From assembly GCF_900108275.1 (NCBI RefSeq), contig NZ_FNVD01000005.1:124001-188000 (forward strand): a stretch of DNA of 64,000 bases, read 5' to 3'. Positions 1 through 64,000 of this stretch are shown piece after piece. Numbering within the stretch: the stretch's first letter is position 1; every line of letters starts with the position of its first letter. The position numbers and the translations under genes were made by a program. This DNA is from Jhaorihella thermophila (GTDB lineage Bacteria > Pseudomonadota > Alphaproteobacteria > Rhodobacterales > Rhodobacteraceae). The notes below the pieces were generated by a model. It saw only the letters and a program-made list of their open reading frames with translations. It was not told where the DNA came from and did no database searches.

Positions 1-1208
1 GCCCAGCCCATGTTCCCGATCATCACGTTCAGCTGATGCAGCAGCCAGAAGATCGGCTTGGTCAGGAAGAAGAACCAGCCCCAGTCGATGCTGTCGATGA
101 AGCCCGCGACCCCGGCTTTTTCGTATTCGCGGATGGTCGCCCATTCCTTCGCGCCCGAAAACAGCTGGGTGGTGACCGACGCCGTGCCGCCATCCGCCAG
201 CGTCTGTGTCGGCATCATCGCGGTGGTCTGGTAGATCTGGCCACGCGGGTCGAATTTGCCAACCGCCTTGAAGGGGGTGCCCGCGGCCGGGATCAGCGTG
301 GCCATCCAGTAATGGTCGGTAAACCCGATCCAGCCGCTTTCCTGCACCTGAAGGATCTCGGTCGGACCGCCCCATTGGTCGTCGAAGCCATAGTCGCGCA
401 TGTCCGAGTAGCTGTTTTCGGTCAGCTTGCCATCGGTCATCGCCACCAGACCTTCATGCAGGATGAAAAAATTCTTGATATCCGCAGGCTCGCCGTAATC
501 GCCGGTGCCGTGCCGCGCCAGGATCCCGTAGGGCGCAAGGCTCACGGTCTTGCCCGTCCGGTTTTCGACCATCTGTTTCACCGTGAACATGAACTTGTCA
601 TCAACCGCGATCTGGCGACGGAAGGTCAGGCCGTTGCCATTGTCCCATACCAGCGTCACCGGCGTGTCAGGCGTCAGCCGGTCGCCGGTTTCCAGCCGCC
701 ATTCGGTGGTGGCGCCGGGAACCTCGTCCATGCCGAGTCCCTGACCTGGGGCCCAGCCGTAGACTGCATAAAAGGTCTCGGCCTGGTTGCTTGGCGCGAG
801 AAGCTGCACGATGTCGGACTCCGGCTCGACCGTGACGCGGTAGTCCTTCAGGAACAGCTCGTCCACGCGGCCGCCCAGCAAGGATATGCTGCCCTTGAGG
901 CTGGGCGTGTCGATCTCCACCCGCGGTGCCCGGGCCAGCGCGCTGTCCGCCGCGCTGGGTTCGCTCGTTGCGCCCGACGCTGCCGGCGCGGCGGAGTCCG
1001 ATGTGGCCGGGGCGGTCCCCACGACTGCCTCGTCCGATTGGGTCCGGGCGGTCCCCACGACTGCCTCGTCCGATTGGGTCCGGGCGGCAGTCGGCTGGTC
1101 GCCCGCAACCGGTTGCGGCTCTTCCGGTGGGAACAGCAGGAACCAGACGAGGATCACCAGGAAACTGAGCGCGGTTGCAAGAATGAGGTTCTTGTTCTGA
1201 TCGTCCAT
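1..1208 (-). CDS. yidC: membrane protein insertase YidC (partial, 3' end outside window)
   Basis: YidC/Oxa1-family insertase that places proteins into the inner membrane with or without SecYEG. About 402 residues are visible: the N-terminal membrane anchor (NLILATALSFLVILVWFLLF), a variable Ala/Thr/Ser-rich linker, the large periplasmic beta domain, and the first residues of the Oxa1-like core (GWFFFLTKPIFWLLHQLN). The C-terminal membrane core lies beyond the window edge. The ATG at 1208 gives MDDQNKNLILA, the usual YidC start. It is the last visible gene of the rpmH-rnpA-yidD-ttcA-EAL block. The linker holds a perfect 12-residue tandem repeat at roughly residues 41-66. Confidence 0.95.
   Translation of the reverse strand, partial: MDDQNKNLILATALSFLVILVWFLLFPPEEPQPVAGDQPTAARTQSDEAVVGTARTQSDEAVVGTAPATSDSAAPAASGATSEPSAADSALARAPRVEIDTPSLKGSISLLGGRVDELFLKDYRVTVEPESDIVQLLAPSNQAETFYAVYGWAPGQGLGMDEVPGATTEWRLETGDRLTPDTPVTLVWDNGNGLTFRRQIAVDDKFMFTVKQMVENRTGKTVSLAPYGILARHGTGDYGEPADIKNFFILHEGLVAMTDGKLTENSYSDMRDYGFDDQWGGPTEILQVQESGWIGFTDHYWMATLIPAAGTPFKAVGKFDPRGQIYQTTAMMPTQTLADGGTASVTTQLFSGAKEWATIREYEKAGVAGFIDSIDWGWFFFLTKPIFWLLHQLNVMIGNMGW
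1010..1087. repeat. 36-bp in-frame tandem repeat inside yidC
   Basis: Bases 1010-1051 recur exactly at 1046-1087, a 42-base match at a period of 36. This encodes two exact copies of the 12-residue unit ARTQSDEAVVGT, followed by a degenerate third stretch (APATSDSA). Because 36 is a multiple of three, gain or loss of a unit would leave the reading frame intact. It lies in the variable periplasmic linker after the first membrane anchor. Confidence 0.9.
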
Positions 1209-1314
1209 CGGGGACAGCTACCTTCAAGCCTTGGATGACAAGGCCGGGTTCAACAGAGTGCAGCCCCAAAGGTCAAGCGGAATCCGGGCAGCAGCCAGCC
1301 TTTGTGAGCCGTGT

Positions 1315-2859
1315 TCAGCCGGTCTCGCGCCCGATCGACGGCAGCCGCCCCAGTTTGGCGTCATGGCGCGCCATCCAGTCCAGCGTTTCCTCGAAGGGCA
1401 TGGGGCGGCCGATTCCATGGCCCTGCACATGCCCACAGCCAAGCTGCGCCAGTAGCGCATGTTCGCCCACCGTTTCGACCCCTTCGGCCAGCGTATCCAG
1501 GTCGAGCCGCTCGGCCAGACCCAAAATCGCGCCCACCATTTTCTGCTGATCGGGGTCGCTGTCGGCCCTGGTGACAAATGAGCGGTCAATTTTGATCCGC
1601 GACACCGAAAATCGCCTGATCGCCGAGATCGAGGCCTGCCCCGTGCCGAAATCATCAAGATCGATGCCGCACCCCATTGCACTCAGCTTGGTGAGGTTGT
1701 GCAGCACCGTATCGTCGGGATCATCGGCAACGACCGTTTCCAGAATCTCGATTGTCAGGCGGTCGGGCATCAGTTCGAATCTGTCCAGTTCCCAGCGGAC
1801 CCTTTCGACCAGATCGGGATCGCGCAGCTCGTCGGTCGAGAAATTCACGCCGATCCGCGGCACCTGCACGCCGGCATTGTCCCAGGCTCGGAGCGCCGTG
1901 AGCGCGCCAAAAATCATCGTCTGGCTCAGCCGTGTCATCAGCCCCGCCTCGGACATCGCCGGCAGGAACATGTCGGGTGCGACAACGCCTCTTTCGGGAT
2001 GCACCCAGCGTGCCAGAACCTCGAAACCCGAAACCTTGCCCGTTTCGGTCGAGATCTGTGGCTGAAACCAGGGCCGGATTTCGCCCCGTTCGAGCGCCGC
2101 GGCAACTTCGTTCCGCAAGGGGCCGTTCGCGCGTGCGCGGCGTTTCAGTTTCGTCGAATGGGCGCGGATCGCCGACGGGCCGTTCTGTCGCGCCTCGCCC
2201 AGCGCGTCCTCGGCGGCTTGCATCCAGTCTTCGGCCGCCTCTCCGGGCGCCCGGTTGCGCAGGCAGAATCCGACCGAACAGGAAACATACAGGTTCATCC
2301 CGTCCACGGCGACGGGCTCTTCCAGCGCGGATTGCATGCGCCCGGCCAGCTTGATCGCCGATTCCAGGTCGAACAGCCGGACCGGCGCCAGGCACACGCC
2401 GAACAGGTTTTCGTCAAGTCGGGCCACGCAGTCGTCATCGCGCAGCGCCGACAGTAGCCGTTCGCCGCAGGTCTGCGCCACCCTGTCCGCCGCCGCCTGA
2501 CCGTGGATGTGTTTCAGGTCGGCCAGATCGGCGAGTTCCAGCAGAAAGATGCAGGAACGCAGCCCCCCGTTCGGACTGTTGGCGTGCACGTCGCTGACCG
2601 CGGCGCGGAACCCGTCTGCCCGCAGCAGGCCGGTGACCGCGTCAACGGGAGCGCGATCCGGGTTCCCCGCATTGCCGACCGCCTGAACCACGATCAACAG
2701 GGCGGGCAGGCCAAGGGCGGCCAGCATCAGTGCCCCTTCGCCGCCGATCCAGAAGGCGCCGAGCGAGATCGCCGGGGCAAAGGCCAGTGCCGGCGGGCCG
2801 GCCAAAATGGCTGCGAGCGCGGCAACGGCGCGACTGACCTGTCCGGTTTTTGTCTGCAT
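1315..2859 (-). CDS. EAL-domain cyclic-di-GMP phosphodiesterase with degenerate GGDEF domain
   Basis: A 514-residue protein: N-terminal hydrophobic region with about two membrane segments (residues 8-65), a GGDEF-like domain (about 75-235) and an EAL domain (about 255-505). The GGDEF signature is replaced by RLDEN, so cyclase activity is unlikely. The EAL domain keeps the key positions: E in EVLARW (EVL instead of EAL), N in VNFS, E in EILET, DDFGTG, the K of IKIDRSF and EGVET. I infer a membrane-bound enzyme that hydrolyses cyclic di-GMP, with the GGDEF part possibly sensing GTP. It lies between ttcA and yidC on the same strand, an unexpected partner for a translation and insertion block. 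Confidence 0.88.
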   Translation of the reverse strand: MQTKTGQVSRAVAALAAILAGPPALAFAPAISLGAFWIGGEGALMLAALGLPALLIVVQAVGNAGNPDRAPVDAVTGLLRADGFRAAVSDVHANSPNGGLRSCIFLLELADLADLKHIHGQAAADRVAQTCGERLLSALRDDDCVARLDENLFGVCLAPVRLFDLESAIKLAGRMQSALEEPVAVDGMNLYVSCSVGFCLRNRAPGEAAEDWMQAAEDALGEARQNGPSAIRAHSTKLKRRARANGPLRNEVAAALERGEIRPWFQPQISTETGKVSGFEVLARWVHPERGVVAPDMFLPAMSEAGLMTRLSQTMIFGALTALRAWDNAGVQVPRIGVNFSTDELRDPDLVERVRWELDRFELMPDRLTIEILETVVADDPDDTVLHNLTKLSAMGCGIDLDDFGTGQASISAIRRFSVSRIKIDRSFVTRADSDPDQQKMVGAILGLAERLDLDTLAEGVETVGEHALLAQLGCGHVQGHGIGRPMPFEETLDWMARHDAKLGRLPSIGRETG

Positions 2860-2922
2860 CGTTTGGTTCCCCCGGCTGGATTGCCTTTGTGGGGACCATA
2901 GGACGCGCGTCTGACCGGAGCG

Positions 2923-3792
2923 TTAACGCAGGACCGGAATATCGTCCTCTTCGGCGTGGCCGTTCGGCCGGCCCAGTTCAAGCCCCGTGAAATCCCACAA
3001 TTTCGGGTCCAGCAGATGCGAAGGGCGCGCATTCATCAGGGCGCGGAACATCACCTGCCGGCGGCCGGGGCTGTTGCGTTCCCAACCGTCGAGAATCTGC
3101 TTGACCTGCTGGCGCTGCAGCCCGTCCTGACTGCCGCAGAGGTCGCAGGGAATGATCGGATAGTTCATTCCGCGCGCGAATTTCTCGCAGTCTTCCTCGG
3201 CCACATGGGCCAGCGGGCGCAGCACGAACAGGTCGCCTTCTTCGTTGACCAGTTTGGGCGGCATGGTGGCCAGCCTCCCGCCGTGGAACAGGTTCATGAA
3301 GAAGGTTTCCAGAATGTCGTCGCGGTGATGGCCCAGCACCACGGCCGAACACCCCTCTTCCCGCGCGATTCGGTAGAGGTTCCCCCGGCGCAGACGGGAA
3401 CACAGTGCGCAATAGGTCCGCCCCTGCGGCACCTTGGCCTTCACCACCGAATAGGTATCCTGATACTCGATCCGGTGCGGCACCTGCATGCGTTCCAGAA
3501 ATTCGGGCAGCACCGTCGAGGGAAAGCCCGGCTGGCCCTGGTCGAGGTTGCAGGCCAGCAGATCCACCGGCAGCAGTCCGCGCCATTTGAGTTCGTAGAG
3601 CACGGCCAGCAGGGTGTAGCTGTCCTTGCCGCCCGACAGACAGACCAGCCACCGATCGCCGCGCCGGACCATGCCGTATTGGTCGAGCGCCTCGCGCACC
3701 TGCCGCACGATCCGCTTGCGCAGCTTCTTGAACGCCGTGGTCGCCGGCGCACCGGCCAGCAGCGGGTGGATGTCGTCTTCGTTGTCGAACAT
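2923..3792 (-). CDS. ttcA: tRNA 2-thiocytidine(32) synthetase TtcA
   Basis: A 289-residue cytosolic enzyme that thiolates cytidine 32 in certain tRNAs using ATP and an iron-sulfur cluster. The PP-loop ATPase motif [10 protein letters not shown] is near residue 54. Two CxxC pairs, CALC (about 131) and CDLC (about 217), are the expected cluster and catalytic cysteines. The family motif [16 protein letters not shown] is intact. The ATG at 3792 gives [10 protein letters not shown]. It lies 150 bases downstream of yidD and 63 bases before the EAL gene, probably one transcription unit. Confidence 0.95.
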
Positions 3793-3893
3793 GGCGCGGC
3801 CTTAAAGCCTTTGGTCGCGTCGGGCAAGGGCCGCGCGGGTTCTGCAGCGGTCGGCCTCCGCCCCTTCTTCGGCCTTCGGACGGGTGCGCACTT

Positions 3894-3912
3894 CGACTCG
3901 CATTCCGAGTCG
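3894..3912. other. small stem-loop between yidD and ttcA
   Basis: CGACTCG (3894-3900) pairs exactly with CGAGTCG (3906-3912) around a 5-base loop. No T-run follows on either strand, so it is not a classical terminator. It could be an RNA processing or attenuation element in the yidD-ttcA spacer of about 150 bases, which otherwise shows nothing I recognise. Confidence 0.35.
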
Positions 3913-3944
3913 CGTATTCAGCGAAAGGGCGAAAGCACGTCCGA

Positions 3945-4196
3945 TCAAACCCGCGGACCGGTGTCGCCTTCTTCGGAGTCGGGAACCGGGTCGTAACCGG
4001 AACTGCCCAAGGGGTGACAACGCCCGATCCGCCGCATGGCCAGCCAGCTGCCCTTGACAGCCCCGTGCTTTTTCAGCGCCTCGAGCGCATAGGCCGAGCA
4101 GGTCGGCTGATAGCGGCAGTTGAAGCCGACCCAAGGCGAAAACACAAGCCGGTAGAACCGGACGGGCAGGGCAAGGATATGGGCGAAGAAGGTCAA
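3945..4196 (-). CDS. yidD: membrane protein insertion efficiency factor YidD
   Basis: An 83-residue small membrane-associated protein of the YidD (DUF37) family, which assists YidC. Diagnostic segments are [12 protein letters not shown], the cysteine-containing [15 protein letters not shown], and the C-terminal [14 protein letters not shown]. The start is a TTG at 4196 overlapping the rnpA stop (TTGA), because no in-frame ATG gives a sensible N-terminus. Such an overlap suggests translational coupling to rnpA. The order rpmH-rnpA-yidD is the conserved bacterial arrangement. Confidence 0.92.
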
Positions 4197-4618
4197 TGGC
4201 GCTCTGCGTGCAGCTTTTTCAGCGCATATGTAAGATCGCGCAACAGCGTTTCAAACGGCGCATCGACCGTAGCATTGCGCCGACCCACAAGGACATAGTC
4301 CCATCCGTCGCGGCCCAGCCGTGGCAGGATCTGCCGCGCCGCCTCGCGCAGCCGGCGGCGGGCGCGGTTGCGGGTCACGGCGTTTCCGACCTTCTTGGAA
4401 CAGGTGAACCCGACCCTTATCCCCTCGGCCTGTCCCGGTGGGCGGCGGCGGGCCTGCACGATCATCGTCGAAGTCGCCTGCTTGCACGCGCGGGCGGCGG
4501 CCAGGAAATCGGCGCGCTTGCGCAGGGTTGTCAGGGCAGGGCGCACGCAAACGGACACCGCCGGGGGTGTTTCCCCGGGGCTGGCTGCGCCATCCTGGGG
4601 GGGCTCCGGCGGTGTCAT
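4193..4618 (-). CDS. rnpA: ribonuclease P protein component
   Basis: A 141-residue basic protein subunit of RNase P, which processes the 5' ends of pre-tRNAs. The core begins near [13 protein letters not shown] and includes the family signature [20 protein letters not shown] with RRRLREA. About 25 residues of Pro/Glu-rich sequence precede the core, so a later start is possible, but the ATG at 4618 is the upstream candidate just 30 bases after rpmH. The stop overlaps the TTG start of yidD by four bases. Confidence 0.94.
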
Positions 4619-4648
4619 GTCCGTGTCCGGTCTGACGAGACGCGCCTG

Positions 4649-4783
4649 TTACGCGCTCAGAACCTTGCGGCCGCGGGCGCGGCGTGCATTGATGATCTTG
4701 CGGCCGGCCTTGGTCGCCATGCGGGCGCGGAACCCGTGACGGCGTTTGCGGACCAGGTTCGAAGGTTGATAGGTGCGCTTCAT
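4649..4783 (-). CDS. rpmH: 50S ribosomal protein L34
   Basis: A 44-residue highly basic ribosomal protein. The translation starts [20 protein letters not shown] and ends GRKVLSA, matching L34 along its length. The ATG at 4783 is preceded by a strong ribosome binding site (GGAGACGGAG). It is the first gene of the minus-strand block with rnpA and yidD. Confidence 0.97.
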
Positions 4784-4857
4784 CGCTCCGTCTCCATCTC
4801 TTGCGGTCGGGCATGGTGCGGATTCACCCGGCCCGGGGCATCTCTTGTGAAACCCGG

Positions 4858-4886
4858 TCCTTACTGCGCAAAGGGCGGCAAGTCAA
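4858..4886 (-). promoter_or_regulatory. predicted housekeeping promoter of rpmH
   Basis: On the minus strand TTGACT (4886-4881) is followed after exactly 17 bases by TAAGGA (4863-4858). The -35 box fits the alphaproteobacterial housekeeping consensus well and the -10 box only partly. It leaves an untranslated leader of about 65-70 bases before the rpmH start. The call rests on pattern and position only. Confidence 0.5.
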
Positions 4887-5056
4887 ACCCCCTGTCGCCG
4901 GAAATCGGGCCTGTTGCAACAAATTCCGCGATCGGTGGTCGAAAATGTTTCAGAAATCAAGATCGGAGCGGATTTTCTCACGTTTCCGAGGGGTTGAATC
5001 AACCGGGCGTGATCGGGCTGTCGTTTCGCCCCGCCCCGTCGCATGTTGGGGGCAGG

Positions 5057-5833
5057 ATGACCGCAGATGAAACAGAAACGGACGGAACGGGAATGACGAC
5101 CGAGTCGGAAACGCTGCCGCCAAGGCGCGGTTGGCTGCGGCACCTGCCGCTGGCCGTGATTGCCGTGGTGGCGGTGGTCGGCGCGATCACGTTGCGCGAC
5201 CAGCTGGGGTTCGAGACCCTGCGCGCCCATCGCGAGGCGCTGCTGGCCTTTCGCGATGCCCATTATGCGGCGATGGCCGCGATCTTCCTGGGCGCATACG
5301 TTCTGATCGTCGCCTTCTCTCTCCCGGGTGCGGCGGTGGCGTCGATGACCGGGGGGTTCCTGTTCGGTCTGGTGGCAGGCACGGCGCTGAATGTCGCGTC
5401 GGCCACCATCGGGGCGACGGCGATCTTTCTTGCCGCGCGCTGGGGGATCGGGGCGACCCTGTCGGAACGGCTGGAAAATGTCGGCGGCGCAGCGGCGAAA
5501 GTGCGCGAGAACCTGCGAAAGAACGAAATCAGCGTTCTGCTTCTGATGCGGCTTGTGCCGGCGGTGCCGTTCTTCGTCGCCAATCTGGTGCCGGCCATGG
5601 TCGGGGTCAGCCTGCGCAACTTTGTCTGGACGACGGCGGTGGGCATCATCCCCGGCGCGATCGTCTACACTTGGATCGGTGTCGGTCTGGGCGAAGTGTT
5701 CAGCCGCGGAGAGTCGCCCGATCTGTCCATTTTGCGCGAACCTTACATTCTGGGTCCGCTGGCCGGGCTGTGCCTTCTGGCAGCCTTGCCGATGGTGGTG
5801 CGGTGGGTTCGAAGCCGAAAAACGAAGGACTGA
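5057..5833 (+). CDS. TVP38/TMEM64 family membrane protein
   Basis: A 258-residue inner-membrane protein of the DedA/VTT superfamily. After a short acidic N-terminus there is a membrane segment (about residues 35-53), then the VTT core with GAYVLIVAFSLPGAAVASM, TGGFLFG and the conserved LLLMRLVPAVPFFVANLVPAMVG-type segment in shorter blocks, ending with a C-terminal helix and RSRKTKD. Family members are linked to lipid or small-molecule transport, but the substrate is unknown. Start: ATG 5057 after GGGGGCAGG. The in-frame ATG at 5093 is an alternative. It ends six bases before a disulfide oxidoreductase gene, so the two are probably one operon. Confidence 0.88.
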   Translation: MTADETETDGTGMTTESETLPPRRGWLRHLPLAVIAVVAVVGAITLRDQLGFETLRAHREALLAFRDAHYAAMAAIFLGAYVLIVAFSLPGAAVASMTGGFLFGLVAGTALNVASATIGATAIFLAARWGIGATLSERLENVGGAAAKVRENLRKNEISVLLLMRLVPAVPFFVANLVPAMVGVSLRNFVWTTAVGIIPGAIVYTWIGVGLGEVFSRGESPDLSILREPYILGPLAGLCLLAALPMVVRWVRSRKTKD

Positions 5834-5839
5834 GCGGAC

Positions 5840-7258
5840 ATGGAGCGGATCAGGACCGATCTTCTGGTGATCGGGGCGGGCTCGGGCGGTCTGTCGGTGG
5901 CGGCCGGCGCGGCGCAGATGGGGGTGCGTGTCGTCCTGCTGGAAGGCGGCGAGATGGGCGGCGACTGCCTGAACTGGGGCTGCGTGCCATCCAAGGCGCT
6001 GCTGGCCGCGGCCAGGGTTGCCCATGCGCAGGCCCACGCATCGGCCTTCGGCATTGCCGATATGGTTCCGCAGGTCGATTTTGCGGCTGTCAAGGATCAT
6101 GTCGCGCAGGTGATCGCCGAGATCGCCCCCAATGACAGCCAGGAGCGGTTCGAGGCGCTGGGCGTCCGCGTGATTCGCGACTACGGCCGTTTCATCTCTT
6201 CGACCGAGGTGCGGGCCGGCAACCATGTGATCCGCGCCCGCCGGGTGGTCATCGCCACCGGATCCTCGCCGCTGGTGCCGCCGATCCCGGGGCTTGCGGA
6301 CGTGCCCTTTGACACGAACGAGACGATTTTCGCCCGGCGCGCGCGGCCCGAGCATCTGTTGGTGATCGGGGGCGGGCCGATCGGAATGGAAATGGCGCAG
6401 GCGCATGTTCGCCTGGGCAGCAAGGTCACGGTCATCGAGGGCGACCGCGTCCTGAATCGCGACGATCCGGACCTGGCCGCCGTGGTGCGCGCCGCGCTGG
6501 AACGCGAAGGCGTCGAGATTGCCGAGGACGCGATGGTTTCCGGCGTGCGCCGCGACGGCGGCGTGACCGAGGTTTCGGTGGCCGATGGGCGGGTGTTCCG
6601 GGGCTCCGATCTGCTGGTCGCGGTGGGGCGCCGGGCCAATACCGACCGGTTGAACCTTCAGGTTGCGGGGATCGAAACCACCCGCACCGGCATTCGCGTG
6701 GATGCCGGTCTGCGCACCACCAACCGTCGGGTCTACGCCATCGGTGACGTGGCGGGCGGGCTGCAATTCACCCATGTCGCGGGCTATCACGCCGGCGTCG
6801 TGATCCGCTCGATCCTGTTCGGCCTGCCCGCGCGGGCCGCAACGCATCACATCCCGCGTGTGACCTATACCGATCCCGAACTGGCCCAGGTCGGCCTGGC
6901 CGAAGCCGAAGCGCGCGAGAAATTCGGCACGCGGCTGGAGGTCGTCCGTTTCGACATGGCCCATAACGACCGCGCCGTGGCCGAGCGCCGGACCGAGGGT
7001 TTCATCAAGCTGATGGTGGTGCGGGGCCGTCCTGTGGGCGCGTCGATCGTCGGCCATCAGGCCGGCGAACTGGTCAATCTCTGGTCGCTTGCTCTCGCCA
7101 ACCGGCTGAAAATGGGGCAGATTGCGGCCATGGTATCGCCCTTCCCGACCATCGGCGAGGTCAACAAGCGCGCGGCGGGGGCCTATTTCTCGCCACGGCT
7201 GTTCGACAGTCCGATGGTCAAGCGCGTGGTCGGGGCGGTGCAGAGGTGGATTCCCTGA
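5840..7258 (+). CDS. FAD-dependent pyridine nucleotide-disulfide oxidoreductase (mercuric reductase/dihydrolipoamide dehydrogenase-like)
   Basis: A 472-residue flavoprotein. The FAD-binding GAGSGG is at residues 12-17, the redox-active disulfide motif GGDCLNWGCVPSKAL near 40-54, a second nucleotide-binding GGGPIGMEMA near 176, the GDVAGG FAD motif near 300, and a C-terminal dimerisation domain. Where dihydrolipoamide dehydrogenases have a His-Pro pair this protein has SPFPTIGE, so the catalytic base differs and lipoamide is probably not the substrate. It lacks the N-terminal metal-binding domain of many MerA proteins. Pairing with a TVP38-type membrane protein recurs in bacteria, but the physiological substrate is not evident. 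Confidence 0.87.
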   Translation: MERIRTDLLVIGAGSGGLSVAAGAAQMGVRVVLLEGGEMGGDCLNWGCVPSKALLAAARVAHAQAHASAFGIADMVPQVDFAAVKDHVAQVIAEIAPNDSQERFEALGVRVIRDYGRFISSTEVRAGNHVIRARRVVIATGSSPLVPPIPGLADVPFDTNETIFARRARPEHLLVIGGGPIGMEMAQAHVRLGSKVTVIEGDRVLNRDDPDLAAVVRAALEREGVEIAEDAMVSGVRRDGGVTEVSVADGRVFRGSDLLVAVGRRANTDRLNLQVAGIETTRTGIRVDAGLRTTNRRVYAIGDVAGGLQFTHVAGYHAGVVIRSILFGLPARAATHHIPRVTYTDPELAQVGLAEAEAREKFGTRLEVVRFDMAHNDRAVAERRTEGFIKLMVVRGRPVGASIVGHQAGELVNLWSLALANRLKMGQIAAMVSPFPTIGEVNKRAAGAYFSPRLFDSPMVKRVVGAVQRWIP

Positions 7259-7273
7259 CCGGGGAAGGGCGCG

Positions 7274-8662
7274 ATGCTGAATTCGCTTTCCGGGCGGTTC
7301 CTGATTCTCACCACGGCCTTTGTCATGTTGGCCGAGGTGCTGATCTTCGTGCCGTCGATCGCGCGGTTTCGCGAAGACTACCTGCTGGCGCGGCTGGAGC
7401 GCGCCCAGATTGCTTCGCTGGCGCTTCTCGCCGGTGACCTGCTGTCGGACGATCTCGAAGCGGAACTGTTGCGGAATGCCGAGGTGTTCAACGTGGTGCT
7501 GCGCCGCGATGACATGCGCCAGCTGATGCTGTCCTCGCCCATACCTGCGCCGATCGTCGCCACCTATGATCTGCGCGACGCGACGCCCTGGGTGCTGATC
7601 CGCGATGCCATGAACCGGCTCTTTACCCCCGAAAACCAGATCATTCGCGTGATCAGCCGCCCCGTCCGCGACGGCGGCGAACTGATCGAGATCACCATGG
7701 AAACCCGGCCGATGCGCGCGGCGATGCTGGACTATGGCCTGCGGATCCTGATCCTGTCTGCGGTCATTTCGGTCATCACCGCATTTCTGCTTTTCCTGGC
7801 CGTGCGTCGGCTGCTGGTTCGCCCGATTAGGCGGGTGGTCCGCGCCATGCAGCGCTATGCCGAATCGCCCGAGGACGCGCGTCTAATCATTCAGCCCACT
7901 TCGACCGTCACCGAACTGCGCGAGGCCGAAGAGGCGTTGCAGCAGATGCAGACGGAACTGACCCACGCCCTGAAGCAGCGCGAGCGGCTGGCCCAGCTGG
8001 GCGCCGCGGTGGCCAAGGTGAGCCATGATCTGCGCAACATCCTGACTTCGGCGCAATTGTTCACCGATCGCATCGAGGCCAGCGAGGATCCGCTGGTCCG
8101 GCGGCTCGCGCCGAAGCTGGTGAACTCGATCACCCGCGCCGTGTCGCTGTGCGAGAGCACGCTGGCCTTTGGCCGCGCCGACGAGCCCGCGCCGACACTG
8201 ACCCTGGTGCCGCTGGCGGGGCTGACGCATGATGTGCTCGAGGCCGAGCGGTTTGCCTCGGACGGCGCCGGCAGGGTGGAATTCGTCAACGCGGTTCCGG
8301 CCGATCTGACGGTCCGCGCCGACCCCGAGCAACTGTTTCGCGTGCTTCTGAACCTCGTGCGCAACGCCCGACAGGCGGTCGAGGCGACTGGCAAGCCCGG
8401 GTCGGTCACGGTCACGGCGCGGGAGGCGGACGACAACTGGTGGATCGAAGTGATCGACACGGGCCCCGGTCTGCCGGAGCGGGCGCGCGAACATCTCTTT
8501 ACCGCATTCCAGGGACGGGCCGCCAAGGGTGGCACCGGGCTGGGTCTGGCAATTTCGGCCGAACTGGTGCGTGGGCACGGTGGTCGGTTGGAGCTTGCCC
8601 GGACCGGCCCGGAGGGCACGGTTTTCCTGATCTGCCTGCCGCGAGGAGAGGGGATGCTCTAA
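7274..8662 (+). CDS. sensor histidine kinase (orphan)
   Basis: A 462-residue membrane kinase. Two membrane segments (about 9-29 and 155-178) flank a periplasmic sensor of about 125 residues, followed by a HAMP-like linker, a coiled region and the dimerisation domain with the phospho-acceptor His in KVSHDLRNIL (about residue 251). The ATPase domain shows N box NLVRNARQA, G1 DTGPGLP and G2 GGTGLGLA. All catalytic motifs are intact. No response regulator is encoded nearby, so its partner is elsewhere. It starts 15 bases after the oxidoreductase gene and may be cotranscribed with it. Confidence 0.9.
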   Translation: MLNSLSGRFLILTTAFVMLAEVLIFVPSIARFREDYLLARLERAQIASLALLAGDLLSDDLEAELLRNAEVFNVVLRRDDMRQLMLSSPIPAPIVATYDLRDATPWVLIRDAMNRLFTPENQIIRVISRPVRDGGELIEITMETRPMRAAMLDYGLRILILSAVISVITAFLLFLAVRRLLVRPIRRVVRAMQRYAESPEDARLIIQPTSTVTELREAEEALQQMQTELTHALKQRERLAQLGAAVAKVSHDLRNILTSAQLFTDRIEASEDPLVRRLAPKLVNSITRAVSLCESTLAFGRADEPAPTLTLVPLAGLTHDVLEAERFASDGAGRVEFVNAVPADLTVRADPEQLFRVLLNLVRNARQAVEATGKPGSVTVTAREADDNWWIEVIDTGPGLPERAREHLFTAFQGRAAKGGTGLGLAISAELVRGHGGRLELARTGPEGTVFLICLPRGEGML

Positions 8663-8677
8663 TTTCGATTTTTGGGG

Positions 8678-8706
8678 TTGCAATGCCCGTCGCCTGAGTC
8701 TACATG
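8678..8706 (+). promoter_or_regulatory. predicted promoter of tRNA-Arg
   Basis: TTGCAA (8678-8683) and TACATG (8701-8706) are separated by 17 bases and end ten bases before the tRNA. The fit to consensus is moderate, but the placement is right for a tRNA promoter. Confidence 0.4.
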
Positions 8707-8716
8707 GCGACCCCAC

Positions 8717-8793
8717 GGACCGATAGCTCAGTTGGATAGAGTACCTGACTACGAATCAGGGGGTCGGGGGTTCGAATCCTCCTCGGTCCGCCA
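8717..8793 (+). tRNA. tRNA-Arg (anticodon ACG)
   Basis: A 77-base cloverleaf with the CCA end encoded. The acceptor stem GGACCGA pairs with TCGGTCC, with discriminator G. The D arm contains AGCTCAGTTGGATAGAG, the anticodon stem CCTGA/TCAGG closes loop CTACGAA with anticodon ACG, and the T arm contains GGTTCGAATCC. It would read CGN arginine codons after A34-to-inosine editing. No integrase gene or duplicated 3' end was found downstream, so it is not an evident island insertion site. Confidence 0.97.
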
Positions 8794-8925
8794 TACTTCA
8801 TGTATTCTCAAGGTGAATTTGCCGTCACAGCGGCAGTGTTTTGCCATCCACTTGATCGCTGCTTCGTTTGCGGCGGTGTGGTACTTCGAAATGGAACAAG
8901 ATGCGCGCACGGCGGCTTTCGCCCC

Positions 8926-9450
8926 TCAGGCGACGTCCGGGACCGCCTTGCCGCGTGCGGAATTCGCCCAAGCCCGGAGCGCATCGAGATCGCCCGCAAC
9001 GCGCTCTGCCATGCCCTCGGCAAAATCCTGGAACTTTTCCTCGTTCAGGCCATTCAGCCCAACCAGAACGGGAATGCCGCGCGACAATGTCTCGGCGATC
9101 AGGGGGCGGAAACCGCGACCATCGGCCTCGTGCTTTCCGAATTTGTTGATGATCAGAAGTTCGGGATCCGCGTCAAGGCTCTGCCCGACCAGTGCCACCG
9201 CGCGCTCCAGCTCCGACGGGTTCAGGCGGCAGCCCCGTGCGCCGGCGCCCAATGACTGCGAGATACGGATGGTGGCCTCGTCCGGCAGGACACGCAGGTC
9301 CATGTCGCATTTGGCGTTGTCGGCGCATTCGGTGTTGGTTTGCACCACACCGGCAAGCCGAACGCCGTCGGCCAGCAGCCTGTCAGCCAGTTCGGTGAGC
9401 AGACGGTCGGTTTCTCCCCGTCCCTCGCAAATGACATAGCCCAGTTGCAT
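8926..9450 (-). CDS. DUF2478 domain protein
   Basis: A 174-residue cytosolic protein of the DUF2478 family, whose members often lie near molybdenum uptake genes and resemble small nucleotide-binding proteins. It begins MQLGYVICEGRGETDRLL, and the middle contains LLIINKFGKHEADGRGFRPL, the segment by which I recognise the family. A cysteine pair occurs in ECADNAKCDMD. The ATG at 9450 follows a good AGGAG site. An upstream in-frame ATG at 9495 adds unrelated sequence and was not used. The gene is convergent with tRNA-Arg. Function unknown. Confidence 0.72.
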   Translation of the reverse strand: MQLGYVICEGRGETDRLLTELADRLLADGVRLAGVVQTNTECADNAKCDMDLRVLPDEATIRISQSLGAGARGCRLNPSELERAVALVGQSLDADPELLIINKFGKHEADGRGFRPLIAETLSRGIPVLVGLNGLNEEKFQDFAEGMAERVAGDLDALRAWANSARGKAVPDVA

Positions 9451-9535
9451 GGCGGAGCTCCTCGCAGGACCTGTTTGCGGCCAAGGGCATAGCACGTTGC
9501 GGCGCCTCTGCCCATAGGAACAACCGGTCCCCCGG

Positions 9536-10207
9536 TCAGGGCATCGGAGAAACGCCGATCACCACAGGGTGCAACCACAGAAGGCCGGCAAAGACCAGTG
9601 CGGCCGCGACGACCTGAAGGGGCGAGACGGACATCCGACGCAGGCCGCGCAGGGACAGCAGGGCGGTGTTGCGCGACAGTCGCTGCCATTCGGTCTGGCC
9701 CATTTCCCGCTGCTTGCGGCGGTCGATCATGTGCATGGCCGCGCCGGAAAACAGCGCAAAGAGCCCGAACAGGATCACATGTGCCAGATCGCCGTTCGCC
9801 AGCATATGCGCGATCGACCAAAGCATGATCGCAAGCGGCAGCGGATGGCGCGAGAATGCCAGAAGGCCCGGCCGATCGGGTGAAAAGGGTTTCGTCCCGA
9901 TCCCGCCAAAGGACAGCGGGTTCTGCCGCGCCATCCCCGCCACGACGAGAAAGCAAACCGCCGGCATGGTCAGTAGTGGCACCCAACGCAGGGCTTCATG
10001 GGGCGGGATGATCTCGACATAAGGCGCGCGGGCGGCTTCGACGATCAGCCACCAGAGCAGACCCAGCGACAAGGCGCTGTAGGCGAACAGGTAGCCGCGC
10101 AGGCTCAGCCGTTTGACCAGCCAGTGGCGCACCGGCGGTCGCACGGGAATCGCGTGGCTGAGAAGGAACGCGGCGAGCGCGGCGGCAAAGCCGAACCAGT
10201 CTTCCAT
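9536..10207 (-). CDS. NnrU family membrane protein
   Basis: A 223-residue integral membrane protein with about six hydrophobic segments. The characteristic NnrU block is present (NPLSFGGIGTKPFSPDRPGL followed by AFSRHPLPLAI), as is MHMIDRRKQREMG. NnrU is required for nitrite/nitric oxide reductase expression in some denitrifiers, but no denitrification genes occur in this window, so that role is not shown here. The start ATG overlaps the stop of the upstream EamA permease gene, pointing to a two-gene operon. Confidence 0.85.
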   Translation of the reverse strand: MEDWFGFAAALAAFLLSHAIPVRPPVRHWLVKRLSLRGYLFAYSALSLGLLWWLIVEAARAPYVEIIPPHEALRWVPLLTMPAVCFLVVAGMARQNPLSFGGIGTKPFSPDRPGLLAFSRHPLPLAIMLWSIAHMLANGDLAHVILFGLFALFSGAAMHMIDRRKQREMGQTEWQRLSRNTALLSLRGLRRMSVSPLQVVAAALVFAGLLWLHPVVIGVSPMP

Positions 10208-11082
10208 CACGCGCTTTCCTCCGTGGCTGCGGGCCGAAGCCGTGGAAGGAGCTCGCTGAGAGCGGCCAGGATGATCAGAGCGGCGCCTGCGATTTGGAGC
10301 GGGCCGAAGGGTTCGTCCAGGAAGAGCGCGCCGGACACGACGCCGGCGACGATCTCGGCGGTCAGCAGGAAGGTCAGCGTCGCCGGCGGCAGGATACGGG
10401 CGCTCCAGAGCGTCAGGCCGAGGATCGGCAATACATAGACGACGCCCGCTGCGAGGCCGGTGGCGACGGGCGCGACCGGGGGAAGGGCGGCGCCCTCCGC
10501 GATCACGAAGGGCACACCGATCAGGGCGGCGGCGAGAGCCGTCGTAACGGTCAGCGAGGCGGGCGAGCTTTTCGGCGCGGTGAACACCAGCGCTGCGCCG
10601 CAGGCCCAGAACAGGCCGGAAACTACCGCTACGAGATCGCCGGCCGAGAGATCCGCGAAGGATACCGCGCCGCCCAGCACGAGCACCGCGCCCGTGAACG
10701 CGGCCACGAGGGCCACGGAAGACGCCCAGCGCCAGGGCTGGCCGAGAAAGGTCCACTCGATGATCTTGCTCCAGGCGGGTGCGAGGTAGAACAGCAGGAC
10801 GACCCTCACCACGTCGCCATAGACGAGGGCGACGGAGTAGGATCCCACGGCGGCACCGGCCAGCGCCGTGCCCAGCAGGGCATGACCGCCCAGTTGCAGC
10901 GGGATCCTGCGCGCGAACATCCAGATCAGACCGGCAAGGAAGGCGCCTGCATTCATTGCAATGCCCCCCATTGCGCCGGAGAGGCCCTGTGCTTCGAGCC
11001 AGCGGATGGGCACCCACCAGAGGCCCCAGATGGTGGCGGCGAATGTGGCGAGGAGCACGGGCTTCAGTTCGACCTGTTGCAT
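10207..11082 (-). CDS. EamA/DMT family transporter
   Basis: A 291-residue drug/metabolite transporter with ten predicted membrane helices in two EamA repeats. The first repeat begins LLATFAATIWGLWWVPIRW, and the second carries FLLTAEIVAGVVSGALFLDE, a typical EamA ending. The ATG at 11082 (MQQVELKPVLL) was chosen over a longer TTG start at 11223, because the extra sequence falls in a dispersed repeat. The substrate cannot be told from sequence. Overlapping stop and start couple it to the NnrU-like gene. Confidence 0.87.
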   Translation of the reverse strand: MQQVELKPVLLATFAATIWGLWWVPIRWLEAQGLSGAMGGIAMNAGAFLAGLIWMFARRIPLQLGGHALLGTALAGAAVGSYSVALVYGDVVRVVLLFYLAPAWSKIIEWTFLGQPWRWASSVALVAAFTGAVLVLGGAVSFADLSAGDLVAVVSGLFWACGAALVFTAPKSSPASLTVTTALAAALIGVPFVIAEGAALPPVAPVATGLAAGVVYVLPILGLTLWSARILPPATLTFLLTAEIVAGVVSGALFLDEPFGPLQIAGAALIILAALSELLPRLRPAATEESA

Positions 11083-11168
11083 GGCCGTCTTTCTTGCGTG
11101 GGGCGAATGGCATCCGAAATGCCAGTGTTCGGACGGGTCGGACGTATCATTTCGGATTGGCGTTGCCA

Positions 11169-11230
11169 ATCCGACCGATGCGGGGGGCGCTGCCCCCCGC
11201 ACCCCCCGGAGTATTTCCGGCAAGATGAAG
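11169..11230 (-). repeat. dispersed palindromic repeat, copy 1
   Basis: Read on the minus strand this begins CTTCATCTTGCCGG, continues AAATACTCCGGGGGG, then a GGGGGGC/GCCCCCC hairpin and GCATCGGTCGGAT. It is nearly identical to the copy at 54763-54822 and related to the one at 44501-44558. It lies in the 208-base space between the EamA gene and the ABC permease gene, where I see nothing else. The hairpin could act as a terminator. Confidence 0.8.
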
Positions 11231-11290
11231 AAGTGGATGTTGGTTCGGTGTGGTCAAATTCCGCCCGGCGCCGGGCCGTCATGGTGCCGG

Positions 11291-13354
11291 TCATAATCCG
11301 AGTGCGCGCCGCCGCTCCTCGGCAAAGCCTTGCACCATCCGGTCGGCGAGGAAGGCCAGGATCGCCATGGCCGCGCCGGCCGAGATGCCCAGGCCCACAT
11401 CCGCCTTGCCCAAGGCGAGGTAGATCGACTGGCCCAGTCCCGTAGTGCCGATCAATGCGGCGATCACCAGCATGGCAAAGGCGTAGAGGATGGTTTGGTT
11501 CAGACCCAGAAGGATCGTCGGCGCGGCGTAGGGCGCGCGCACGTCGCGCATGATTTGCCATCCGGTCGCGCCGGAGGCGATCGCGGCTTCCATCAGTTCG
11601 GGTGGGGTCGAAACCAGGCCGTGCCGCGTGTAGCGGATCATCGGAACCACCGCATAGGCGCAGATGGCAAGAAAAGCCGAGAATTCGCCGATCTGGAAGA
11701 ACATCAGCACCGGGATCAGGAACACGAAGAGCGGGATCGTCTGCAGCATGTCGCAGATCGGCTGAACAATGCGCCAGGCCATCGGGCTGACCGCGCTCCA
11801 CAGGCCGAAGAAGCCACCGACCACGGCACAGGCGACGACTGACACGCCGCTGAGATACAGCGACAGCATGGCCCGGTCCCACAGGCCCGACAGCAGGATG
11901 GTCAGCATCAGCCCCACCGCCAGCAGCGACAGCCGCCAGCCGCCGGCGATCCGGCCCAGCGCCGCCGCGCCGACCAGAACGAAGGGCCACGGCAGGTCGG
12001 CGATGCCGGTTTCCAGCATCCCGGCACCGATCAGCACCATCAGCCCCGCCGTGACACGTCCGCGCCAGATCAGGATCAGGCACAGCGCCGCGCCGGCGGC
12101 GAAAACAGCCCAGCTCATGCCCGGGGTCCATGCAAAGCCCCAGGTGAAGGGCAACACCGCCTGATCCAGCCCGATCCGCAGCGGCAGCAGGACATAGAAC
12201 ATCGCCCCGTTCTTGACGCCTGCCAGCCAGTCGCCATTGGCAGCGGTGAATTCGCCCAGTCCCGTATCGACCGCTTCCGCGACGGGCGCGAGCAGGGTGA
12301 ACTCGGCCGGGTCGGGCAGGCGGGACCAGAACAGGGCGGTCAGCACGGCGGCCAGCGCCAGCACGCCATAGACCACGCGTGGGTCGTGACGGCGCCGTTC
12401 GATCGCCAGCGCGCCGCTCATCCGGTCGATCACCACGGCAAAGACCACGATCACCAGGCCGGCCAGCAGGCTTTGTCCGAACTGCGCCTTGCGCATGGTC
12501 AGCAGCACTTCCCAGCCGATATCGTTGAACCCGCCGATCACCGCGGCGATGATGACCATCGACAGGGCCGCCATCAGACATTGGTTCACGCCCACCATGA
12601 TCTGCGAGGCGGCCGAGGGCACTTCCACCTGAAACAGCTGTTGCAGGCGGCCGGCGCCGGACATGACGGCGGCCTCCTTGATCTCGCTTTCGACCCGTTC
12701 CAGCCCGAGGATCACGTTCCGCGCCATCGGCGGCGCGGCGTAGATGGCTGAGGCGATCAGACCGACGACCGGGCCAAAGCCGAACAGCACCAGAAGCGGG
12801 GTCAGATAGGCGAAGGTCGGCACCGTCTGCATCACGTCCAGCACGGCCTGCACCGGCGGCTTCAGCCGGGGAAATTCATTGGCCAGAAGCCCGATCGCTC
12901 CGCCCACGATCAGCGCCAGCGGCACCGATACAGCGACCAGCGCCAGCGTGTTCATGCTTTCGGACCAGTAGCCCGAGGCCAGAACGAAGGACAGCCCCAG
13001 AAAGCCCAGCGCCGCCATCCGCAGACCGCCCAGATACCAGCCAAGCGCAGTGATCAGACCGATCGTCACCGGCCAGGGCGTCGCGTTCAGCGCCAGATTG
13101 GCCCAATCCATCGGATAGCGCATCAGGTCGGCGAAGGCGCGGGCCAGCGGCTTGAGCCAGCCGAGGATCCAGCGCGTGACCGTATCGACCCACTGCGTCG
13201 CGGGCAGCGTCCAGGCGTCGGGCCATTTCACGAGCCAGGGCAGGACGGGTTCCAGCGCCAGACACAGCGCGCCGGTCAGCAGAACGACCAGCGCCGCGCG
13301 CGTGCCCGGCGTCAGCCCGAGGCGGGAGGGCAGGACATCGGCGGCGGTGGTCAT
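11291..13354 (-). CDS. ABC transporter permease, tandem-duplicated (glycine betaine/quaternary amine type)
   Basis: A 687-residue permease with two complete binding-protein-dependent transport domains fused head to tail: the first at about residues 130-320 (with VMSGAGRLQQLFQVEVPSA as coupling loop) and the second at about 490-680 (AIASGATGWQIMRDVRAPYA). ProW-like permeases usually carry one such domain and act as a homodimer, so here one chain could supply both halves of the pore. It belongs with the ATPase immediately upstream and the OpuAC-type binding protein. Likely substrates are choline, choline-O-sulfate, glycine betaine or trimethylamine N-oxide. The choline-sulfatase gene next door favours a choline compound. 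Confidence 0.88.
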   Translation of the reverse strand: MTTAADVLPSRLGLTPGTRAALVVLLTGALCLALEPVLPWLVKWPDAWTLPATQWVDTVTRWILGWLKPLARAFADLMRYPMDWANLALNATPWPVTIGLITALGWYLGGLRMAALGFLGLSFVLASGYWSESMNTLALVAVSVPLALIVGGAIGLLANEFPRLKPPVQAVLDVMQTVPTFAYLTPLLVLFGFGPVVGLIASAIYAAPPMARNVILGLERVESEIKEAAVMSGAGRLQQLFQVEVPSAASQIMVGVNQCLMAALSMVIIAAVIGGFNDIGWEVLLTMRKAQFGQSLLAGLVIVVFAVVIDRMSGALAIERRRHDPRVVYGVLALAAVLTALFWSRLPDPAEFTLLAPVAEAVDTGLGEFTAANGDWLAGVKNGAMFYVLLPLRIGLDQAVLPFTWGFAWTPGMSWAVFAAGAALCLILIWRGRVTAGLMVLIGAGMLETGIADLPWPFVLVGAAALGRIAGGWRLSLLAVGLMLTILLSGLWDRAMLSLYLSGVSVVACAVVGGFFGLWSAVSPMAWRIVQPICDMLQTIPLFVFLIPVLMFFQIGEFSAFLAICAYAVVPMIRYTRHGLVSTPPELMEAAIASGATGWQIMRDVRAPYAAPTILLGLNQTILYAFAMLVIAALIGTTGLGQSIYLALGKADVGLGISAGAAMAILAFLADRMVQGFAEERRRALGL

Positions 13355-14433
13355 TCGCTCTCCACCTGCAATGCGGCGGCCAGATCGACGGGATTGACCG
13401 CTCCGATCACCGCCCCGGAGTCGTCATGCACCGGCACCGGCTGATAAAGCTCCATGCAGTGCGCCAGCGCCTCGTCCAGGGTCATGTCCGGGCGCAGGCC
13501 GGGATCGTCGGGGCCGGGGGGCAGGTCGGACACCGGGCGCATCACCGACCTGACGCGGGCATGTGCACCCTTGGCCACGTCGCGCGAAAACTCCCGCACA
13601 TAGTCGTCGGCCGGGCGCAGCACGATGTCGGCCGGCGTGCCGATCTGCACGATCCGCCCGTCGCGCATGATCGCTATGCGGTCGGCCAGTTTCAGCGCCT
13701 CGGCGATGTCGTGGGTGATGAAGACGATGGATTTCTTCAGGTTTGCCTGGATCTTGAGGAATTCGTCCTGCAACTGCCGCCGGATCAGCGGATCGAGCGC
13801 CGAAAAGGGTTCGTCCAGAAACCAGATGTCGGGGTTCACCGCCAGCGAGCGGGCAATCCCGACCCGCTGACGCTGGCCGCCGGAGAGTTCACGCGGGAAG
13901 GCGTCCTCGCGCCCCTCCAGTCCGACCAGCGAAATGACTTCCTGCGCGCGTTCGCGGCGGCGGGCCTTCGCCACCCCCTGCACGCGCAGCGGATAGGCCA
14001 CGTTTTCCGCCACCGTCATGTGCGGGAACAGGCCGAAATGCTGAAACACCATCCCCATCTTTTCGCGGCGCAGTTGGGTCAGGCGCTGTTTCGACGCGCC
14101 CACGATGTTTTCGCCATCCAGCGCGATTTCGCCGGCCGTCGCGTCCAGAAGCTGCGAGATGCAGCGGATGATGGTGGACTTGCCCGAACCGGACAGGCCC
14201 ATGATGACGAACAATTCGCCTTTGCCGACCTCGAAGGTCGCATCCTGCACCGCCGGGATCAGGCCCTGTTCGCGCAGCTGCGCGGCGGCGGCTCGTGCAT
14301 CGCCTCCCGTCCGCTGCAGCGCCGCGTCCAGCGCCTTCCTCGCATTCGGGCCGAACACCTGCCAGACATGCTGGCAGGCGATCGCCGGCGGTGTCGTTCC
14401 GGTCACGTCGTCAGGCTCACTTGATCGCGGCAT
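13351..14433 (-). CDS. glycine betaine/quaternary amine ABC transporter ATP-binding protein (ProV-like)
   Basis: A 360-residue ATPase of the ProV/OpuAA type. It has Walker A GLSGSGKST, Q-loop VFQHFGLFPH, signature [17 protein letters not shown] and Walker B IWFLDEPFSALDP, then a C-terminal regulatory region with CBS-like sequence (DEALAHCMELYQPVPVHDDS). The family-specific N-terminal segment HVWQVFGPNA is present. Start is uncertain: the ATG at 14433 overlaps the binding-protein gene by 17 bases, while the in-frame GTG at 14406 (VTGTTPPAIAC) leaves a 10-base gap. Its stop overlaps the permease start by four bases. Confidence 0.92.
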   Translation of the reverse strand: MPRSSEPDDVTGTTPPAIACQHVWQVFGPNARKALDAALQRTGGDARAAAAQLREQGLIPAVQDATFEVGKGELFVIMGLSGSGKSTIIRCISQLLDATAGEIALDGENIVGASKQRLTQLRREKMGMVFQHFGLFPHMTVAENVAYPLRVQGVAKARRRERAQEVISLVGLEGREDAFPRELSGGQRQRVGIARSLAVNPDIWFLDEPFSALDPLIRRQLQDEFLKIQANLKKSIVFITHDIAEALKLADRIAIMRDGRIVQIGTPADIVLRPADDYVREFSRDVAKGAHARVRSVMRPVSDLPPGPDDPGLRPDMTLDEALAHCMELYQPVPVHDDSGAVIGAVNPVDLAAALQVESE

Positions 14434-15367
14434 CCACGACGGGGCGCCACTTGGCCTCGTTCTCGGCCATCCACTTGGCGACGACCTCTTCGACCTTGCC
14501 GCCGTCCACGTCGATCGCGCCCATCATCGGCTGCTGATCCTCGACCGACAGCTTGTAGTTCACGAGGATTTCGTAGGCCGCCGGCCACTTGTCCTTGAGC
14601 CCGGCCCAGCCGGCCTTGGTGATCGTGGTCGAGGTAAAGTCGCAGTCGTTGACCTCGTTCGGGTTCGGGCCCCAGGACGGATCGGTAAAGCACGCGTCCT
14701 CTGCCTCGGGCAGGTCCACGAATTTCACGTTGTAGGCCGACATCGCCCAGTGCGGCTGCCAGAAGGTGATGAGCAGCGGCGACTTGCGCTCGGTCGAGGC
14801 GCGCAACTCCGCGATCAGGGCGCCTTCGGACCCTGCGGGAATCGCCTTGAACGGCAGGCCCAGCCCCTTCATCCGGTCGGCCCCGGGCGTGCCCCAGTCG
14901 GCGGGATAGTCCACCAGACGGCCCATCGGGATGGTTTCGGCGGTGGCAAAGATCTGGGCGCAGTCCTTCAGCGCCTCCCACGCGGGCAGGCCGGGGCACA
15001 TCTCTTCGACATGGGCGGGATAGGCAATGCCTTCGCGGGCATCCAGTCCCAGTTCGCCCAGGTCGATGACGGTCCCCTCTTCCATCTTCTTGTAATATTC
15101 ATCCGACACGTTGGACGACCAGATTTCCAGCGTCGCGGTGATGTCGCCGTCGGCGATCGCCTGGAACTGGTTGAGCATGCCCGCCGTGACGTATTCCACC
15201 TTGTAGCCCGCGGCCTTGAGCATCTCGCCCGCGACATGGGTGGTCACATGCTGGCCGGTCCATTCGTTGATCGCCAGCTTGATCGGCTCGTCCACCGCGC
15301 CCAGTTCGGCCGCGCCGGCCGCCCCCGCCATCGCCGCAAGGGCCACTCCGATAAATGCCGATTTCAT
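14417..15367 (-). CDS. quaternary amine ABC transporter substrate-binding protein (OpuAC family)
   Basis: A 316-residue periplasmic binding protein with a signal peptide of about 19 residues (MKSAFIGVALAAMAGAAGAA). The mature protein is OpuAC/ProX-like, with INEWTGQHVTTHVAGEMLKA, several tryptophans suited to a cation-pi cage (IWSSN, FWQPHW) and cysteines that may form disulfides. It is the first gene of the transporter operon. Relatives bind betaine, choline or trimethylamine N-oxide, and I cannot separate these by eye. The TetR-type palindrome just upstream suggests regulation by a BetI-like repressor. Confidence 0.9.
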   Translation of the reverse strand: MKSAFIGVALAAMAGAAGAAELGAVDEPIKLAINEWTGQHVTTHVAGEMLKAAGYKVEYVTAGMLNQFQAIADGDITATLEIWSSNVSDEYYKKMEEGTVIDLGELGLDAREGIAYPAHVEEMCPGLPAWEALKDCAQIFATAETIPMGRLVDYPADWGTPGADRMKGLGLPFKAIPAGSEGALIAELRASTERKSPLLITFWQPHWAMSAYNVKFVDLPEAEDACFTDPSWGPNPNEVNDCDFTSTTITKAGWAGLKDKWPAAYEILVNYKLSVEDQQPMMGAIDVDGGKVEEVVAKWMAENEAKWRPVVDAAIK

Positions 15368-15392
15368 CCCTTCTCTCTCCCTGTTGTCCTTG

Positions 15393-15410
15393 ATTGACTG
15401 GTCAGTCAAT
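15393..15410. promoter_or_regulatory. predicted TetR/BetI-type operator
   Basis: ATTGACTG (15393-15400) and CAGTCAAT (15403-15410) form a perfect 8+8 inverted repeat around GT, directly upstream of the transporter operon and in the divergent region with betC. Size and half-site style fit TetR-family operators, the family of the choline-responsive repressor BetI. No such regulator gene lies in the window. The rest of the 300-base divergent region (15411-15650) shows no other clear element. Confidence 0.55.
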
Positions 15411-15667
15411 ATAACGAGTCTCGTTTCAGGGCAACCGTTTTGGCGCCCCGGCCGAGCATAGCACCAATCCGCGCGGGGCCACCTGCAATTCAGCACGGTC
15501 CATCGCGGCTCAAAACCGACACGCCGAATGTCGCAACGGACAAGACAGGCGATGCCCGCCGGTGCAGTCTGTCGCCCATGCGCGCGGCCATGAAACGGAT
15601 GCACTATCACCCTCCGCCCCGGCTCCCCTGAACCGTTTTTCACACAAGGTTTCAAGGGAGACACCCC

Positions 15668-17179
15668 ATGTCCAAGCGACCCAACATCGTCGTCATCATG
15701 GCCGATCAGCTGGCGCCGCAATTTACCGGCACCTACGGCCACCCCGTCGTCAAGACCCCGCACATGGACGCGCTGGCCGCCAGCGGCACGCGGTTCGATG
15801 CGGCCTATTGCAACGCGCCGCTTTGCGCGCCGTCGCGATTTTCCTTCATGTCCGGCCAACTGGTCACCCGCATCGCGGGCTATGACAACGGCGCCGAGTT
15901 CCAGGCGTCGATCCCCACCTTCGCCCATTATCTGCGGGCGATGGGCTATCGCACCTGCCTGTCGGGCAAGATGCACTTCGTCGGTCCCGACCAGCTGCAC
16001 GGGTTCGAAGAGCGCCTGACCTCGGACATCTATCCCGCCGACCACGCCTGGACGCCCGATTGGGAACAGCCCGACGAACGCATCGACAAATGGTATCACA
16101 ACATGGATTCGGTGCGGCAGGCCGGGCCGGCGGCGACCACATTCCAGTATGAATATGACGAGGAAACCGCCTTCCTGGCCCGCCGCCGGATCTTCGAATA
16201 CGCGATGGAGGGCGTGCGGCCTTTCTGCATAGTCGCCAGCTTCATCCACCCCCACGACCCCTATGCGGCGCGGCCCGAATGGTGGGACCTCTACCGCGAT
16301 GACGAGATCGACATGCCGGAAACCGGCCCGGCGGGCGATCCGCACACGCGCCGCATCATGCACGGGATCGAGGCCGACGCGGTCGCCGTCACCGACGGCC
16401 AGATCCGCAACGCCCGGCACGGATACTACGCCAACACCAGCTATTTCGACAGCAAGGTGGGCGCGATCGTGCAGGCGCTGAAAGAGGCCGATCTTTACGA
16501 CGACACGGTGATCGTCGTGACCTCGGACCACGGCGACATGCTGGGCGAGCGGGGCCTGTGGTACAAGATGAACTTCTTCGAACACTCCGCCCGCGTGCCG
16601 CTGATCCTGTCCGGCCCCGGCATCCCCCAGGGCACCGTGGCCGAACCGGTGTCGCTGGTGGACCTGATGCCCACATTCCTCGACCTCGCCTCGGGTGGCG
16701 AGCCCCCCGCCCCCGCGATGCCGCTGGACGGGCGGTCGCTCTTGCCGCTGGCGCGGGGCGAGGAAACGGACGGGCGCACGGTCTGTGGCGAATACTGCGC
16801 CGAATGCCTCAGCCACCCGCTGTTCATGATCCGGCGGGGGGACTACAAGTTCATCCATTGCGAGGTGGACCCGCCGCAGCTGTTCAACGTGGCCAGCGAC
16901 CCGATGGAGCGCGACAACCTGGCCGACGACCCGGCCCATGCCGATCTGCTGGGCGCGTTCCAGGCCGAGGCGCGCGCCCGCTGGGACAGCGACAGGATCC
17001 GCGCCGACGTGATCGCCTCGCAGCGCCGCCGTCGCGCGGTGCATGCGGCGATGGAACAGGGCAGGTGGACCTCGTGGGACTACAACCCGCCAAGGGACGC
17101 CGCCAATGAATGGGTCCGCAACACGGTCAGCTGGGACGACGTGGTGCACCGGATGCAATATCCCGCGCCCAAGGGGTAA
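15668..17179 (+). CDS. betC: choline-sulfatase
   Basis: A 503-residue type I sulfatase that hydrolyses choline-O-sulfate to choline and sulfate. The formylglycine motif CAPSR is near residue 57 in NAPLCAPSRFSFMSGQL. Choline-sulfatase-specific blocks follow: SGKMHFVGPDQLHGFEERLT, DIYPADHAWTPDW and the C-terminal NTVSWDDVVHRMQYPAPKG. Metal ligands sit in MADQL and TSDHGDMLGE. No signal peptide is seen, so it is probably cytosolic. Good ribosome binding site (AAGGGAGA). It is divergent from the amine transporter, consistent with uptake and hydrolysis of choline sulfate. betI, betA and betB are not in this window. Confidence 0.94.
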   Translation: MSKRPNIVVIMADQLAPQFTGTYGHPVVKTPHMDALAASGTRFDAAYCNAPLCAPSRFSFMSGQLVTRIAGYDNGAEFQASIPTFAHYLRAMGYRTCLSGKMHFVGPDQLHGFEERLTSDIYPADHAWTPDWEQPDERIDKWYHNMDSVRQAGPAATTFQYEYDEETAFLARRRIFEYAMEGVRPFCIVASFIHPHDPYAARPEWWDLYRDDEIDMPETGPAGDPHTRRIMHGIEADAVAVTDGQIRNARHGYYANTSYFDSKVGAIVQALKEADLYDDTVIVVTSDHGDMLGERGLWYKMNFFEHSARVPLILSGPGIPQGTVAEPVSLVDLMPTFLDLASGGEPPAPAMPLDGRSLLPLARGEETDGRTVCGEYCAECLSHPLFMIRRGDYKFIHCEVDPPQLFNVASDPMERDNLADDPAHADLLGAFQAEARARWDSDRIRADVIASQRRRRAVHAAMEQGRWTSWDYNPPRDAANEWVRNTVSWDDVVHRMQYPAPKG

Positions 17180-17201
17180 TGTGCAGGCAGTGATGCACGG
17201 G

Positions 17202-17224
17202 GCAGGGCGGCCGGACCGCCCTGC
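17202..17224. terminator. stem-loop between convergent betC and deoB
   Basis: GCAGGGCGG (17202-17210) pairs with CCGCCCTGC (17216-17224) around CCGGA, in the short gap between two convergent genes. No T-tract follows, so it may be a weak bidirectional or factor-assisted terminator. Confidence 0.4.
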
Positions 17225-17226
17225 GC

Positions 17227-18438
17227 CTACAGAAAGCTGCGGCCGGGCCCCTGCGCGGGCACGCCCAGATGCGCCGCGACGCTGGCGGCGACGTCGGCCA
17301 TGGCGATCAGCCCCGCGCTGCCCGCGCCTGCGCCGTCGATCAGCACCGGCACCCGTTCGCGGGTGTGATCGGTGCCGGCCCATGTCGGGTCGTTGCCGTG
17401 ATCGGCGGTGATCACCAGCAGATCGCCGGGGCGCAGCGTGGCGCGGACCTCTCCGATGCGGGCATCGAACCATTCCAACGCGCGGGCATAGCCGCTCACG
17501 TCGCGGCGGTGGCCGTAGAGACTGTCGAATTCGACGAAATTGGCGAAGGTCAGGCTGCCGTCCTCGGCCTCGGCGACGCGGTGCTTGAGATGCTCCATCA
17601 GCTCGGCATCGGGGCCTTTCACGTTGCGGCCGATCCCCTGCATCGAGAAGATGTCGCCGATCTTGCCGATCCCGTAAACCTTGCGACCCGCGTCCTGCAC
17701 CCAGTTGGTCAGCACCGGAGACGGCGGGGTGATCGCGAAATCCTTGCGGTGCGGCGTGCGGGTGAATCCATGTTCGGGATCGCCGACAAAGGGCCGGGCG
17801 ATCACGCGCCCCACGCGCATCGCGTGCAGCATCGGCGCGATGTCGGCGCAAAGCTTCAGCAGCCGCTCCAGCCCGAAGGTTTCCTCGTGCGCGGCGATCT
17901 GGAACACGCTGTCGGCCGAAGTGTAGCAGATTGGCCAGCCGGTGCGCATATGCTCCGCACCCAGACGTTCGATGATCGCGGTGCCGGGGGCGTGGCAATT
18001 GCCGAGGATTCCGTCGGTGACCGCGGCCTTCATCACCGCCTGCGTGACCTCTTCGGGAAAGGCGGGGACGGTATCGGGGAAATAGGTCCAGTCCCACGGC
18101 ACCGGCAGGCCGGCCAACTCCCAGTGGCCCGAGGGCGTGTCCTTGCCTCTCGACTGTTCGGTGGCTGCGGCCCAGAACCCGGTCGGGTCCGCCTCCAGCC
18201 CCGGCGCATCGATCCCGCTGGCCAGCCGCACCGCTGCGCCCAGCCCCAGCGCATCGAGATTGGGCAGCCGCAAGGGACCGCTGCGGCCCTCTTCGGCGCG
18301 GCCTTCGGCACAGGCCTGCGCGATGTGGCCGACCGTATTCGCGCCGGTATCCGGCACGCCACTGTTGAAATACCGGTCCGCATCCGGCGCCCCGCCGATG
18401 CCGACCGAATCCATCACCACCAGAAAGGCGCGCGTCAT
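17227..18438 (-). CDS. deoB: phosphopentomutase
   Basis: A 403-residue alkaline-phosphatase-superfamily mutase converting (deoxy)ribose 1-phosphate to the 5-phosphate. Metal-binding motifs are VVMDSVGIGGAPDA at the N-terminus and ITADHGNDPTWAGTDHTRE near residues 335-355. The active-site Thr lies in the DTPSGHWE block. Its start overlaps the deoA stop by four bases. Together with deoA and cdd it routes nucleoside sugars into the pentose phosphate pathway. Confidence 0.96.
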   Translation of the reverse strand: MTRAFLVVMDSVGIGGAPDADRYFNSGVPDTGANTVGHIAQACAEGRAEEGRSGPLRLPNLDALGLGAAVRLASGIDAPGLEADPTGFWAAATEQSRGKDTPSGHWELAGLPVPWDWTYFPDTVPAFPEEVTQAVMKAAVTDGILGNCHAPGTAIIERLGAEHMRTGWPICYTSADSVFQIAAHEETFGLERLLKLCADIAPMLHAMRVGRVIARPFVGDPEHGFTRTPHRKDFAITPPSPVLTNWVQDAGRKVYGIGKIGDIFSMQGIGRNVKGPDAELMEHLKHRVAEAEDGSLTFANFVEFDSLYGHRRDVSGYARALEWFDARIGEVRATLRPGDLLVITADHGNDPTWAGTDHTRERVPVLIDGAGAGSAGLIAMADVAASVAAHLGVPAQGPGRSFL

Positions 18439-19742
18439 GGTCCCACCCGTTCGTGAATCAATGCCGGAACCGGCGCGGGATCCGGCGAAATCGTGATCGC
18501 CGCCCGCACCGCCGCCACGGCTGCCGCCGCGGCGTCCTCGCGCGCGGCGTGAACCATCGCCAGCGGCTGGCCGGCCTCAACCCTTTGGCCCAGTCGCGCC
18601 ACCTGCGCCAGCCCCACGGCCGGGTCGATCCGGTCGGTTTCCACCTGCCGCCCGCCGCCCAGCGCGACCACGGCGAGGCCCAGCGCCTCCCCATCCATCG
18701 CGGTGACGTAGCCGGATGTCGGGGCGGGCGCCTCGCGGATCACCGTCGCCTCGGGCAGAAACCGCGCCCAGTCATCAACAAAGCCCAAGGGGCCGCCTTG
18801 CCCCGCGATCATGCGTCCGAACCGCTCTGCCGCGCGACCATCGGCCAACGTGTCGGCCACCGCCCTTGCGCCCGCATCCGCATCCTCAGCCAGCCCCGCC
18901 AGCGCCAGCACATCGCCGCCCAGCGCGGCGGTGAGTTCCGCCAGCGGTCCGCCGGCCCGCCCCGTCAGCACCCGCATCACCTCGGCCACTTCCAGCGCGT
19001 TACCGAGGCTCGGCGCGAGCGGCTGGTTCATGTCAGTCATCAGCGCCGCAGTCCGGCACCCGGCGGCATTGGCCGTGGCCACCAGCGCCTGCGCCAGCGC
19101 GCGGGCGTCGTCCGCCGTCTTCATGAAGGCGCCGCTGCCCACCTTCACGTCCAGCACAAGCGCCTCCAGCCCCGCCGCAAGCTTCTTGGACAGGATCGAG
19201 GCGGTGATGAGATCGAGGCTCTCCACCGTCGCGGTCACGTCGCGGATCGCGTAGAGCCGCTTGTCCGCCGGGGCGATATGGGCCGAGGCGCCGACGATCA
19301 TGCAGCCCGCGCGAACCAGCAGGTCGGGCAGGCGGTCCTCGGGGAATACCGTCGCCACGCCGGGGATCGATTCGAGCTTGTCCAGCGTCCCGCCCGTATG
19401 CCCCAGCCCCCGGCCCGAGATCATCGGCACATAGGCCCCGCATTCGGCCAGCGCCGGCGCCAGCAGCAACGACACGCAATCGCCCAGACCCCCGGTGGAA
19501 TGCTTGTCCACCACCGGCGCGTCCAGATCCCAGCGCAGCACCTCGCCGCTGTCGCGCATGGCCAGCGTCAGCGCCGTCCGCCCGGTCTCGCCCAGCCCGC
19601 CCATGCAGACGGCCATGGCAAAGGCCCCGGCCTGTGCGTCGCTGACATGGCCATCGGCCAGCCCTTGGGCGAACCAGCGCAATTCGTCCTCGGTCGGCAC
19701 TTCGCGCCGGCGAAGTTTGGCAATGATGGAACGCGCGTCCAT
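18435..19742 (-). CDS. deoA: thymidine phosphorylase
   Basis: A 435-residue pyrimidine nucleoside phosphorylase, splitting thymidine with phosphate into thymine and deoxyribose 1-phosphate. The family signature SGRGLGHTGGTLDKLESIPG is near residue 110, and DKHSTGGLGD (phosphate binding) is near 80. The length fits family norms. It lies six bases after cdd and overlaps deoB. Confidence 0.96.
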   Translation of the reverse strand: MDARSIIAKLRRREVPTEDELRWFAQGLADGHVSDAQAGAFAMAVCMGGLGETGRTALTLAMRDSGEVLRWDLDAPVVDKHSTGGLGDCVSLLLAPALAECGAYVPMISGRGLGHTGGTLDKLESIPGVATVFPEDRLPDLLVRAGCMIVGASAHIAPADKRLYAIRDVTATVESLDLITASILSKKLAAGLEALVLDVKVGSGAFMKTADDARALAQALVATANAAGCRTAALMTDMNQPLAPSLGNALEVAEVMRVLTGRAGGPLAELTAALGGDVLALAGLAEDADAGARAVADTLADGRAAERFGRMIAGQGGPLGFVDDWARFLPEATVIREAPAPTSGYVTAMDGEALGLAVVALGGGRQVETDRIDPAVGLAQVARLGQRVEAGQPLAMVHAAREDAAAAAVAAVRAAITISPDPAPVPALIHERVGP

Positions 19743-19748
19743 GTTCCC

Positions 19749-20141
19749 CTACACCTCGAAGTGATCGTGGCCGAAAGCGCCGGGCAGGAGCTCTTCCATC
19801 GTCATCACCCGTTCTTCGCCGCGCGTGGTGGCCATGACGACCGGCACCGCGCCGCAGGCGAATTCCGCGATCCGCTGGCGGCAGCCGCCGCAGGGCGATA
19901 CCGGCACCGGGCTGTCGGCGATCACATAGACCTCGGCGATCTCGGTCTCGCCGGCCGCGACCATGGCCGCGATCGCTCCGGCCTCGGCGCAGGTGCCTTC
20001 GGGGTAGGAGACGTTTTCGACATTGCAGCCGGCAAAGATCTTGCCGCTGGCCGTGCGCACCGCAGCGCCGACCTTGAAGCCCGAATAGGGCGCATGCGCA
20101 TTGTGCCTGACGGCTTCGGCCGCTTGCTTGAGCGTGGTCAC
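19749..20141 (-). CDS. cdd: cytidine deaminase
   Basis: A 130-residue zinc enzyme deaminating cytidine and deoxycytidine. The zinc site is formed by CAEAGAI (catalytic Glu) and PCGGCRQ, and the substrate-binding FKVGAAV and GCNVEN segments are present. The length is that of homotetrameric bacterial cytidine deaminases. It overlaps the upstream VOC-cupin gene by four bases, so the four minus-strand genes are probably one operon. Confidence 0.96.
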   Translation of the reverse strand: MTTLKQAAEAVRHNAHAPYSGFKVGAAVRTASGKIFAGCNVENVSYPEGTCAEAGAIAAMVAAGETEIAEVYVIADSPVPVSPCGGCRQRIAEFACGAVPVVMATTRGEERVMTMEELLPGAFGHDHFEV

Positions 20142-21226
20142 GATTGCACCTCCGTCCTGAATGTCCCGGGCAGGGTCACTTCGAGCAGTTCCAGATCGTC
20201 CGACGGGTCCGCCAGCCGCGTGGCCATCCCCGGCGGGATCACGAAGGCATCGCCCGCCTCCAGCGCGAACGGGGTGCGCCCCTCGCCTTGCAGCATGACC
20301 CGGCCCGCCATCACATAGTTGAACAGGATGTCCGCGTCATGAACGGCCCATCCCGGCGCATCCTCGCCGCGACGCAGCACCTGCACACCCGCCACGCCGC
20401 GTGTCGCCTCGGCGATCCCGGTGTCGCGGCAGATGTAGCCGGGCAGGCGCGACGGACCACATTTGCCCTCCTTCGCAAGGCTGTGCACGAATCTCTGCCC
20501 CTGCCATTCGCGGTCTGGGCGGTAATGCGGGGTGGGCAGCGTCATCTCGTGGTCGATCTCGGTGACATGCTCGGCCGGCACGCCGATCTCGATCACCTGC
20601 AGATCGTCGCTGGCTTCCACCACCCTGTGGCGGATCTCGGGCGGCTGGATGAAGCAGTCGCCGGCCGTGAGCCGCCGCAGACCGCCCTGATCCTCATACA
20701 GCACATCGACCCAGCCGTTGATGCAAAAGATCAGCTGGAACCCGACCTTGTGATAATGCACCATGTCCGGCACCGGCCCGCCGTGGGGGATGCGGATGTG
20801 GCTGGCGATCATCGCCCCACCCAGCCGGTCGGGCACGAGGTCGCGATAGTTCATCCCCGCCCGGCCGATTACCCAGGGCGCCCCGTCGGCCAGCCGGCGC
20901 ACGACAAAGGAATGCCGCGTCTCGGGCAGCACCAGCGGCGGGTCGCGCGCGTCGATCTCGACCCGCGTGCCGTTGGGGGCCACCAGTTCCCGCGCGCCGC
21001 CGGCAAACCCGTCCGGGTCGTCGGTCAGGATGCGGATCGTGCCCGGCGGCTCGGGCGCGCCCTTTTCGATGCGCAGCCGCAGCCCGTGGCCGGAAAACAC
21101 CGCGATTCGCGGGTCGTCGGCGGGGTAGATCATGTCCATCCGCATTCCCAGAACGTTCGTGAAGAACGGGATGTCGTCGCGAAGTTCTTTCGTGGGCAGG
21201 CGGATCTCGGCGATGGTATCGGACAT
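20138..21226 (-). CDS. VOC domain plus double-cupin protein of the nucleoside salvage operon
   Basis: A protein of about 362 residues with three small barrel domains. Residues 1-100 resemble a glyoxalase/VOC domain (IRLPTKELRDDIPFFTNVLG). A first cupin follows at about 150-240, with metal-type ligands in MVHYHKVGFQ and PPEIRHRV, and a second at about 290-355 (GWAVHDADILFNYVMAG, AGDAFVIPPG) that has lost most histidines. Start chosen at ATG 21226 (MSDTIAEIRLP). An in-frame ATG at 21250 adds eight residues. I do not know its activity. Its stop overlaps cdd, so it is the first gene of cdd-deoA-deoB and may act on a base or sugar from nucleoside breakdown. Confidence 0.75.
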   Translation of the reverse strand: MSDTIAEIRLPTKELRDDIPFFTNVLGMRMDMIYPADDPRIAVFSGHGLRLRIEKGAPEPPGTIRILTDDPDGFAGGARELVAPNGTRVEIDARDPPLVLPETRHSFVVRRLADGAPWVIGRAGMNYRDLVPDRLGGAMIASHIRIPHGGPVPDMVHYHKVGFQLIFCINGWVDVLYEDQGGLRRLTAGDCFIQPPEIRHRVVEASDDLQVIEIGVPAEHVTEIDHEMTLPTPHYRPDREWQGQRFVHSLAKEGKCGPSRLPGYICRDTGIAEATRGVAGVQVLRRGEDAPGWAVHDADILFNYVMAGRVMLQGEGRTPFALEAGDAFVIPPGMATRLADPSDDLELLEVTLPGTFRTEVQS

Positions 21227-21340
21227 GTGTTCCACGATCGAAAATGTCATGCCCGCCGAGAGTGACGAGTGCCCCTCGGATTTGCAACCCGCCGAGTCGG
21301 CGCCCCGGCGCGGATTCTGAGGTTTCCCCGGCGTCAGATA

Positions 21341-21358
21341 TAGTTTAATGCTAAACTA
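21341..21358. promoter_or_regulatory. inverted repeat before maeB, candidate operator
   Basis: TAGTTTA (21341-21347) and TAAACTA (21352-21358) are exact inverted repeats around ATGC, 22 bases before the maeB start. The A/T-rich element stands out from its GC-rich surroundings and overlaps a possible -10 sequence (TATAGT). It could be bound by a MarR- or GntR-type regulator controlling maeB or the divergent nucleoside operon. Confidence 0.45.
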
Positions 21359-21380
21359 CATTCTCTCGGAGATCTCGCCC

Positions 21381-23654
21381 ATGCCACAGAAAGAGACGCT
21401 GCGCGAGGCCGCGCTGTTCTATCACGAGTTTCCCAAGCCGGGAAAACTGGAGATTCGCGCTACCAAGCCGATGGCCAATGGCCGCGACCTGAGCCGCGCC
21501 TATTCTCCCGGCGTGGCCGAAGCCTGCACCGAGATTCGCGACAACCCGGCCGATGCGGTGCGCTATACCGCCAAGGGCAATCTTGTCGCGGTGGTGTCCA
21601 ACGGCAGCGCGGTGCTGGGGCTGGGCAATATCGGCGCGCTCGCGTCCAAGCCGGTGATGGAGGGCAAGGCGGTCCTGTTCAAGAAATTCGCCAATATCGA
21701 CTGTTTCGACATCGAGGTGAACGAATCCGACCCCGAAAAGCTGGCCGAGATCGTCTGCGCGCTGGAGCCCACCTTTGGCGCGATCAACCTCGAGGACATC
21801 AAGGCGCCCGACTGCTTCATCGTGGAAAGGATCTGCCGAGAGCGGATGAACATCCCCGTCTTTCACGACGACCAGCACGGCACCGCCATCGTGGTGGGGG
21901 CTGCGGCCAAGAACGCGCTGCGTGTGGCCGGCAAGCGGCCCGAGGAGATCAAGCTCGTCTCCACCGGCGGCGGCGCGGCGGGGGTCGCCTGTCTCAACAT
22001 GCTGCTCAAGCTGGGGGTGAAGCGGGAAAACATCTGGCTGTGCGACATTCACGGGCTGGTCTACGAGGGTCGCGAGGTGGACATGAACCCGCAAAAGGCG
22101 GCCTTCGCGCAACGGACCGATCTGCGGACGCTGGATCAGGTCATCGAGGGCGCGGACATGTTCCTTGGCCTGTCCGGTCCGAACGTGCTGACGGCCGGGA
22201 TGGTGGCGAAGATGACCGACCGTCCGATCATCTTTGCGCTGGCCAACCCGACGCCGGAAATCATGCCGGAAGAGGCTCGCAAGGTCGCGCCTGACGCGAT
22301 CATCGCCACCGGGCGCAGCGACTATCCCAACCAGGTCAACAACGTCCTGTGTTTTCCCTTCATCTTCCGTGGTGCGCTGGACGTGGGCGCGACCGAGATC
22401 AACGACGCGATGCAGCTGGCCTGCATCGATGGCATCGCCGAACTGGCCCGCGCCACCACCAGCGCCGAGGCGGCGGCCGCCTATCGCGGCGATCAGCTGA
22501 CCTTTGGCGCCGACTACCTGATCCCCAAACCCTTTGATCCGCGCCTGATGGCGGTCGTGTCGTCCTCGGTCGCCAAGGCGGCGATGGACAGCGGCGTCGC
22601 CACCCGCCCGGTCGCGGACATGGAGGAATACAAGGCCCGGCTGAACCAGGGCGTTTTCAAGTCGGCCCTCTTGATGCGGCCGGTGTTCGAAGCAGCCCGC
22701 GCTGCCTCGCGCCGGATCATCTTTGCCGAGGGCGAGGACGAGCGCGTCCTGCGCGCCGCCCAGGCTATTCTCGAGGAAACCACCGAGACGCCGATCCTGA
22801 TCGGTCGGCCCGAGGTGATCGAGCGGCGCTGCGAACGCTATGGCCTGCGGATCCGACCGGGGCGGGATTTCGAACTGGTCAACCCGGAAAACGACCCGCG
22901 CTATTACGATTACTGGACCAGCTATCACGAGATCATGCAGCGGCGCGGGGTGACGCCCGACATCGCCAAGGCGGTGATGCGCACCAACACCACCGCCATT
23001 GGCGCGGTCGCCGTGCATCGGGGCGAAGCCGACAGTCTGATCTGCGGCACCTTCGGCGAATACCGCTGGCATCTGCGCTATGTGACGCAGGTGCTGGGCA
23101 CGGCCGAACTGCGCCCGCACGGCGCGCTGACGCTGATGATCCTCGAGGACGGTCCCCTGTTCATCGCTGACACCCATGTGCACGAGGAACCCACGCCCGA
23201 ACAGATCGCCGAGATCACCATCGGCGCGGCGCGGCACGTCCGCCGTTTCGGTATCGAACCGGCGATCGCGCTGTGCACCCAGTCGCAGTTCGGCAACCAC
23301 GAAGGCGGCACAGGCAAGCGGATGCGGGACGCGATCGCCATTCTCGACAGCGCGCCGCGCGACTTCTGCTATGAAGGCGAGATGCAGATCGACACCGCGC
23401 TGGACCCGCAGCTGCGCGAACGGATCTTCCCCAATTCGCGGATGAAGGGGCCGGCCAACGTGCTGATTTTTGCCCATGCCGACGCCGCTTCGGGTGTGCG
23501 CAACATTCTCAAGACGCGCGCCGGAGGGCTGGCCGTGGGGCCGATCCTGATGGGCATGGGCAACCGCGCCCATATCGTCACGCCGTCGATCACGGCGCGG
23601 GGCCTCTTGAACATGGCGGCCATCGCCGGCACGCCGGTGGCACAATACGGATGA
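21381..23654 (+). CDS. maeB: NADP-dependent malic enzyme with phosphotransacetylase-like domain
   Basis: A 757-residue bifunctional-type malic enzyme, decarboxylating malate to pyruvate with NADP. The N-terminal malic domain carries [15 protein letters not shown], the metal-binding region [12 protein letters not shown] and a nucleotide-binding [12 protein letters not shown]. The C-terminal half, from about residue 430, is phosphate acetyl/butyryl transferase-like ([19 protein letters not shown]) and usually acts as a regulatory, acetyl-CoA-sensing module. Start: ATG 21381 ([11 protein letters not shown]) with GGAG nine bases upstream. An earlier ATG at 21348 lies inside the inverted repeat and lacks a ribosome site. 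Confidence 0.95.
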
Positions 23655-23681
23655 AGGGGGCGACTCGCAGTGTCGGGCGGG

Positions 23682-23794
23682 TTTGCAATTCGTTCGGCGA
23701 ATAATTTGCAAACCCATCGACGTTGCGAGAAATGGTCGGGTAATCTCAGCCAATTTGCAAAACTTTGCAGAGGGAATGCGCCGAAGAGTGCAAA
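23682..23794. promoter_or_regulatory. cluster of TTTGCAAA boxes upstream of prpE (ScfR/PccR/RamB-type site)
   Basis: Five related boxes lie between maeB and prpE: TTTGCAAT at 23682, TTTGCAAA at 23705, TTTGCAAA at 23754, TTTGCAGA at 23764 and a partial TGCAAA at 23789. Paired TTTGCAAA boxes are the sites reported for the short-chain fatty acyl-CoA regulator PccR of Rhodobacter sphaeroides and for the related RamB of corynebacteria. The downstream gene makes propionyl-CoA, so acyl-CoA-responsive control is a strong inference. The tightest pair (23754/23764) is centred 10 bases apart. Confidence 0.65.
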
Positions 23795-23890
23795 TTTCCA
23801 GCGACAATCTGACGTTACGTTCCCTTGCGGGCTTGCCCCGATGGCGCCGCATCTCCTAACACCGTCTCAAGGTATCCGGAGGAGCACGCA

Positions 23891-25783
23891 ATGGCATACA
23901 AGGACGTTTACGAGGCGTGGAAGGCAGATCCCGAAGGGTTCTGGATGGAGGCGGCACAGGCGATCGACTGGATCGAGCCGCCCTCCAAGGCGCTGTTCGA
24001 CGAGAACGCGCCGATCTACGAATGGTTCGCGGACGCCAAGGTGAACACCTGCTGGAACGCGGTGGATCGCCATGTCGAGGCCGGCCGCGGCCCGCAATAT
24101 GCCATCATCTATGACAGCCCGATCACCGGGCGCACCCACAAGATCACTTATTCGGAACTGCGCAACCGCGTTGCAACGCTGGCCGGCGCGCTGCGCGCCA
24201 AGGGTGTGGAAAAGGGCGACCGGGTGATCATCTACATGCCGATGGTGCCCGAGGCGCTCGAGGCGATGCTGGCCTGCGCCCGGCTGGGCGCTATCCATTC
24301 GGTGGTGTTCGGCGGATTTGCCAGCAACGAACTGGCCGTGCGGATCGACGATGCCAAGCCCAAGGCGATCCTCGCCGCCTCCTGCGGGATCGAGCCTGGC
24401 CGGATCGTGCATTACAAACCGCTTCTGGACGAGGCCATCGAGATGGCCGAGCACAAGCCCGAATTCTGCGTCATCCTCCAGCGCGAACAGGAGGTGGCCA
24501 AGCTGGTCGAGGGCCGCGACTATGGCTGGCACAGCTTCCAGTATGGCGCGACGCCCGCGGAATGTGTCCCCGTCGAGGGCAACCACCCGTCCTATATTCT
24601 CTACACCTCGGGCACGACCGGCCAGCCCAAGGGAGTGATCCGGCAGACCGCCGGCCAGCTGGTGGCGCTGAACTGGACGATGAAGAACATCTACAATGTC
24701 GATCCGGGCGACGTGTTCTGGGCGGCCTCGGACGTGGGCTGGGTCGTGGGCCATTCCTACATCTGTTATGGGCCGCTGATCCACGGCAACACCACCATCG
24801 TGTTCGAGGGCAAGCCCGTCGGCACCCCCGATGCCGGCACCTTCTGGCGGGTGATCTCCGAACACAAGGTCAAAAGCTTCTTCACCGCGCCCACCGCCTT
24901 TCGCGCGATCAAGCGCGAGGATCCCAAGGGTGAGTTCGTCAGGAAATACGATCTGTCCTGCCTCAAGGCGCTGTTCCTGGCCGGCGAGCGCGCCGATCCG
25001 GACACGATCACCTGGGCGCAGGAACAGCTGGGCGTGCCGGTGGTGGACCACTGGTGGCAGACCGAAACCGGCTGGGCGATCGCCGCAAACCCGCTGGGGA
25101 TCGAGGAACTGCCGACGAAACTGGGCAGCCCCTCGGTGCCGATGCCGGGCTATGACGTGCGTATCCTGGACGAAGGCGGGCACGAACTCCCGGCCGGACA
25201 GCTCGGCGCCATAGCCATCAAGCTGCCCCTGCCGCCGGGCACGCTGCCGTCGCTGTGGAATGCCGAGGAACGCTATCGCAAGTCGTATCTCGAGCACTTC
25301 CCCGGCTATTACGAAACCGGCGATGCTGGCTACAAGGACGAGGACGGATACCTCTACATCATGGCGCGCACCGATGACGTCATCAACGTGGCCGGCCACC
25401 GGCTGTCCACCGGCGCGATGGAGGAGGTTCTTGCCAGCCACCCGGACGTGGCCGAATGCGCGGTGATCGGGGTTTCGGACGACCTCAAGGGCCAGCTGCC
25501 GGTCGGCTTCCTCTGTCTCAATGCCGGCACCAACCGCCCGGCCGAAGAGATCGTCGCCGAGGTGGTCAAGCTGGTGCGCGAAAAGATCGGCCCCGTCGCC
25601 GCCTTCAAGCAGGCGGTGGTGGTGGATCGCCTGCCCAAGACGCGCTCGGGCAAGATCCTGCGCGGCACGATGGTCAAGATCGCCGACGGGCAGGACTTCA
25701 AGATGCCCGCCACGATCGACGACCCGGCGATCCTGGACGAAATCCGCGAGGCGCTGAAATCGCTGGGCTATCCCAAATCGTAA
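23891..25783 (+). CDS. prpE: propionyl-CoA synthetase (propionate-CoA ligase)
   Basis: A 630-residue AMP-forming acyl-CoA ligase of the PrpE/ACSS3 type. The adenylation motif YTSGTTGQPKGV is near residue 240, the WWQTETGWAI motif near 390, YYETGDAGYKDEDG near 478 and the catalytic lysine in KTRSGKILRGT near 585. The N-terminus MAYKDVYEAWKADPEGFW is typical of PrpE rather than of Acs. The ATG at 23891 follows a strong GGAGGAG site. It supplies propionyl-CoA for carboxylation to methylmalonyl-CoA, and the upstream TTTGCAAA boxes fit that role. Confidence 0.93.
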   Translation: MAYKDVYEAWKADPEGFWMEAAQAIDWIEPPSKALFDENAPIYEWFADAKVNTCWNAVDRHVEAGRGPQYAIIYDSPITGRTHKITYSELRNRVATLAGALRAKGVEKGDRVIIYMPMVPEALEAMLACARLGAIHSVVFGGFASNELAVRIDDAKPKAILAASCGIEPGRIVHYKPLLDEAIEMAEHKPEFCVILQREQEVAKLVEGRDYGWHSFQYGATPAECVPVEGNHPSYILYTSGTTGQPKGVIRQTAGQLVALNWTMKNIYNVDPGDVFWAASDVGWVVGHSYICYGPLIHGNTTIVFEGKPVGTPDAGTFWRVISEHKVKSFFTAPTAFRAIKREDPKGEFVRKYDLSCLKALFLAGERADPDTITWAQEQLGVPVVDHWWQTETGWAIAANPLGIEELPTKLGSPSVPMPGYDVRILDEGGHELPAGQLGAIAIKLPLPPGTLPSLWNAEERYRKSYLEHFPGYYETGDAGYKDEDGYLYIMARTDDVINVAGHRLSTGAMEEVLASHPDVAECAVIGVSDDLKGQLPVGFLCLNAGTNRPAEEIVAEVVKLVREKIGPVAAFKQAVVVDRLPKTRSGKILRGTMVKIADGQDFKMPATIDDPAILDEIREALKSLGYPKS

Positions 25784-25797
25784 GCGGACCCGAATCC

Positions 25798-25832
25798 AAA
25801 GCCCCCGGCGCGTGTTCCGCCCGGGGGCTTTT
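25798..25832. terminator. rho-independent terminator after prpE
   Basis: AAAGCCCCCGG (25798-25808) pairs with CCGGGGGCTTT, followed by a short T-run. It sits between convergent prpE and the YqgE gene. On the minus strand the stem is followed by only a few T residues, so it acts mainly on prpE but may serve both. Confidence 0.85.
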
Positions 25833-25840
25833 CATGTCGT

Positions 25841-26398
25841 TCAGGCCCGGCCCGAACTGGCCGAAAGCGTCATCGGGTCCACGCCCAGCGTCTTCAGCGC
25901 GGCGCTCCATTTTTCGTCATCGGGGGTGCCGAAGACCAGTTCGATGCTGGCATCCGTGGTCAGCCAGCCGTTCATGGCGATCTCGTTTTCCAGCTGCCCC
26001 GGCCCCCAGCCGGAGTAGCCCAGCATCATCAGAGCCTTCTTCGGACCCTTGCCAGCGGCGATGTCTTCCAAGATGTCCAGCGTGGCGGTCATGCTGAACC
26101 CGTCCGCAACCGGCATGGAGTGCAGGTTGGACAGGTAATCGGATGTATGCAGGACGAACCCGCGCACGGTTTCCACCGGACCGCCGAAATGGATCGGCAG
26201 GTCCATGTCGCGCCCTTCGTGGGTCTTGATGTTGAGCTGTTCCAGCAGATCCTTCAGGCTCACGTCCAGGGCCGGTTTGTTCACGATCAGCCCCATCGCC
26301 CCGTCATCACCGTGGCTGCACAGGAAGACGACGGAATGCTCGAATCGCGGGTCACCCATTCCGGGCATTGCAATCAACAGTTTACCAGTGAGTTCCAT
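25841..26398 (-). CDS. YqgE/AlgH family protein
   Basis: A 185-residue DUF179 protein. Family hallmarks are GKLLIAMPGMGDPRFEHSVV at the N-terminus, GAMGLIVNKP, the HFGGPVETVRGFVLH block and LGYSGWGPGQLENEI. YqgE/AlgH proteins are widespread and lack an agreed molecular function. AlgH was first linked to alginate regulation in Pseudomonas. The ATG at 26398 gives MELTGKLL. It is divergent from the DsbD-alpha-like gene. Confidence 0.93.
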   Translation of the reverse strand: MELTGKLLIAMPGMGDPRFEHSVVFLCSHGDDGAMGLIVNKPALDVSLKDLLEQLNIKTHEGRDMDLPIHFGGPVETVRGFVLHTSDYLSNLHSMPVADGFSMTATLDILEDIAAGKGPKKALMMLGYSGWGPGQLENEIAMNGWLTTDASIELVFGTPDDEKWSAALKTLGVDPMTLSASSGRA

Positions 26399-26539
26399 GG
26401 TCGGAATACGCCCCTTCTTTGTTCAACATGGCGTTCCGTTCTGCCCTGCGCAAGAGCCCTTGCAGCCGATCCGCGCGCATTGGCGCCGTTGACCGGAACG
26501 TGACTTGGCATCGTGACTGGAATGTTCCATCTAGGTTTC

Positions 26540-27358
26540 ATGCTCATGCGTCTTGCCCTGTTGTTTCTTGCCGCTTGGCCGCGGCTCGCCGCTCCGGCCC
26601 TGGCCGGAGGTGAGGACGATTCGGGCGCCACGATACGGCTTGAGGTGCTGGATGGCGGCATGACCGCCAATGGAACCTATCTGGCGGCCCTGCGCATGCA
26701 ACTGGCCGAGGGGTGGAAAACCTACTGGCGCGCGCCGGGAGAAGCCGGGATACCGCCCAGATTCGACTGGAGCGGTTCCAGCAATGTCGGGCGGGTGGAC
26801 ATCACCTGGCCCACGCCGCAGGTCTTTGACCTCCAGGGCCTGCGCGCGATCGGCTACAAATACGAGCTGGTGCTGCCGGTCGAGGTCACCCCGACCCGCA
26901 AGGGCCAACCGGTCCGGTTGCGCGGATCGGTCGATCTGGGCGTGTGCAAGGATGTCTGCATGCCGGCGACGCTTGATTTCGATCACCGGCTGGACCCGCG
27001 GGCAGGCCGCAATCCCGTTATCGCCGCAGCATTGGCGCAGCGCCCCTATTCGGCCAAAGAGGCCGGCGTCCGCAAGGCCACCTGCCGGATCCGCCCTTCC
27101 GCGAATGGCGTCCGGGTCGAGGCGCGGATCGCCATGCCGACTGCGGGGGGGCAGGAAATTGCCGTGATCGAACCCGGTGATCCCCAGCTCTGGGCGTCCG
27201 AGACCGAAACCCGACGCAAGGGCGACATGCTGGTCGCCTCGGCCGAAGTCGCGGACGCGCGAGGCGCCGCCGCGTTTGCTCTGGACAGGTCACGGATTCG
27301 CATCACGGTGATCGGGCGCGACCACGCGGTCGATATCCGGGGCTGTTCGGCGGGCTGA
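26540..27358 (+). CDS. periplasmic DsbD-alpha-like thiol:disulfide interchange protein
   Basis: About 272 residues: signal peptide ([22 protein letters not shown]) followed by the DsbD N-terminal domain fold ([39 protein letters not shown]). The paired cysteines CKDVC near residue 136 correspond to the active-site cysteines of DsbD-alpha. The membrane beta domain and thioredoxin-like gamma domain of full DsbD are missing, so it must receive electrons from another protein such as CcdA or ScsB. Start chosen at ATG 26540. ATG 26546 and ATG 26522 are also in frame. Confidence 0.82.
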
Positions 27359-27363
27359 AGCGC

Positions 27364-27834
27364 GTGTCCGCTTTCCCCAGACTTGGCGCGATCGCGGTGG
27401 TCCTTCGCGGGGATCGCGTGCTGCTGGTGCAGCGCGGCAAGGCGCCGGACCGGGGGCTGTGGGGTTTTCCCGGCGGTCATGTGGAGCCGGGAGAGACCGC
27501 GATGCAGGCGGCCGCGCGCGAACTGGCCGAGGAAACCGGCGTGATCGCCCGGCCGGTGGAGTATCTCACCAATGTCGATGTGCTGCGCCACGATGGCTCG
27601 GGGCGGCTGGTGGCGCATTATCTTCTGGCGGCGGTGCTGTGCGACTACCGGCGGGGTGCGCCGGTTGCGGCGGATGACGTGACCGACGCGGCCTGGTTCG
27701 ACGTCAAGACCGTTCGCGCCAGAGAACTGCCCATGAGCGCGAACGTGGCCGAGGTGATGGAGCTTGGCATAGCCCGCGTTCAGGCGCGGCGATGCGCCGA
27801 AAGCCAGGCCAGCACCGCCGCCGACAGCAGATAG
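27364..27834 (+). CDS. Nudix hydrolase (ADP-ribose pyrophosphatase-like)
   Basis: A 156-residue Nudix protein with GTG start at 27364, five bases after the preceding gene. The Nudix box is intact: [18 protein letters not shown] followed by AEETGV. A hydrophobic strand ([20 protein letters not shown]) precedes it. Substrate is not evident. ADP-ribose or oxidised nucleotides are typical. The last 55 bases overlap the convergent RND pump gene. Confidence 0.9.
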
Positions 27835-30800
27835 CCGGTCAGGGTGATTGCCAGCGCGCCGGCCGCGAACAGGATCAGCGCCGCAAGAACCGGACCGGCA
27901 CCGGCCAGCGCGGGGAAAAGGTCCGCCACCGCATCCGGCAAGGCCCCCGTGGTCAGCGCCCAGCCCAGCGTGGCCGCGAACCATCCCGTCATTGCCACCC
28001 CGGTCAGGCCGACCGCCGCGCGCAGCCCCCGGCCGGGCGCGCGCCACGCCCGGCGCATCGCCGCCAGCGGGCGGGCCATGTCGCGCTGCGCCGCCACCAG
28101 CGCCGGGACCACCAGCAGCACCAGAACCATGCCGAAGCCCAGCCCATAGACCAGCGTGATCACCGTGGGCTTGAGGAACTGGGCCTGCTGCGAGCGTTCG
28201 AACAGCAGTGGCGTCAGCCCCAGCACCGTGGTCATCGTGGTCAGCATCACCGGCCGCAACCGGTCCGCCGCCGCGTCGATGATCGACGGCACAAGCCCGC
28301 GCCGCGTGGCATAGTCGTCGATCGTCGTGATCAGAACGATCGCGTCATTGATGATGATCCCGGTCATGCCGATCAGCCCGACCACCGAGAACATGCTGAG
28401 CGGTACGCCCCAGTAATAATGCCCCCAGATCGCTCCGACCAGCCCGAAGGGAATGATCGACATCACCACCAGCGGCCGGGTCCAGCTGGCAAAGATCCAT
28501 GCCAGAACCAGGTAGATCCCCGCGAGACACAGGATCAGCCCGGTGCGGGCATCATTCAGGAACCGGCTTTCCTGCTCCTTGAGTCCGCCCAGCCGCCATT
28601 CGACCTGCCGTTCGCTGGCGATCTTCGGCAGGATCTCTTCGCGCAGGGCGCGGTCGATCGCTTCGGCGCGGGCGGGGTCGTCCTCGGATATGTCGCCGGT
28701 GACGCTGACCACCCGCAGCCCGTTCTCGCGCCGGACCGTCGAGAACCCGGTGCGGCGCTCGACGGTCACGATGTCGGACAGCGGCACATAGGCCCCGGAC
28801 GGCGCGCGCAGCATCATCCGTTCCAAAAAGTCGGCGGTCAGTTCGCTTTCGGGCAGTTCCACGCGGATCTCGGCGCTGCGGGGGCCGTCAGGATAGGTCG
28901 CGGCCTCGATCCCGTTGATCCGGTGGCGCAGAACGCGGCTCAGCCCGTCGGTGGTGAAGCCCAGCGCCTGCCCCTGCGGCGTGAGATCGAGGACCAGTTC
29001 TTCCTTGTCATAGGCCAGGTTGTCCTGAACCGCCGACACTTCGGGATAGCGGGCCAGTGCGGTCTGCAGGTCTTCGCTCGCGGCCTTCAGCGTGTCCACG
29101 TCCGCGCCGTAAAACTGCACGTCCAGCGCATCGCCGCCCGGCCCGGACCGCCAGCCGCGGAAGCTGACGGTTTCGGCCATCGGGTGCTGGCGCACGCGCT
29201 CCTGAAGCTCGGCGACGAAGGCAAAGCTGGAATAGGGGCGCAGGTCGGCGTCGATCAGCTCGATCGAGATGCTGCCCAGAAGGTCGCGGTCCTTGGTATC
29301 CGACCCGGCCAGCGGGTGGCCGGCATTGCCGCCGACTTCGGCCAGAACGAACTCGATCGGGTTGCGGCCATGGCGCTCTTCGTATTCGCGGCCCAGTTCT
29401 TCGGCGGCGCGCTGCATCTCGCGCATCATGGCCAGCGAATCGGCGCGCGTGGCGCCTTCGGCCATCGCGAAATTGCCGGTGACCGAGCCGCGCTCGGGCG
29501 CGTTGAAGAACCGCCACTGCACGTCGCCGCGGATGAACACCGCCACTTGAGAGGCAAGAATCGCGACCGTCCCCGCCAGCACCACGTAACGCCCGCGCAC
29601 CACCAGCACCATGAGCGGCCGGAACAGGCGGTCGCGCACCCAGCGAAACCCCCCGTTTACCATCCGGTTGGGCAGGTCGTACCAGTGCCGGCGATTGCCA
29701 TGCTCGATGGCGTGGACCATGTGGTTGGGCAGGATGATGAAACATTCCAGCAACGAGGCGAGAAGCACCACGATCACGGTAAAAGGGATGTCCTTGATGA
29801 GATCCCCGAACCGCCCGCCGATGGCCACCAGCCCGAAGAACGCGATCACCGTGGTGATGGTCGAGGCAAAGACCGGCATCGCCATCCGCCGCGCCGCCGT
29901 TTCCGCTGCCACCACCGGGGTTTCGCCCAGCCGCCGCGCGCGGAAATCGGCGTGTTCGCCGACCACGATCGCGTCATCCACCACGATCCCCAGCGTGATG
30001 ATCAGGCCGAAGAGGCTGACCATGTTGATGGTGAGTCCAAAGGCATACATCAGCGCCACCGCTGCCATCATCGAGGCCGGTATGCCCGCCGCGACCCAGA
30101 ACGCCGTGCGCGCGTTGAGGAACATGAACAGAAGCAGCAGCACCAGCCCCAGCCCCATCAGGCCGTTGTCGATCAGAAGATCCAGCCGCTGGGTGATCGC
30201 CTCGGCCCGGGTGCGGATCAGCCGCACGGTCACGCCTTGGGGCAGGGTGGCCTGCATCTCCTGGGCCACGCGTTCGACACGGTGCTGCACGTCGATCGCA
30301 TCGCCCCGGCCCGCGCGGTCGACCCGGATCGACATGGCCGGATCGTCGCCGACGAAATAGCTGCGGTTGCGGGTCACGCCCTCGACGCGGATCGTGGCCA
30401 CGTCGCCGATCCTGAGTTTCGACCCGTCGGGGTTGGACCGCAGCACGATATCCGCGATGTCGTCGGGCTTGCGCCGTTCGGCCCCGGTGCGCACGCGCGT
30501 GTTCGCGCCGGACACGTCGCCGGCCGGGTCCGTGTCCACCTCGGCGGCAATCGCGGCGGCGATCTGCGCCATGGTAACGTCATGGGCGATAAGGTTGCGG
30601 GTGGGGACCTCGACGATCGTGCGCGGCGCGGCGACGCCGCGAATCGTGGTGCGCGTGACGCCCGCGTTGAACAGACGCGTCACCAGCTCGTCGGCGAACA
30701 GCCCCAGCTGTTCCGGTCCCACCGGCCCAGTGATCACGACATCCGTCACCCGGTCGCGCCAGACGCCGCGTTTGACCTTTGGATCGTCGGCCTCTTCGGG

Positions 30801-31181
30801 CAGGATCGTGACCGTGTCCACCGCCGCCTGCACGTCATCGGCGGCGCGGGCCATGTCCCAGCCCGGTTCGAATTCCAGTTTGATCGTCGCCTTGCCCTCG
30901 CGCGAGACGGAGTCGGAACTTGCCACCCCGTCCACGGCCAGAAGTGTCGGTTCCAACGCCTGCACGATGGCCTTGTCCACGTCCTCGGGGCCGGCGCCTT
31001 CCCATGTGACCGTGACGGTCACGCTGTCCACGATCACGTCGGGAAAGAACTGCGCCCGCATGTTCGGCAGCGCCGCCGCGCCCAGCACCAGCATGATCAG
31101 CAGAACGAGGTTCGCCGCCGTCCGGTGGCGGGTGAAATAGCTCAGGATCCCGCCCGCGCCGCGGGGCACCTCGCGGATCAT
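27780..31181 (-). CDS. RND efflux transporter, inner-membrane pump
   Basis: A 1133-residue resistance-nodulation-division pump. N-terminal helix [19 protein letters not shown], two large periplasmic loops and about twelve membrane helices are seen. Proton-relay residues lie in [20 protein letters not shown] (first half) and [19 protein letters not shown] (second half). It exceeds the usual length of about 1040 because of an extra C-terminal hydrophobic tail (from about residue 1040, [20 protein letters not shown]) with two or three further segments. Such tails occur in alphaproteobacterial HAE-type pumps. It follows the adaptor gene after 24 bases. No TolC-type gene is nearby. Confidence 0.92.
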
Positions 31182-31205
31182 ATGCCCATGCCCGACCGCA
31201 TCGGA

Positions 31206-32690
31206 TCAGCCCCCCATCCGGGATTCGATGCGTTCGACCAGCCGGGCGGGAACGCGGCTTTCGGCCAGCAGGTTCAGAACGCGTGCCTTTGCGTCCTCGG
31301 GCATCCGGTTGCTGGCCTTGATGAAGGCCACCAGCCGCGCCCGCCGTTCCTCGGTCAGCTCCAGCATCGGCACATCCCGCGAATCGTCCGACGGCCCGGC
31401 CATCGCCTTGCCCGCCCGCGCCTGATCGCGCAGGGGGCGGACCTTGATGCCCGGCCCCAGCAGCGGCGTGCGCCCGGTCACCACCTCGCGCCCCGCAAGC
31501 CCCGCGCCCCGCAGCAGCACGTCGTTGCCTTGCCGCCGAACCAGTTCGACCTTCAGCGCCTCAAGCCGGTCGTCGGCCCCCAGCACCAGAACCGTCCCGT
31601 CCGGCCCCAGTGCCGAAGCCGGCAGCCGCGCCACGCCGTCCACCGGCGGTTCTTCGACGCGGACGGTGACGAAATCGCCCGGTTTGAAGCCCGGCGCGTC
31701 GTCCAGCCGCGCAAAGAGCAACCGCCCCGGCTGCCCTTCGCCGGCGGCGCCGCTGTCGCGGCTGATATGTCCCTTCGCGGTCAGGTCCACGCCCGAGACG
31801 TCCAGCGACACGTTGACCGGCGCATGGACCAGTTGTCCGCCCTCGTCCAGCAGCCGCACATATTGCGCCGTGGACAAACGGAACGCCACCTCGAGCGCCT
31901 GCGGGTCGATCAGTTCGGCCAGTTTCTCGTTCGTCGCCACGCGCCGGCCCTCGACCAGCGTCACGCCGCTGAGCGTGCCGGCGAAGGGGGCCGAGATCAC
32001 CGTGTCCTCGAGGTCGCGCTGGGCGGTTTCCAGCGCGATCCGCGCGCGACGCAGTCGGGTGGCGGCCTGATCCACGCGTGCCTCGGCCTGGGCCAGCGCC
32101 ATGCGCCGCGACAGCACCGCCTGACGCGCCGCTGCCGCCGACAGTTCTGCCGCCTCCACCGCTGCCGCGGTGCCCACGCCGCGCGCCTTCAGATCCTTCT
32201 GCCGCTGATAGGCCCGTTCGCGCAGCTCGGCCTGTTCCTGGGCCGCCGCAAGTTCGTCCCGCGCCAGATCCAGCCCGCGCGCGGCGTCGCGCTGCTCGGC
32301 CTCGGCATCCAGCAGGTCGCTTTGCGCCCGGTCCAGCGCCGCCTGCGCGTCCGCCGGGTCCAGCCGCACCAGAACCTCTCCGGCCGCGACCGCGCCGCCC
32401 TCTTCGAAACCGGGCGCCAGCCACATGACCCGTCCGCCCGAGGCCGCGCGCAGCTCCAGCCTGCGGCGGCTCTGGATCTGGCCAAAGGCTTCGAGTACGG
32501 GCGTGACCGTCTCCATCCGGGCGGTCTGCACGCTGACGGCAAAGACCCGTTCCCGCGCGGGCGGCGGGCGGCGATCGTCGTTCATCCGCGCTTCGACCGC
32601 GTCCCAGACAAGCCGCCCGGCATAGGCCAGCAGCCCCAGCGTCAGGGACACCAGGAACAGGCCCAGCAGGCTCTGACGCAGAAATCGCAT
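31206..32690 (-). CDS. RND efflux periplasmic adaptor (membrane fusion protein)
   Basis: A 494-residue HlyD-family adaptor linking the RND pump to an outer-membrane channel. It has an N-terminal membrane anchor (LLGLFLVSLTLGLLAYAG), a lipoyl-like half (GFEEGGAVAAGEVLVRLDP), a long Ala/Glu-rich coiled-coil hairpin (about residues 110-215) and the second lipoyl half (ISAPFAGTLSGVTLVEGRRV). The ATG at 32690 sits five bases after AAGGAG. A GTG two codons earlier is too close to that site. First gene of the two-gene pump operon. Confidence 0.92.
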   Translation of the reverse strand: MRFLRQSLLGLFLVSLTLGLLAYAGRLVWDAVEARMNDDRRPPPARERVFAVSVQTARMETVTPVLEAFGQIQSRRRLELRAASGGRVMWLAPGFEEGGAVAAGEVLVRLDPADAQAALDRAQSDLLDAEAEQRDAARGLDLARDELAAAQEQAELRERAYQRQKDLKARGVGTAAAVEAAELSAAAARQAVLSRRMALAQAEARVDQAATRLRRARIALETAQRDLEDTVISAPFAGTLSGVTLVEGRRVATNEKLAELIDPQALEVAFRLSTAQYVRLLDEGGQLVHAPVNVSLDVSGVDLTAKGHISRDSGAAGEGQPGRLLFARLDDAPGFKPGDFVTVRVEEPPVDGVARLPASALGPDGTVLVLGADDRLEALKVELVRRQGNDVLLRGAGLAGREVVTGRTPLLGPGIKVRPLRDQARAGKAMAGPSDDSRDVPMLELTEERRARLVAFIKASNRMPEDAKARVLNLLAESRVPARLVERIESRMGG

Positions 32691-32769
32691 CGCCACTCCT
32701 TCTCGGGGCCGCCCCGCGCGGCCACCCCTCTAAGGTAGCGAGGCGGGGAAAAATGCCAAGCCACAAGCC

Positions 32770-32805
32770 GGTTACAAAGCGTAACCTTTTGTATCGCCCT
32801 GTATC
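32770..32805. promoter_or_regulatory. inverted repeat and TGTATC direct repeat upstream of the RND operon
   Basis: GGTTAC (32770-32775) and GTAACC (32781-32786) form an inverted repeat around AAAGC. Next to it TGTATC occurs twice, at 32790 and 32800, one helical turn apart. Position, 80-115 bases before the adaptor start, suits an operator for a TetR- or MarR-type pump regulator. No regulator gene is adjacent. Confidence 0.38.
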
Positions 32806-32815
32806 CGCCGGCCGG

Positions 32816-33358
32816 CTATTTCCGCCGCAGATGCTCGTCGAGGCGCGGCATGATCTCGACGAAGTTGCAGGGCGGGTGGCGATAGTCCAGCTGTTTTTCC
32901 AGGATTCCGTCCCAGGCGTCCTTGCAGGCGCCGGGACTGCCGGGCAGGGCAAACAGGTAGGTGCCCCCCGCAACGCCCGCAGTTGCGCGGGACTGCACCG
33001 CCGAGGTGCCGATCTTTTCATAGGAAATGAGCGTGAACAGGGTCGAAAAGGCGTCGATTTCCTTTTCATAGACGTCGCGGTGCGCCTCGACCGTCACGTC
33101 GCGGCCCGTCAGCCCCGTGCCCCCGGTCGAGATCACCACGTCCACCCCGTCATCCGCCACCCAGGCGCGCAGCTGATTGGCGATCTGGTCGCGTTCGTCC
33201 CGCAGGATCTTGCGGTCGGCCAGGATATGGCCGGCCTTCGTCAGCCGGTCCACCAGAACCTGGCCGGACCGGTCTTCCTCCAGCGATCGCGTGTCCGACA
33301 CGGTCAGCACCGCGATGCGGACGGGAATGAACGGGTTGTCGTCCCCGATTTTCGACAT
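32816..33358 (-). CDS. moaB: molybdenum cofactor biosynthesis protein B
   Basis: A 180-residue MoaB/Mog-family protein acting in molybdopterin adenylation. The signature VVISTGGTGLTGRDVT is near residue 95, preceded by RIAVLTVSDTRS and followed by LFALPGSPGACKDAWD. It begins only three bases after the LysE-family gene, so it is probably the last gene of the uracil-DNA glycosylase, phosphoesterase, LysE, moaB unit. Confidence 0.94.
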   Translation of the reverse strand: MSKIGDDNPFIPVRIAVLTVSDTRSLEEDRSGQVLVDRLTKAGHILADRKILRDERDQIANQLRAWVADDGVDVVISTGGTGLTGRDVTVEAHRDVYEKEIDAFSTLFTLISYEKIGTSAVQSRATAGVAGGTYLFALPGSPGACKDAWDGILEKQLDYRHPPCNFVEIMPRLDEHLRRK

Positions 33359-33361
33359 GCC

Positions 33362-33982
33362 TCAAGCCCTTTCGATCAAAGCCAGCCTGACGGCCAGCGC
33401 CGCGAAGATGCCGCCGCTGATCCGCCCCATCCAGCGCGCGGCGGCGGGCGATCCGGTCAGATGCCGCCAGGCGCTGCCCGCGAACAGGCCGACGGCGGCG
33501 TTGATCACGAACCCGCCAAGCGCGAGCACCGTCCCCAGGATCATGAACTGCGCCAGCACCGGCCCGGCGGCGGGATCGACGAATTGCGGGACGAAGGCCA
33601 GCACGAACAGGATCACCTTGGGGTTGGCGAGGTTCACCATCAACCCCGAGCGGAACGCCCGGCGGGCCGGCACCTGCGGCGTTTCGGCCGGGACCGCGCC
33701 GTTGCGCAGCGCGCCCCAGGCCAGCCACAGCAGATAGGCCACCCCGGCCCATCGGATCGCGTCGAACAGCCACGGCATCGCCGCCACCGCAGCGCCCACG
33801 CCCAGCCCGGCCAGCGCCACATGCACCATCACGCCCAGCGAGATGCCCGCGCTGGCCGCCGCCGCCGCGCGCGGACCCGACCGCAGCCCCTGGCCCAGAC
33901 AGAACATCATGTCCGCCCCCGGCGTCAGGTTCAGCGCCAGCGCGGCGGGAACAAAGGCCAAAAGGGTTACGGTGTCGATCAT
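33362..33982 (-). CDS. LysE/RhtB family amino acid exporter
   Basis: A 206-residue inner-membrane exporter with about six helices. The N-terminal LALNLTPGADMMFCLGQGLR and the NLANPKVILFVLAFVPQFVD block are diagnostic of LysE/RhtB/LeuE-type translocators. Substrate (threonine, homoserine, leucine and others are known in the family) cannot be told. The ATG at 33982 overlaps the phosphoesterase stop by four bases (ATGA). Confidence 0.92.
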   Translation of the reverse strand: MIDTVTLLAFVPAALALNLTPGADMMFCLGQGLRSGPRAAAAASAGISLGVMVHVALAGLGVGAAVAAMPWLFDAIRWAGVAYLLWLAWGALRNGAVPAETPQVPARRAFRSGLMVNLANPKVILFVLAFVPQFVDPAAGPVLAQFMILGTVLALGGFVINAAVGLFAGSAWRHLTGSPAAARWMGRISGGIFAALAVRLALIERA

Positions 33983-34578
33983 GGTGTCACCTCGAACCAG
34001 TTGACGGTGGGGCCGAGATTGACCACCGGCGTCGCGCCGATCGTGCCGCGCTGTCCCCAGCTGTCGTGGATGTGGCCGCAGACGGCCAGTTTCGGCTGCA
34101 ACCGCTCGATCGCGGCGCGGATGGTGGTCGAACCCACCGATGCCCCCTGCGAGGTGCGGTCGGCCACGCCCTTGGGCGGGGAATGGACGATCAGCACATC
34201 GGCACAGTCGCAACGGTCCAGCATCGCCTCGGCCTCCGCCTCGGTCAGGTCGCAGGACCACGCGCCGAACGGCGTCACCGGCACGGCATAGCCCAGCCCG
34301 AAGAACCGCAGTCCGCCGATCTCGGCGCCTTCTCCATGAAGGACATGCCAGTGCTCGGGCGCGGCGGCGCGCAGTTCCTCGGCGCTTTCGCCGTTGCCGG
34401 GCACCGCCACCACCGGCGCGGCGATGCCGTCCAGCATCTCCACCGCGCGGTCCAGCCCGTCGCGTGCCACGCAGAAATCACCGGCCCCGATCACCAGATC
34501 GGCCTCTGCGCTGGCGGCCACCAGATCGGCGGCGCGGGCGCGGGCCAGGTGCAGGTCGGAAAAGGCAAGGATCCTCAT
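33979..34578 (-). CDS. metallophosphoesterase
   Basis: A 199-residue calcineurin-like phosphoesterase. Metal-binding motifs appear in order: FSDLHLA (DxH), GAGDFC (GD), VPGNGES (GN-type), VHSPPKG and CGHIHDSWG (GHxH). The substrate may be a nucleotide or phosphodiester. Overlaps of four bases with both the uracil-DNA glycosylase gene and the LysE gene make this a tightly coupled operon. Confidence 0.9.
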
Positions 34579-35345
34579 GTCACCTCTCGCAGCTTGGCCT
34601 TGAGTTCCAGCAGATCGGCCCAGGCGTCCCGCTTGGCATGCGGCTGGCGCAGCAGATAGGCGGGATGGAACATCGGCAGCACCGGCCGCCCCCAGGCCTG
34701 ATCCCATTTGCCATGCAGCCGGGTGATGCCGCGTCGGCCCAGCACCGCTTGGCACGAGATGTTGCCCATCAGCACCAGAACCGCCGGATCGGCCAGTTCC
34801 ACATGGCGTTTCAGAAACGGCGTCATCATGCCGATCTCGTCCGGCGTGGGGTCGCGGTTCTGCGGCGGCCGCCAGGGCAGGACATTGGTGATATAGACGT
34901 TTTCGGCACGGCTCAGCCCGATCGCGTCCAGCATCCGGTCCAGGAGCCGGCCCGCCCGCCCGACGAAGGGCCGGCCACCGCGGTCTTCGTCGCGCCCCGG
35001 CGCCTCGCCGATGATCATGACCGGCGCGCCAGGCACCCCGTCGGCGAATACGGTGTTCCGCGCGCCCCGTTTCAGGTCGCACAGGTCGAACCCCGCGATC
35101 GCGGCACGCAGATCTTCCAGCGTCTGCGCCTTTGCCGCGGCTTCTGCCGCAGCGGCAACGGGGTCTATCTCGGGCGCCTTGGGGGCGGGTTGCGGCGCCG
35201 CGGGTTTGGGCTTGGCCGCCCTGGGCGCGGCATCCGGCAGGTCGTAGCGGTTCACCGGCGCATCGCCGATCGCCTCGGTCGCGCCCAGTTCCAGCTGCCA
35301 TTCCAGCAGCGCCTTCGCCGTGTGAAAGTCGATCCCCGATTCCAT
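34575..35345 (-). CDS. family 4-like uracil-DNA glycosylase
   Basis: A 256-residue DNA repair glycosylase that removes uracil. After a Pro/Ala-rich linker (about residues 40-70) come motif [18 protein letters not shown], the [17 protein letters not shown] segment and motif [12 protein letters not shown]. Classical family 4 enzymes hold a [4Fe-4S] cluster with four cysteines. Here only the Cys of LCDLK seems kept; the other positions read Phe, Trp (LPWRPP) and Met (IGMMTPF), so the cluster is probably absent. Divergent from pyrB. Confidence 0.88.
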
Positions 35346-35403
35346 GGCCCTGACCCTATCCCCCTTCGTGCGCCGCGAAAACCGGAATACGCGCCCGCCC
35401 GTG

Positions 35404-35432
35404 TTGCCCCCGCATCACGCGCTTTCTATAAG
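35404..35432 (+). promoter_or_regulatory. predicted promoter of pyrB
   Basis: TTGCCC (35404-35409) and TATAAG (35427-35432) are spaced by 17 bases, about 30 bases before the pyrB start. Both boxes are reasonable for a sigma-70-type promoter in a GC-rich alphaproteobacterium. Confidence 0.5.
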
Positions 35433-35462
35433 CGGGTCGGAACAGGATCGGAGTCGCGGCCC

Positions 35463-36407
35463 ATGACATTCGCCCACCGCCACCTTCTGGGGATCGAACA
35501 GCTCAAGCCGCAGGACATTACCCAGATCCTCGACCTCGCCGAATCCTATGTGGACCTGAACCGTCAGGCGGCCAAGCATGCCGACGTGCTGGCCGGGCTG
35601 ACCCAGATCAACATGTTCTTCGAAGCCTCGACCCGAACGCAGGCCAGTTTCGAACTGGCCGGCAAGCGGCTGGGCGCGGACGTGATGAACATGGCCATGC
35701 AGGCCAGTTCGATCAAGAAGGGCGAGACGCTGATCGACACGGCGCTGACGTTGAACGCGATGCATCCCGATCTGCTGGTGGTGCGGCATCCGCATTCGGG
35801 CGCGGTGGATTTGCTGGCGCAAAAGGTCAACTGCGCCGTGTTGAACGCCGGCGACGGGCGGCACGAACACCCCACCCAGGCGCTCTTGGACGCGCTGACC
35901 ATCCGCCGCGCCAAGGGCCGGCTGCACCGGCTCAACGTTGCGATCTGCGGCGACATCGCCCATTCCCGCGTGGCGCGGTCGAACATCCTGCTGCTGGGCA
36001 AGATGGAAAGCCGCATCCGCCTGATCGGTCCGCCGACGCTGGTGCCCGCGCAATTCGCCGACATGGGCTGCGAGGTGTATGACGACATGCGCGAGGGGCT
36101 TGCGGGCGTGGACGTGGTGATGATGCTGCGGCTTCAGAAAGAGCGGATGGATGGCGGCTTCATCCCCTCCGAGCGCGAATATTACCACCGCTACGGGCTG
36201 GACGCGGAAAAGCTGGCGCTGGCCAAGCCGGACGCCATCGTCATGCACCCCGGCCCGATGAACCGCGGGGTCGAAATTGACGGCACGCTGGCCGACGACA
36301 TCAACCGTTCCGTCATTCAGGATCAGGTCGAGATGGGCGTTGCGGTTCGCATGGCGGCAATGGAGCTTCTGGCCGGCAACCTCGCCGGATCGCGGGTGCC
36401 GGCATGA
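35463..36407 (+). CDS. pyrB: aspartate carbamoyltransferase catalytic subunit
   Basis: A 314-residue enzyme making carbamoyl-aspartate from carbamoyl phosphate and aspartate in pyrimidine synthesis. The carbamoyl phosphate motif [20 protein letters not shown] is near residue 50, [18 protein letters not shown] near 125, and the C-terminal [11 protein letters not shown] near 258. Start ATG 35463 ([10 protein letters not shown]). No pyrI-type regulatory subunit is seen. Downstream lies an apparently inactive pyrC, as in dodecameric aspartate carbamoyltransferase systems. Its stop overlaps the next gene by four bases. Confidence 0.96.
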
Positions 36408-36952
36408 CGGCGCCCCGCCCCGATCCGCTGCGTGTCGGTCCGCTCGAGGTGGGCGTGGTGCGGCTCTTTGCGCTCAACATGCCGGCCGAGCGCGCACGAT
36501 TCCTGCGCGAACCGGGCGCGGCGGCGCAGGTGCTGGGGGTCGAGGAGCTTGACGACGACGAGGTGGCGATTTTCCCGATTCGGGATCTGGGCGAGATGGG
36601 GCTGGCCGGCTACCTCGCCGAAGGCTTCGGCATCGACCCGGCGCAACTGGAGCCCGACCGCGCGGCGCTGGAGACGCTGGAGGGCTGGGTGATGGTGGTG
36701 CGCAGCCGCGCCTTTGGCGGGTGCGAGGTCACGCTGCATCCCGACCCGGCGGTGCGCCCGGTCGGCGCCTGGGTCGAACCCGGCGTGGACTGGAGCGGCG
36801 GCCCGCTGGAGGCGGAAAGTGCCCATATGGGCACCGCCCCGCGCAAATCCCCGCGCGAGGCCCGCGCTCAGGCCCGCATGATCGGCGCCTCGGTCTTTGC
36901 CGGCGTCATGGCCATCATCATCGCTTTCGTCATCTGGCTGGTTTTACGATGA
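36404..36952 (+). CDS. conserved hypothetical single-pass membrane protein in pyr operon
   Basis: A 182-residue protein of unknown function. It is soluble and acidic through about residue 155 ([40 protein letters not shown]), then has a basic stretch ([15 protein letters not shown]) and one C-terminal membrane helix ([18 protein letters not shown]), giving a tail-anchored layout with the bulk probably in the cytosol. ATGA overlaps with both pyrB and the following gene imply translational coupling. Confidence 0.8.
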
Positions 36953-37344
36953 ACACGATCCGCTTCACCCCCGACCGTGCGACCTATATCCGCACCAATG
37001 CCTGGCTGGCCGCTTTTGCCATGGCCGGCGCGATGGCGGTGCTGTGGGCGTTGGGCGAGGCGCACATCTGGACCGGCGCGGTGGGCGGGCTGGCTGCGAT
37101 CGCACTGCGCGGCTGGTATCTGGCCGACGAGGAACTGGCCGCCGAATGGGAACTGTCGGGCAATACGCTGACCGGCCCCGGCGGGCGCACGGTCCGGCTG
37201 GGTGAGATCGCGCAGGTCCGGTCGCTGGGGCCGATGGTCCAGATCGTCACCCGGAGCGGCGACAAGCACCTGATCAAGCACCAGCCCGACGCGGCCCGCG
37301 CGGCGGCGCAGATCGAGGCCGCGGTCACGCGCGGTCACGCGTGA
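36949..37344 (+). CDS. small membrane protein with PH-like C-terminal domain in pyr operon
   Basis: A 131-residue protein with two adjacent hydrophobic segments (about residues 17-50) followed by a beta-rich tail (LSGNTLTGPGGRTVRLGEIA, VQIVTRSGDKHLIKHQPD) resembling bacterial PH-like membrane domains. Function unknown. It starts within the stop of the preceding gene and ends 24 bases before pyrC. Two unknown membrane proteins between pyrB and pyrC suggest a membrane link for this operon, but that is only an inference from order. Confidence 0.78.
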   Translation: MNTIRFTPDRATYIRTNAWLAAFAMAGAMAVLWALGEAHIWTGAVGGLAAIALRGWYLADEELAAEWELSGNTLTGPGGRTVRLGEIAQVRSLGPMVQIVTRSGDKHLIKHQPDAARAAAQIEAAVTRGHA

Positions 37345-37368
37345 GCGGCATGAAAGGATAGCACGCCT

Positions 37369-38646
37369 ATGAGCCTTCTCTTTACCAATGTCCGCCTGAT
37401 CGATCCGGCCGGGGGAACCGACACGCCCGGCCGCCTGCTGGTCCGAGATGGCCGGATCGCCGAGGTGGGGCCGGACATCGCCGCCCCCGAAGGCGCGGAG
37501 GTGATCGACGGGCGCGGCGCCTGCCTTGCCCCCGGCATCGTCGATATCGGCGTCAAGGTCTGCGAGCCGGGCGAACGCCACAAGGAAAGCTACAAGTCCG
37601 CCGGCAAGGCCGCCGCCGCCGGGGGCGTCACCACCATCGTCACCCGCCCCGACACCAGCCCCGCGATCGACACGCCCGAGGCGCTGGAATTCGTCAACCG
37701 GCGCGCGCAGGCCGATGCCCCTGTGAACGTGCTGCCGATGGCCGCGCTGACCAAGGGCCGCGAGGGCCGCGAAATGACCGAGATCGGCTTTCTCATGGAC
37801 GCGGGCGCGGTGGCTTTCACCGATTGCGACCGAGTGGTGACCAACACCAAGGTCTTTTCCCGCGCTCTCAGCTATGCCCGCAGCCTGGGCGCGCTGGTGA
37901 TCGGCCACCCGCAGGATCCGGGGCTGTCCGACGGCGCCGCGGCGACCTCGGGCAAGTTCGCCACCCTGCGCGGACTGCCGTCCGTGTCGCCCATGGCCGA
38001 GCGCATGGGGCTCGACCGCGACCTGTCGCTGGTCGAGATGACCGGCGCGCGCTATCACGCCGACCAGATCACCACTGCGCGCGCCCTTCCGGCGCTGGAG
38101 CGGGCCAAGGCAAACGGGCTGGACGTGACCGCCGGCACCTCGATACATCACCTGACGCTGAACGAACTGGACGTGGCCGACTATCGCACCTTCTTCAAGG
38201 TCAAGCCGCCGCTGCGGTCCGAAGACGACCGCATGGCGACGGCAGAGGCGGTGCGCACCGGCCTGATCGACATCATCAGCTCGATGCACACGCCGCAGGA
38301 CGAGGAAAGCAAGCGCCTGCCCTATGAAGAGGCCGCCAGCGGGGCCGTGGCGCTGGAAACCCTGCTGCCCGCGGCGCTGCGGTTGTACCACGCCGAACTG
38401 CTGGACCTGCCCACCCTGTTTCGCGCCATGTCGCTGAACCCTGCGCGCCGGCTGGGGCTGGATGCCGGGCGGCTGGAGACGGGGGCACCCGCCGACCTTC
38501 TGCTGTTCGACCCGGACGTGCCGTTTGTTCTGGACCGCGCCACGCTGAAATCGAAATCGCAGAACACGCCGTTTGACGGGCAGCGGATGCAGGGTAGGGT
38601 GCTGGGCACCTGGGTCGCCGGCCGGCCCGTCTATCGGAGAAACTGA
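37369..38646 (+). CDS. pyrC: dihydroorotase-like protein PyrC', probably catalytically inactive
   Basis: A 425-residue amidohydrolase of the type I dihydroorotase family. The usual metal motif HxH before the REPG segment reads GVKVCEPG (about residues 60-67), so both histidines are lost. The late Asp-His-Ala-Pro-His segment reads MHTPQDEES, so the catalytic aspartate is lost too. GHPQDPG replaces the usual His-Ala-Glu-Asp. The remaining fold is well kept (GGVTTIVTRPDT, IHHLTLNE). This matches the inactive PyrC' that supports aspartate carbamoyltransferase assembly in Pseudomonas. An active dihydroorotase should exist elsewhere in the genome. Confidence 0.9.
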   Translation: MSLLFTNVRLIDPAGGTDTPGRLLVRDGRIAEVGPDIAAPEGAEVIDGRGACLAPGIVDIGVKVCEPGERHKESYKSAGKAAAAGGVTTIVTRPDTSPAIDTPEALEFVNRRAQADAPVNVLPMAALTKGREGREMTEIGFLMDAGAVAFTDCDRVVTNTKVFSRALSYARSLGALVIGHPQDPGLSDGAAATSGKFATLRGLPSVSPMAERMGLDRDLSLVEMTGARYHADQITTARALPALERAKANGLDVTAGTSIHHLTLNELDVADYRTFFKVKPPLRSEDDRMATAEAVRTGLIDIISSMHTPQDEESKRLPYEEAASGAVALETLLPAALRLYHAELLDLPTLFRAMSLNPARRLGLDAGRLETGAPADLLLFDPDVPFVLDRATLKSKSQNTPFDGQRMQGRVLGTWVAGRPVYRRN

Positions 38647-39254
38647 TGCCGCCACTCGACAGCACCACCGCGCAACTGATCCTCTGGGCCGTGATCGGCT
38701 ACGGACTCGGATCCATCCCCTTCGGAATGATCTTGGCGCGCCTGATGGGGCTGGGCAATCTGCGCGAGATCGGCTCGGGCAATATCGGCGCCACCAACGT
38801 GCTGCGCACCGGCAACAAGACCGCCGCCGCGCTGACCCTGCTGCTGGATGCGGCCAAGGGGGCGTTTGCGGTGCTGCTGGCCCGTGCCTACGCGGCGGAA
38901 GACGCGGCGCAACTCGCCGCGCTCGCCGCCTTTCTGGGGCACTGCTACCCGGTCTGGCTGAGGTTTCGGGGCGGCAAGGGGGTGGCGACCTTCATCGGCC
39001 TCTGGCTCGCGCTGGCCTGGCCCGTGGGCCTGACCAACTGCGCGACATGGCTCGTTGCTGTCCTGGTCACCCGAACATCGTCGGTCGGCGCGCTGTCCGC
39101 CGCCGCCTTCTCTACCATCTGGGCGGTCCTGCTCGGTCAAGGAACCGCGCTCATTCTCGGGATCCTTCTGACATTGCTGGTGTTCTGGCGTCATCGCGCG
39201 AACATCGCCCGCCTGAAAGCCGGCACCGAACCTCGGATCGGGTCGAAATCCTGA
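38646..39254 (+). CDS. plsY: glycerol-3-phosphate acyltransferase PlsY
   Basis: A 202-residue inner-membrane enzyme transferring acyl from acyl phosphate to glycerol 3-phosphate, the first step of phospholipid synthesis. Motifs: GLGSIPFGMILARLMGLG, GSGNIGATNVLRTG (motif 1), RFRGGKGVATFIG (motif 2) and a C-terminal WRHRANIARLKAGTEPRIG. About five helices. Its ATG shares one base with the pyrC stop, so it is the end of the pyr operon. Confidence 0.95.
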   Translation: MPPLDSTTAQLILWAVIGYGLGSIPFGMILARLMGLGNLREIGSGNIGATNVLRTGNKTAAALTLLLDAAKGAFAVLLARAYAAEDAAQLAALAAFLGHCYPVWLRFRGGKGVATFIGLWLALAWPVGLTNCATWLVAVLVTRTSSVGALSAAAFSTIWAVLLGQGTALILGILLTLLVFWRHRANIARLKAGTEPRIGSKS

Positions 39255-39259
39255 TGGAA

Positions 39260-39319
39260 AGCCCGTCCCCTGCCGGGGACGGGCTGCCTCCGGCGGGGGT
39301 ATTTGGGACCAGAAAGAAG
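39260..39319 (-). repeat. dispersed palindromic repeat, variant copy 4a (inverted partner of 4b)
   Basis: On the minus strand: CTTTCTGGTCCC, then AAATACCCCC, then a hairpin AGCCCGTCCCC/GGGGACGGGCT with loop GGCA. It has the same plan as the other copies (leader, AAATACxCC core, GC hairpin) with different stem bases. It starts just after the plsY stop and may terminate transcription. Confidence 0.65.
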
Positions 39320-39333
39320 AAAACGGGTTTCCG

Positions 39334-39389
39334 CTTCTTTCTGGTTCTCAATACCCCGGGGTGTGGGGCGGAGCCCCACTCCGACCCCA
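39334..39389 (+). repeat. dispersed palindromic repeat, variant copy 4b
   Basis: On the plus strand: CTTCTTTCTGGTTCTC, then AATACCCCGGGG, then a GTGGGGC/GCCCCAC hairpin. Together with copy 4a it forms a large inverted arrangement whose arms (CCAGAAAGAAG and CTTCTTTCTGG) face each other. The 215-base gap 39255-39469 holds little else. Confidence 0.65.
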
Positions 39390-39469
39390 CAAGGCGCGGC
39401 GTCGCCTGCCATTGACGAAACGGCGGATCCGGCCAAAATCACCGCGATAGACCGAAAAGGACCAGCACG

Positions 39470-39784
39470 ATGGACAAGCAAACGGAAATCGAACTCCAGG
39501 CAGCTGCCTTCCGTCGCCTGCGAAAGCACCTGATGGAAGACCGCCCGGACGTGCAGAACATCGACTTGATGAACCTCGCCGGGTTCTGCCGAAACTGTCT
39601 GAGCCGATGGTATCAGGAGGCCGCCAACGAACGCGGCATCGAGATGTCCAAGGACGAGGCGCGCGAGATATTCTATGGCATGCCCTATGAAGAATGGAAG
39701 GCGCAGCACCAGACCGAGGCCAGCCCGGAAAAGCAGGCGGCCTTCGAAGTCGCGTTCAAGGAGAACGTTCTGAAAGACGGTTGA
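39470..39784 (+). CDS. DUF1244 family protein
   Basis: A 104-residue small cytosolic protein. The whole length matches DUF1244: an N-terminal helix (LQAAAFRRLRKHLMEDRPDV), the conserved cysteine pair in LAGFCRNCLSRWY, and YGMPYEEWKAQHQTEASPE. Function unknown. CxxC suggests a metal or redox role. Good ribosome site (AAAAGGA). Confidence 0.88.
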   Translation: MDKQTEIELQAAAFRRLRKHLMEDRPDVQNIDLMNLAGFCRNCLSRWYQEAANERGIEMSKDEAREIFYGMPYEEWKAQHQTEASPEKQAAFEVAFKENVLKDG

Positions 39785-39866
39785 TCGGGGCGCCTTGACC
39801 TGTCTCAAGGCGATCGCGTCCCGGATCGCGGATATTTCGAAAGGCGATTTCGTGCCGGAGGGACAC

Positions 39867-40850
39867 ATGCGCGCGATGGTTCTCGATCAACCGGGCAAGC
39901 TGTTGAGCCTGCAGGACATTCCCTGCCCGAAACCCTTGCCGGGCGAAGTCCTGATTCGGGTTGAGGCGTGCGGCGTTTGCCGAACCGATCTGCACATCGT
40001 TGACGGAGAGTTGACGGATCCCGCGCTTCCGCTGGTTCCGGGCCATGAAGTCATTGGGCGGGTCGAAGCCGTCGGGGCGGAGGTGGTGGGCCTTTCCCCC
40101 GGCCAGAGAGTCGGCGTGCCGTGGCTGGGTCATACCTGCGGCCATTGCCGCTATTGCGCCTCGGGGCGGGAAAACCTGTGCGACGCGCCCGACTTCACCG
40201 GCTACACGCGCAACGGCGGCTATGCCGAGCATTGCGTCGCGGACGCGCATTTCGTGTTCCCGCTGCCGGAACGGGCCGACCCGGTCGCGCTGGCCCCGCT
40301 GATGTGCGCGGGGCTGATCGGCTATCGCAGCCTCGCCCAGGCAGGAGAGGTTGAAACGCTCGGCATCTACGGCTTTGGCGCGGCGGCCCATATCCTGTGC
40401 CAGATTGCCGTGTGGAAGGGAATCGAGGTGCTGGCCTTCACCCGCGAGGGGGATACCGCAGCGCAGGACTTTGCCCGCAGTCTTGGCGCATCGTGGGCCG
40501 GCGGATCAGGCGAGCCTTCCCCCAAGCCGCTGGACGCGGCGATCATCTTTGCCCCGGTCGGCGCGCTGGTGCCGCTGGCGCTGAAGTCGGTGCGCAAGGG
40601 CGGGCGCGTGGTCTGCGGCGGCATCCACATGAGCGACATACCCTCTTTCCCCTATGCCGACCTTTGGGAAGAGCGCCAGATCCGTTCGGTCGCCAATCTG
40701 ACCCGCGCGGATGGAGAGGGATTCTTTCCGCTGGCCGAGGCCGCTGGGGTCAGGACGCAAACCGTGCCCTATCCGCTGGAAAAGGCCAACGAGGCACTCG
40801 CGGACCTGCGCAGCGGCCGACTGCAAGGGGCGGCCGTTCTGGTCCCGTGA
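39867..40850 (+). CDS. zinc-dependent alcohol dehydrogenase
   Basis: A 327-residue medium-chain dehydrogenase. The catalytic zinc site is CGVCRTD (about residue 34) with GHEVIGRVE, and the structural zinc site has four cysteines in CGHCRYCASGRENLC (about 88-102). The NAD-binding fold follows (LGIYGFGAAAHILCQIA). GYTRNGGYAE and the short size resemble AdhP/AdhA-like enzymes. The ATG at 39867 lies seven bases after GGAGGG. An extended frame upstream has no ribosome site and was not used. Confidence 0.9.
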   Translation: MRAMVLDQPGKLLSLQDIPCPKPLPGEVLIRVEACGVCRTDLHIVDGELTDPALPLVPGHEVIGRVEAVGAEVVGLSPGQRVGVPWLGHTCGHCRYCASGRENLCDAPDFTGYTRNGGYAEHCVADAHFVFPLPERADPVALAPLMCAGLIGYRSLAQAGEVETLGIYGFGAAAHILCQIAVWKGIEVLAFTREGDTAAQDFARSLGASWAGGSGEPSPKPLDAAIIFAPVGALVPLALKSVRKGGRVVCGGIHMSDIPSFPYADLWEERQIRSVANLTRADGEGFFPLAEAAGVRTQTVPYPLEKANEALADLRSGRLQGAAVLVP

Positions 40851-40955
40851 GCGGCGGGTGGACGGATTGAGCGCCCCGCTTGACCCGCCGGGGCAACGGG
40901 CGTAATGGCGGATCCGACTCCGCGATATTGATTAACTTGTCAATGGCTCGCGGCG

Positions 40956-42653
40956 ATGCCCGTCATCCGCCGTTCTGCCAGGACGGGGACGCGTGCGCCC
41001 CGCACGCTGATCCCCGAAATCGTGCCCGCCATGCGCGAAGGATATGACACGAGCATGTTGCGGCAGGACATCGTGGCGGGGCTCACCGTTGCGGTGGTCG
41101 CCTTGCCACTTTCCATGGCCATCGCCATCGCATGCGGGGTTTCGCCGGATCGGGGGCTGGTGACGGCGGCAATCGGCGGCTTTCTGGTATCGGCCTTTGG
41201 CGGCAGCCGGTTTCAGATCGGTGGGCCGGCGGGGGCGTTCATTGTGCTCATCGCCGCCACCGTCATGCGTCATGGCCTGGAGGGCCTTGCGCTGGCAACC
41301 TTCCTGTCGGGGCTGATGCTGGCGTGTGTGGGCGTGTTGCGGCTGGGCGTCTTCGTCAAATACGTGCCCTAGCCGGTCACGCTGGGATTCACGGCCGGCA
41401 TCGGCGCGATCATCCTGACCAGCCAACTGCGCCCTTTCCTGGGGCTTCATCTGGATGGGCCGGAACCCGGTCCCTTTCTTGAAAAACTGCCTGTGCTGAC
41501 CGAGGCGCTGCCGACCTTTTCGCCGGCATCTGTCGCCATCGGGTTGTTGACCATCGCCGTCATCCAGATCCTGCACCGGACGCGGCCCAACTGGCCCGGC
41601 ATGCTGATCGCCGTGGCGCTTGCGTCATTGGCCGTGCTGCCGCTTGAACACGAGATCGAAACGATCGGTTCGGTCTTTGGTGGCATTGGCGGCGGACTGC
41701 GCGCCCCGCGGCTGCCGGATTTCGACGCAGAGATGATCCGAGCCGTTCTGCCCGACGCCATCGCCTTTACCATTCTGGGCGCGATCGAGTCGCTTCTGTC
41801 CGCCGTCGTCGCCGAAAGCATGACCGGCCACAAACACCGCCCGAACGCCGAACTCGTGGGGCAGGGAATTGCCAATGTGGGTTCGGCGCTTTTTGGTGGG
41901 CTGCTGGTGACGGGAACCATTGCCCGCACCGCCACGAATGTGCGTGCAGGCGCCCGCAGCCCCGCCGCCGGCATGTTCCACGCGCTTGTCGTTCTCGCGG
42001 CGCTGATCCTTCTGGCGCCGCTTGCGGCGGCGATCCCGCTTGCAGCGCTGGCAGGCGTTTTGATTCATGTGTCTCTGCACATGATCGACGTCGCCGCGAT
42101 GCGGAACCTGTGGCGCACGGCGCGGGCCGAACTTGCCATCCTCGGCGTGACCCTGGCGCTGACCGTGCTGCGCGATCTGACCGAGGCGATCATGGTGGGC
42201 ACCGCGCTGGGGTCGCTTTACTTTCTGCGCCGGCTTGCGCGCATGAGCGGCATTACCGCGACGCCGGTTCCTCTGGCAGAGGCCGAACACCAGGAGCAAG
42301 AGGCAGGCACCCTGATCCTGACGCTCACGGGTGCCTGTTTCTTCGGTCTGGCCCCGATTCTGGAATCGGTCCTCGAGCGGATATCGGAGACGCCTCGGCA
42401 TCTCGTCGTGGATCTCTCGGCCGTGCCCGTGATCGACCAGACCGGCGCCCGGTCCCTGGCGGCGTTCCTGAGACGAGAATGTCAGCGCGGAACCGAGAAG
42501 ATCTGGATCACCCACGCCTCGCCCGCCGATCGCCGCGCGCTCAGATCGGCGGACCTGCCGGCCGGCACGCGCTTTGCCGCGAGCGTCGAAAGCGCCCTCG
42601 CCTGCCTGAACGCCGACGTGGCGCGGACCCAGCCAGATCGCGAAGCGACCTAG
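40956..42653 (+). pseudogene. SulP family anion transporter, interrupted by in-frame TAG
   Basis: Reading frame for a SulP/SLC26-type anion transporter with a C-terminal STAS domain. Upstream part: DIVAGLTVAVVALPLSMAIA, GGPAGAFIVLIAATVMRHGL. At 41370-41372 a TAG (codon 139) falls inside the conserved KYVP-x-PVTLGFTAG segment, where relatives carry Tyr. The same frame then continues uninterrupted to 42653 through the membrane core (LGAIESLLSAVVAESMTG) to the STAS domain (LVVDLSAVPVIDQTGARSL). One base change (TAC or TAT to TAG) explains it. Unless it is a sequencing error or is read through, no full transporter is made. Downstream codons look under normal selection, so the loss is recent. Confidence 0.88.
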
Positions 42654-43510
42654 ATTGCCGATTTGCGGCTTTCCTCCAGGTAGATCTCGCGCAGCCGCGT
42701 CGCCACCGGCCCGGGCGTGCCGTCGCCCAGCCGAACGCCATCTATTTCCACCACCGGGAATACGAAGGTCGAAGCCGACGTGATGAACGCCTCGTCCGCG
42801 GCTTTGGCCTCGTCGATGGTGAAGGGGCGTTCCTCGACCTCCATCTGCGCCTCGCGGGCAAAGCGCAGCACGGCGGCACGGGTGATCCCGTGAAGAATGT
42901 CGTGGCTCAGATCGCGGGTGATGATCCGCCCGTCCTTGACGATATAGGCGTTGTTCGATGTCCCTTCGGTCACGAACCCGTCCTCGACCATCCAGGCATC
43001 GTCGCAACCGGCCTTCTTGGCGGCCATCTTGCCCATCGAGGGATAGAGAAGCTGCACCGTCTTGATGTCACGGCGGCTCCAGCGCAGATCGGGGATCGAG
43101 ATCACCTTGATCCCCCGTTTCGCCGCGGGGTTGTCGGCCAGTTCGGGCTTGTTCTGCGTGAACATCACCACGGTGGGCTTCACCTCGTCGGGGTCGGGAA
43201 AGACGAAATCCCGGTCGGCGGGCGCGCCCCGAGTAATCTGAAGATAGATCATCCCCTCTTCGATCCCGTTGCGGCGCACCAGTTCGCGGTGGATTTCCAG
43301 CAGCTCATCCCGGCTCAACGGGTTCTGCATCTCGAGCTCCGACAGCGACCGCGCCAGCCGCGCCGCGTGGCCGTCAAAGTCGATCAGCCTGCCGTCCAGC
43401 ACGCTGGTCACCTCGTAGACCGCGTCGGCCATCAGAAAGCCGCGATCGAAGATCGATACCTTCGCCTGCGTCTCGGGCAGGTATTCGCCATTCACGTAAA
43501 CGGTGCGCAT
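42650..43510 (-). CDS. D-amino acid aminotransferase
   Basis: A 286-residue class IV aminotransferase (D-alanine aminotransferase type). N-terminal VYVNGEYLPETQAKVSIFDRGF, the PLP-binding lysine in RRDIKTVQLLYPSMGK (near 150) and the signature EGTSNNAYIVKDGRIITR with HDILHGITRAAVL. It moves the amino group of D-amino acids to 2-oxoglutarate, giving D-glutamate. It begins 13 bases after dgcA on the same strand. With dgcA and dgcN it suggests a pathway funnelling D-amino acids through D-glutamate. ATG 43510 chosen over a 20-residue longer form. Confidence 0.88.
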   Translation of the reverse strand: MRTVYVNGEYLPETQAKVSIFDRGFLMADAVYEVTSVLDGRLIDFDGHAARLARSLSELEMQNPLSRDELLEIHRELVRRNGIEEGMIYLQITRGAPADRDFVFPDPDEVKPTVVMFTQNKPELADNPAAKRGIKVISIPDLRWSRRDIKTVQLLYPSMGKMAAKKAGCDDAWMVEDGFVTEGTSNNAYIVKDGRIITRDLSHDILHGITRAAVLRFAREAQMEVEERPFTIDEAKAADEAFITSASTFVFPVVEIDGVRLGDGTPGPVATRLREIYLEESRKSAI

Positions 43511-43523
43511 GGGCCGGTCTCTC

Positions 43524-44489
43524 CTATCCCCAGAGCGCGGCATCGGGGGGATGCACGCCCTTTTCATCATATCTTAAAGCATGCTCGCGGTCTTCGGCCA
43601 GAAGCAGCGGCCCGTCAAGGTCAACAACCGCCGCACCCTGCGCCACCAGAACCGCCGGCGCCATTGCCAGCGACGACCCGACCATGCAGCCGACCATGAT
43701 GGCGTAGCCCTCCGCCTGGGCCGCCGCGCGCAAGGCCAGCGCCTCGGTCAGACCGCCGGTCTTGTCCAGCTTGATGTTGATCAGGTCGTATTTGCCCCTG
43801 AGTGCCGGCAGGCTGGCGCGGTCATGACAGCTCTCGTCGGCGCAGACCGGCACCGGGCGCTCCATCCCCAAAAGCGCATCATCTTCCGCCGCCGGCAGAG
43901 GCTGTTCCACCAGCGCCACGCCCAGCCGCTTCAGATGCGGCGCCAGATCGGCGTAGATCTCGGCGCTCCAGCCCTCGTTGGCGTCCACGATGATCTTCGA
44001 AGTCGGCGCGCCGGCCCTCACCGCCTCGAGCCGCGGCATGTCGTCAGGCGTGCCCAGCTTGATCTTCAGCAGCGGCCGATGCGCATTCTTCTCGGCCTGC
44101 GCGCGCATTGCCTCTGGCGTGTCCAGCGACAAGGTATAGGCGGTGATCTCCGGCCCCGGCGCGGGCAACCCGGCCAATTCCCACACCCGGCGCCCGGCGC
44201 GCTTGGCCTCCATATCCCACAGAGCGCAATCGACCGCGTTGCGCGCCGCGCCTGCGGGCAATGCCTCTTGCAAAGCTGTCCGGTCGATTCCTTCCGGCAA
44301 GCCGGCAATCTGCGCCTCGACCGACTCCAGCGTCTCGCCATAGCGCGCATAGGGCACGCACTCGCCCCATCCTCTATGCGTCCCGTCGCGGACGTGAACC
44401 GTCAGAACCCGCGCTTCGGTCCTCGACCCGCGTGAGATGGTAAAGACCTGCGCCAGCCGGAACACGTCGCGGGTCACCTTGATCGTCAA
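43524..44489 (-). CDS. dgcA: dipeptide epimerase family, probable N-acetyl-D-glutamate racemase DgcA
   Basis: A protein of about 321 residues of the muconate-lactonizing/enolase superfamily. Catalytic KxK in LLKIKLG (about 150), metal ligands in IIVDANEGW, VEQPLP and CADESCHD, and the second catalytic lysine in NIKLDKTGGL. The sequence resembles L-Ala-D/L-Glu epimerases. Lying directly after a dgcN homologue, it most likely converts N-acetyl-D-glutamate to the L form. The start appears to be TTG at 44489 after GGGGGCAGGGG. A longer TTG start at 44516 falls in the dispersed repeat. Confidence 0.82.
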   Translation of the reverse strand: MTIKVTRDVFRLAQVFTISRGSRTEARVLTVHVRDGTHRGWGECVPYARYGETLESVEAQIAGLPEGIDRTALQEALPAGAARNAVDCALWDMEAKRAGRRVWELAGLPAPGPEITAYTLSLDTPEAMRAQAEKNAHRPLLKIKLGTPDDMPRLEAVRAGAPTSKIIVDANEGWSAEIYADLAPHLKRLGVALVEQPLPAAEDDALLGMERPVPVCADESCHDRASLPALRGKYDLINIKLDKTGGLTEALALRAAAQAEGYAIMVGCMVGSSLAMAPAVLVAQGAAVVDLDGPLLLAEDREHALRYDEKGVHPPDAALWG

Positions 44490-44500
44490 GCCCCTGCCCC

Positions 44501-44558
44501 CTTCATCTTGCTCCAAATACTCCGGGGAGCGCGAGGGGCAGCGCCCCTCGCCCCCGCC
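44501..44558 (+). repeat. dispersed palindromic repeat, copy 2
   Basis: CTTCATCTTGCTCC, then AAATACTCCGGGG, then a GAGGGGC/GCCCCTC hairpin around AGC. Leader and core match copies 1 and 3, while the stem bases differ but stay paired. It occupies the space between dgcN and dgcA. Confidence 0.8.
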
Positions 44559-44578
44559 ATTGCCGCCCGCGAAACGGC

Positions 44579-45595
44579 TCAGGCCGGTTCCAAGAACTCC
44601 GCGGCCAGCGCATCCACCAGCTTGCCCGGTCCGAAACGGAACGGATCCGTTGCCGGCAAGCCCATCCGCGCCTCAAGTTCCGTGAGATAACGCTTTGCCG
44701 CGTCCTCGTCCATGTGCTGGGTGTTGACCGAAATGCCGATGACCCTGCAATCGGGATTGGCCACACGCGCCAGCCCCAGCGCCATGTCCCGCAGCGCCTC
44801 GAGCGTCGGCAGCTTGTAGCCGGGCAGTCCGCGCATGTGCTCCCGCGTCGGTTCGTGGCACAGGACCAGCGCATCCGGCTGTCCCCCATGAATCAGCGCC
44901 ATCGTCACACCGGAATAGGAGACGTGGAACAGGCTGCCCTGTCCCTCGATGATGTCCCAGTGATCGTCGTCATTGTCGGGCGTCAGCCACTCGACCGACC
45001 CCGCCATGAAATCGGCCACGACCGCATCCAGCGGCACGCCGTCGCCGGTGATCAGGATACCGGTCTGACCAGTCGCCCGAAAAGTCGATTTCATCCCCCG
45101 TCGCCGCATTTCGGCGTCCATCGCCAGCGTGGTATACATCTTGCCAACCGAACAGTCGGTGCCCACCGCCAGCAGCCGCTTGCCCCGGCGCTTGACGCCG
45201 TTGGCGATCGGGTAATCCACCTCCGGCACCCGAACATCGTGCAGCGCCCGGCCGCACGCCTCGGCCACGGCCACCAGGTCCGGCTCGTCCCGCAGCAGGT
45301 TGTGCAGCCCCGAGGCCAGGTCGAACCCTTCTTCCAGCGCCGCCACCAGAACCTTTTTCCATTCCTTGCTGATGACGCCCCCGCGGTTGGCAACGCCGAT
45401 CACCAGCGTTTTGGCGCCGGCGGCCTTGGCCTCGGCCAATTCCATGTCCTTCAGACCCAGATCCGCCCCGCAGCCCGCCATCCGGTACTGGCCCACGGCG
45501 TTTTCCGGACGCCAGTCCTTGATGCCCTGCGCGACCTTGGCGGCGAGCTGGTCGGGCGCGTCGCCCAGGAAAAGAAGATATGGCGTCTGGATCAT
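44579..45595 (-). CDS. dgcN: DUF1611 family, probable N-acetyltransferase DgcN
   Basis: A 338-residue protein of the DUF1611 family. It has a Rossmann-like N-terminal domain (LFLGDAPDQLAAKVAQGIKD, LVIGVANRGG) and a P-loop domain with GTDCSVGKMYTTLAMD near residue 145, then EGQGSLFHVSYSGVTMALIH. Members found beside dgcA in marine bacteria acetylate D-glutamate so that DgcA can racemise it. That role is inferred here from family and neighbour. The ATG at 45595 follows CGAGGACGG. The 260-base region up to nudC carries repeated CAAACTGG boxes. Confidence 0.84.
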   Translation of the reverse strand: MIQTPYLLFLGDAPDQLAAKVAQGIKDWRPENAVGQYRMAGCGADLGLKDMELAEAKAAGAKTLVIGVANRGGVISKEWKKVLVAALEEGFDLASGLHNLLRDEPDLVAVAEACGRALHDVRVPEVDYPIANGVKRRGKRLLAVGTDCSVGKMYTTLAMDAEMRRRGMKSTFRATGQTGILITGDGVPLDAVVADFMAGSVEWLTPDNDDDHWDIIEGQGSLFHVSYSGVTMALIHGGQPDALVLCHEPTREHMRGLPGYKLPTLEALRDMALGLARVANPDCRVIGISVNTQHMDEDAAKRYLTELEARMGLPATDPFRFGPGKLVDALAAEFLEPA

Positions 45596-45656
45596 GGTTC
45601 CGTCCTCGCGTCTGACTCTGGGACGAGTGTGTCCGATTTGACGGGGAAGGTTGTTC

Positions 45657-45690
45657 CAAACTGGCGCAAACTGGTGGGTCTGGCGCGAAA
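45657..45690. promoter_or_regulatory. repeated CAAACTGG / CTGGCGC boxes between dgcN and nudC
   Basis: CAAACTGG occurs at 45657 and 45667, exactly ten bases apart, and CTGGCGCxAAA occurs at 45661 and 45680. Direct repeats on one helix face upstream of dgcN could bind a regulator of the D-glutamate genes. No regulator gene is adjacent. Nothing else is evident in 45596-45855. Confidence 0.3.
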
Positions 45691-45855
45691 TTTTTGCGGC
45701 AATTCCACTTTGCTTCGAATATTCTTCGATGAAAGCGCGTCTCGGTGGTGAAGGGCGCGTCCTGTCTGCCGGGAAACCTGGCGGCCGCCGCTTTCCGATT
45801 GCGCCCTTCGCCGCTCCGTGGCAGCCGTGTGGGCAGCAGCGAAAGGGGGGATGCC

Positions 45856-46839
45856 ATGAAGATTGCGGAACAGGTAACATTCGGCGGATCCGGCCTGAAT
45901 CGCGCGGCGCATCTTCGCGGCGACCCGGACCGGCAAGCCGACCTGCTGGCCCGAGCCGACGCGACCTTCCTGCCGATCTGGCGCGGCAAGCCGCTGGTCC
46001 GGGGTGAAAACCGGGATCAGCTGGCGCTGTTGCCGATGACCCATCCCCTGATCGTCGCGCCGCCGGGGGGCGAGCCGGACAGTCCGATCTTTCTGGGCCT
46101 GTCCGAAGCCGACGAACCGTATTTCGCCCGCGACATCTCGCACTGGCACCCCGAGGGGCAGGATACCGCGGCGCTGGGGCGACTCTTCGACCCGACCGAG
46201 CAGCACCATCCCGATCTGCCGCCCGATCACGTCTTTGCCGAGCTGCGCCGGCTGATGTCACGGCTTTCGCCACGCGATGCGGAGCTGGCGGTGATCGCCA
46301 GGGGGCTTGTCGAATGGCACCGCACCCACCGTTTCTGTGCCCGCTGCGGGCGGGAAAGCGCCCCGGTCATGGCGGGCTGGCAGCGGCTGTGCGACGGTTG
46401 CGGCGCGACTCATTTCCCGCGCACCGACCCGGTGGTGATCATGTTGATAACGCATGGCGATTCAGTGCTGATGGGCCGTTCACCCGGCTGGCCCGAGGGG
46501 ATGTATTCGCTGCTGGCGGGTTTCATGGAGCCGGGCGAGACGCTCGAGGCCGCCGTGCGCCGCGAGGTCGCCGAGGAAACCGGCGTGGCGGTCGGCGAGG
46601 TGTCCTATCTCGCCAGCCAGCCCTGGCCCTTTCCGGCCTCGCTGATGATCGGCTGCCGGGGCACGGCGCTGTCGCGCGAGATCACCATCGATTCGGTCGA
46701 GATCGAGGACGCGATGTGGGTGACCCGGTCCGAGATGCTGTCGGCCTTTGCCGGGGAACATCCCGTCCTGAAGCCGGCGCGACGTGGCGCCATCGCGCAG
46801 TTTCTTTTGCGCAACTGGCTTGCGGACCGGCTGGATTAA
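45856..46839 (+). CDS. nudC: NAD(H) pyrophosphatase (RNA decapping) NudC
   Basis: A 327-residue Nudix enzyme cleaving NADH, and NAD-capped RNA, to nicotinamide mononucleotide and AMP. Zinc cysteines CARCGRE and CDGCGATHFPRTDP are near residues 160-185, the Nudix box GFMEPGETLEAAVRRE with EETGV near 225, and the family-specific SQPWPFPASLM near 256. ATG 45856 after AAAGGGGGG. Divergent from dgcN. Confidence 0.95.
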   Translation: MKIAEQVTFGGSGLNRAAHLRGDPDRQADLLARADATFLPIWRGKPLVRGENRDQLALLPMTHPLIVAPPGGEPDSPIFLGLSEADEPYFARDISHWHPEGQDTAALGRLFDPTEQHHPDLPPDHVFAELRRLMSRLSPRDAELAVIARGLVEWHRTHRFCARCGRESAPVMAGWQRLCDGCGATHFPRTDPVVIMLITHGDSVLMGRSPGWPEGMYSLLAGFMEPGETLEAAVRREVAEETGVAVGEVSYLASQPWPFPASLMIGCRGTALSREITIDSVEIEDAMWVTRSEMLSAFAGEHPVLKPARRGAIAQFLLRNWLADRLD

Positions 46840-46878
46840 CGGGTAACCGGGAACCGGGGGCATGACCGGGCAGGAACG

Positions 46879-47346
46879 ATGAAGTTTTCAAGCAAGGAAG
46901 ACATCGAAGCGCCGATCGAAACCGTTTTCGCCGAGATTTCGGATTTCGAAGCCTTCGAACGGTCCGCGATCCGCCGGGGCGCCGAGGTGCGCCGGCGCAA
47001 TGATCTGACCCCGCCGGCGACGGGGATGAGTTGGGACACCACGTTCCGGCTGCGCGGCAAGCCACGCGAGATGAAGCTGGTGCTGTCGCGGTTCGACGCG
47101 CCCACCGACGTTCAGCTGACCGCTACCGGCAAGAGCTTCGAGGGCACGCTTGACGTGGCGCTGATCGCGCTGTCGCCGCACCGCACGCGGCTGAGCATCT
47201 CGGTCGAGATCCGTCCAAGAACCCTGGCCGGGCGACTGTTCGTGCAGTCGCTGAAGCTGGCGAAAAAGGACATGAACCGGCGCTTCAAGCTGAAGGTTGC
47301 CGATTTCGCCCAGGGCATAGAGGACCGCTGCGCGAAGCTCGCCTGA
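46879..47346 (+). CDS. SRPBCC family protein
   Basis: A 155-residue START-like (SRPBCC) protein with the N-terminal strand [20 protein letters not shown] and the long C-terminal helix ([20 protein letters not shown]). These bind hydrophobic ligands or act as polyketide cyclase-like proteins. No ligand can be named. It follows nudC by 39 bases and converges on pheA. Confidence 0.82.
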
Positions 47347-47351
47347 CCGGA

Positions 47352-48182
47352 TCAGCCGCGTTCGCCGGCCGCCGGGTAGACGCCCAGGATTTCCATGCTT
47401 GCGGTGAAATAGCCCAGCTCGTCCAGCGCGAGCCGCACGTTCGGGTCGTTCGGGTGGCCTTCGATGTCGGCATAGAACTGGGTGGCGGTGAACGATCCGT
47501 CCAGCATGTAGCTTTCCAGCTTGGTCATGTTCACGCCGTTGGTGGCGAATCCGCCCAGCGCCTTGTAGAGCGCCGCTGGAATGTTGCGCACCTGAAAGAC
47601 GAAGGTGGTCATCATCTTCTCGGCCCGGCGGGAATGGTCCGCCTGACGCGACATCAGCAGGAACCGGGTGGTGTTGTGCGCGTGGTCCTCGATATGGCGG
47701 GCCAGGATGTGCAGGCCGTTGATCTCGGCTGCAAGGTCCGAGGCCAGCGCCCCGGTCCTGCGGTCCCCGGACTTCGCGATCTCGGCCGCCGCGCCGGCGC
47801 TGTCGGCCGCCGCCTCGCCCCGGATGCCATAGCGTTTCAGGAACTCGGCCGCCTGCGGCAGCAGGACGAGATGGGCGCGGACGCGCTCGATTTCCTCGAT
47901 CTCGACGCCGGGCAGCGCCATCAGGCTGATATGCACCCGCACGAAGGCCTCGTCCACGATGTGCAGACCGCTTTCGGGCAGCAGGCGGTGAATGTCCGCG
48001 ACCCGGCCGTAGGTGGAGTTTTCCACCGGCAGCATCGCCATGTCGGCCTTGCCGGTCTGCACCGCGCGGATCGCGTCCTCGAAGGTGCGGCAGGGCAGGG
48101 GCTCCATGTCCGGGCGGGCCTTGATGCAGGCCTCGTGGCTGTAGGCGCCGGGCTCTCCCTGGAATGCGATGCGTCCGGTCAT
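47352..48182 (-). CDS. pheA: prephenate dehydratase
   Basis: A 276-residue monofunctional enzyme converting prephenate to phenylpyruvate in phenylalanine synthesis. Catalytic domain: [25 protein letters not shown] and the TRF motif in [10 protein letters not shown]. The ACT regulatory domain follows with [20 protein letters not shown] and [20 protein letters not shown], suggesting feedback control by phenylalanine. ATG 48182 with GGAAAACC upstream. A longer frame exists without a ribosome site. No chorismate mutase domain is fused. Confidence 0.95.
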
Positions 48183-48236
48183 GTGGTTTTCCGTGCAACA
48201 GGTGCGAATTGGGCGTTTCGTCGCGCTGTCTATACC

Positions 48237-48265
48237 TTGCCTCGCGCGAGGGGAAGCCTTAGACA
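48237..48265 (+). promoter_or_regulatory. predicted promoter of cycM
   Basis: TTGCCT (48237-48242) and TAGACA (48260-48265) are spaced by 17 bases, about 30 bases before cycM. A perfect 12-base palindrome CCTCGCGCGAGG (48240-48251) overlaps the -35 side in this divergent pheA/cycM region. Confidence 0.38.
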
Positions 48266-48296
48266 CCCCGCAAACGGACAAATGGACTCGCGATCA

Positions 48297-48803
48297 ATGT
48301 TTGACACGATGACTGTGACCAAGGCCGCCGGCGGTGTGCTGGGCGCCTTTCTGATCTTCCTGCTGGGCAAGTGGGCCGCCGAATTGATGTATCATGTCGA
48401 TGGGCATGGCGAAGCCGCCTATGTCATCGAAGTCGAAAGCTCGGGCGGCGGCGAAGAGGCGGTGGAAGAGGTCAGCTTCGAGGATCTTCTGGCCCAGGCC
48501 GATGTGGAAAAGGGCAAGAAACTGTTCAAGAAATGCGTGGCCTGCCACAAGACCGAAGAGGGCGCGAACGCCACCGGCCCGTATCTTTACGGCGTGGTTG
48601 GCCGCCCGGTCGCCGGTGTCGCCGGCTTCAACTATTCCGACGCGATGAAGGCCCACGGGGGCGAATGGACTCCGGAAGAGCTGTTTGCCTTCCTGGAAAG
48701 CCCCAAGAACTACATTCCCGGCAACAAGATGACGTTCAAGGGCCTCTCCAAGCCCGAGGATCGCGCCAACATCATCGCCTATCTGGACAGCCTGGACGAC
48801 TGA
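48297..48803 (+). CDS. cycM: membrane-anchored cytochrome c552 (CycM type)
   Basis: A 168-residue class I c-type cytochrome. An N-terminal membrane anchor ([19 protein letters not shown]) is followed by an acidic Glu/Ser linker and a heme domain with CVACH near residue 80, [13 protein letters not shown], and the axial methionine in NKMTF. The N-terminus [12 protein letters not shown] matches CycM of Paracoccus, which carries electrons from the bc1 complex to the aa3 oxidase. An in-frame ATG at 48282 would add MDSRS. Confidence 0.94.
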
Positions 48804-48827
48804 TCCGGGATCCGGGGACAGTGAAGG

Positions 48828-48854
48828 GGCCATCGCATCGGCGATGGCCTTTTT
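48828..48854 (+). terminator. rho-independent terminator after cycM
   Basis: GGCCATCGC (48828-48836) pairs perfectly with GCGATGGCC (48841-48849) around ATCG and is followed by TTTTT. A clear intrinsic terminator 25 bases after the cycM stop. Confidence 0.93.
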
Positions 48855-48903
48855 CGTTGGCCGCGGCTTCGCGGACCTGACAGGATTGTAATCCTTTCCC
48901 GCC

Positions 48904-48933
48904 TTGAACATCCCCCCTGCGCGCCATTAGCTT
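48904..48933 (+). promoter_or_regulatory. possible promoter of the yej operon
   Basis: TTGAAC (48904-48909) and TAGCTT (48928-48933) with an 18-base spacer lie about 50 bases before yejA. Moderate match only. Confidence 0.35.
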
Positions 48934-48984
48934 GCAGACACAACGACAATGGCCCGCAGGGCCAGGGCAGCGGAGGATGACGCG

Positions 48985-50919
48985 ATGACTTCAGGCAAGG
49001 CACCGGGGCCGGTTGGGTCATTTTCGCGGCGCGGCGTGCTGGCGGGTCTGTCGGCCCTGGCCGTAGCGGGCCCGGCGTCGCGCGTCCTGGCCGCGGGCGC
49101 TGCGGGCACGGAGGCGGGCGACGGCGCGCAGATGGTGCGGTCGCATGGCTATTCCTTCTATGGCGACCTGACCTATGGCCCGGACTTTTCGCATTTCTCC
49201 TACGTCAACCCGGACGCGCCCAAGGGCGGCGAGATCTCGATCGCGGCGCTGGGCACGTTCGATTCGATGAACCCCTATTCGCGCAAGGGCCGGCGCGGGC
49301 AGCTGAGCTGGATCATGTATGAAAGCCTGCTGGGCGACGGCCCTGCCGATACATATGGCGAACAATATTGCCTGCTGGCCGAAAGCGTGGAATATCCCGT
49401 CACCAAGGACTGGGTGATCTTTCACATGCGCCCCGAGGCCCGGTTTTCCGACGGCACGCCGGTCACGGCCCATGACGTGCTGTTTTCCCACAACCTGCTG
49501 CTGGAGCAGGGGCTGCCGTCCTATGCGGTGGCGGTGAAGCGGCGGATCCCTCATGCCGAAGCGCTGGATGATTATACGATCCGCTTCGACTTTACCCCCG
49601 GCATTTCCCGGCGCAGCCTTATTGATCAGGTGGGCAGCGTGCCAGTCTGGTCGCGCAAGTGGTTCGAGGAAACCGGCGCGCGACTGGACGAAAGCCGGCT
49701 GGACACCCCGCCGGGTTCCGGCCCCTACATGGTCGATACCGTCGAGGTGAACCGCAAGATCGTCTATCGCCGCAACCCCGACTACTGGGGCCGGGATCTG
49801 CCGATCAATCGCGGGCGGCACAATTTCGATGCGATCCGGGTGGAATATTTCGGCGACGACACCGCAGCGTTCGAGGCGTTCAAGGCCGGCGTCTATACCT
49901 TTCGCGTCGAGGGCGATTCCAAGAAATGGGCCACGGGCTACGACTTTCCCAAGGTGCGCGACGGGTCGGTCGTCAAGACCGAACTCCCCGACGGCACCCC
50001 GCCCACGCCGACCGGGTTCGTCTTCAACCTGGGCCGGGAGGTCTTGCAGGACAAGCGCGTGCGCGAGGCGATCGCGCTGGCCTACAATTTCGAATGGACC
50101 AATGAATCGCTGCAATACGGGTTGTTCAAGCAGCGCGCCTCGTTCACGCAGGACACGCCGTTGATGGCGACCGGCGTGCCCGAAGGGGCCGAACTGGAGT
50201 TTCTGAAATCGCTGGGCGATCTGGTGCCGCCCGAGATGCTGACCGAACCGGCGCGGATGCCGCATACTTCCAGCCCCAAGCGCGTCACCGACCGGCGCAA
50301 CCTGCGCCGCGCCATGAAGCTGTTGGACGAGGCCGGATGGCCCGTGGGGCCGGACGGCAAGCGGCGCAACGCGGCGGGCCAGCCGCTGACGATCACCTTC
50401 CTGTTCAACTCGGCCTCGGACGGGACGCTGGGCGCGGTGGTCGAGGGCTTCATGTCGAACCTGCGCAGGATGGGTATCGACGCCCGGCTGGAAAAGGTGG
50501 ACGCGGCGCAATACACCCTGCGTGAACGCGACCGGGACTATGACCTGATCTTTGATGCCTACGCGCCGTTTCTGGGCACCGGCACGGGCCTGTTGCAGCG
50601 CTACGGGTCGTCCGAGGCCGAATTTTCACTGTTCAACCCGGCCGGTCTGGCAAGCCCGCTGGTGGATGCGATCATCAATGCCTCGCTTATGGCGAAAAGC
50701 CGCGAGGAAGAGGTGACCATGCTGCGCGCGCTGGACCGGGCGCTGCGGTATGAATTCTTCATGATCCCGGTCTGGTACAAGGCGAATTACTGGGTTGCCT
50801 ATTACGACCAGTATGAACATCCCGACCCGCTGCCGCCCTATGATCTGGGGTTTCTCGATTTCTGGTGGTTCAATGCCGAGAAACACGCGGCACTGATTGC
50901 CCGCGGCGCGCTGAGGTAG
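48985..50919 (+). CDS. yejA: peptide ABC transporter substrate-binding protein (YejA-like)
   Basis: A 644-residue periplasmic solute-binding protein of the family 5 (peptide/nickel) class. The signal region [20 protein letters not shown] resembles a twin-arginine signal. YejA-type features include [31 protein letters not shown] and the C-terminal [14 protein letters not shown]. YejABEF takes up microcin C-type and other peptides in enterobacteria. Start ATG 48985 after GGAGG. Seven bases separate it from yejB. Confidence 0.92.
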
Positions 50920-50926
50920 GCCGGGC

Positions 50927-52039
50927 ATGGGCGCCTATATCCTTCGCCGGCTGTTGCTGGTGATCCCGACGCTTCTGGGGATCATGGTGATCAACTTCGT
51001 CCTGGTGCAGTTCGTGCCGGGCGGTCCGGTGGAACAGGCGATCGCGCGGGCGCAGGGCGGCGGTGACGTGTTCGGCGGCTTTGCCGGAACGCAGATGGAT
51101 GCGGGGCTGAACACCGGGCTCGACGAAGGCGGCGTCGCCACCGGCGGCGGGTCCGAGAAATATATCGGCGCGCGCGGCCTGCCGCCCGAGTTCATTGCCG
51201 AGCTGGAAAGGGAATACGGGTTCGACAAGCCGCCCTTGCAGCGGTTCCTGAACATGATGTGGAACTACATGCGGCTCGATTTCGGCGAGAGCTATTTCCG
51301 CTCGATCAGCGTGACGGACCTGGTGCTGGAGAAGATGCCGGTGTCGATCAGTCTTGGCCTGTGGTCCACGCTGATCGCCTATCTGGTGTCGATCCCGATG
51401 GGCATCCGCAAGGCGGTGCGGGACGGGTCGCGGTTCGACACTTGGACCAGCGCGCTCATCATCGTGGCTTATGCGATTCCCGGTTTCCTGTTCGCGATCC
51501 TTCTGCTGGTGCTGCTGGCCGGCGGGTCCTACTGGCAGATCTTTCCGCTGCGCGGGCTGACATCGGACAACTGGGAAAGCCTCAGCCTGTGGGGCAAGAT
51601 CGCGGACTATTTCTGGCACATCACGCTGCCGGTGATCGCCTCGACGATCTCGGCCTTTGCCACGCTGACGCTGCTGACCAAGAACAGCTTTCTGGACGAG
51701 ATCAAGAAACAGTATGTCATGACCGCCCGCGCCAAGGGCCTGTCGGAACGGCGCGTGCTTTATGGCCATGTGTTCCGCAACGCGATGCTGATCGTGATCG
51801 CAGGCTTTCCGGCCGTGTTCATCGGCGTGTTCTTCGGCCAGTCGCTGATCATCGAAACCATTTTCTCGCTCGATGGGCTGGGCCGGCTGGGGTTCGAGGC
51901 CGCGGTGGCGCGCGACTATCCGGTGATCTTCGGCACTCTCTTCATCTTCGGCCTTCTGGGCCTGGTCGTGGGGATCCTCAGCGACCTGATGTATGTCTTT
52001 GTCGATCCCCGCATCGATTTTGAGCGGCGGGAGGGCTGA
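50927..52039 (+). CDS. yejB: peptide ABC transporter permease (YejB-like)
   Basis: A 370-residue inner-membrane permease. First helix [20 protein letters not shown], then a Gly-rich periplasmic loop (about residues 45-85), and a binding-protein-dependent domain with the coupling EAA loop ([20 protein letters not shown]). The C-terminus ends [13 protein letters not shown], typical of YejB. Its stop is directly followed by the yejE start. Confidence 0.94.
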
Positions 52040-53146
52040 ATGGCGCTGTCCCCGCTCAACCAGCGCCGCTGGCGCAACTTCAGGCGCAACCGCCGCGCCT
52101 TCTGGTCGCTCATCATCTTTTCGATCCTGTTCGGGGTGACGCTGTTTGCCGAGTTTCTCGCCAATGACAAGCCGATCCTCGTGCAGTATCGGGGCGACTA
52201 TTACATGCCCGTGTTCCGGTTCTACCCCGAAACCGCCTTTGGCGGGGATTTCGAAACCGAAGCCGCCTATACCGACCCCGAGGTGCAGTGCCTGATCGTG
52301 ACCGGCGGGCTGGATCTCTGCTTTGACGACCCCGAAGGCGTGATGGACGACGCCGCGGATGGGGTAGTGGAGGGTGAGCCGATCGAAAAGGGCTGGGCGC
52401 TTTGGCCGCCGATCCCCTATTCCTATGACACCATCGTCGAACGCCCCGGCGCCGCGCCGCTGCCGCCCAACCGCCAGAACTGGCTGGGCACCGACGACAC
52501 CAAGCGCGACGTGCTGGCCCGCGTCATCTACGGCTTTCGCCTGTCGGTGCTGTTCACCCTGATCGTGACCACCATCGCCTCGCTCATCGGAATCGCCGCG
52601 GGGGCGGTGCAGGGCTTCTTCGGCGGGCGCATCGACCTGATCTTTCAGCGCATCATCGAGATCTGGTCGGCCACGCCGTCGCTCTATGTCATCATCATCA
52701 TGTTCGCGATCTTCCAGCGGTCGTTCTGGATGCTGGTGATCATCGCCGTGCTGTTCGGCTGGACCGCGCTCGTGGGCGTGGTGCGGGCCGAGTTCCTGCG
52801 CGCCCGCAACCTGGAATATGTCCGCGCCGCCCGCGCGCTGGGGGTCGGCAACCTGACCATCATGTTCCGCCACATGCTGCCCAACGCGATGGTGGCGACG
52901 CTGACCATGCTGCCCTTCATCGTCACCGGGACGATCGGCATGCTGGCCAGCCTCGATTTCCTCGGCTTCGGCCTGCCGTCGTCGGCCCCGTCGCTGGGCG
53001 AACTCACGCTCCAGGCGAAACAGAACCTTCAGGCGCCGTGGCTGGCCTTCACCGCCTTCTTCACCTTCGCGATCATGCTGTCGCTGCTGGTATTCATCTT
53101 CGAAGGCGTGCGCGATGCCTTCGACCCGCGAAAGACGTTCCAATGA
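52040..53146 (+). CDS. yejE: peptide ABC transporter permease (YejE-like)
   Basis: A 368-residue permease partner of YejB. The N-terminus NQRRWRNFRRNRRAFWSLII, a long periplasmic insert (about residues 45-145, with the YejE-type GDYYMPVFRFYPETAFGGDF) and the coupling loop YVRAARALGVGNLTIMFRHM are typical. The C-terminus [13 protein letters not shown] is characteristic. It starts immediately after yejB and overlaps yejF by four bases. Confidence 0.94.
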   Translation: MALSPLNQRRWRNFRRNRRAFWSLIIFSILFGVTLFAEFLANDKPILVQYRGDYYMPVFRFYPETAFGGDFETEAAYTDPEVQCLIVTGGLDLCFDDPEGVMDDAADGVVEGEPIEKGWALWPPIPYSYDTIVERPGAAPLPPNRQNWLGTDDTKRDVLARVIYGFRLSVLFTLIVTTIASLIGIAAGAVQGFFGGRIDLIFQRIIEIWSATPSLYVIIIMFAIFQRSFWMLVIIAVLFGWTALVGVVRAEFLRARNLEYVRAARALGVGNLTIMFRHMLPNAMVATLTMLPFIVTGTIGMLASLDFLGFGLPSSAPSLGELTLQAKQNLQAPWLAFTAFFTFAIMLSLLVFIFEGVRDAFDPRKTFQ

Positions 53147-54723
53147 CCGCGCTGCTGCAAGTCGAGAACCTGCGAGTCTCCTTCCGGCAGGACGGCCGGA
53201 TCATGCCCGCGGTGCGCGGCGTGTCCTTCACCGTGGACCGGGGCGAAACCGTCGCGCTGGTGGGCGAATCAGGATCGGGCAAGTCGGTCACGGCCCTGTC
53301 CACCGTGTCGCTTCTGGGCGACAGCGCGATCGTCGAGGGGTCGGTGACCTACGACGGCCGGCAGATGATCGGCGCGGACGAGAAGCTGCTGCGCGACGTG
53401 CGCGGCAATGACATCAGCTTCGTGTTCCAGGAGCCGATGACCTCGCTCAACCCGCTGCACACGATCGAGAAACAGCTGGCCGAGAGCCTCGCCATCCACC
53501 AGGGCCTGACCGGAGAGGCCGCCCGGGCCCGTATCGTCGAACTTCTCACCCGCGTCGGCATCCGCGACCCCGAAACCAGGCTGGGCGCCTATCCGCACCA
53601 GCTGTCGGGCGGGCAGCGCCAGCGGGTGATGATCGCGATGGCGCTGGCCAACAAGCCCGACATCCTGATCGCCGACGAACCGACCACCGCGCTGGACGTG
53701 ACGATCCAGGCACAGATCCTCGAACTGCTCTCGGAACTCAAGCGGGACGAGGGGATGGGGCTTCTGTTCATCACCCATGACCTCGGCATCGTGCGCCGCA
53801 TCGCCGACCGGGTCTGCGTGATGAAGGACGGCGAAATCGTCGAGACCGGCCCCGCCGCCGAGATATTCGCCAATCCGCAACACCCCTATACGCAAAAGCT
53901 TTTGGCTGCCGAACCCAGGGGCGCGCCGGACCCCGTGCCCGAGGGCGCCCGCGAAATCGTCCGCGCCGAACACCTGAAGGTCTGGTTTCCGATCCAGCGG
54001 GGGCTTCTCAAACGCACCGTGGGCCATGTGAAGGCGGTCAACGACGCGACGCTCTCGGTGCGCGAGGGCGAAACCCTCGGCATCGTCGGCGAAAGCGGCT
54101 CGGGCAAGACCACGCTGGCGCTGGCGATCATGCGCCTGATCGGGTCCGAGGGCGCGATTACCTTTCGGGGTCAGGACATCCGCAAGTGGTCGACGCGTGA
54201 ACTGCGCCGGCTTCGCAAGGACATGCAGATCGTGTTCCAGGATCCTTTCGGCTCACTCAGCCCCCGCATGACCTGCGCCCAGATCATCGCCGAGGGGCTG
54301 AAGATCCACAAGGTCGACCCCCATCGCGACCACCGCGACCTCGTGGCCGAGGTGATGCAGGAAACCGGGCTCGACCCGGCGGCGATGGACCGCTACCCGC
54401 ACGAATTTTCCGGTGGCCAGCGTCAGCGCATCGCGATCGCCCGCGCCATGGTTCTGCGTCCGCGCCTGGTGGTGCTGGACGAGCCGACATCGGCGCTCGA
54501 CATGACGGTCCAGGTGCAGATCGTGGACCTTCTGCGCGACCTGCAACGGCGTCACCGACTGGCTTACCTCTTCATCAGCCATGACATGAAAGTGGTGCGG
54601 GCGATGTCCCACAAGGTCATGGTCATGCGCAACGGTGATGTGATCGAGACCGGCCCCGCCCGCGACGTGTTCGAGACCCCGAAATCGGACTACACCCGCA
54701 CACTGGTCGAGGTCACCGCCTAG
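53143..54723 (+). CDS. yejF: peptide ABC transporter ATP-binding protein, duplicated (YejF-like)
   Basis: A 526-residue protein with two ATPase domains. First: Walker [13 protein letters not shown] (about 40), signature [16 protein letters not shown], Walker [13 protein letters not shown]. Second: Walker [18 protein letters not shown] (about 315), signature [16 protein letters not shown], Walker [13 protein letters not shown]. Each half has a C-terminal oligopeptide-type extension ([25 protein letters not shown]). One chain supplies both ATPases of the transporter. Confidence 0.95.
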
Positions 54724-54762
54724 ACACCGCGGGGCACCGGCCGGGGGCGCCTCGTCTCGTCC

Positions 54763-54822
54763 CTTCATCTTGCCTGAAAATACTCCGGGGGTGCGGGGGC
54801 AGCGCCCCCGCATCGGTCGGAT
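54763..54822 (+). repeat. dispersed palindromic repeat, copy 3
   Basis: CTTCATCTTGCCTGA, then AAATACTCCGGGGG, a GCGGGGGC/GCCCCCGC hairpin and GCATCGGTCGGAT. It is nearly identical to copy 1 at 11169-11230, including the tail. It lies between convergent yejF and the inositol-monophosphatase gene, where it could act as a terminator. Confidence 0.82.
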
Positions 54823-54844
54823 CGCGCCAGCGATCCGAAACCGC

Positions 54845-55630
54845 TCAGCCTCGGATCACCTTGGCGAACTGCGAAAAGATCGGCTCGTTGGCACAGATCA
54901 CCTCGCCATCGGCCAGGATGTCGCCCTCGGGATCCAGCGGCTCGATCAGCCCCCCCGCCTCGCGCAGGATGACTATGCCGGCGGCCAGATCCCAGGCGTT
55001 CAGGCGGCGTTCCCAGAACCCGTCATAGCGACCGGCGGCCACATAGGCCATGTCCAGAGCCGCCGCCCCCCAGCGCCGCACGCCTGCACAGACCGGCAGC
55101 AGTCGCGCCAGATCCTGCAGCGTGTCGGGCAGGTCGGCACGTCCACCATAGGGCAGGCCGGTGGCAAAGATCGATTCGATCATCCGCCCGCGCGCCGATA
55201 CCCGCAGGCGGGTCTGGTTCATCCAGGCGCCCTCGCCCTTTTCGGCATAGAACATCTCGTCTTTCGCCGGGTCATAGATCACCCCGGCGACGATCTGCCC
55301 CTTGTGCTCCAGCGCGATCGAGATCGCCCAGTGCGGAAGCCCGTGCAAGAAATTCGTCGTCCCGTCCAGCGGATCGACGATCCAGCGCCGGGTCGGATCC
55401 TTGCCGGCAATCTCGCCACCCTCTTCGGCCAGCCAGCCATAGCTGGGCCGCGCCTCCAGCAGCTCCTCCTTCAGGATCGCCTCGGCGGCCAGATCGGCCC
55501 GGGACACGAAATCGCCCGCGCCCTTCATGCTGGCCTGCAGGTTCTCAACCTCGCGGAAGTCCTTGACCAGCGACCGGCCGGCCTTGCGGGCGGCCTTGAT
55601 CATGATGTTGAGGTTTGCGCTGCCAACCAT
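54845..55630 (-). CDS. suhB: inositol monophosphatase family protein (SuhB-like)
   Basis: A 261-residue magnesium-dependent phosphatase. Metal-binding motifs: LAEEGG (about 67), the WIVDPLDGTTNFLHG block (about 83-97) and NAWDLAAG (about 214). The N-terminus NLNIMIKAARKAGRSLVKDF and close spacing fit SuhB-type enzymes, which also act on ribosomal RNA transcription in enterobacteria. Start ATG 55630 after AGGAG. An extended frame is not supported. Confidence 0.92.
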   Translation of the reverse strand: MVGSANLNIMIKAARKAGRSLVKDFREVENLQASMKGAGDFVSRADLAAEAILKEELLEARPSYGWLAEEGGEIAGKDPTRRWIVDPLDGTTNFLHGLPHWAISIALEHKGQIVAGVIYDPAKDEMFYAEKGEGAWMNQTRLRVSARGRMIESIFATGLPYGGRADLPDTLQDLARLLPVCAGVRRWGAAALDMAYVAAGRYDGFWERRLNAWDLAAGIVILREAGGLIEPLDPEGDILADGEVICANEPIFSQFAKVIRG

Positions 55631-55787
55631 CTGTCCGGGCTCCTGTTCGGGATCAGTTGGCGCGTATACGCGCGCCGGTTGCCTTTGCCAAGAGGCAGAC
55701 GCGCCGCAACGTTCCGGCTCGCGCCACTTGCCATCCAGCGCTCCGGCTCCCACCCTCACCACGGATACAGACAGAGGAGATGGCCCG

Positions 55788-56816
55788 ATGACCGACCAGA
55801 TGCAGCGCATCGTTCTTGCCAGCCGCCCCGAGGCGCACGCGACGCTGGACAATTTCCGCCTGGAAACCGCGCCCGTCCCGACCCCCGGCGAAGGCGAGGT
55901 GCTCGTGCGCGTCCACTACATGTCGCTCGACCCCTACATGCGCGGCCGGATGAGCGACGCGAAATCCTACGCCGCCCCGGTGCCGGTCGGCGGCACGATG
56001 GAGGCCGGCGGCGTGGGGGAGGTGATCGCCTCGAACCATCCCGGATACAAACCCGGCGATTTCGCCTTCGGCATGTTCGGCTGGGCTACCCACGGCTGCC
56101 TGCCCGGAGACCAGCTGCGCAAGGTGGATCCGACCCTTGCGCCGATCTCCACGGCGCTGGGCGTTCTGGGAATGCCCGGCTTCACCGGCTGGGTGGGGTT
56201 CAACGAATTCGGCCGGCCCAAGGCGGGCGAGACGCTGGTCGTGGCCGCCGCGACCGGGCCGGTGGGGTCGATGGTAGGGCAGCTGGCCAAGCTCGCGGGC
56301 CTGCGCGCGGTCGGCATCGCCGGCGGGGCGGAGAAGTGCAAACTGGCCACCGAGACCTTCGGCTTTGACGCCTGCATCGACCACCGCGCGTTCGATTCCG
56401 CTGCGGACCTGCGACGCGCGATCGCGTCGGAATGCCCCGACGGCGTGGACATCTATTTCGAAAACGTGGGCGGCAAGGTGCTCGAGGCCGTTCTGCCGCT
56501 GATGAACAATTTCGGCAGGATCCCGGTCTGCGGCATGATCAGCTGGTATGAACCCAAGGAGGGCGAAGGCGAAGGGCTCACTGCGCCGATGCTGTGGCGC
56601 ACGATCCTGGTGAAGTTCCTGTCCGTCAACGGCTTCATCATCTTCAACCACTACGACCGGTTCGGCGAATTCCTCAGGGAAGTCGGCCCCAAGGTCGCCA
56701 GCGGCGAGATCCGCTATCTCGAGGACGTCGCCGAGGGACTCGAGAATGCCCCCGCCGCCTTCCTGTCGATGCTGAAGGGCGGCAACAAGGGCAAGCAGAT
56801 CGTCAAGCTGATCTGA
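55788..56816 (+). CDS. NADP-dependent oxidoreductase, zinc-free MDR family (CurA/leukotriene B4 dehydrogenase-like)
   Basis: A 342-residue medium-chain reductase without zinc ligands. N-terminal block VLVRVHYMSLDPYMRGRMSD, the nucleotide-binding AAATGPVGSMVGQLAKLAG (about 155) and VDIYFENVGGKVLEAVLPLM (about 223) are typical of 2-alkenal/prostaglandin reductase-like enzymes such as CurA. It probably reduces activated double bonds with NADPH. Start ATG 55788. Divergent from the SuhB-like gene. Confidence 0.9.
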   Translation: MTDQMQRIVLASRPEAHATLDNFRLETAPVPTPGEGEVLVRVHYMSLDPYMRGRMSDAKSYAAPVPVGGTMEAGGVGEVIASNHPGYKPGDFAFGMFGWATHGCLPGDQLRKVDPTLAPISTALGVLGMPGFTGWVGFNEFGRPKAGETLVVAAATGPVGSMVGQLAKLAGLRAVGIAGGAEKCKLATETFGFDACIDHRAFDSAADLRRAIASECPDGVDIYFENVGGKVLEAVLPLMNNFGRIPVCGMISWYEPKEGEGEGLTAPMLWRTILVKFLSVNGFIIFNHYDRFGEFLREVGPKVASGEIRYLEDVAEGLENAPAAFLSMLKGGNKGKQIVKLI

Positions 56817-56838
56817 CCTGCGGCCCAACGCAGGCGCG

Positions 56839-56881
56839 CGCGCCCCGTGCCCGGCGCGGGGCGCGTTTCCTATAGGAAACG
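56839..56881. terminator. hairpin followed by a perfect 18-bp palindrome
   Basis: CGCGCCCCG (56839-56847) pairs with CGGGGCGCG (56857-56865), then TTT, a plausible terminator for the oxidoreductase gene. Directly overlapping its end is CGTTTCCTATAGGAAACG (56864-56881), a perfect 18-base palindrome about 90 bases before sdaA. The second element looks more like an operator than a terminator. Confidence 0.5.
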
Positions 56882-56933
56882 TCGCAATCGACCGTCTCCC
56901 GGGTGGCGTCCTGTCCTAATCAGGAACCCATCA

Positions 56934-56951
56934 CCGGCCGCAAACGGCCGG
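56934..56951 (+). other. stem-loop in the sdaA leader
   Basis: CCGGCCG (56934-56940) pairs with CGGCCGG (56945-56951) around CAAA, ending about eight bases before the AGGAG site of sdaA. It could affect translation initiation or mRNA stability. Confidence 0.35.
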
Positions 56952-56969
56952 CCGATCAGGAGACGCGCG

Positions 56970-58346
56970 ATGTTTCTTTCCGTTTTCGACATGTTCAAGG
57001 TGGGCGTCGGTCCGTCTTCGTCGCACACGATGGGGCCGATGGTGGCCGCGGCGCGGTTTCTCGACCTGATGCGCGCCTCGCCCTTCGAATTCCACGGCCT
57101 GCGGGGCAGCCTGCACGGGTCGCTCGCCTTTACCGGGGTCGGGCACGCAACCGACCGGGCCACGATCCTTGGGCTCGCCGGTTTCACTCCTGACACGTAT
57201 GACGCCGAGGCGGCCGAGGCCGCGCTGGCCGAGATCCGCGCCACCGGGCGGGTCAGCCCGGACGGGCTGGGCACGCTCGGTTTCGCCCCTGCCGAGGATC
57301 TGGTCTTCGACTATGACCGTCCCTTGCCGGGGCACGCCAACGGCATGATCCTGATGGCCACCGATGCGCAGGGCGACGTGATCCTGCAGGAAACCTACTA
57401 TTCCATCGGCGGCGGTTTCGTGGTGACGGAAAAGGAACTGGCCGAGGGCCGGGACCGCAACGAAGGCCCGCCGGTTCCCTTTCCGTTCGAAACCGCCGAA
57501 CAGATGCTGCGCATGGCACGCGAGAGCGGCAAGTCCATCGCCCAGATGAAGCGCGAGAACGAGATCGCCCGCGGCGGCTGCGCCAAGGCCTTTGCCACGG
57601 GCACCGCGCGGATCTGGGAGGTGATGAACGCCTGCATCGAGCGCGGTCTGGCGGCCGATGGAGTCCTGCCCGGCGGGCTGAAGGTCAAACGCCGCGCCGG
57701 TGCGATCCATCGCGCGCTTCACGCCGAACGCGGCATGAACCTGAACGCGCCGCACACGGTGAACGACTGGATCAGCGTGTATGCCATGGCGGTGAACGAG
57801 GAAAACGCCGCGGGGGGACAGGTGGTCACGGCCCCGACCAACGGCGCCGCGGGCGTGCTGCCGGCGGTGCTGCGCTATTACCTCGACCACGTTCCGGGCG
57901 CGTCGGACTCCCATGTCGAGGACTTCCTGCTGACCGCTGCGGCGATCGGCGGGCTGATCAAATACAATGCCTCGATCAGCGGGGCCGAGGCCGGCTGTCA
58001 GGCCGAGGTCGGCAGCGCCAGCGCGATGGCGGCGGCGGGCCTTTGCGCGGTGATGGGCGGCACGCCCGAGCAGGTGGAAAACGCCGCCGAGATCGCGCTC
58101 GAACATCACCTTGGCATGACCTGCGATCCGGTAAAGGGGTTGGTGCAGGTGCCCTGCATCGAACGCAACGCGCTGGGCGCGGTCAAGGCGGTCAGCGCCG
58201 CCAGCCTTGCCCTGCGCGGCACCGGCGATCATTTCGTGCCGCTCGATGCCTGCATCGAAACGATGCGTCAGACGGGCCACGACATGCACGAGAAATACAA
58301 GGAAACCTCGCTGGGCGGGCTGGCGGTGAACGTGCCGAACTGCTGA
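56970..58346 (+). CDS. sdaA: L-serine ammonia-lyase (iron-sulfur type)
   Basis: A 458-residue single-chain L-serine dehydratase making pyruvate and ammonia. The N-terminal beta domain has [20 protein letters not shown]. The alpha domain has [15 protein letters not shown] and the [4Fe-4S] cysteines in [13 protein letters not shown] and [19 protein letters not shown]. Full length for the SdaA/SdaB type. The ATG at 56970 follows AGGAG at good spacing. Its leader carries two palindromic elements. Confidence 0.96.
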
Positions 58347-58508
58347 GGCTACACGGCAAGAGCGCGGCAGGGCGCCGGGTCGCTCGCACGTCTGGAACGA
58401 GACGGTGAGCGGCAACTCGCCTATCGCGGCCAAAACTTTTTCGCCGAGCCTCGATTTTGACGCAACCCAAGCTTGCAATGAATCGAAGTGGCCTCTACCG
58501 TGGGCCCC

Positions 58509-59483
58509 ATGACACAGGATCGCCCGGTTCTTGGAATACTGCTCATGTTGGGCTTTTGCGTGGTGGCGCCGCTGGGCGATGCCGTGGTCAAGCTGCTCGG
58601 CACCTCGGTGCCGGTTCTGGTCCTGCTGGTCATGCGGTTCGGCATACAGGCTCTGATCCTCGTGCCGATCGTCATCTCTCGGGGCGGGCTGGGCTGGCTG
58701 CGGCGGAGCGTCATCGGCTGGATCGCGCTGCGCACGCTGCTGCACATGGCCGCGATTGCCGCCATGTTCACCGCGCTGAAATATCTGCCGCTGGCCGATG
58801 CCGTCGCGATTTCCTTCGTGATGCCGTTCCTGATGCTGCTGCTGGGACGGTTCCTGTTGGGCGAAGAGGTCGGGATGCGGCGAATCATTGCATGCCTCGT
58901 CGGGTTCGGCGGCACCTTGATGGTGGTCCAGCCCAGCTTTGCCGAGGTCGGCTGGCCCGCGCTCTGGCCGCTGGTCGTCGCGGTGCTGTTTTCCCTGTTC
59001 ATGCTGGTCACGCGCCAGATCGCGCGGGGCACCGACCCGATCGGCCTGCAGGCGGTCAGCGGGGCCATGGCGGTCGTGCTGCTGATCCCGGCATGGTTCC
59101 TTGCGTCGGCGCTGGAGGTGGCTCCATCGGATCTGGCCGCCGTCAGCGCGGTGGACTGGGGGCTGCTGGTGTCCGTTGGCCTGATGGGAACGGTGGCGCA
59201 TCTGCTGATGACTTGGGCGCTGCGTTTCGCGCCCGCGGCCACGCTGGCCCCGATGCAGTATCTGGAAATCCCGCTGGCAACGGTCTTCGGCTTTCTCATG
59301 TTCGGGGATTTGCCGAATCTCCTGGCCAGCGCGGGCATCGCGGTCACCATAGGCGCCGGGATCTATGTAGTGCTGCGGGAACACGCCGTGGCGCGCGCTA
59401 CGACGCGGCTGAAGGAGCAGGCCGAGGCCGGACTGTCGCGCCTCACTCCGCCGCCCGAGCCTGCGCCGGCGCAAGCGCCCTGA
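58509..59483 (+). CDS. EamA/DMT family transporter
   Basis: A 324-residue permease with ten hydrophobic segments in two EamA repeats. Blocks: LGILLMLGFCVVAPLGDAVV, ALKYLPLADAVAISFVMPFL (end of repeat 1) and ATLAPMQYLEIPLATVFGFL (end of repeat 2). Similar alphaproteobacterial proteins are annotated as metabolite exporters. The substrate is unknown. ATG 58509 was preferred to an in-frame GTG at 58488. The last 41 bases overlap the convergent thiamine diphosphokinase gene. Confidence 0.88.
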   Translation: MTQDRPVLGILLMLGFCVVAPLGDAVVKLLGTSVPVLVLLVMRFGIQALILVPIVISRGGLGWLRRSVIGWIALRTLLHMAAIAAMFTALKYLPLADAVAISFVMPFLMLLLGRFLLGEEVGMRRIIACLVGFGGTLMVVQPSFAEVGWPALWPLVVAVLFSLFMLVTRQIARGTDPIGLQAVSGAMAVVLLIPAWFLASALEVAPSDLAAVSAVDWGLLVSVGLMGTVAHLLMTWALRFAPAATLAPMQYLEIPLATVFGFLMFGDLPNLLASAGIAVTIGAGIYVVLREHAVARATTRLKEQAEAGLSRLTPPPEPAPAQAP

Positions 59484-60123
59484 TCACATCGTCCAACGCC
59501 CCGCGCGGCACCATCGCCAGCAGCCCCGGTTGATCGGTTTCGATCGTCACCGGGCCAAGCGCGCGGTTCGACGTGCCGATGCGCCCGCCCGGGTTCAGTT
59601 CCAGCCCGTCGATCGGCCATTCCAGCCCGTGCGATCGTCCCGTGACCGCGCGCATCGGAAACAGTGACACGACATCGCCCCGCGCGACGGGAACCTCGAT
59701 CCGTGCGGGCACATGAAAGATCACCTCATGCGCGCCGATCAGGATACAGCTGTGATTCGCGTGTCGCACCACGGCATTGAATGCCGCGAGCTGGTGGTCC
59801 ACCCGCGCACCCAGGAACCCGACGGCCAGAATCAGCGGCGCGCGGATGCTGCGCAGGGCTTTGTCGAAATCTGTGCTGTCCTGTTCACGGATCGGAAACA
59901 GGCGGTCGCCGGGAATGCGATGCCGCCACTCCGCCGTCAGCGAATCGAAATCGCCAATCACGGCCTCGGGTATATGCCCGGCCGCCAGGGCCGGCCCCGC
60001 CCCGCCATCCGCCGCAATGAGACGCGGCGCCCGCGACAGGGCGTCGTCAAGGTCATTTCGGCCCAGTTCACCCCCGCCAATCAGCGTAACTGGTTCGGAG
60101 ATGTCAACAATCGGTGGTTTCAT
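59443..60123 (-). CDS. thiamine diphosphokinase
   Basis: A 226-residue enzyme that pyrophosphorylates thiamine. Family motifs: LIAADGGAGPAL, AVIGDFDSL (about 56-64), EQDSTDFDKAL (about 80-90) and VGFLGARVDHQLAAFNAV. The C-terminal beta domain includes GLEWPIDGLELNPGG and TSNRALG. Start ATG 60123 (MKPPIVDISEP). Divergent from the large acidic protein. Confidence 0.92.
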   Translation of the reverse strand: MKPPIVDISEPVTLIGGGELGRNDLDDALSRAPRLIAADGGAGPALAAGHIPEAVIGDFDSLTAEWRHRIPGDRLFPIREQDSTDFDKALRSIRAPLILAVGFLGARVDHQLAAFNAVVRHANHSCILIGAHEVIFHVPARIEVPVARGDVVSLFPMRAVTGRSHGLEWPIDGLELNPGGRIGTSNRALGPVTIETDQPGLLAMVPRGALDDVIRALAPAQARAAE

Positions 60124-60261
60124 GCCCGGTTACATGCCCTTTTTGGAAACACGACACAATCTAGTCATGAAATGATACGCTGTTTGGCACAGATTCGGGC
60201 CGCTTTCGTCGAGTCGGTCATGGTAAACCGACGCGAAACAATGTGAGAGGACGAGCATCCG

Positions 60262-62232
60262 ATGGTACAGAACAACAAGATCCTGACCGTATCTTACGGC
60301 ACGTTTTCCTGTACGCTGGAAGGCTTTGAAGACTCCTTCGAGACGATGAAGGCGATTGCCGAGTATTTCCGGGATCTTGCCCGCGAGGACCGTTATTTCG
60401 GCGCGGAACCGCCGCAGCCGGACGCCGAGATGCTCGCCCGGATCGCCGAACGCGAAATCGCCCGCCAGGTCGAGGCCCGGCACGAGGAAAGCGGCATCGT
60501 GCTGACGGCCGCCGCGCCGGAAGCGACCACGCCGCCTGCGGCACCCGCGATGGCCGAAGCGACAGACGCGCCCTCGGCGGCCGACGCCGCAGTGGCCGAG
60601 GCGGCGCCCGAGCCTGCTCCCGAACCGGCCCAGCCGCACGCGCATGCCGACGCCGCAGAGTCCGCGGCCGTATCCGAACCGCCGATCATCGAAGAACCCG
60701 CCGAGGTGTCGGCCGAAGAGGTTCAGGAGGATGCCGAGGCGGCGCCCGAGCCTTCGGGGGAAACCGCTCGGCCGCCGGCGGTCGAAGAGCCTGCCGAACC
60801 CGCGTCGGAGGCCGAACCCGAAATGGCGACGGCCGAGGATCTTGGCCAACCGGCGCCGGCCCGTCCGCAGGCCGAAGACAGCATCGCCGCCAAGCTGGAG
60901 CGAATTCGCGCGGTTGTGGCCCGGAATGAACAGGCCGAGACGGACCAGTATGACGAGGACGCTCTCGCCGACTCCGCCGCCCCTGCCGAGATCACCTCGA
61001 CGCTCGCCCATGTCCTCCACGCGGAAGATACCGAGGAAGAAGCCGAGGCTGCGGAGCCCCTGACCTGGGAAGCCTTCGCCGAGCCCGCCGCTGCGGAAGC
61101 GCCCGCCGCCGCGCCGACTGTTGAAGAGGGGGCTGACGAAGCTGCGGAGCCGGTTGAAGAAGCCGCCGGTAAGGATGACAGCGACATTGGCCCCGACGAA
61201 AGCGAAGAAGACCTGACGGGAGCGGACAGCCTGTTCGGTGATCTCGATCAGGAAACGGACGAGGCCGAGCCGGACGACCAGGACGTGGCCAACATCCTCT
61301 CGGAGGCCGAGGAAGAGCCCGCAGCCAGCGTCATCAAGATCAAGAAGCGGGATCTGGACGAGGCAGTCGAAGCGGCCGAGCTGGAAGAAATCGTCGAAGA
61401 CGCCGCGCCTTCGGATCACGGCGACCTGCCGCCCGAGGACGAAGCCGAACTGATTCAGGAACTGGCCCAGCTCGAAGCCGAGATTACGGGCGCCGACCAG
61501 GCGCCGGCGGCGGAAGAATACGAACCGGCGCGCCCGGCCGGAAAGGGGCCAGCAGGCACGCCGGACGTGGAGCGGCTGATGAAATCGGCCGAAGAGCGGT
61601 TGAGCGACCCCGAGGCCGCGGCCCGCCACGAAGCCTATACCCACATGCGCGCCGCCGTGGCGACAACGCGCGCCGAACGCGAAGCGGGCGGAACGATGGG
61701 CACTCACCCCAGCGACGATCCTTACCGGGTCGATCTGGCCCATGCGGTGCGTCCGCGCCGCCCCGATGCGCCAAGAACACGGCCGGTCCGGCCAACCACC
61801 AAGACCCGCGCCGCACCGCTGAAACTGGTGGCAGAGCAGCGGGTCGACGAAGGTGCCGGCAGGGCGGCGCGCGGTCCGATCCGGCCGCGCCGCGTGGCAG
61901 CCGAGTTGCTGGACGACAGCGTCATGGCGGCGGTCCCGTCCGGCGAGAGCGAATTCGCCAGGTTTGCCCGGGAACTCGGGGCCGAGGAGTTGCCGGAGTT
62001 GCTGGAAGCGGCCGCGGCCTACCTTGCCTTTGTCGAGGGCCGGACGGAGTTTTCCCGTCCGCAACTGATGAATGTGGCCCGTCAGGTGCGCAATGCCGAC
62101 TTCAACCGCGAGGACGGGTTGCGGGCATTTGGCCACCTGCTGCGCGAAGGCAAGATCGAAAAGAAAGGCGGCGGACGTTTCACCGTATCCGGTGATATCG
62201 GCTTCCGTCCCGGCCAGCGCGCGACCGGCTGA
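60262..62232 (+). CDS. large acidic protein with conserved ends, function unknown
   Basis: A 656-residue protein. Residues 1-75 are ordered and distinctive (LTVSYGTFSCTLEGFEDSFE, MKAIAEYFRDLAREDRYFGA). About residues 85-430 are low-complexity and highly acidic, rich in Ala, Glu and Pro. The last 100 residues form a second ordered block (FARFARELGAEELPELLEAA, QLMNVARQVRNADFNREDGL). Similar Rhodobacterales proteins are sometimes labelled chemotaxis protein CheA, but no CheA kinase motif is present here. No signal peptide or membrane segment. Two folded ends joined by a disordered linker suggest a scaffold. Start ATG 60262 after GAGGACGAG. Confidence 0.8.
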   Translation: MVQNNKILTVSYGTFSCTLEGFEDSFETMKAIAEYFRDLAREDRYFGAEPPQPDAEMLARIAEREIARQVEARHEESGIVLTAAAPEATTPPAAPAMAEATDAPSAADAAVAEAAPEPAPEPAQPHAHADAAESAAVSEPPIIEEPAEVSAEEVQEDAEAAPEPSGETARPPAVEEPAEPASEAEPEMATAEDLGQPAPARPQAEDSIAAKLERIRAVVARNEQAETDQYDEDALADSAAPAEITSTLAHVLHAEDTEEEAEAAEPLTWEAFAEPAAAEAPAAAPTVEEGADEAAEPVEEAAGKDDSDIGPDESEEDLTGADSLFGDLDQETDEAEPDDQDVANILSEAEEEPAASVIKIKKRDLDEAVEAAELEEIVEDAAPSDHGDLPPEDEAELIQELAQLEAEITGADQAPAAEEYEPARPAGKGPAGTPDVERLMKSAEERLSDPEAAARHEAYTHMRAAVATTRAEREAGGTMGTHPSDDPYRVDLAHAVRPRRPDAPRTRPVRPTTKTRAAPLKLVAEQRVDEGAGRAARGPIRPRRVAAELLDDSVMAAVPSGESEFARFARELGAEELPELLEAAAAYLAFVEGRTEFSRPQLMNVARQVRNADFNREDGLRAFGHLLREGKIEKKGGGRFTVSGDIGFRPGQRATG

Positions 62233-62257
62233 GGCGAGACGCCCGCCGGAACAACGA

Positions 62258-62291
62258 AAAGCGGCCCGCCGGTATCTCGGCGGGCCGCTTT
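62258..62291. terminator. bidirectional rho-independent terminator
   Basis: AAAGCGGCCCGCC (62258-62270) and GGCGGGCCGCTTT (62279-62291) form a perfect 13-base stem with an 8-base loop between two convergent genes. A/T tracts at both ends let it serve both strands. Confidence 0.88.
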
Positions 62292-62333
62292 CGGTCTTGC
62301 GCTGTCATCCGGTGGGCGTATGCGCCCGGCGGA

Positions 62334-63263
62334 TCACCCCAGTTTCTCGGTCAGTTCCGGCACAGCCTGGAACAGATCCGCAACCAGGCCGAAGTCTGCC
62401 ACCTGGAAGATCGGTGCCTCTTCGTCCTTGTTGATGGCAACGATGATCTTGGAATCCTTCATCCCCGCCAGGTGCTGGATCGCGCCGGAGATGCCGACCG
62501 CAACGTACAGATCGGGCGCGACGACCTTGCCGGTCTGGCCCACCTGCCAGTCGTTCGGCGCATAGCCCGAATCGACTGCCGCGCGCGAGGCACCCACCGC
62601 GGCGCCCAGCTTGTCGGCCAGCTTCTCGATCAGCGCAAAGTTCTCTTCCGAGCCCACGCCGCGGCCGCCCGAGACGACGATCTTGGCGCTGGTCAGTTCG
62701 GGCCGGTCGCTTTCGGCCACCTTGTCCTCGACCCATTCGCTGAGGCCGGACGCTTCGGGGGCCGCGACGGTTTCCACCGGCGCCGCCGCTTGCTCGCCCG
62801 CCGCATCGAAGGTCGAGGTGCGGATTGTGACGACCTTCTTGGGGTCGCGCGACTTCACGGTCTGGATCGCGTTGCCCGCGTAGATCGGCCGTTCGAACGT
62901 GTCCGCATCCACCACGCCCGAGACATCCGAGATCACCATCACGTCCAGCAGCGCGGCGACCCGCGGCATCACGTTTTTGGCGTCGGTGGTGGCCGGCGCG
63001 ACGATGTGGTCATAGTCGCCGGCCAGCGACACGATCAGATCGGCGGTGGATTCCGCCAGACGGTGGCCCAGCGATTCGCCTTCGGCCACCAGAACCTTTT
63101 TCACGCCGTCGATCTTGGCGGCGGCTTCACCGGCGGCCGCGGCATGGGCGCCGGCGCACAGAACGGTCACGTCCCCCAGCGCCTTGGCGGCGGTTACGGC
63201 CTTGGCGGTGGCGTCCAGCGCCAGTTCGCCGTTGTTGACTTCGGCAAGAAGAAGAACAGCCAT
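62334..63263 (-). CDS. etfA: electron transfer flavoprotein alpha subunit
   Basis: A 309-residue FAD-binding subunit that passes electrons from acyl-CoA and other dehydrogenases to ETF-quinone oxidoreductase. N-terminal [15 protein letters not shown], the FAD-binding C-terminal domain with [20 protein letters not shown] (about 203-222), [20 protein letters not shown] and [23 protein letters not shown] 63263 shares one base with the etfB stop. Confidence 0.97.
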
Positions 63264-64000
63264 CACACAGCCCCCGCTTCCTTGAGTTTCTCGACCAGCT
63301 CGTCCACCGAGCCGACGATGATGCCCGCGGCGCGCGCCGGCGGTTCATCGGTCTTGACCACTTCGAGCCGCGGCGTCAGGTCCACGCCGTAATCGGCGGC
63401 GGTCTTTTCATCCAGCGGCTTTTTCTTGGCCTTCATGATGTTGGGCAGCGAGGCATAGCGCGGCTCGTTCAGGCGCAGGTCCACGGTGACGACCGCGGGC
63501 ATCTTCACCTTGATGGTCTGCAGGCCGCCGTCCACCTCGCGGGTGACCAGCGCATGATCGCCTTCGATGTCGATCTTGGAGGCAAAGGTCGCCTGGCTCC
63601 AGCCCAACAGCGCCGACAGCATCTGACCGGTGGCGTTCATGTCGTTGTCGATCGCCTGCTTGCCGGCCAGAACGAGGCCGGGCTGCTCTTCCTCGACCAC
63701 CTTGGCGAGAATCTTGGCCACGGCCAGCGGCTCGATGTCCTGATGCACGTCATCGGCGGCCACCACCAGGATCGCGCGGTCCGCGCCCATCGCCAGCGCG
63801 GTGCGCAGCGTTTCCTGGGCCTGCTTGACGCCGATCGACACGACGACGATCTCGTCGGCCTTGCCGGCTTCCTTCAGGCGGATGGCTTCCTCGACGGCGA
63901 TCTCGTCGAAGGGATTCATGGACATCTTCACGTTGGCGAGATCGACACCGCTTCCGTCCGCTTTCACGCGAACTTTCACGTTGTAGTCGATCACGCGCTT
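63263..64000 (-). CDS. etfB: electron transfer flavoprotein beta subunit (partial, 5' end outside window)
   Basis: About 245 residues of the AMP-binding subunit of ETF are visible, beginning [20 protein letters not shown]. The normal N-terminus (a few residues such as MKVLVPV) lies beyond the window. The family signature is present as [20 protein letters not shown], and the C-terminus is [16 protein letters not shown]. It overlaps etfA by one base, so the pair is translationally coupled. Confidence 0.96.

Follow-up and report, generated by a model that had tools for sequence, protein, structure and literature searches.

A conserved cluster of TTTGCAAA boxes upstream of prpE as a probable operator of the acyl-CoA regulator PccR in Jhaorihella thermophila and other Rhodobacteraceae

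Why does the propionyl-CoA synthetase gene prpE of Jhaorihella thermophila carry a cluster of TTTGCAAA boxes in front of its promoter, and which regulator would bind there? We addressed this question starting from a stretch of 64,000 nucleotides (hereafter the window), for which a sequence-only reading had noted two exact and three near copies of the box within 113 bases. This count was close to ours, namely two exact boxes, two boxes with one mismatch and one half-box (Table 1), and the 10-base spacing given there for the best pair, boxes B and B2, is correct. The most conserved feature of the array had been overlooked, namely that the two exact boxes are spaced 49 bp apart. All five boxes are located in the 236-bp intergenic region between the maeB stop codon and the prpE ATG, about 97-209 bases 5' of the latter.

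Table 1 Features of the prpE promoter region (window coordinates) and location of the predicted regulator gene.
Feature	Position	Strand	Remarks
Box 0, TTTGCAAT, one mismatch	23682..23689		Pairs with box A as TTTGCA-N19-TGCAAA
Box A, exact TTTGCAAA	23705..23712		Sequence match
Box B, exact TTTGCAAA	23754..23761		Starts 49 bp past box A
Box B2, TTTGCAGA, one mismatch	23764..23771		10 bp past box B
Box B3, AGTGCAAA, two mismatches	23787..23794		33 bp past box B; half-box TGCAAA at 23789-23794
Conserved GCG adjoining B3	23801..23803		Strongly conserved columns of the promoter alignment; may be another degenerate half-box
Predicted -35, TTGCCC	23833..23838	+	Conserved CTTGC in the promoter alignment
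Predicted -10, TAACAC	23857..23862	+	Conserved TA.CAC; same element in the same-genus genome G001
prpE, AMP-forming propionyl-CoA synthetase, 630 aa	23891..25783	+	Pfam AMP-binding, ACAS_N
maeB, NADP-dependent malic enzyme with phosphotransacetylase-like domain	21378..23654	+	Gene upstream of prpE
Canonical ScfR gene (predicted pccR)	G000:C18:44708-46108		Only canonical ScfR in the genome

Boxes with one mismatch showed no excess over the whole 64-kb window (9 found, 10.84 expected). Exact boxes occurred on average 0.38 times in whole-window shuffles, and two or more of them anywhere in 64 kb were reached in 4 of 100 shuffles. What is unusual in the window is thus the clustering of the boxes and not the overall one-mismatch count: none of 150 simulated windows contained four boxes, including two exact ones, in a stretch of 100 bp, and one of 20,000 simulations placed four boxes inside the 236-bp intergenic region. 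The arrangement TTTGCA-N17..21-TGCAAA is present twice in the window, both times in the prpE array (shuffle mean 0.00, 100 shuffles). Across the 3.77-Mb genome there are 21 exact boxes compared with 9 matches of the reversed control, and the sole occurrence of TTTGCAAA-N1..20-TTTGCA is the prpE array. These results confirm that the array is real and far beyond chance.

With respect to the core promoter, we infer that transcription starts at about position 23869, which places the box centres at about -78, -101, -111, -160 and -183, all of them 5' of the predicted -35 element. The best NCBIfam match of the encoded protein is propionate--CoA ligase PRK10524 (735.7 bits, under the cut-off of 955), followed by TIGR02316 (699.8 bits, under 827.4), and acetate--CoA ligase TIGR02188 is also matched below its cut-off (637.4 bits, 724.95). 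Since the scores stay under the curated PrpE cut-offs, the substrate is not certain.

To what extent the array is kept in the family was determined with the prpE loci of 80 named Rhodobacteraceae genomes, the best 80 among the matches listed. The two main boxes are kept in 62 of these 80 loci and, with the window included, two boxes about 48 bp apart are present in 63 of 81 promoters, always among the matches listed; two array-calling rules each gave this number, with slightly different membership (L118 vs L081), and among the 18 loci called array-negative, L108, L118 and L125 carry boxes in other layouts. In the 63 array promoters, again among the matches listed, the spacing between boxes A and B is 48 bp (n = 29), 49 bp (n = 31), 50 bp (n = 2) or 47 bp (n = 1), and TTTGCA is found at box A in 62, at A-22/-23, the position of box 0, in 28, at A-8 in 30 and at B+9/+10 in 43, while TGCAAA is found at B+34/+35 in 46. 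A wider set comprised the 100 promoters that could be anchored among 186 distinct ones. Here, TTTGC is present at B+9 or +10, the position of B2, in 71 promoters, and TGCAAA, TGCAGA or TGCGAA starts at B+33 to +35, the position of B3, in 76. A simple rule recognized a -35/-10 pair in 74 of the 100 promoters; 64 of these pairs have the TTG of the -35 element at B+78/79, and the distance from the half-box to the -35 element amounts to 44 bp in 47 of 60 promoters.

The same-genus genome G001 keeps boxes A and B (48 bp apart), B2, a TGCAAA and the same core promoter, and is without box 0. Among the loci fetched, the array is also present in Ruegeria, Leisingera, Shimia, Roseovarius, Marivita, Paracoccus aminovorans and a Rhodobacter, and it is absent from all four Rhodovulum loci. 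This distribution, i.e. an occurrence across many genera together with its lack in the Rhodovulum loci, suggests that the array is an ancestral feature of the family that was repeatedly lost.

Among the matches listed, the fetched named loci, each reaching 3 kb to either side, include a maeB match in 55 of the 62 cases with the array and in 8 of the 18 without it. We do not claim maeB as a co-target: the box in the window is TTTGCAAC at 21281-21288, 97 bp 5' of the gene, and the positions vary among relatives. In the 38 relatives counted, 7 loci with too little upstream DNA having been left out beforehand, a one-mismatch box is located up to 200 bp 5' of maeB in 17, several being TTTGCAAG near -95 to -111, and an exact TTTGCAAA within this distance in none. 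Before maeB, on the minus strand (17227-21250), we recognized by eye phosphopentomutase, thymidine phosphorylase and cytidine deaminase genes, i.e. nucleoside salvage, and then a gene for a two-cupin protein.

Which protein could recognize these boxes? The sequence-only reading had proposed to look for an ScfR gene and had named the lack of such a regulator as a refutation; a canonical one is indeed present, and the proposal thus passed this check. A PF09856 profile search of the genome retrieved two proteins, the canonical ScfR on contig C18 and a weak match on contig C37. The former shows HTH_3 (52.9 bits), Peptidase_M78 (IrrE/M78-like, 66.4 bits) and ScfRs (PF09856, 235.6-236.5 bits) domains, all over cut-off, and scores 438 bits against the RamB equivalog NF038139, under its cut-off of 700. 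Its PDB match is MtPrpR (6cyy, E 9.4e-87) with the Fe-S cysteines aligned. In MtPrpR, a C-X2-C-X4-C motif and a GAF-domain cysteine are described to hold a 4Fe-4S cluster (PMC6765138, available text); the protein studied here contains the motif (CRICERAEC) and a GAF-domain cysteine in GGACPLW, aligned to GGSCPLW of MtPrpR.

In ten of ten fetched ScfR neighbourhoods, which had been selected for box pairs close to the ScfR gene, pccB is present, and the ScfR proteins encoded there are 72-82% identical to that of the window genome. The tree places the latter in a clade (support 99/96) with the pccB-adjacent ScfRs L332, L333 and L341, the clade being defined by such pccB-adjacent proteins. Judged by clade and pccB neighbourhood, the canonical ScfR of the genome is a PccR orthologue. 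PccR is reported to control pccB (PMC12632250, available text). An exact TTTGCAAA is located 46 bp before the start of pccR, and in 36 of 39 rows of the PccR clade an exact box lies up to 150 bp 5' of the ScfR gene; of the 39 rows, the box-less L151 and L174 lack a confident start codon, and L177 and L336 represent the same genome. The weak match on the other contig (G000:C37:33824-35125, L002) is an ScfR-like HTH protein adjoining a response regulator, and its 35-40 bits exceed the ScfRs cut-off of 24. Second PF09856 matches occur commonly in the 120 genomes described below.

The search for box pairs at pccB and mcm, which had likewise been proposed, gave a divided result. The end of contig C18 encodes the pccB N-terminus, at a distance of about 2.9 kb from pccR and separated from it by two other predicted genes, and a second contig ends in another copy of the pccB 5' end; at both 5' ends an exact TTTGCAAA is present 81-82 bp before the ATG. 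The boxes at pccR and pccB are, however, single exact boxes with degenerate companions and not the exact pairs that had been looked for. At mcm, which lies on the same contig and strand as the pccB body at a distance of about 6 kb, no box was found within 300 bp upstream, and we rejected this gene as a direct target of PccR. Altogether, six of the 21 exact boxes in the genome are located at pccR (1), pccB (2), prpE (2) and the pyruvate carboxylase gene pyc (1).

Four contig ends lie inside pccB: G000:C18 (L008, L366), G000:C40 (L014, L365), G000:C22 (L140) and G000:C63 (L147). They comprise two different 5' ends, with diverged promoters and the same terminal 95 bases, a long 3' body and a short piece in which the similarity to pccB ceases after about 45 codons, and look like a partial pccB duplication. 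With regard to pyc, an exact box precedes the gene in 4 of 20 loci, including that of this genome (L135:1724, G000:C63, 145 bp 5' of pyc), and an exact pair 30 bp apart is found in G042 (L207; other pyc loci noted are L349, L351 and L361), so that pyc may be an occasional PccR target. A further exact pair, 44 bp apart on contig C42 (G000:C42:64862-64913, L137), is located at the 5' end of a LysR-type-looking gene; at least its first box lies inside the coding sequence as judged by eye, and we set this pair aside as a possible coding coincidence.

For an unbiased view, we searched 120 Rhodobacteraceae genomes, one per genus, for pairs of exact TTTGCAAA boxes. Pairs with starts 9-38 bp apart were found 64 times (5 in the reversed-pattern control), of which 24 are located up to 1.4 kb from a canonical ScfR domain, 10 on its pccB side at a distance of 1.4-5 kb, 5 at prpE and 25 elsewhere. 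For nine of the ten pairs at 1.4-5 kb, pccB was seen nearby; the tenth, in G010, fell outside the neighbourhoods fetched. Pairs 39-69 bp apart were found 60 times (6 in the control), and 43 of these are located no more than 400 bp 5' of prpE, with 3 close to ScfR and the other 14 elsewhere. Among the pairs located elsewhere, 5 of the 25 closer and 4 of the 14 wider ones belong to genomes without a canonical ScfR; flanking genes were inspected for 13 of these 39, one of which is the G042 pair at pyc mentioned above. The spacing of exact pairs is mostly 20 and 30 bp at the ScfR gene, 32 bp (also 12, 15, 25 and 40 bp) on the pccB side and 48/49 bp at prpE. A single universal box spacing was therefore rejected, as spacing differs by target.

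Of 100 genomes that encode a canonical ScfR, 47 carry the pair at prpE, compared with 0 of 14 genomes that do not encode one (Fisher p 0.0003, relatedness ignored). An ScfR was counted as canonical when it matched PF09856 strongly, and proteins of further ScfR clades may be among those counted. This comparison left out six of the 120 genomes, namely G057, G091, G098 and G113 (no prpE over cut-off) as well as G010 and G055 (prpE start lacking). The 14 genomes without canonical ScfR show 0.57 one-mismatch boxes per prpE promoter, 0.15 being expected, and one of them, G074, carries a single exact box there.

The regulator orthologue, the boxes at pccR and pccB and the conserved array together support the proposal of the sequence-only reading that prpE is likely to belong to the propionyl-CoA regulon. 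We consider it highly likely that the prpE boxes are the operator for PccR, the only canonical short-chain fatty-acyl-CoA regulator of this genome; prpE would then very probably be a direct target of PccR, and we infer direct acyl-CoA regulation of the gene. Sites upstream of the -35 element are the usual layout for an activator rather than for occlusion. Since all boxes are located upstream of this element (about -78 to -183), PccR most likely activates prpE.

Alternatively, PccR could bind the array as a repressor that is released when propionyl-CoA rises. ScfR proteins can act both ways, the RamB of Paracoccus being described as activator and repressor (PMC10370305, available text), and repression is plausible at pccR, whose own box is located 46 bp 5' of the start codon. 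At prpE, however, all boxes are 5' of the conserved -35 element, mostly at the constant 44-bp offset, which is the usual position for activation, and we regard repression there as unlikely. Still less probable is that another ScfR-type protein, of the RamB or MccR type or the weak C37 protein, is the real regulator. The motifs of the family are similar, as MtPrpR binds TTTGCAAA-N1-TTTGCgAA (PMC3420887, available text), and the C37 protein passes the ScfRs cut-off. Against this, the genome encodes one canonical ScfR, which scores well under the RamB cut-off; contig C37 is without any of the 21 exact boxes; the class-2 RamB operator, as far as described in PMC10370305, is a different sequence; and the box pairs in the 120 genomes cluster at the canonical ScfR gene and pccB. 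The use of the array by a regulator from outside the ScfR family would agree with the 53 of 100 canonical-ScfR genomes that lack the pair at prpE, from which it follows that the presence of the regulator does not force the pair. Yet in the unbiased scan, the ScfR gene and pccB are marked by these exact boxes as well, and none of the genomes without canonical ScfR has the prpE pair, which makes this option highly improbable. Finally, a chance origin of the boxes in an AT-rich intergenic stretch, in line with the window-wide frequency of one-mismatch boxes, can be dismissed, since the cluster is hardly ever reached in simulations and the box spacing is kept across many genera; this conservation already refutes chance. 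Taken together, the prpE array is real and conserved, and very probably a functional PccR operator.

How would PccR act on this operator? Upon build-up of propionyl-CoA or a related acyl-CoA, PccR would bind the acyl-CoA, as its relative MtPrpR does, and the acyl-CoA-bound protein would occupy a promoter-proximal module (B, B2 and B3) and a distal module (box 0 and A). PccR on both modules would switch prpE on. Since PrpE makes propionyl-CoA and propionyl-CoA carboxylase (PCC) consumes it, the circuit would be a positive loop through the metabolite with a built-in drain. The proximal module spans 33 bp from B to B3, close to the 32 bp between the boxes in 7 of the 10 exact pairs on the pccB side.

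MtPrpR is reported to form a tetramer on binding CoA or an acyl-CoA (PMC6765138, available text), which would allow a bridging of the two modules as a working hypothesis. A further-reaching and tentative model is a rigid two-module enhancer, in which a propionyl-CoA-loaded PccR tetramer bridges (0, A) and (B, B2, B3) over 48-49 bp; the resulting switch would be cooperative and, because PrpE makes the inducer, self-reinforcing, with PCC as drain, and it would be ancestral in Rhodobacteraceae and repeatedly lost. Offsets of 10, 20-23 and 30-33 bp correspond to one, two and three helical turns; the distance of 48-49 bp fits no integral number, and we therefore do not claim a helical phasing of all boxes.

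If PccR controls prpE, its regulon would gain propionate activation and possibly acrylate activation in marine bacteria degrading dimethylsulfoniopropionate (DMSP). Two routes for acrylate have been proposed in such bacteria, one of which involves PrpE (PMC5651017, available text), and the same sensor could thereby tie the use of DMSP carbon to the propionyl-CoA level. Moreover, the nearly fixed geometry of the prpE operator across many genera suits direct tests of ScfR box number and spacing. In the open literature searched, we found no report joining PccR to prpE, which the original PccR study may mention, and none on regulation of propionyl-CoA synthetase by a Roseobacter transcriptional regulator on propionate.

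The closest known system is the PccR operator at pccB of Rhodobacter/Cereibacter sphaeroides. It was reportedly described by Carter and Alber in 2015 as one pair bound by PccR (RSP_2186), TTTGCAAA-X4-TTTGCAAA. It shares with the prpE array the box, the kind of regulator as judged by the pccB neighbourhood and the context of propionyl-CoA assimilation. It differs in that a single pair with a 4-base spacer is located at pccB, whereas about five boxes in two modules precede prpE, with offsets of 10, 22-23, 32-33 and 48-49 bp. An exact TTTGCAAA-X4-TTTGCAAA is absent from the J. thermophila genome, as is any exact pair with N1-20; the closest prpE pair, B/B2, has a 2-base spacer and one mismatch, and an exact X4 pair was found at pccB of one relative, G066 (TTTGCAAAGTCATTTGCAAA).

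In Mycobacterium tuberculosis, the MtPrpR operator at prpD-prpR and icl1 has the same box and a homologous regulator with C-X2-C-X4-C; as described, it consists of one pair with a 1-base spacer and is located at genes of the methylcitrate cycle and at icl1, not at a propionyl-CoA synthetase gene (PMC3420887 and PMC6765138, available text). The likening to RamB in the sequence-only reading fits only in part. The class-2 RamB operator of Paracoccus denitrificans, which regulates the glyoxylate cycle, belongs to the same ScfR family and involves two boxes, both needed for activation by an acyl-CoA-responsive regulator; its boxes are, however, TGACAAACCTTACA/TGACAATACTGACT with an 18-bp spacer (PMC10370305, available text). 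At prpE, the boxes are TTTGCAAA, and TGACAAACCTTACA-like boxes with an 18-bp spacer were not found there; because its sequence differs, we rejected the class-2 RamB operator as the identity of the array. The remark that the layout departs from a simple pair was borne out: the published operators considered here are pairs, whereas the array described here has more boxes, two modules and, with prpE, another target.
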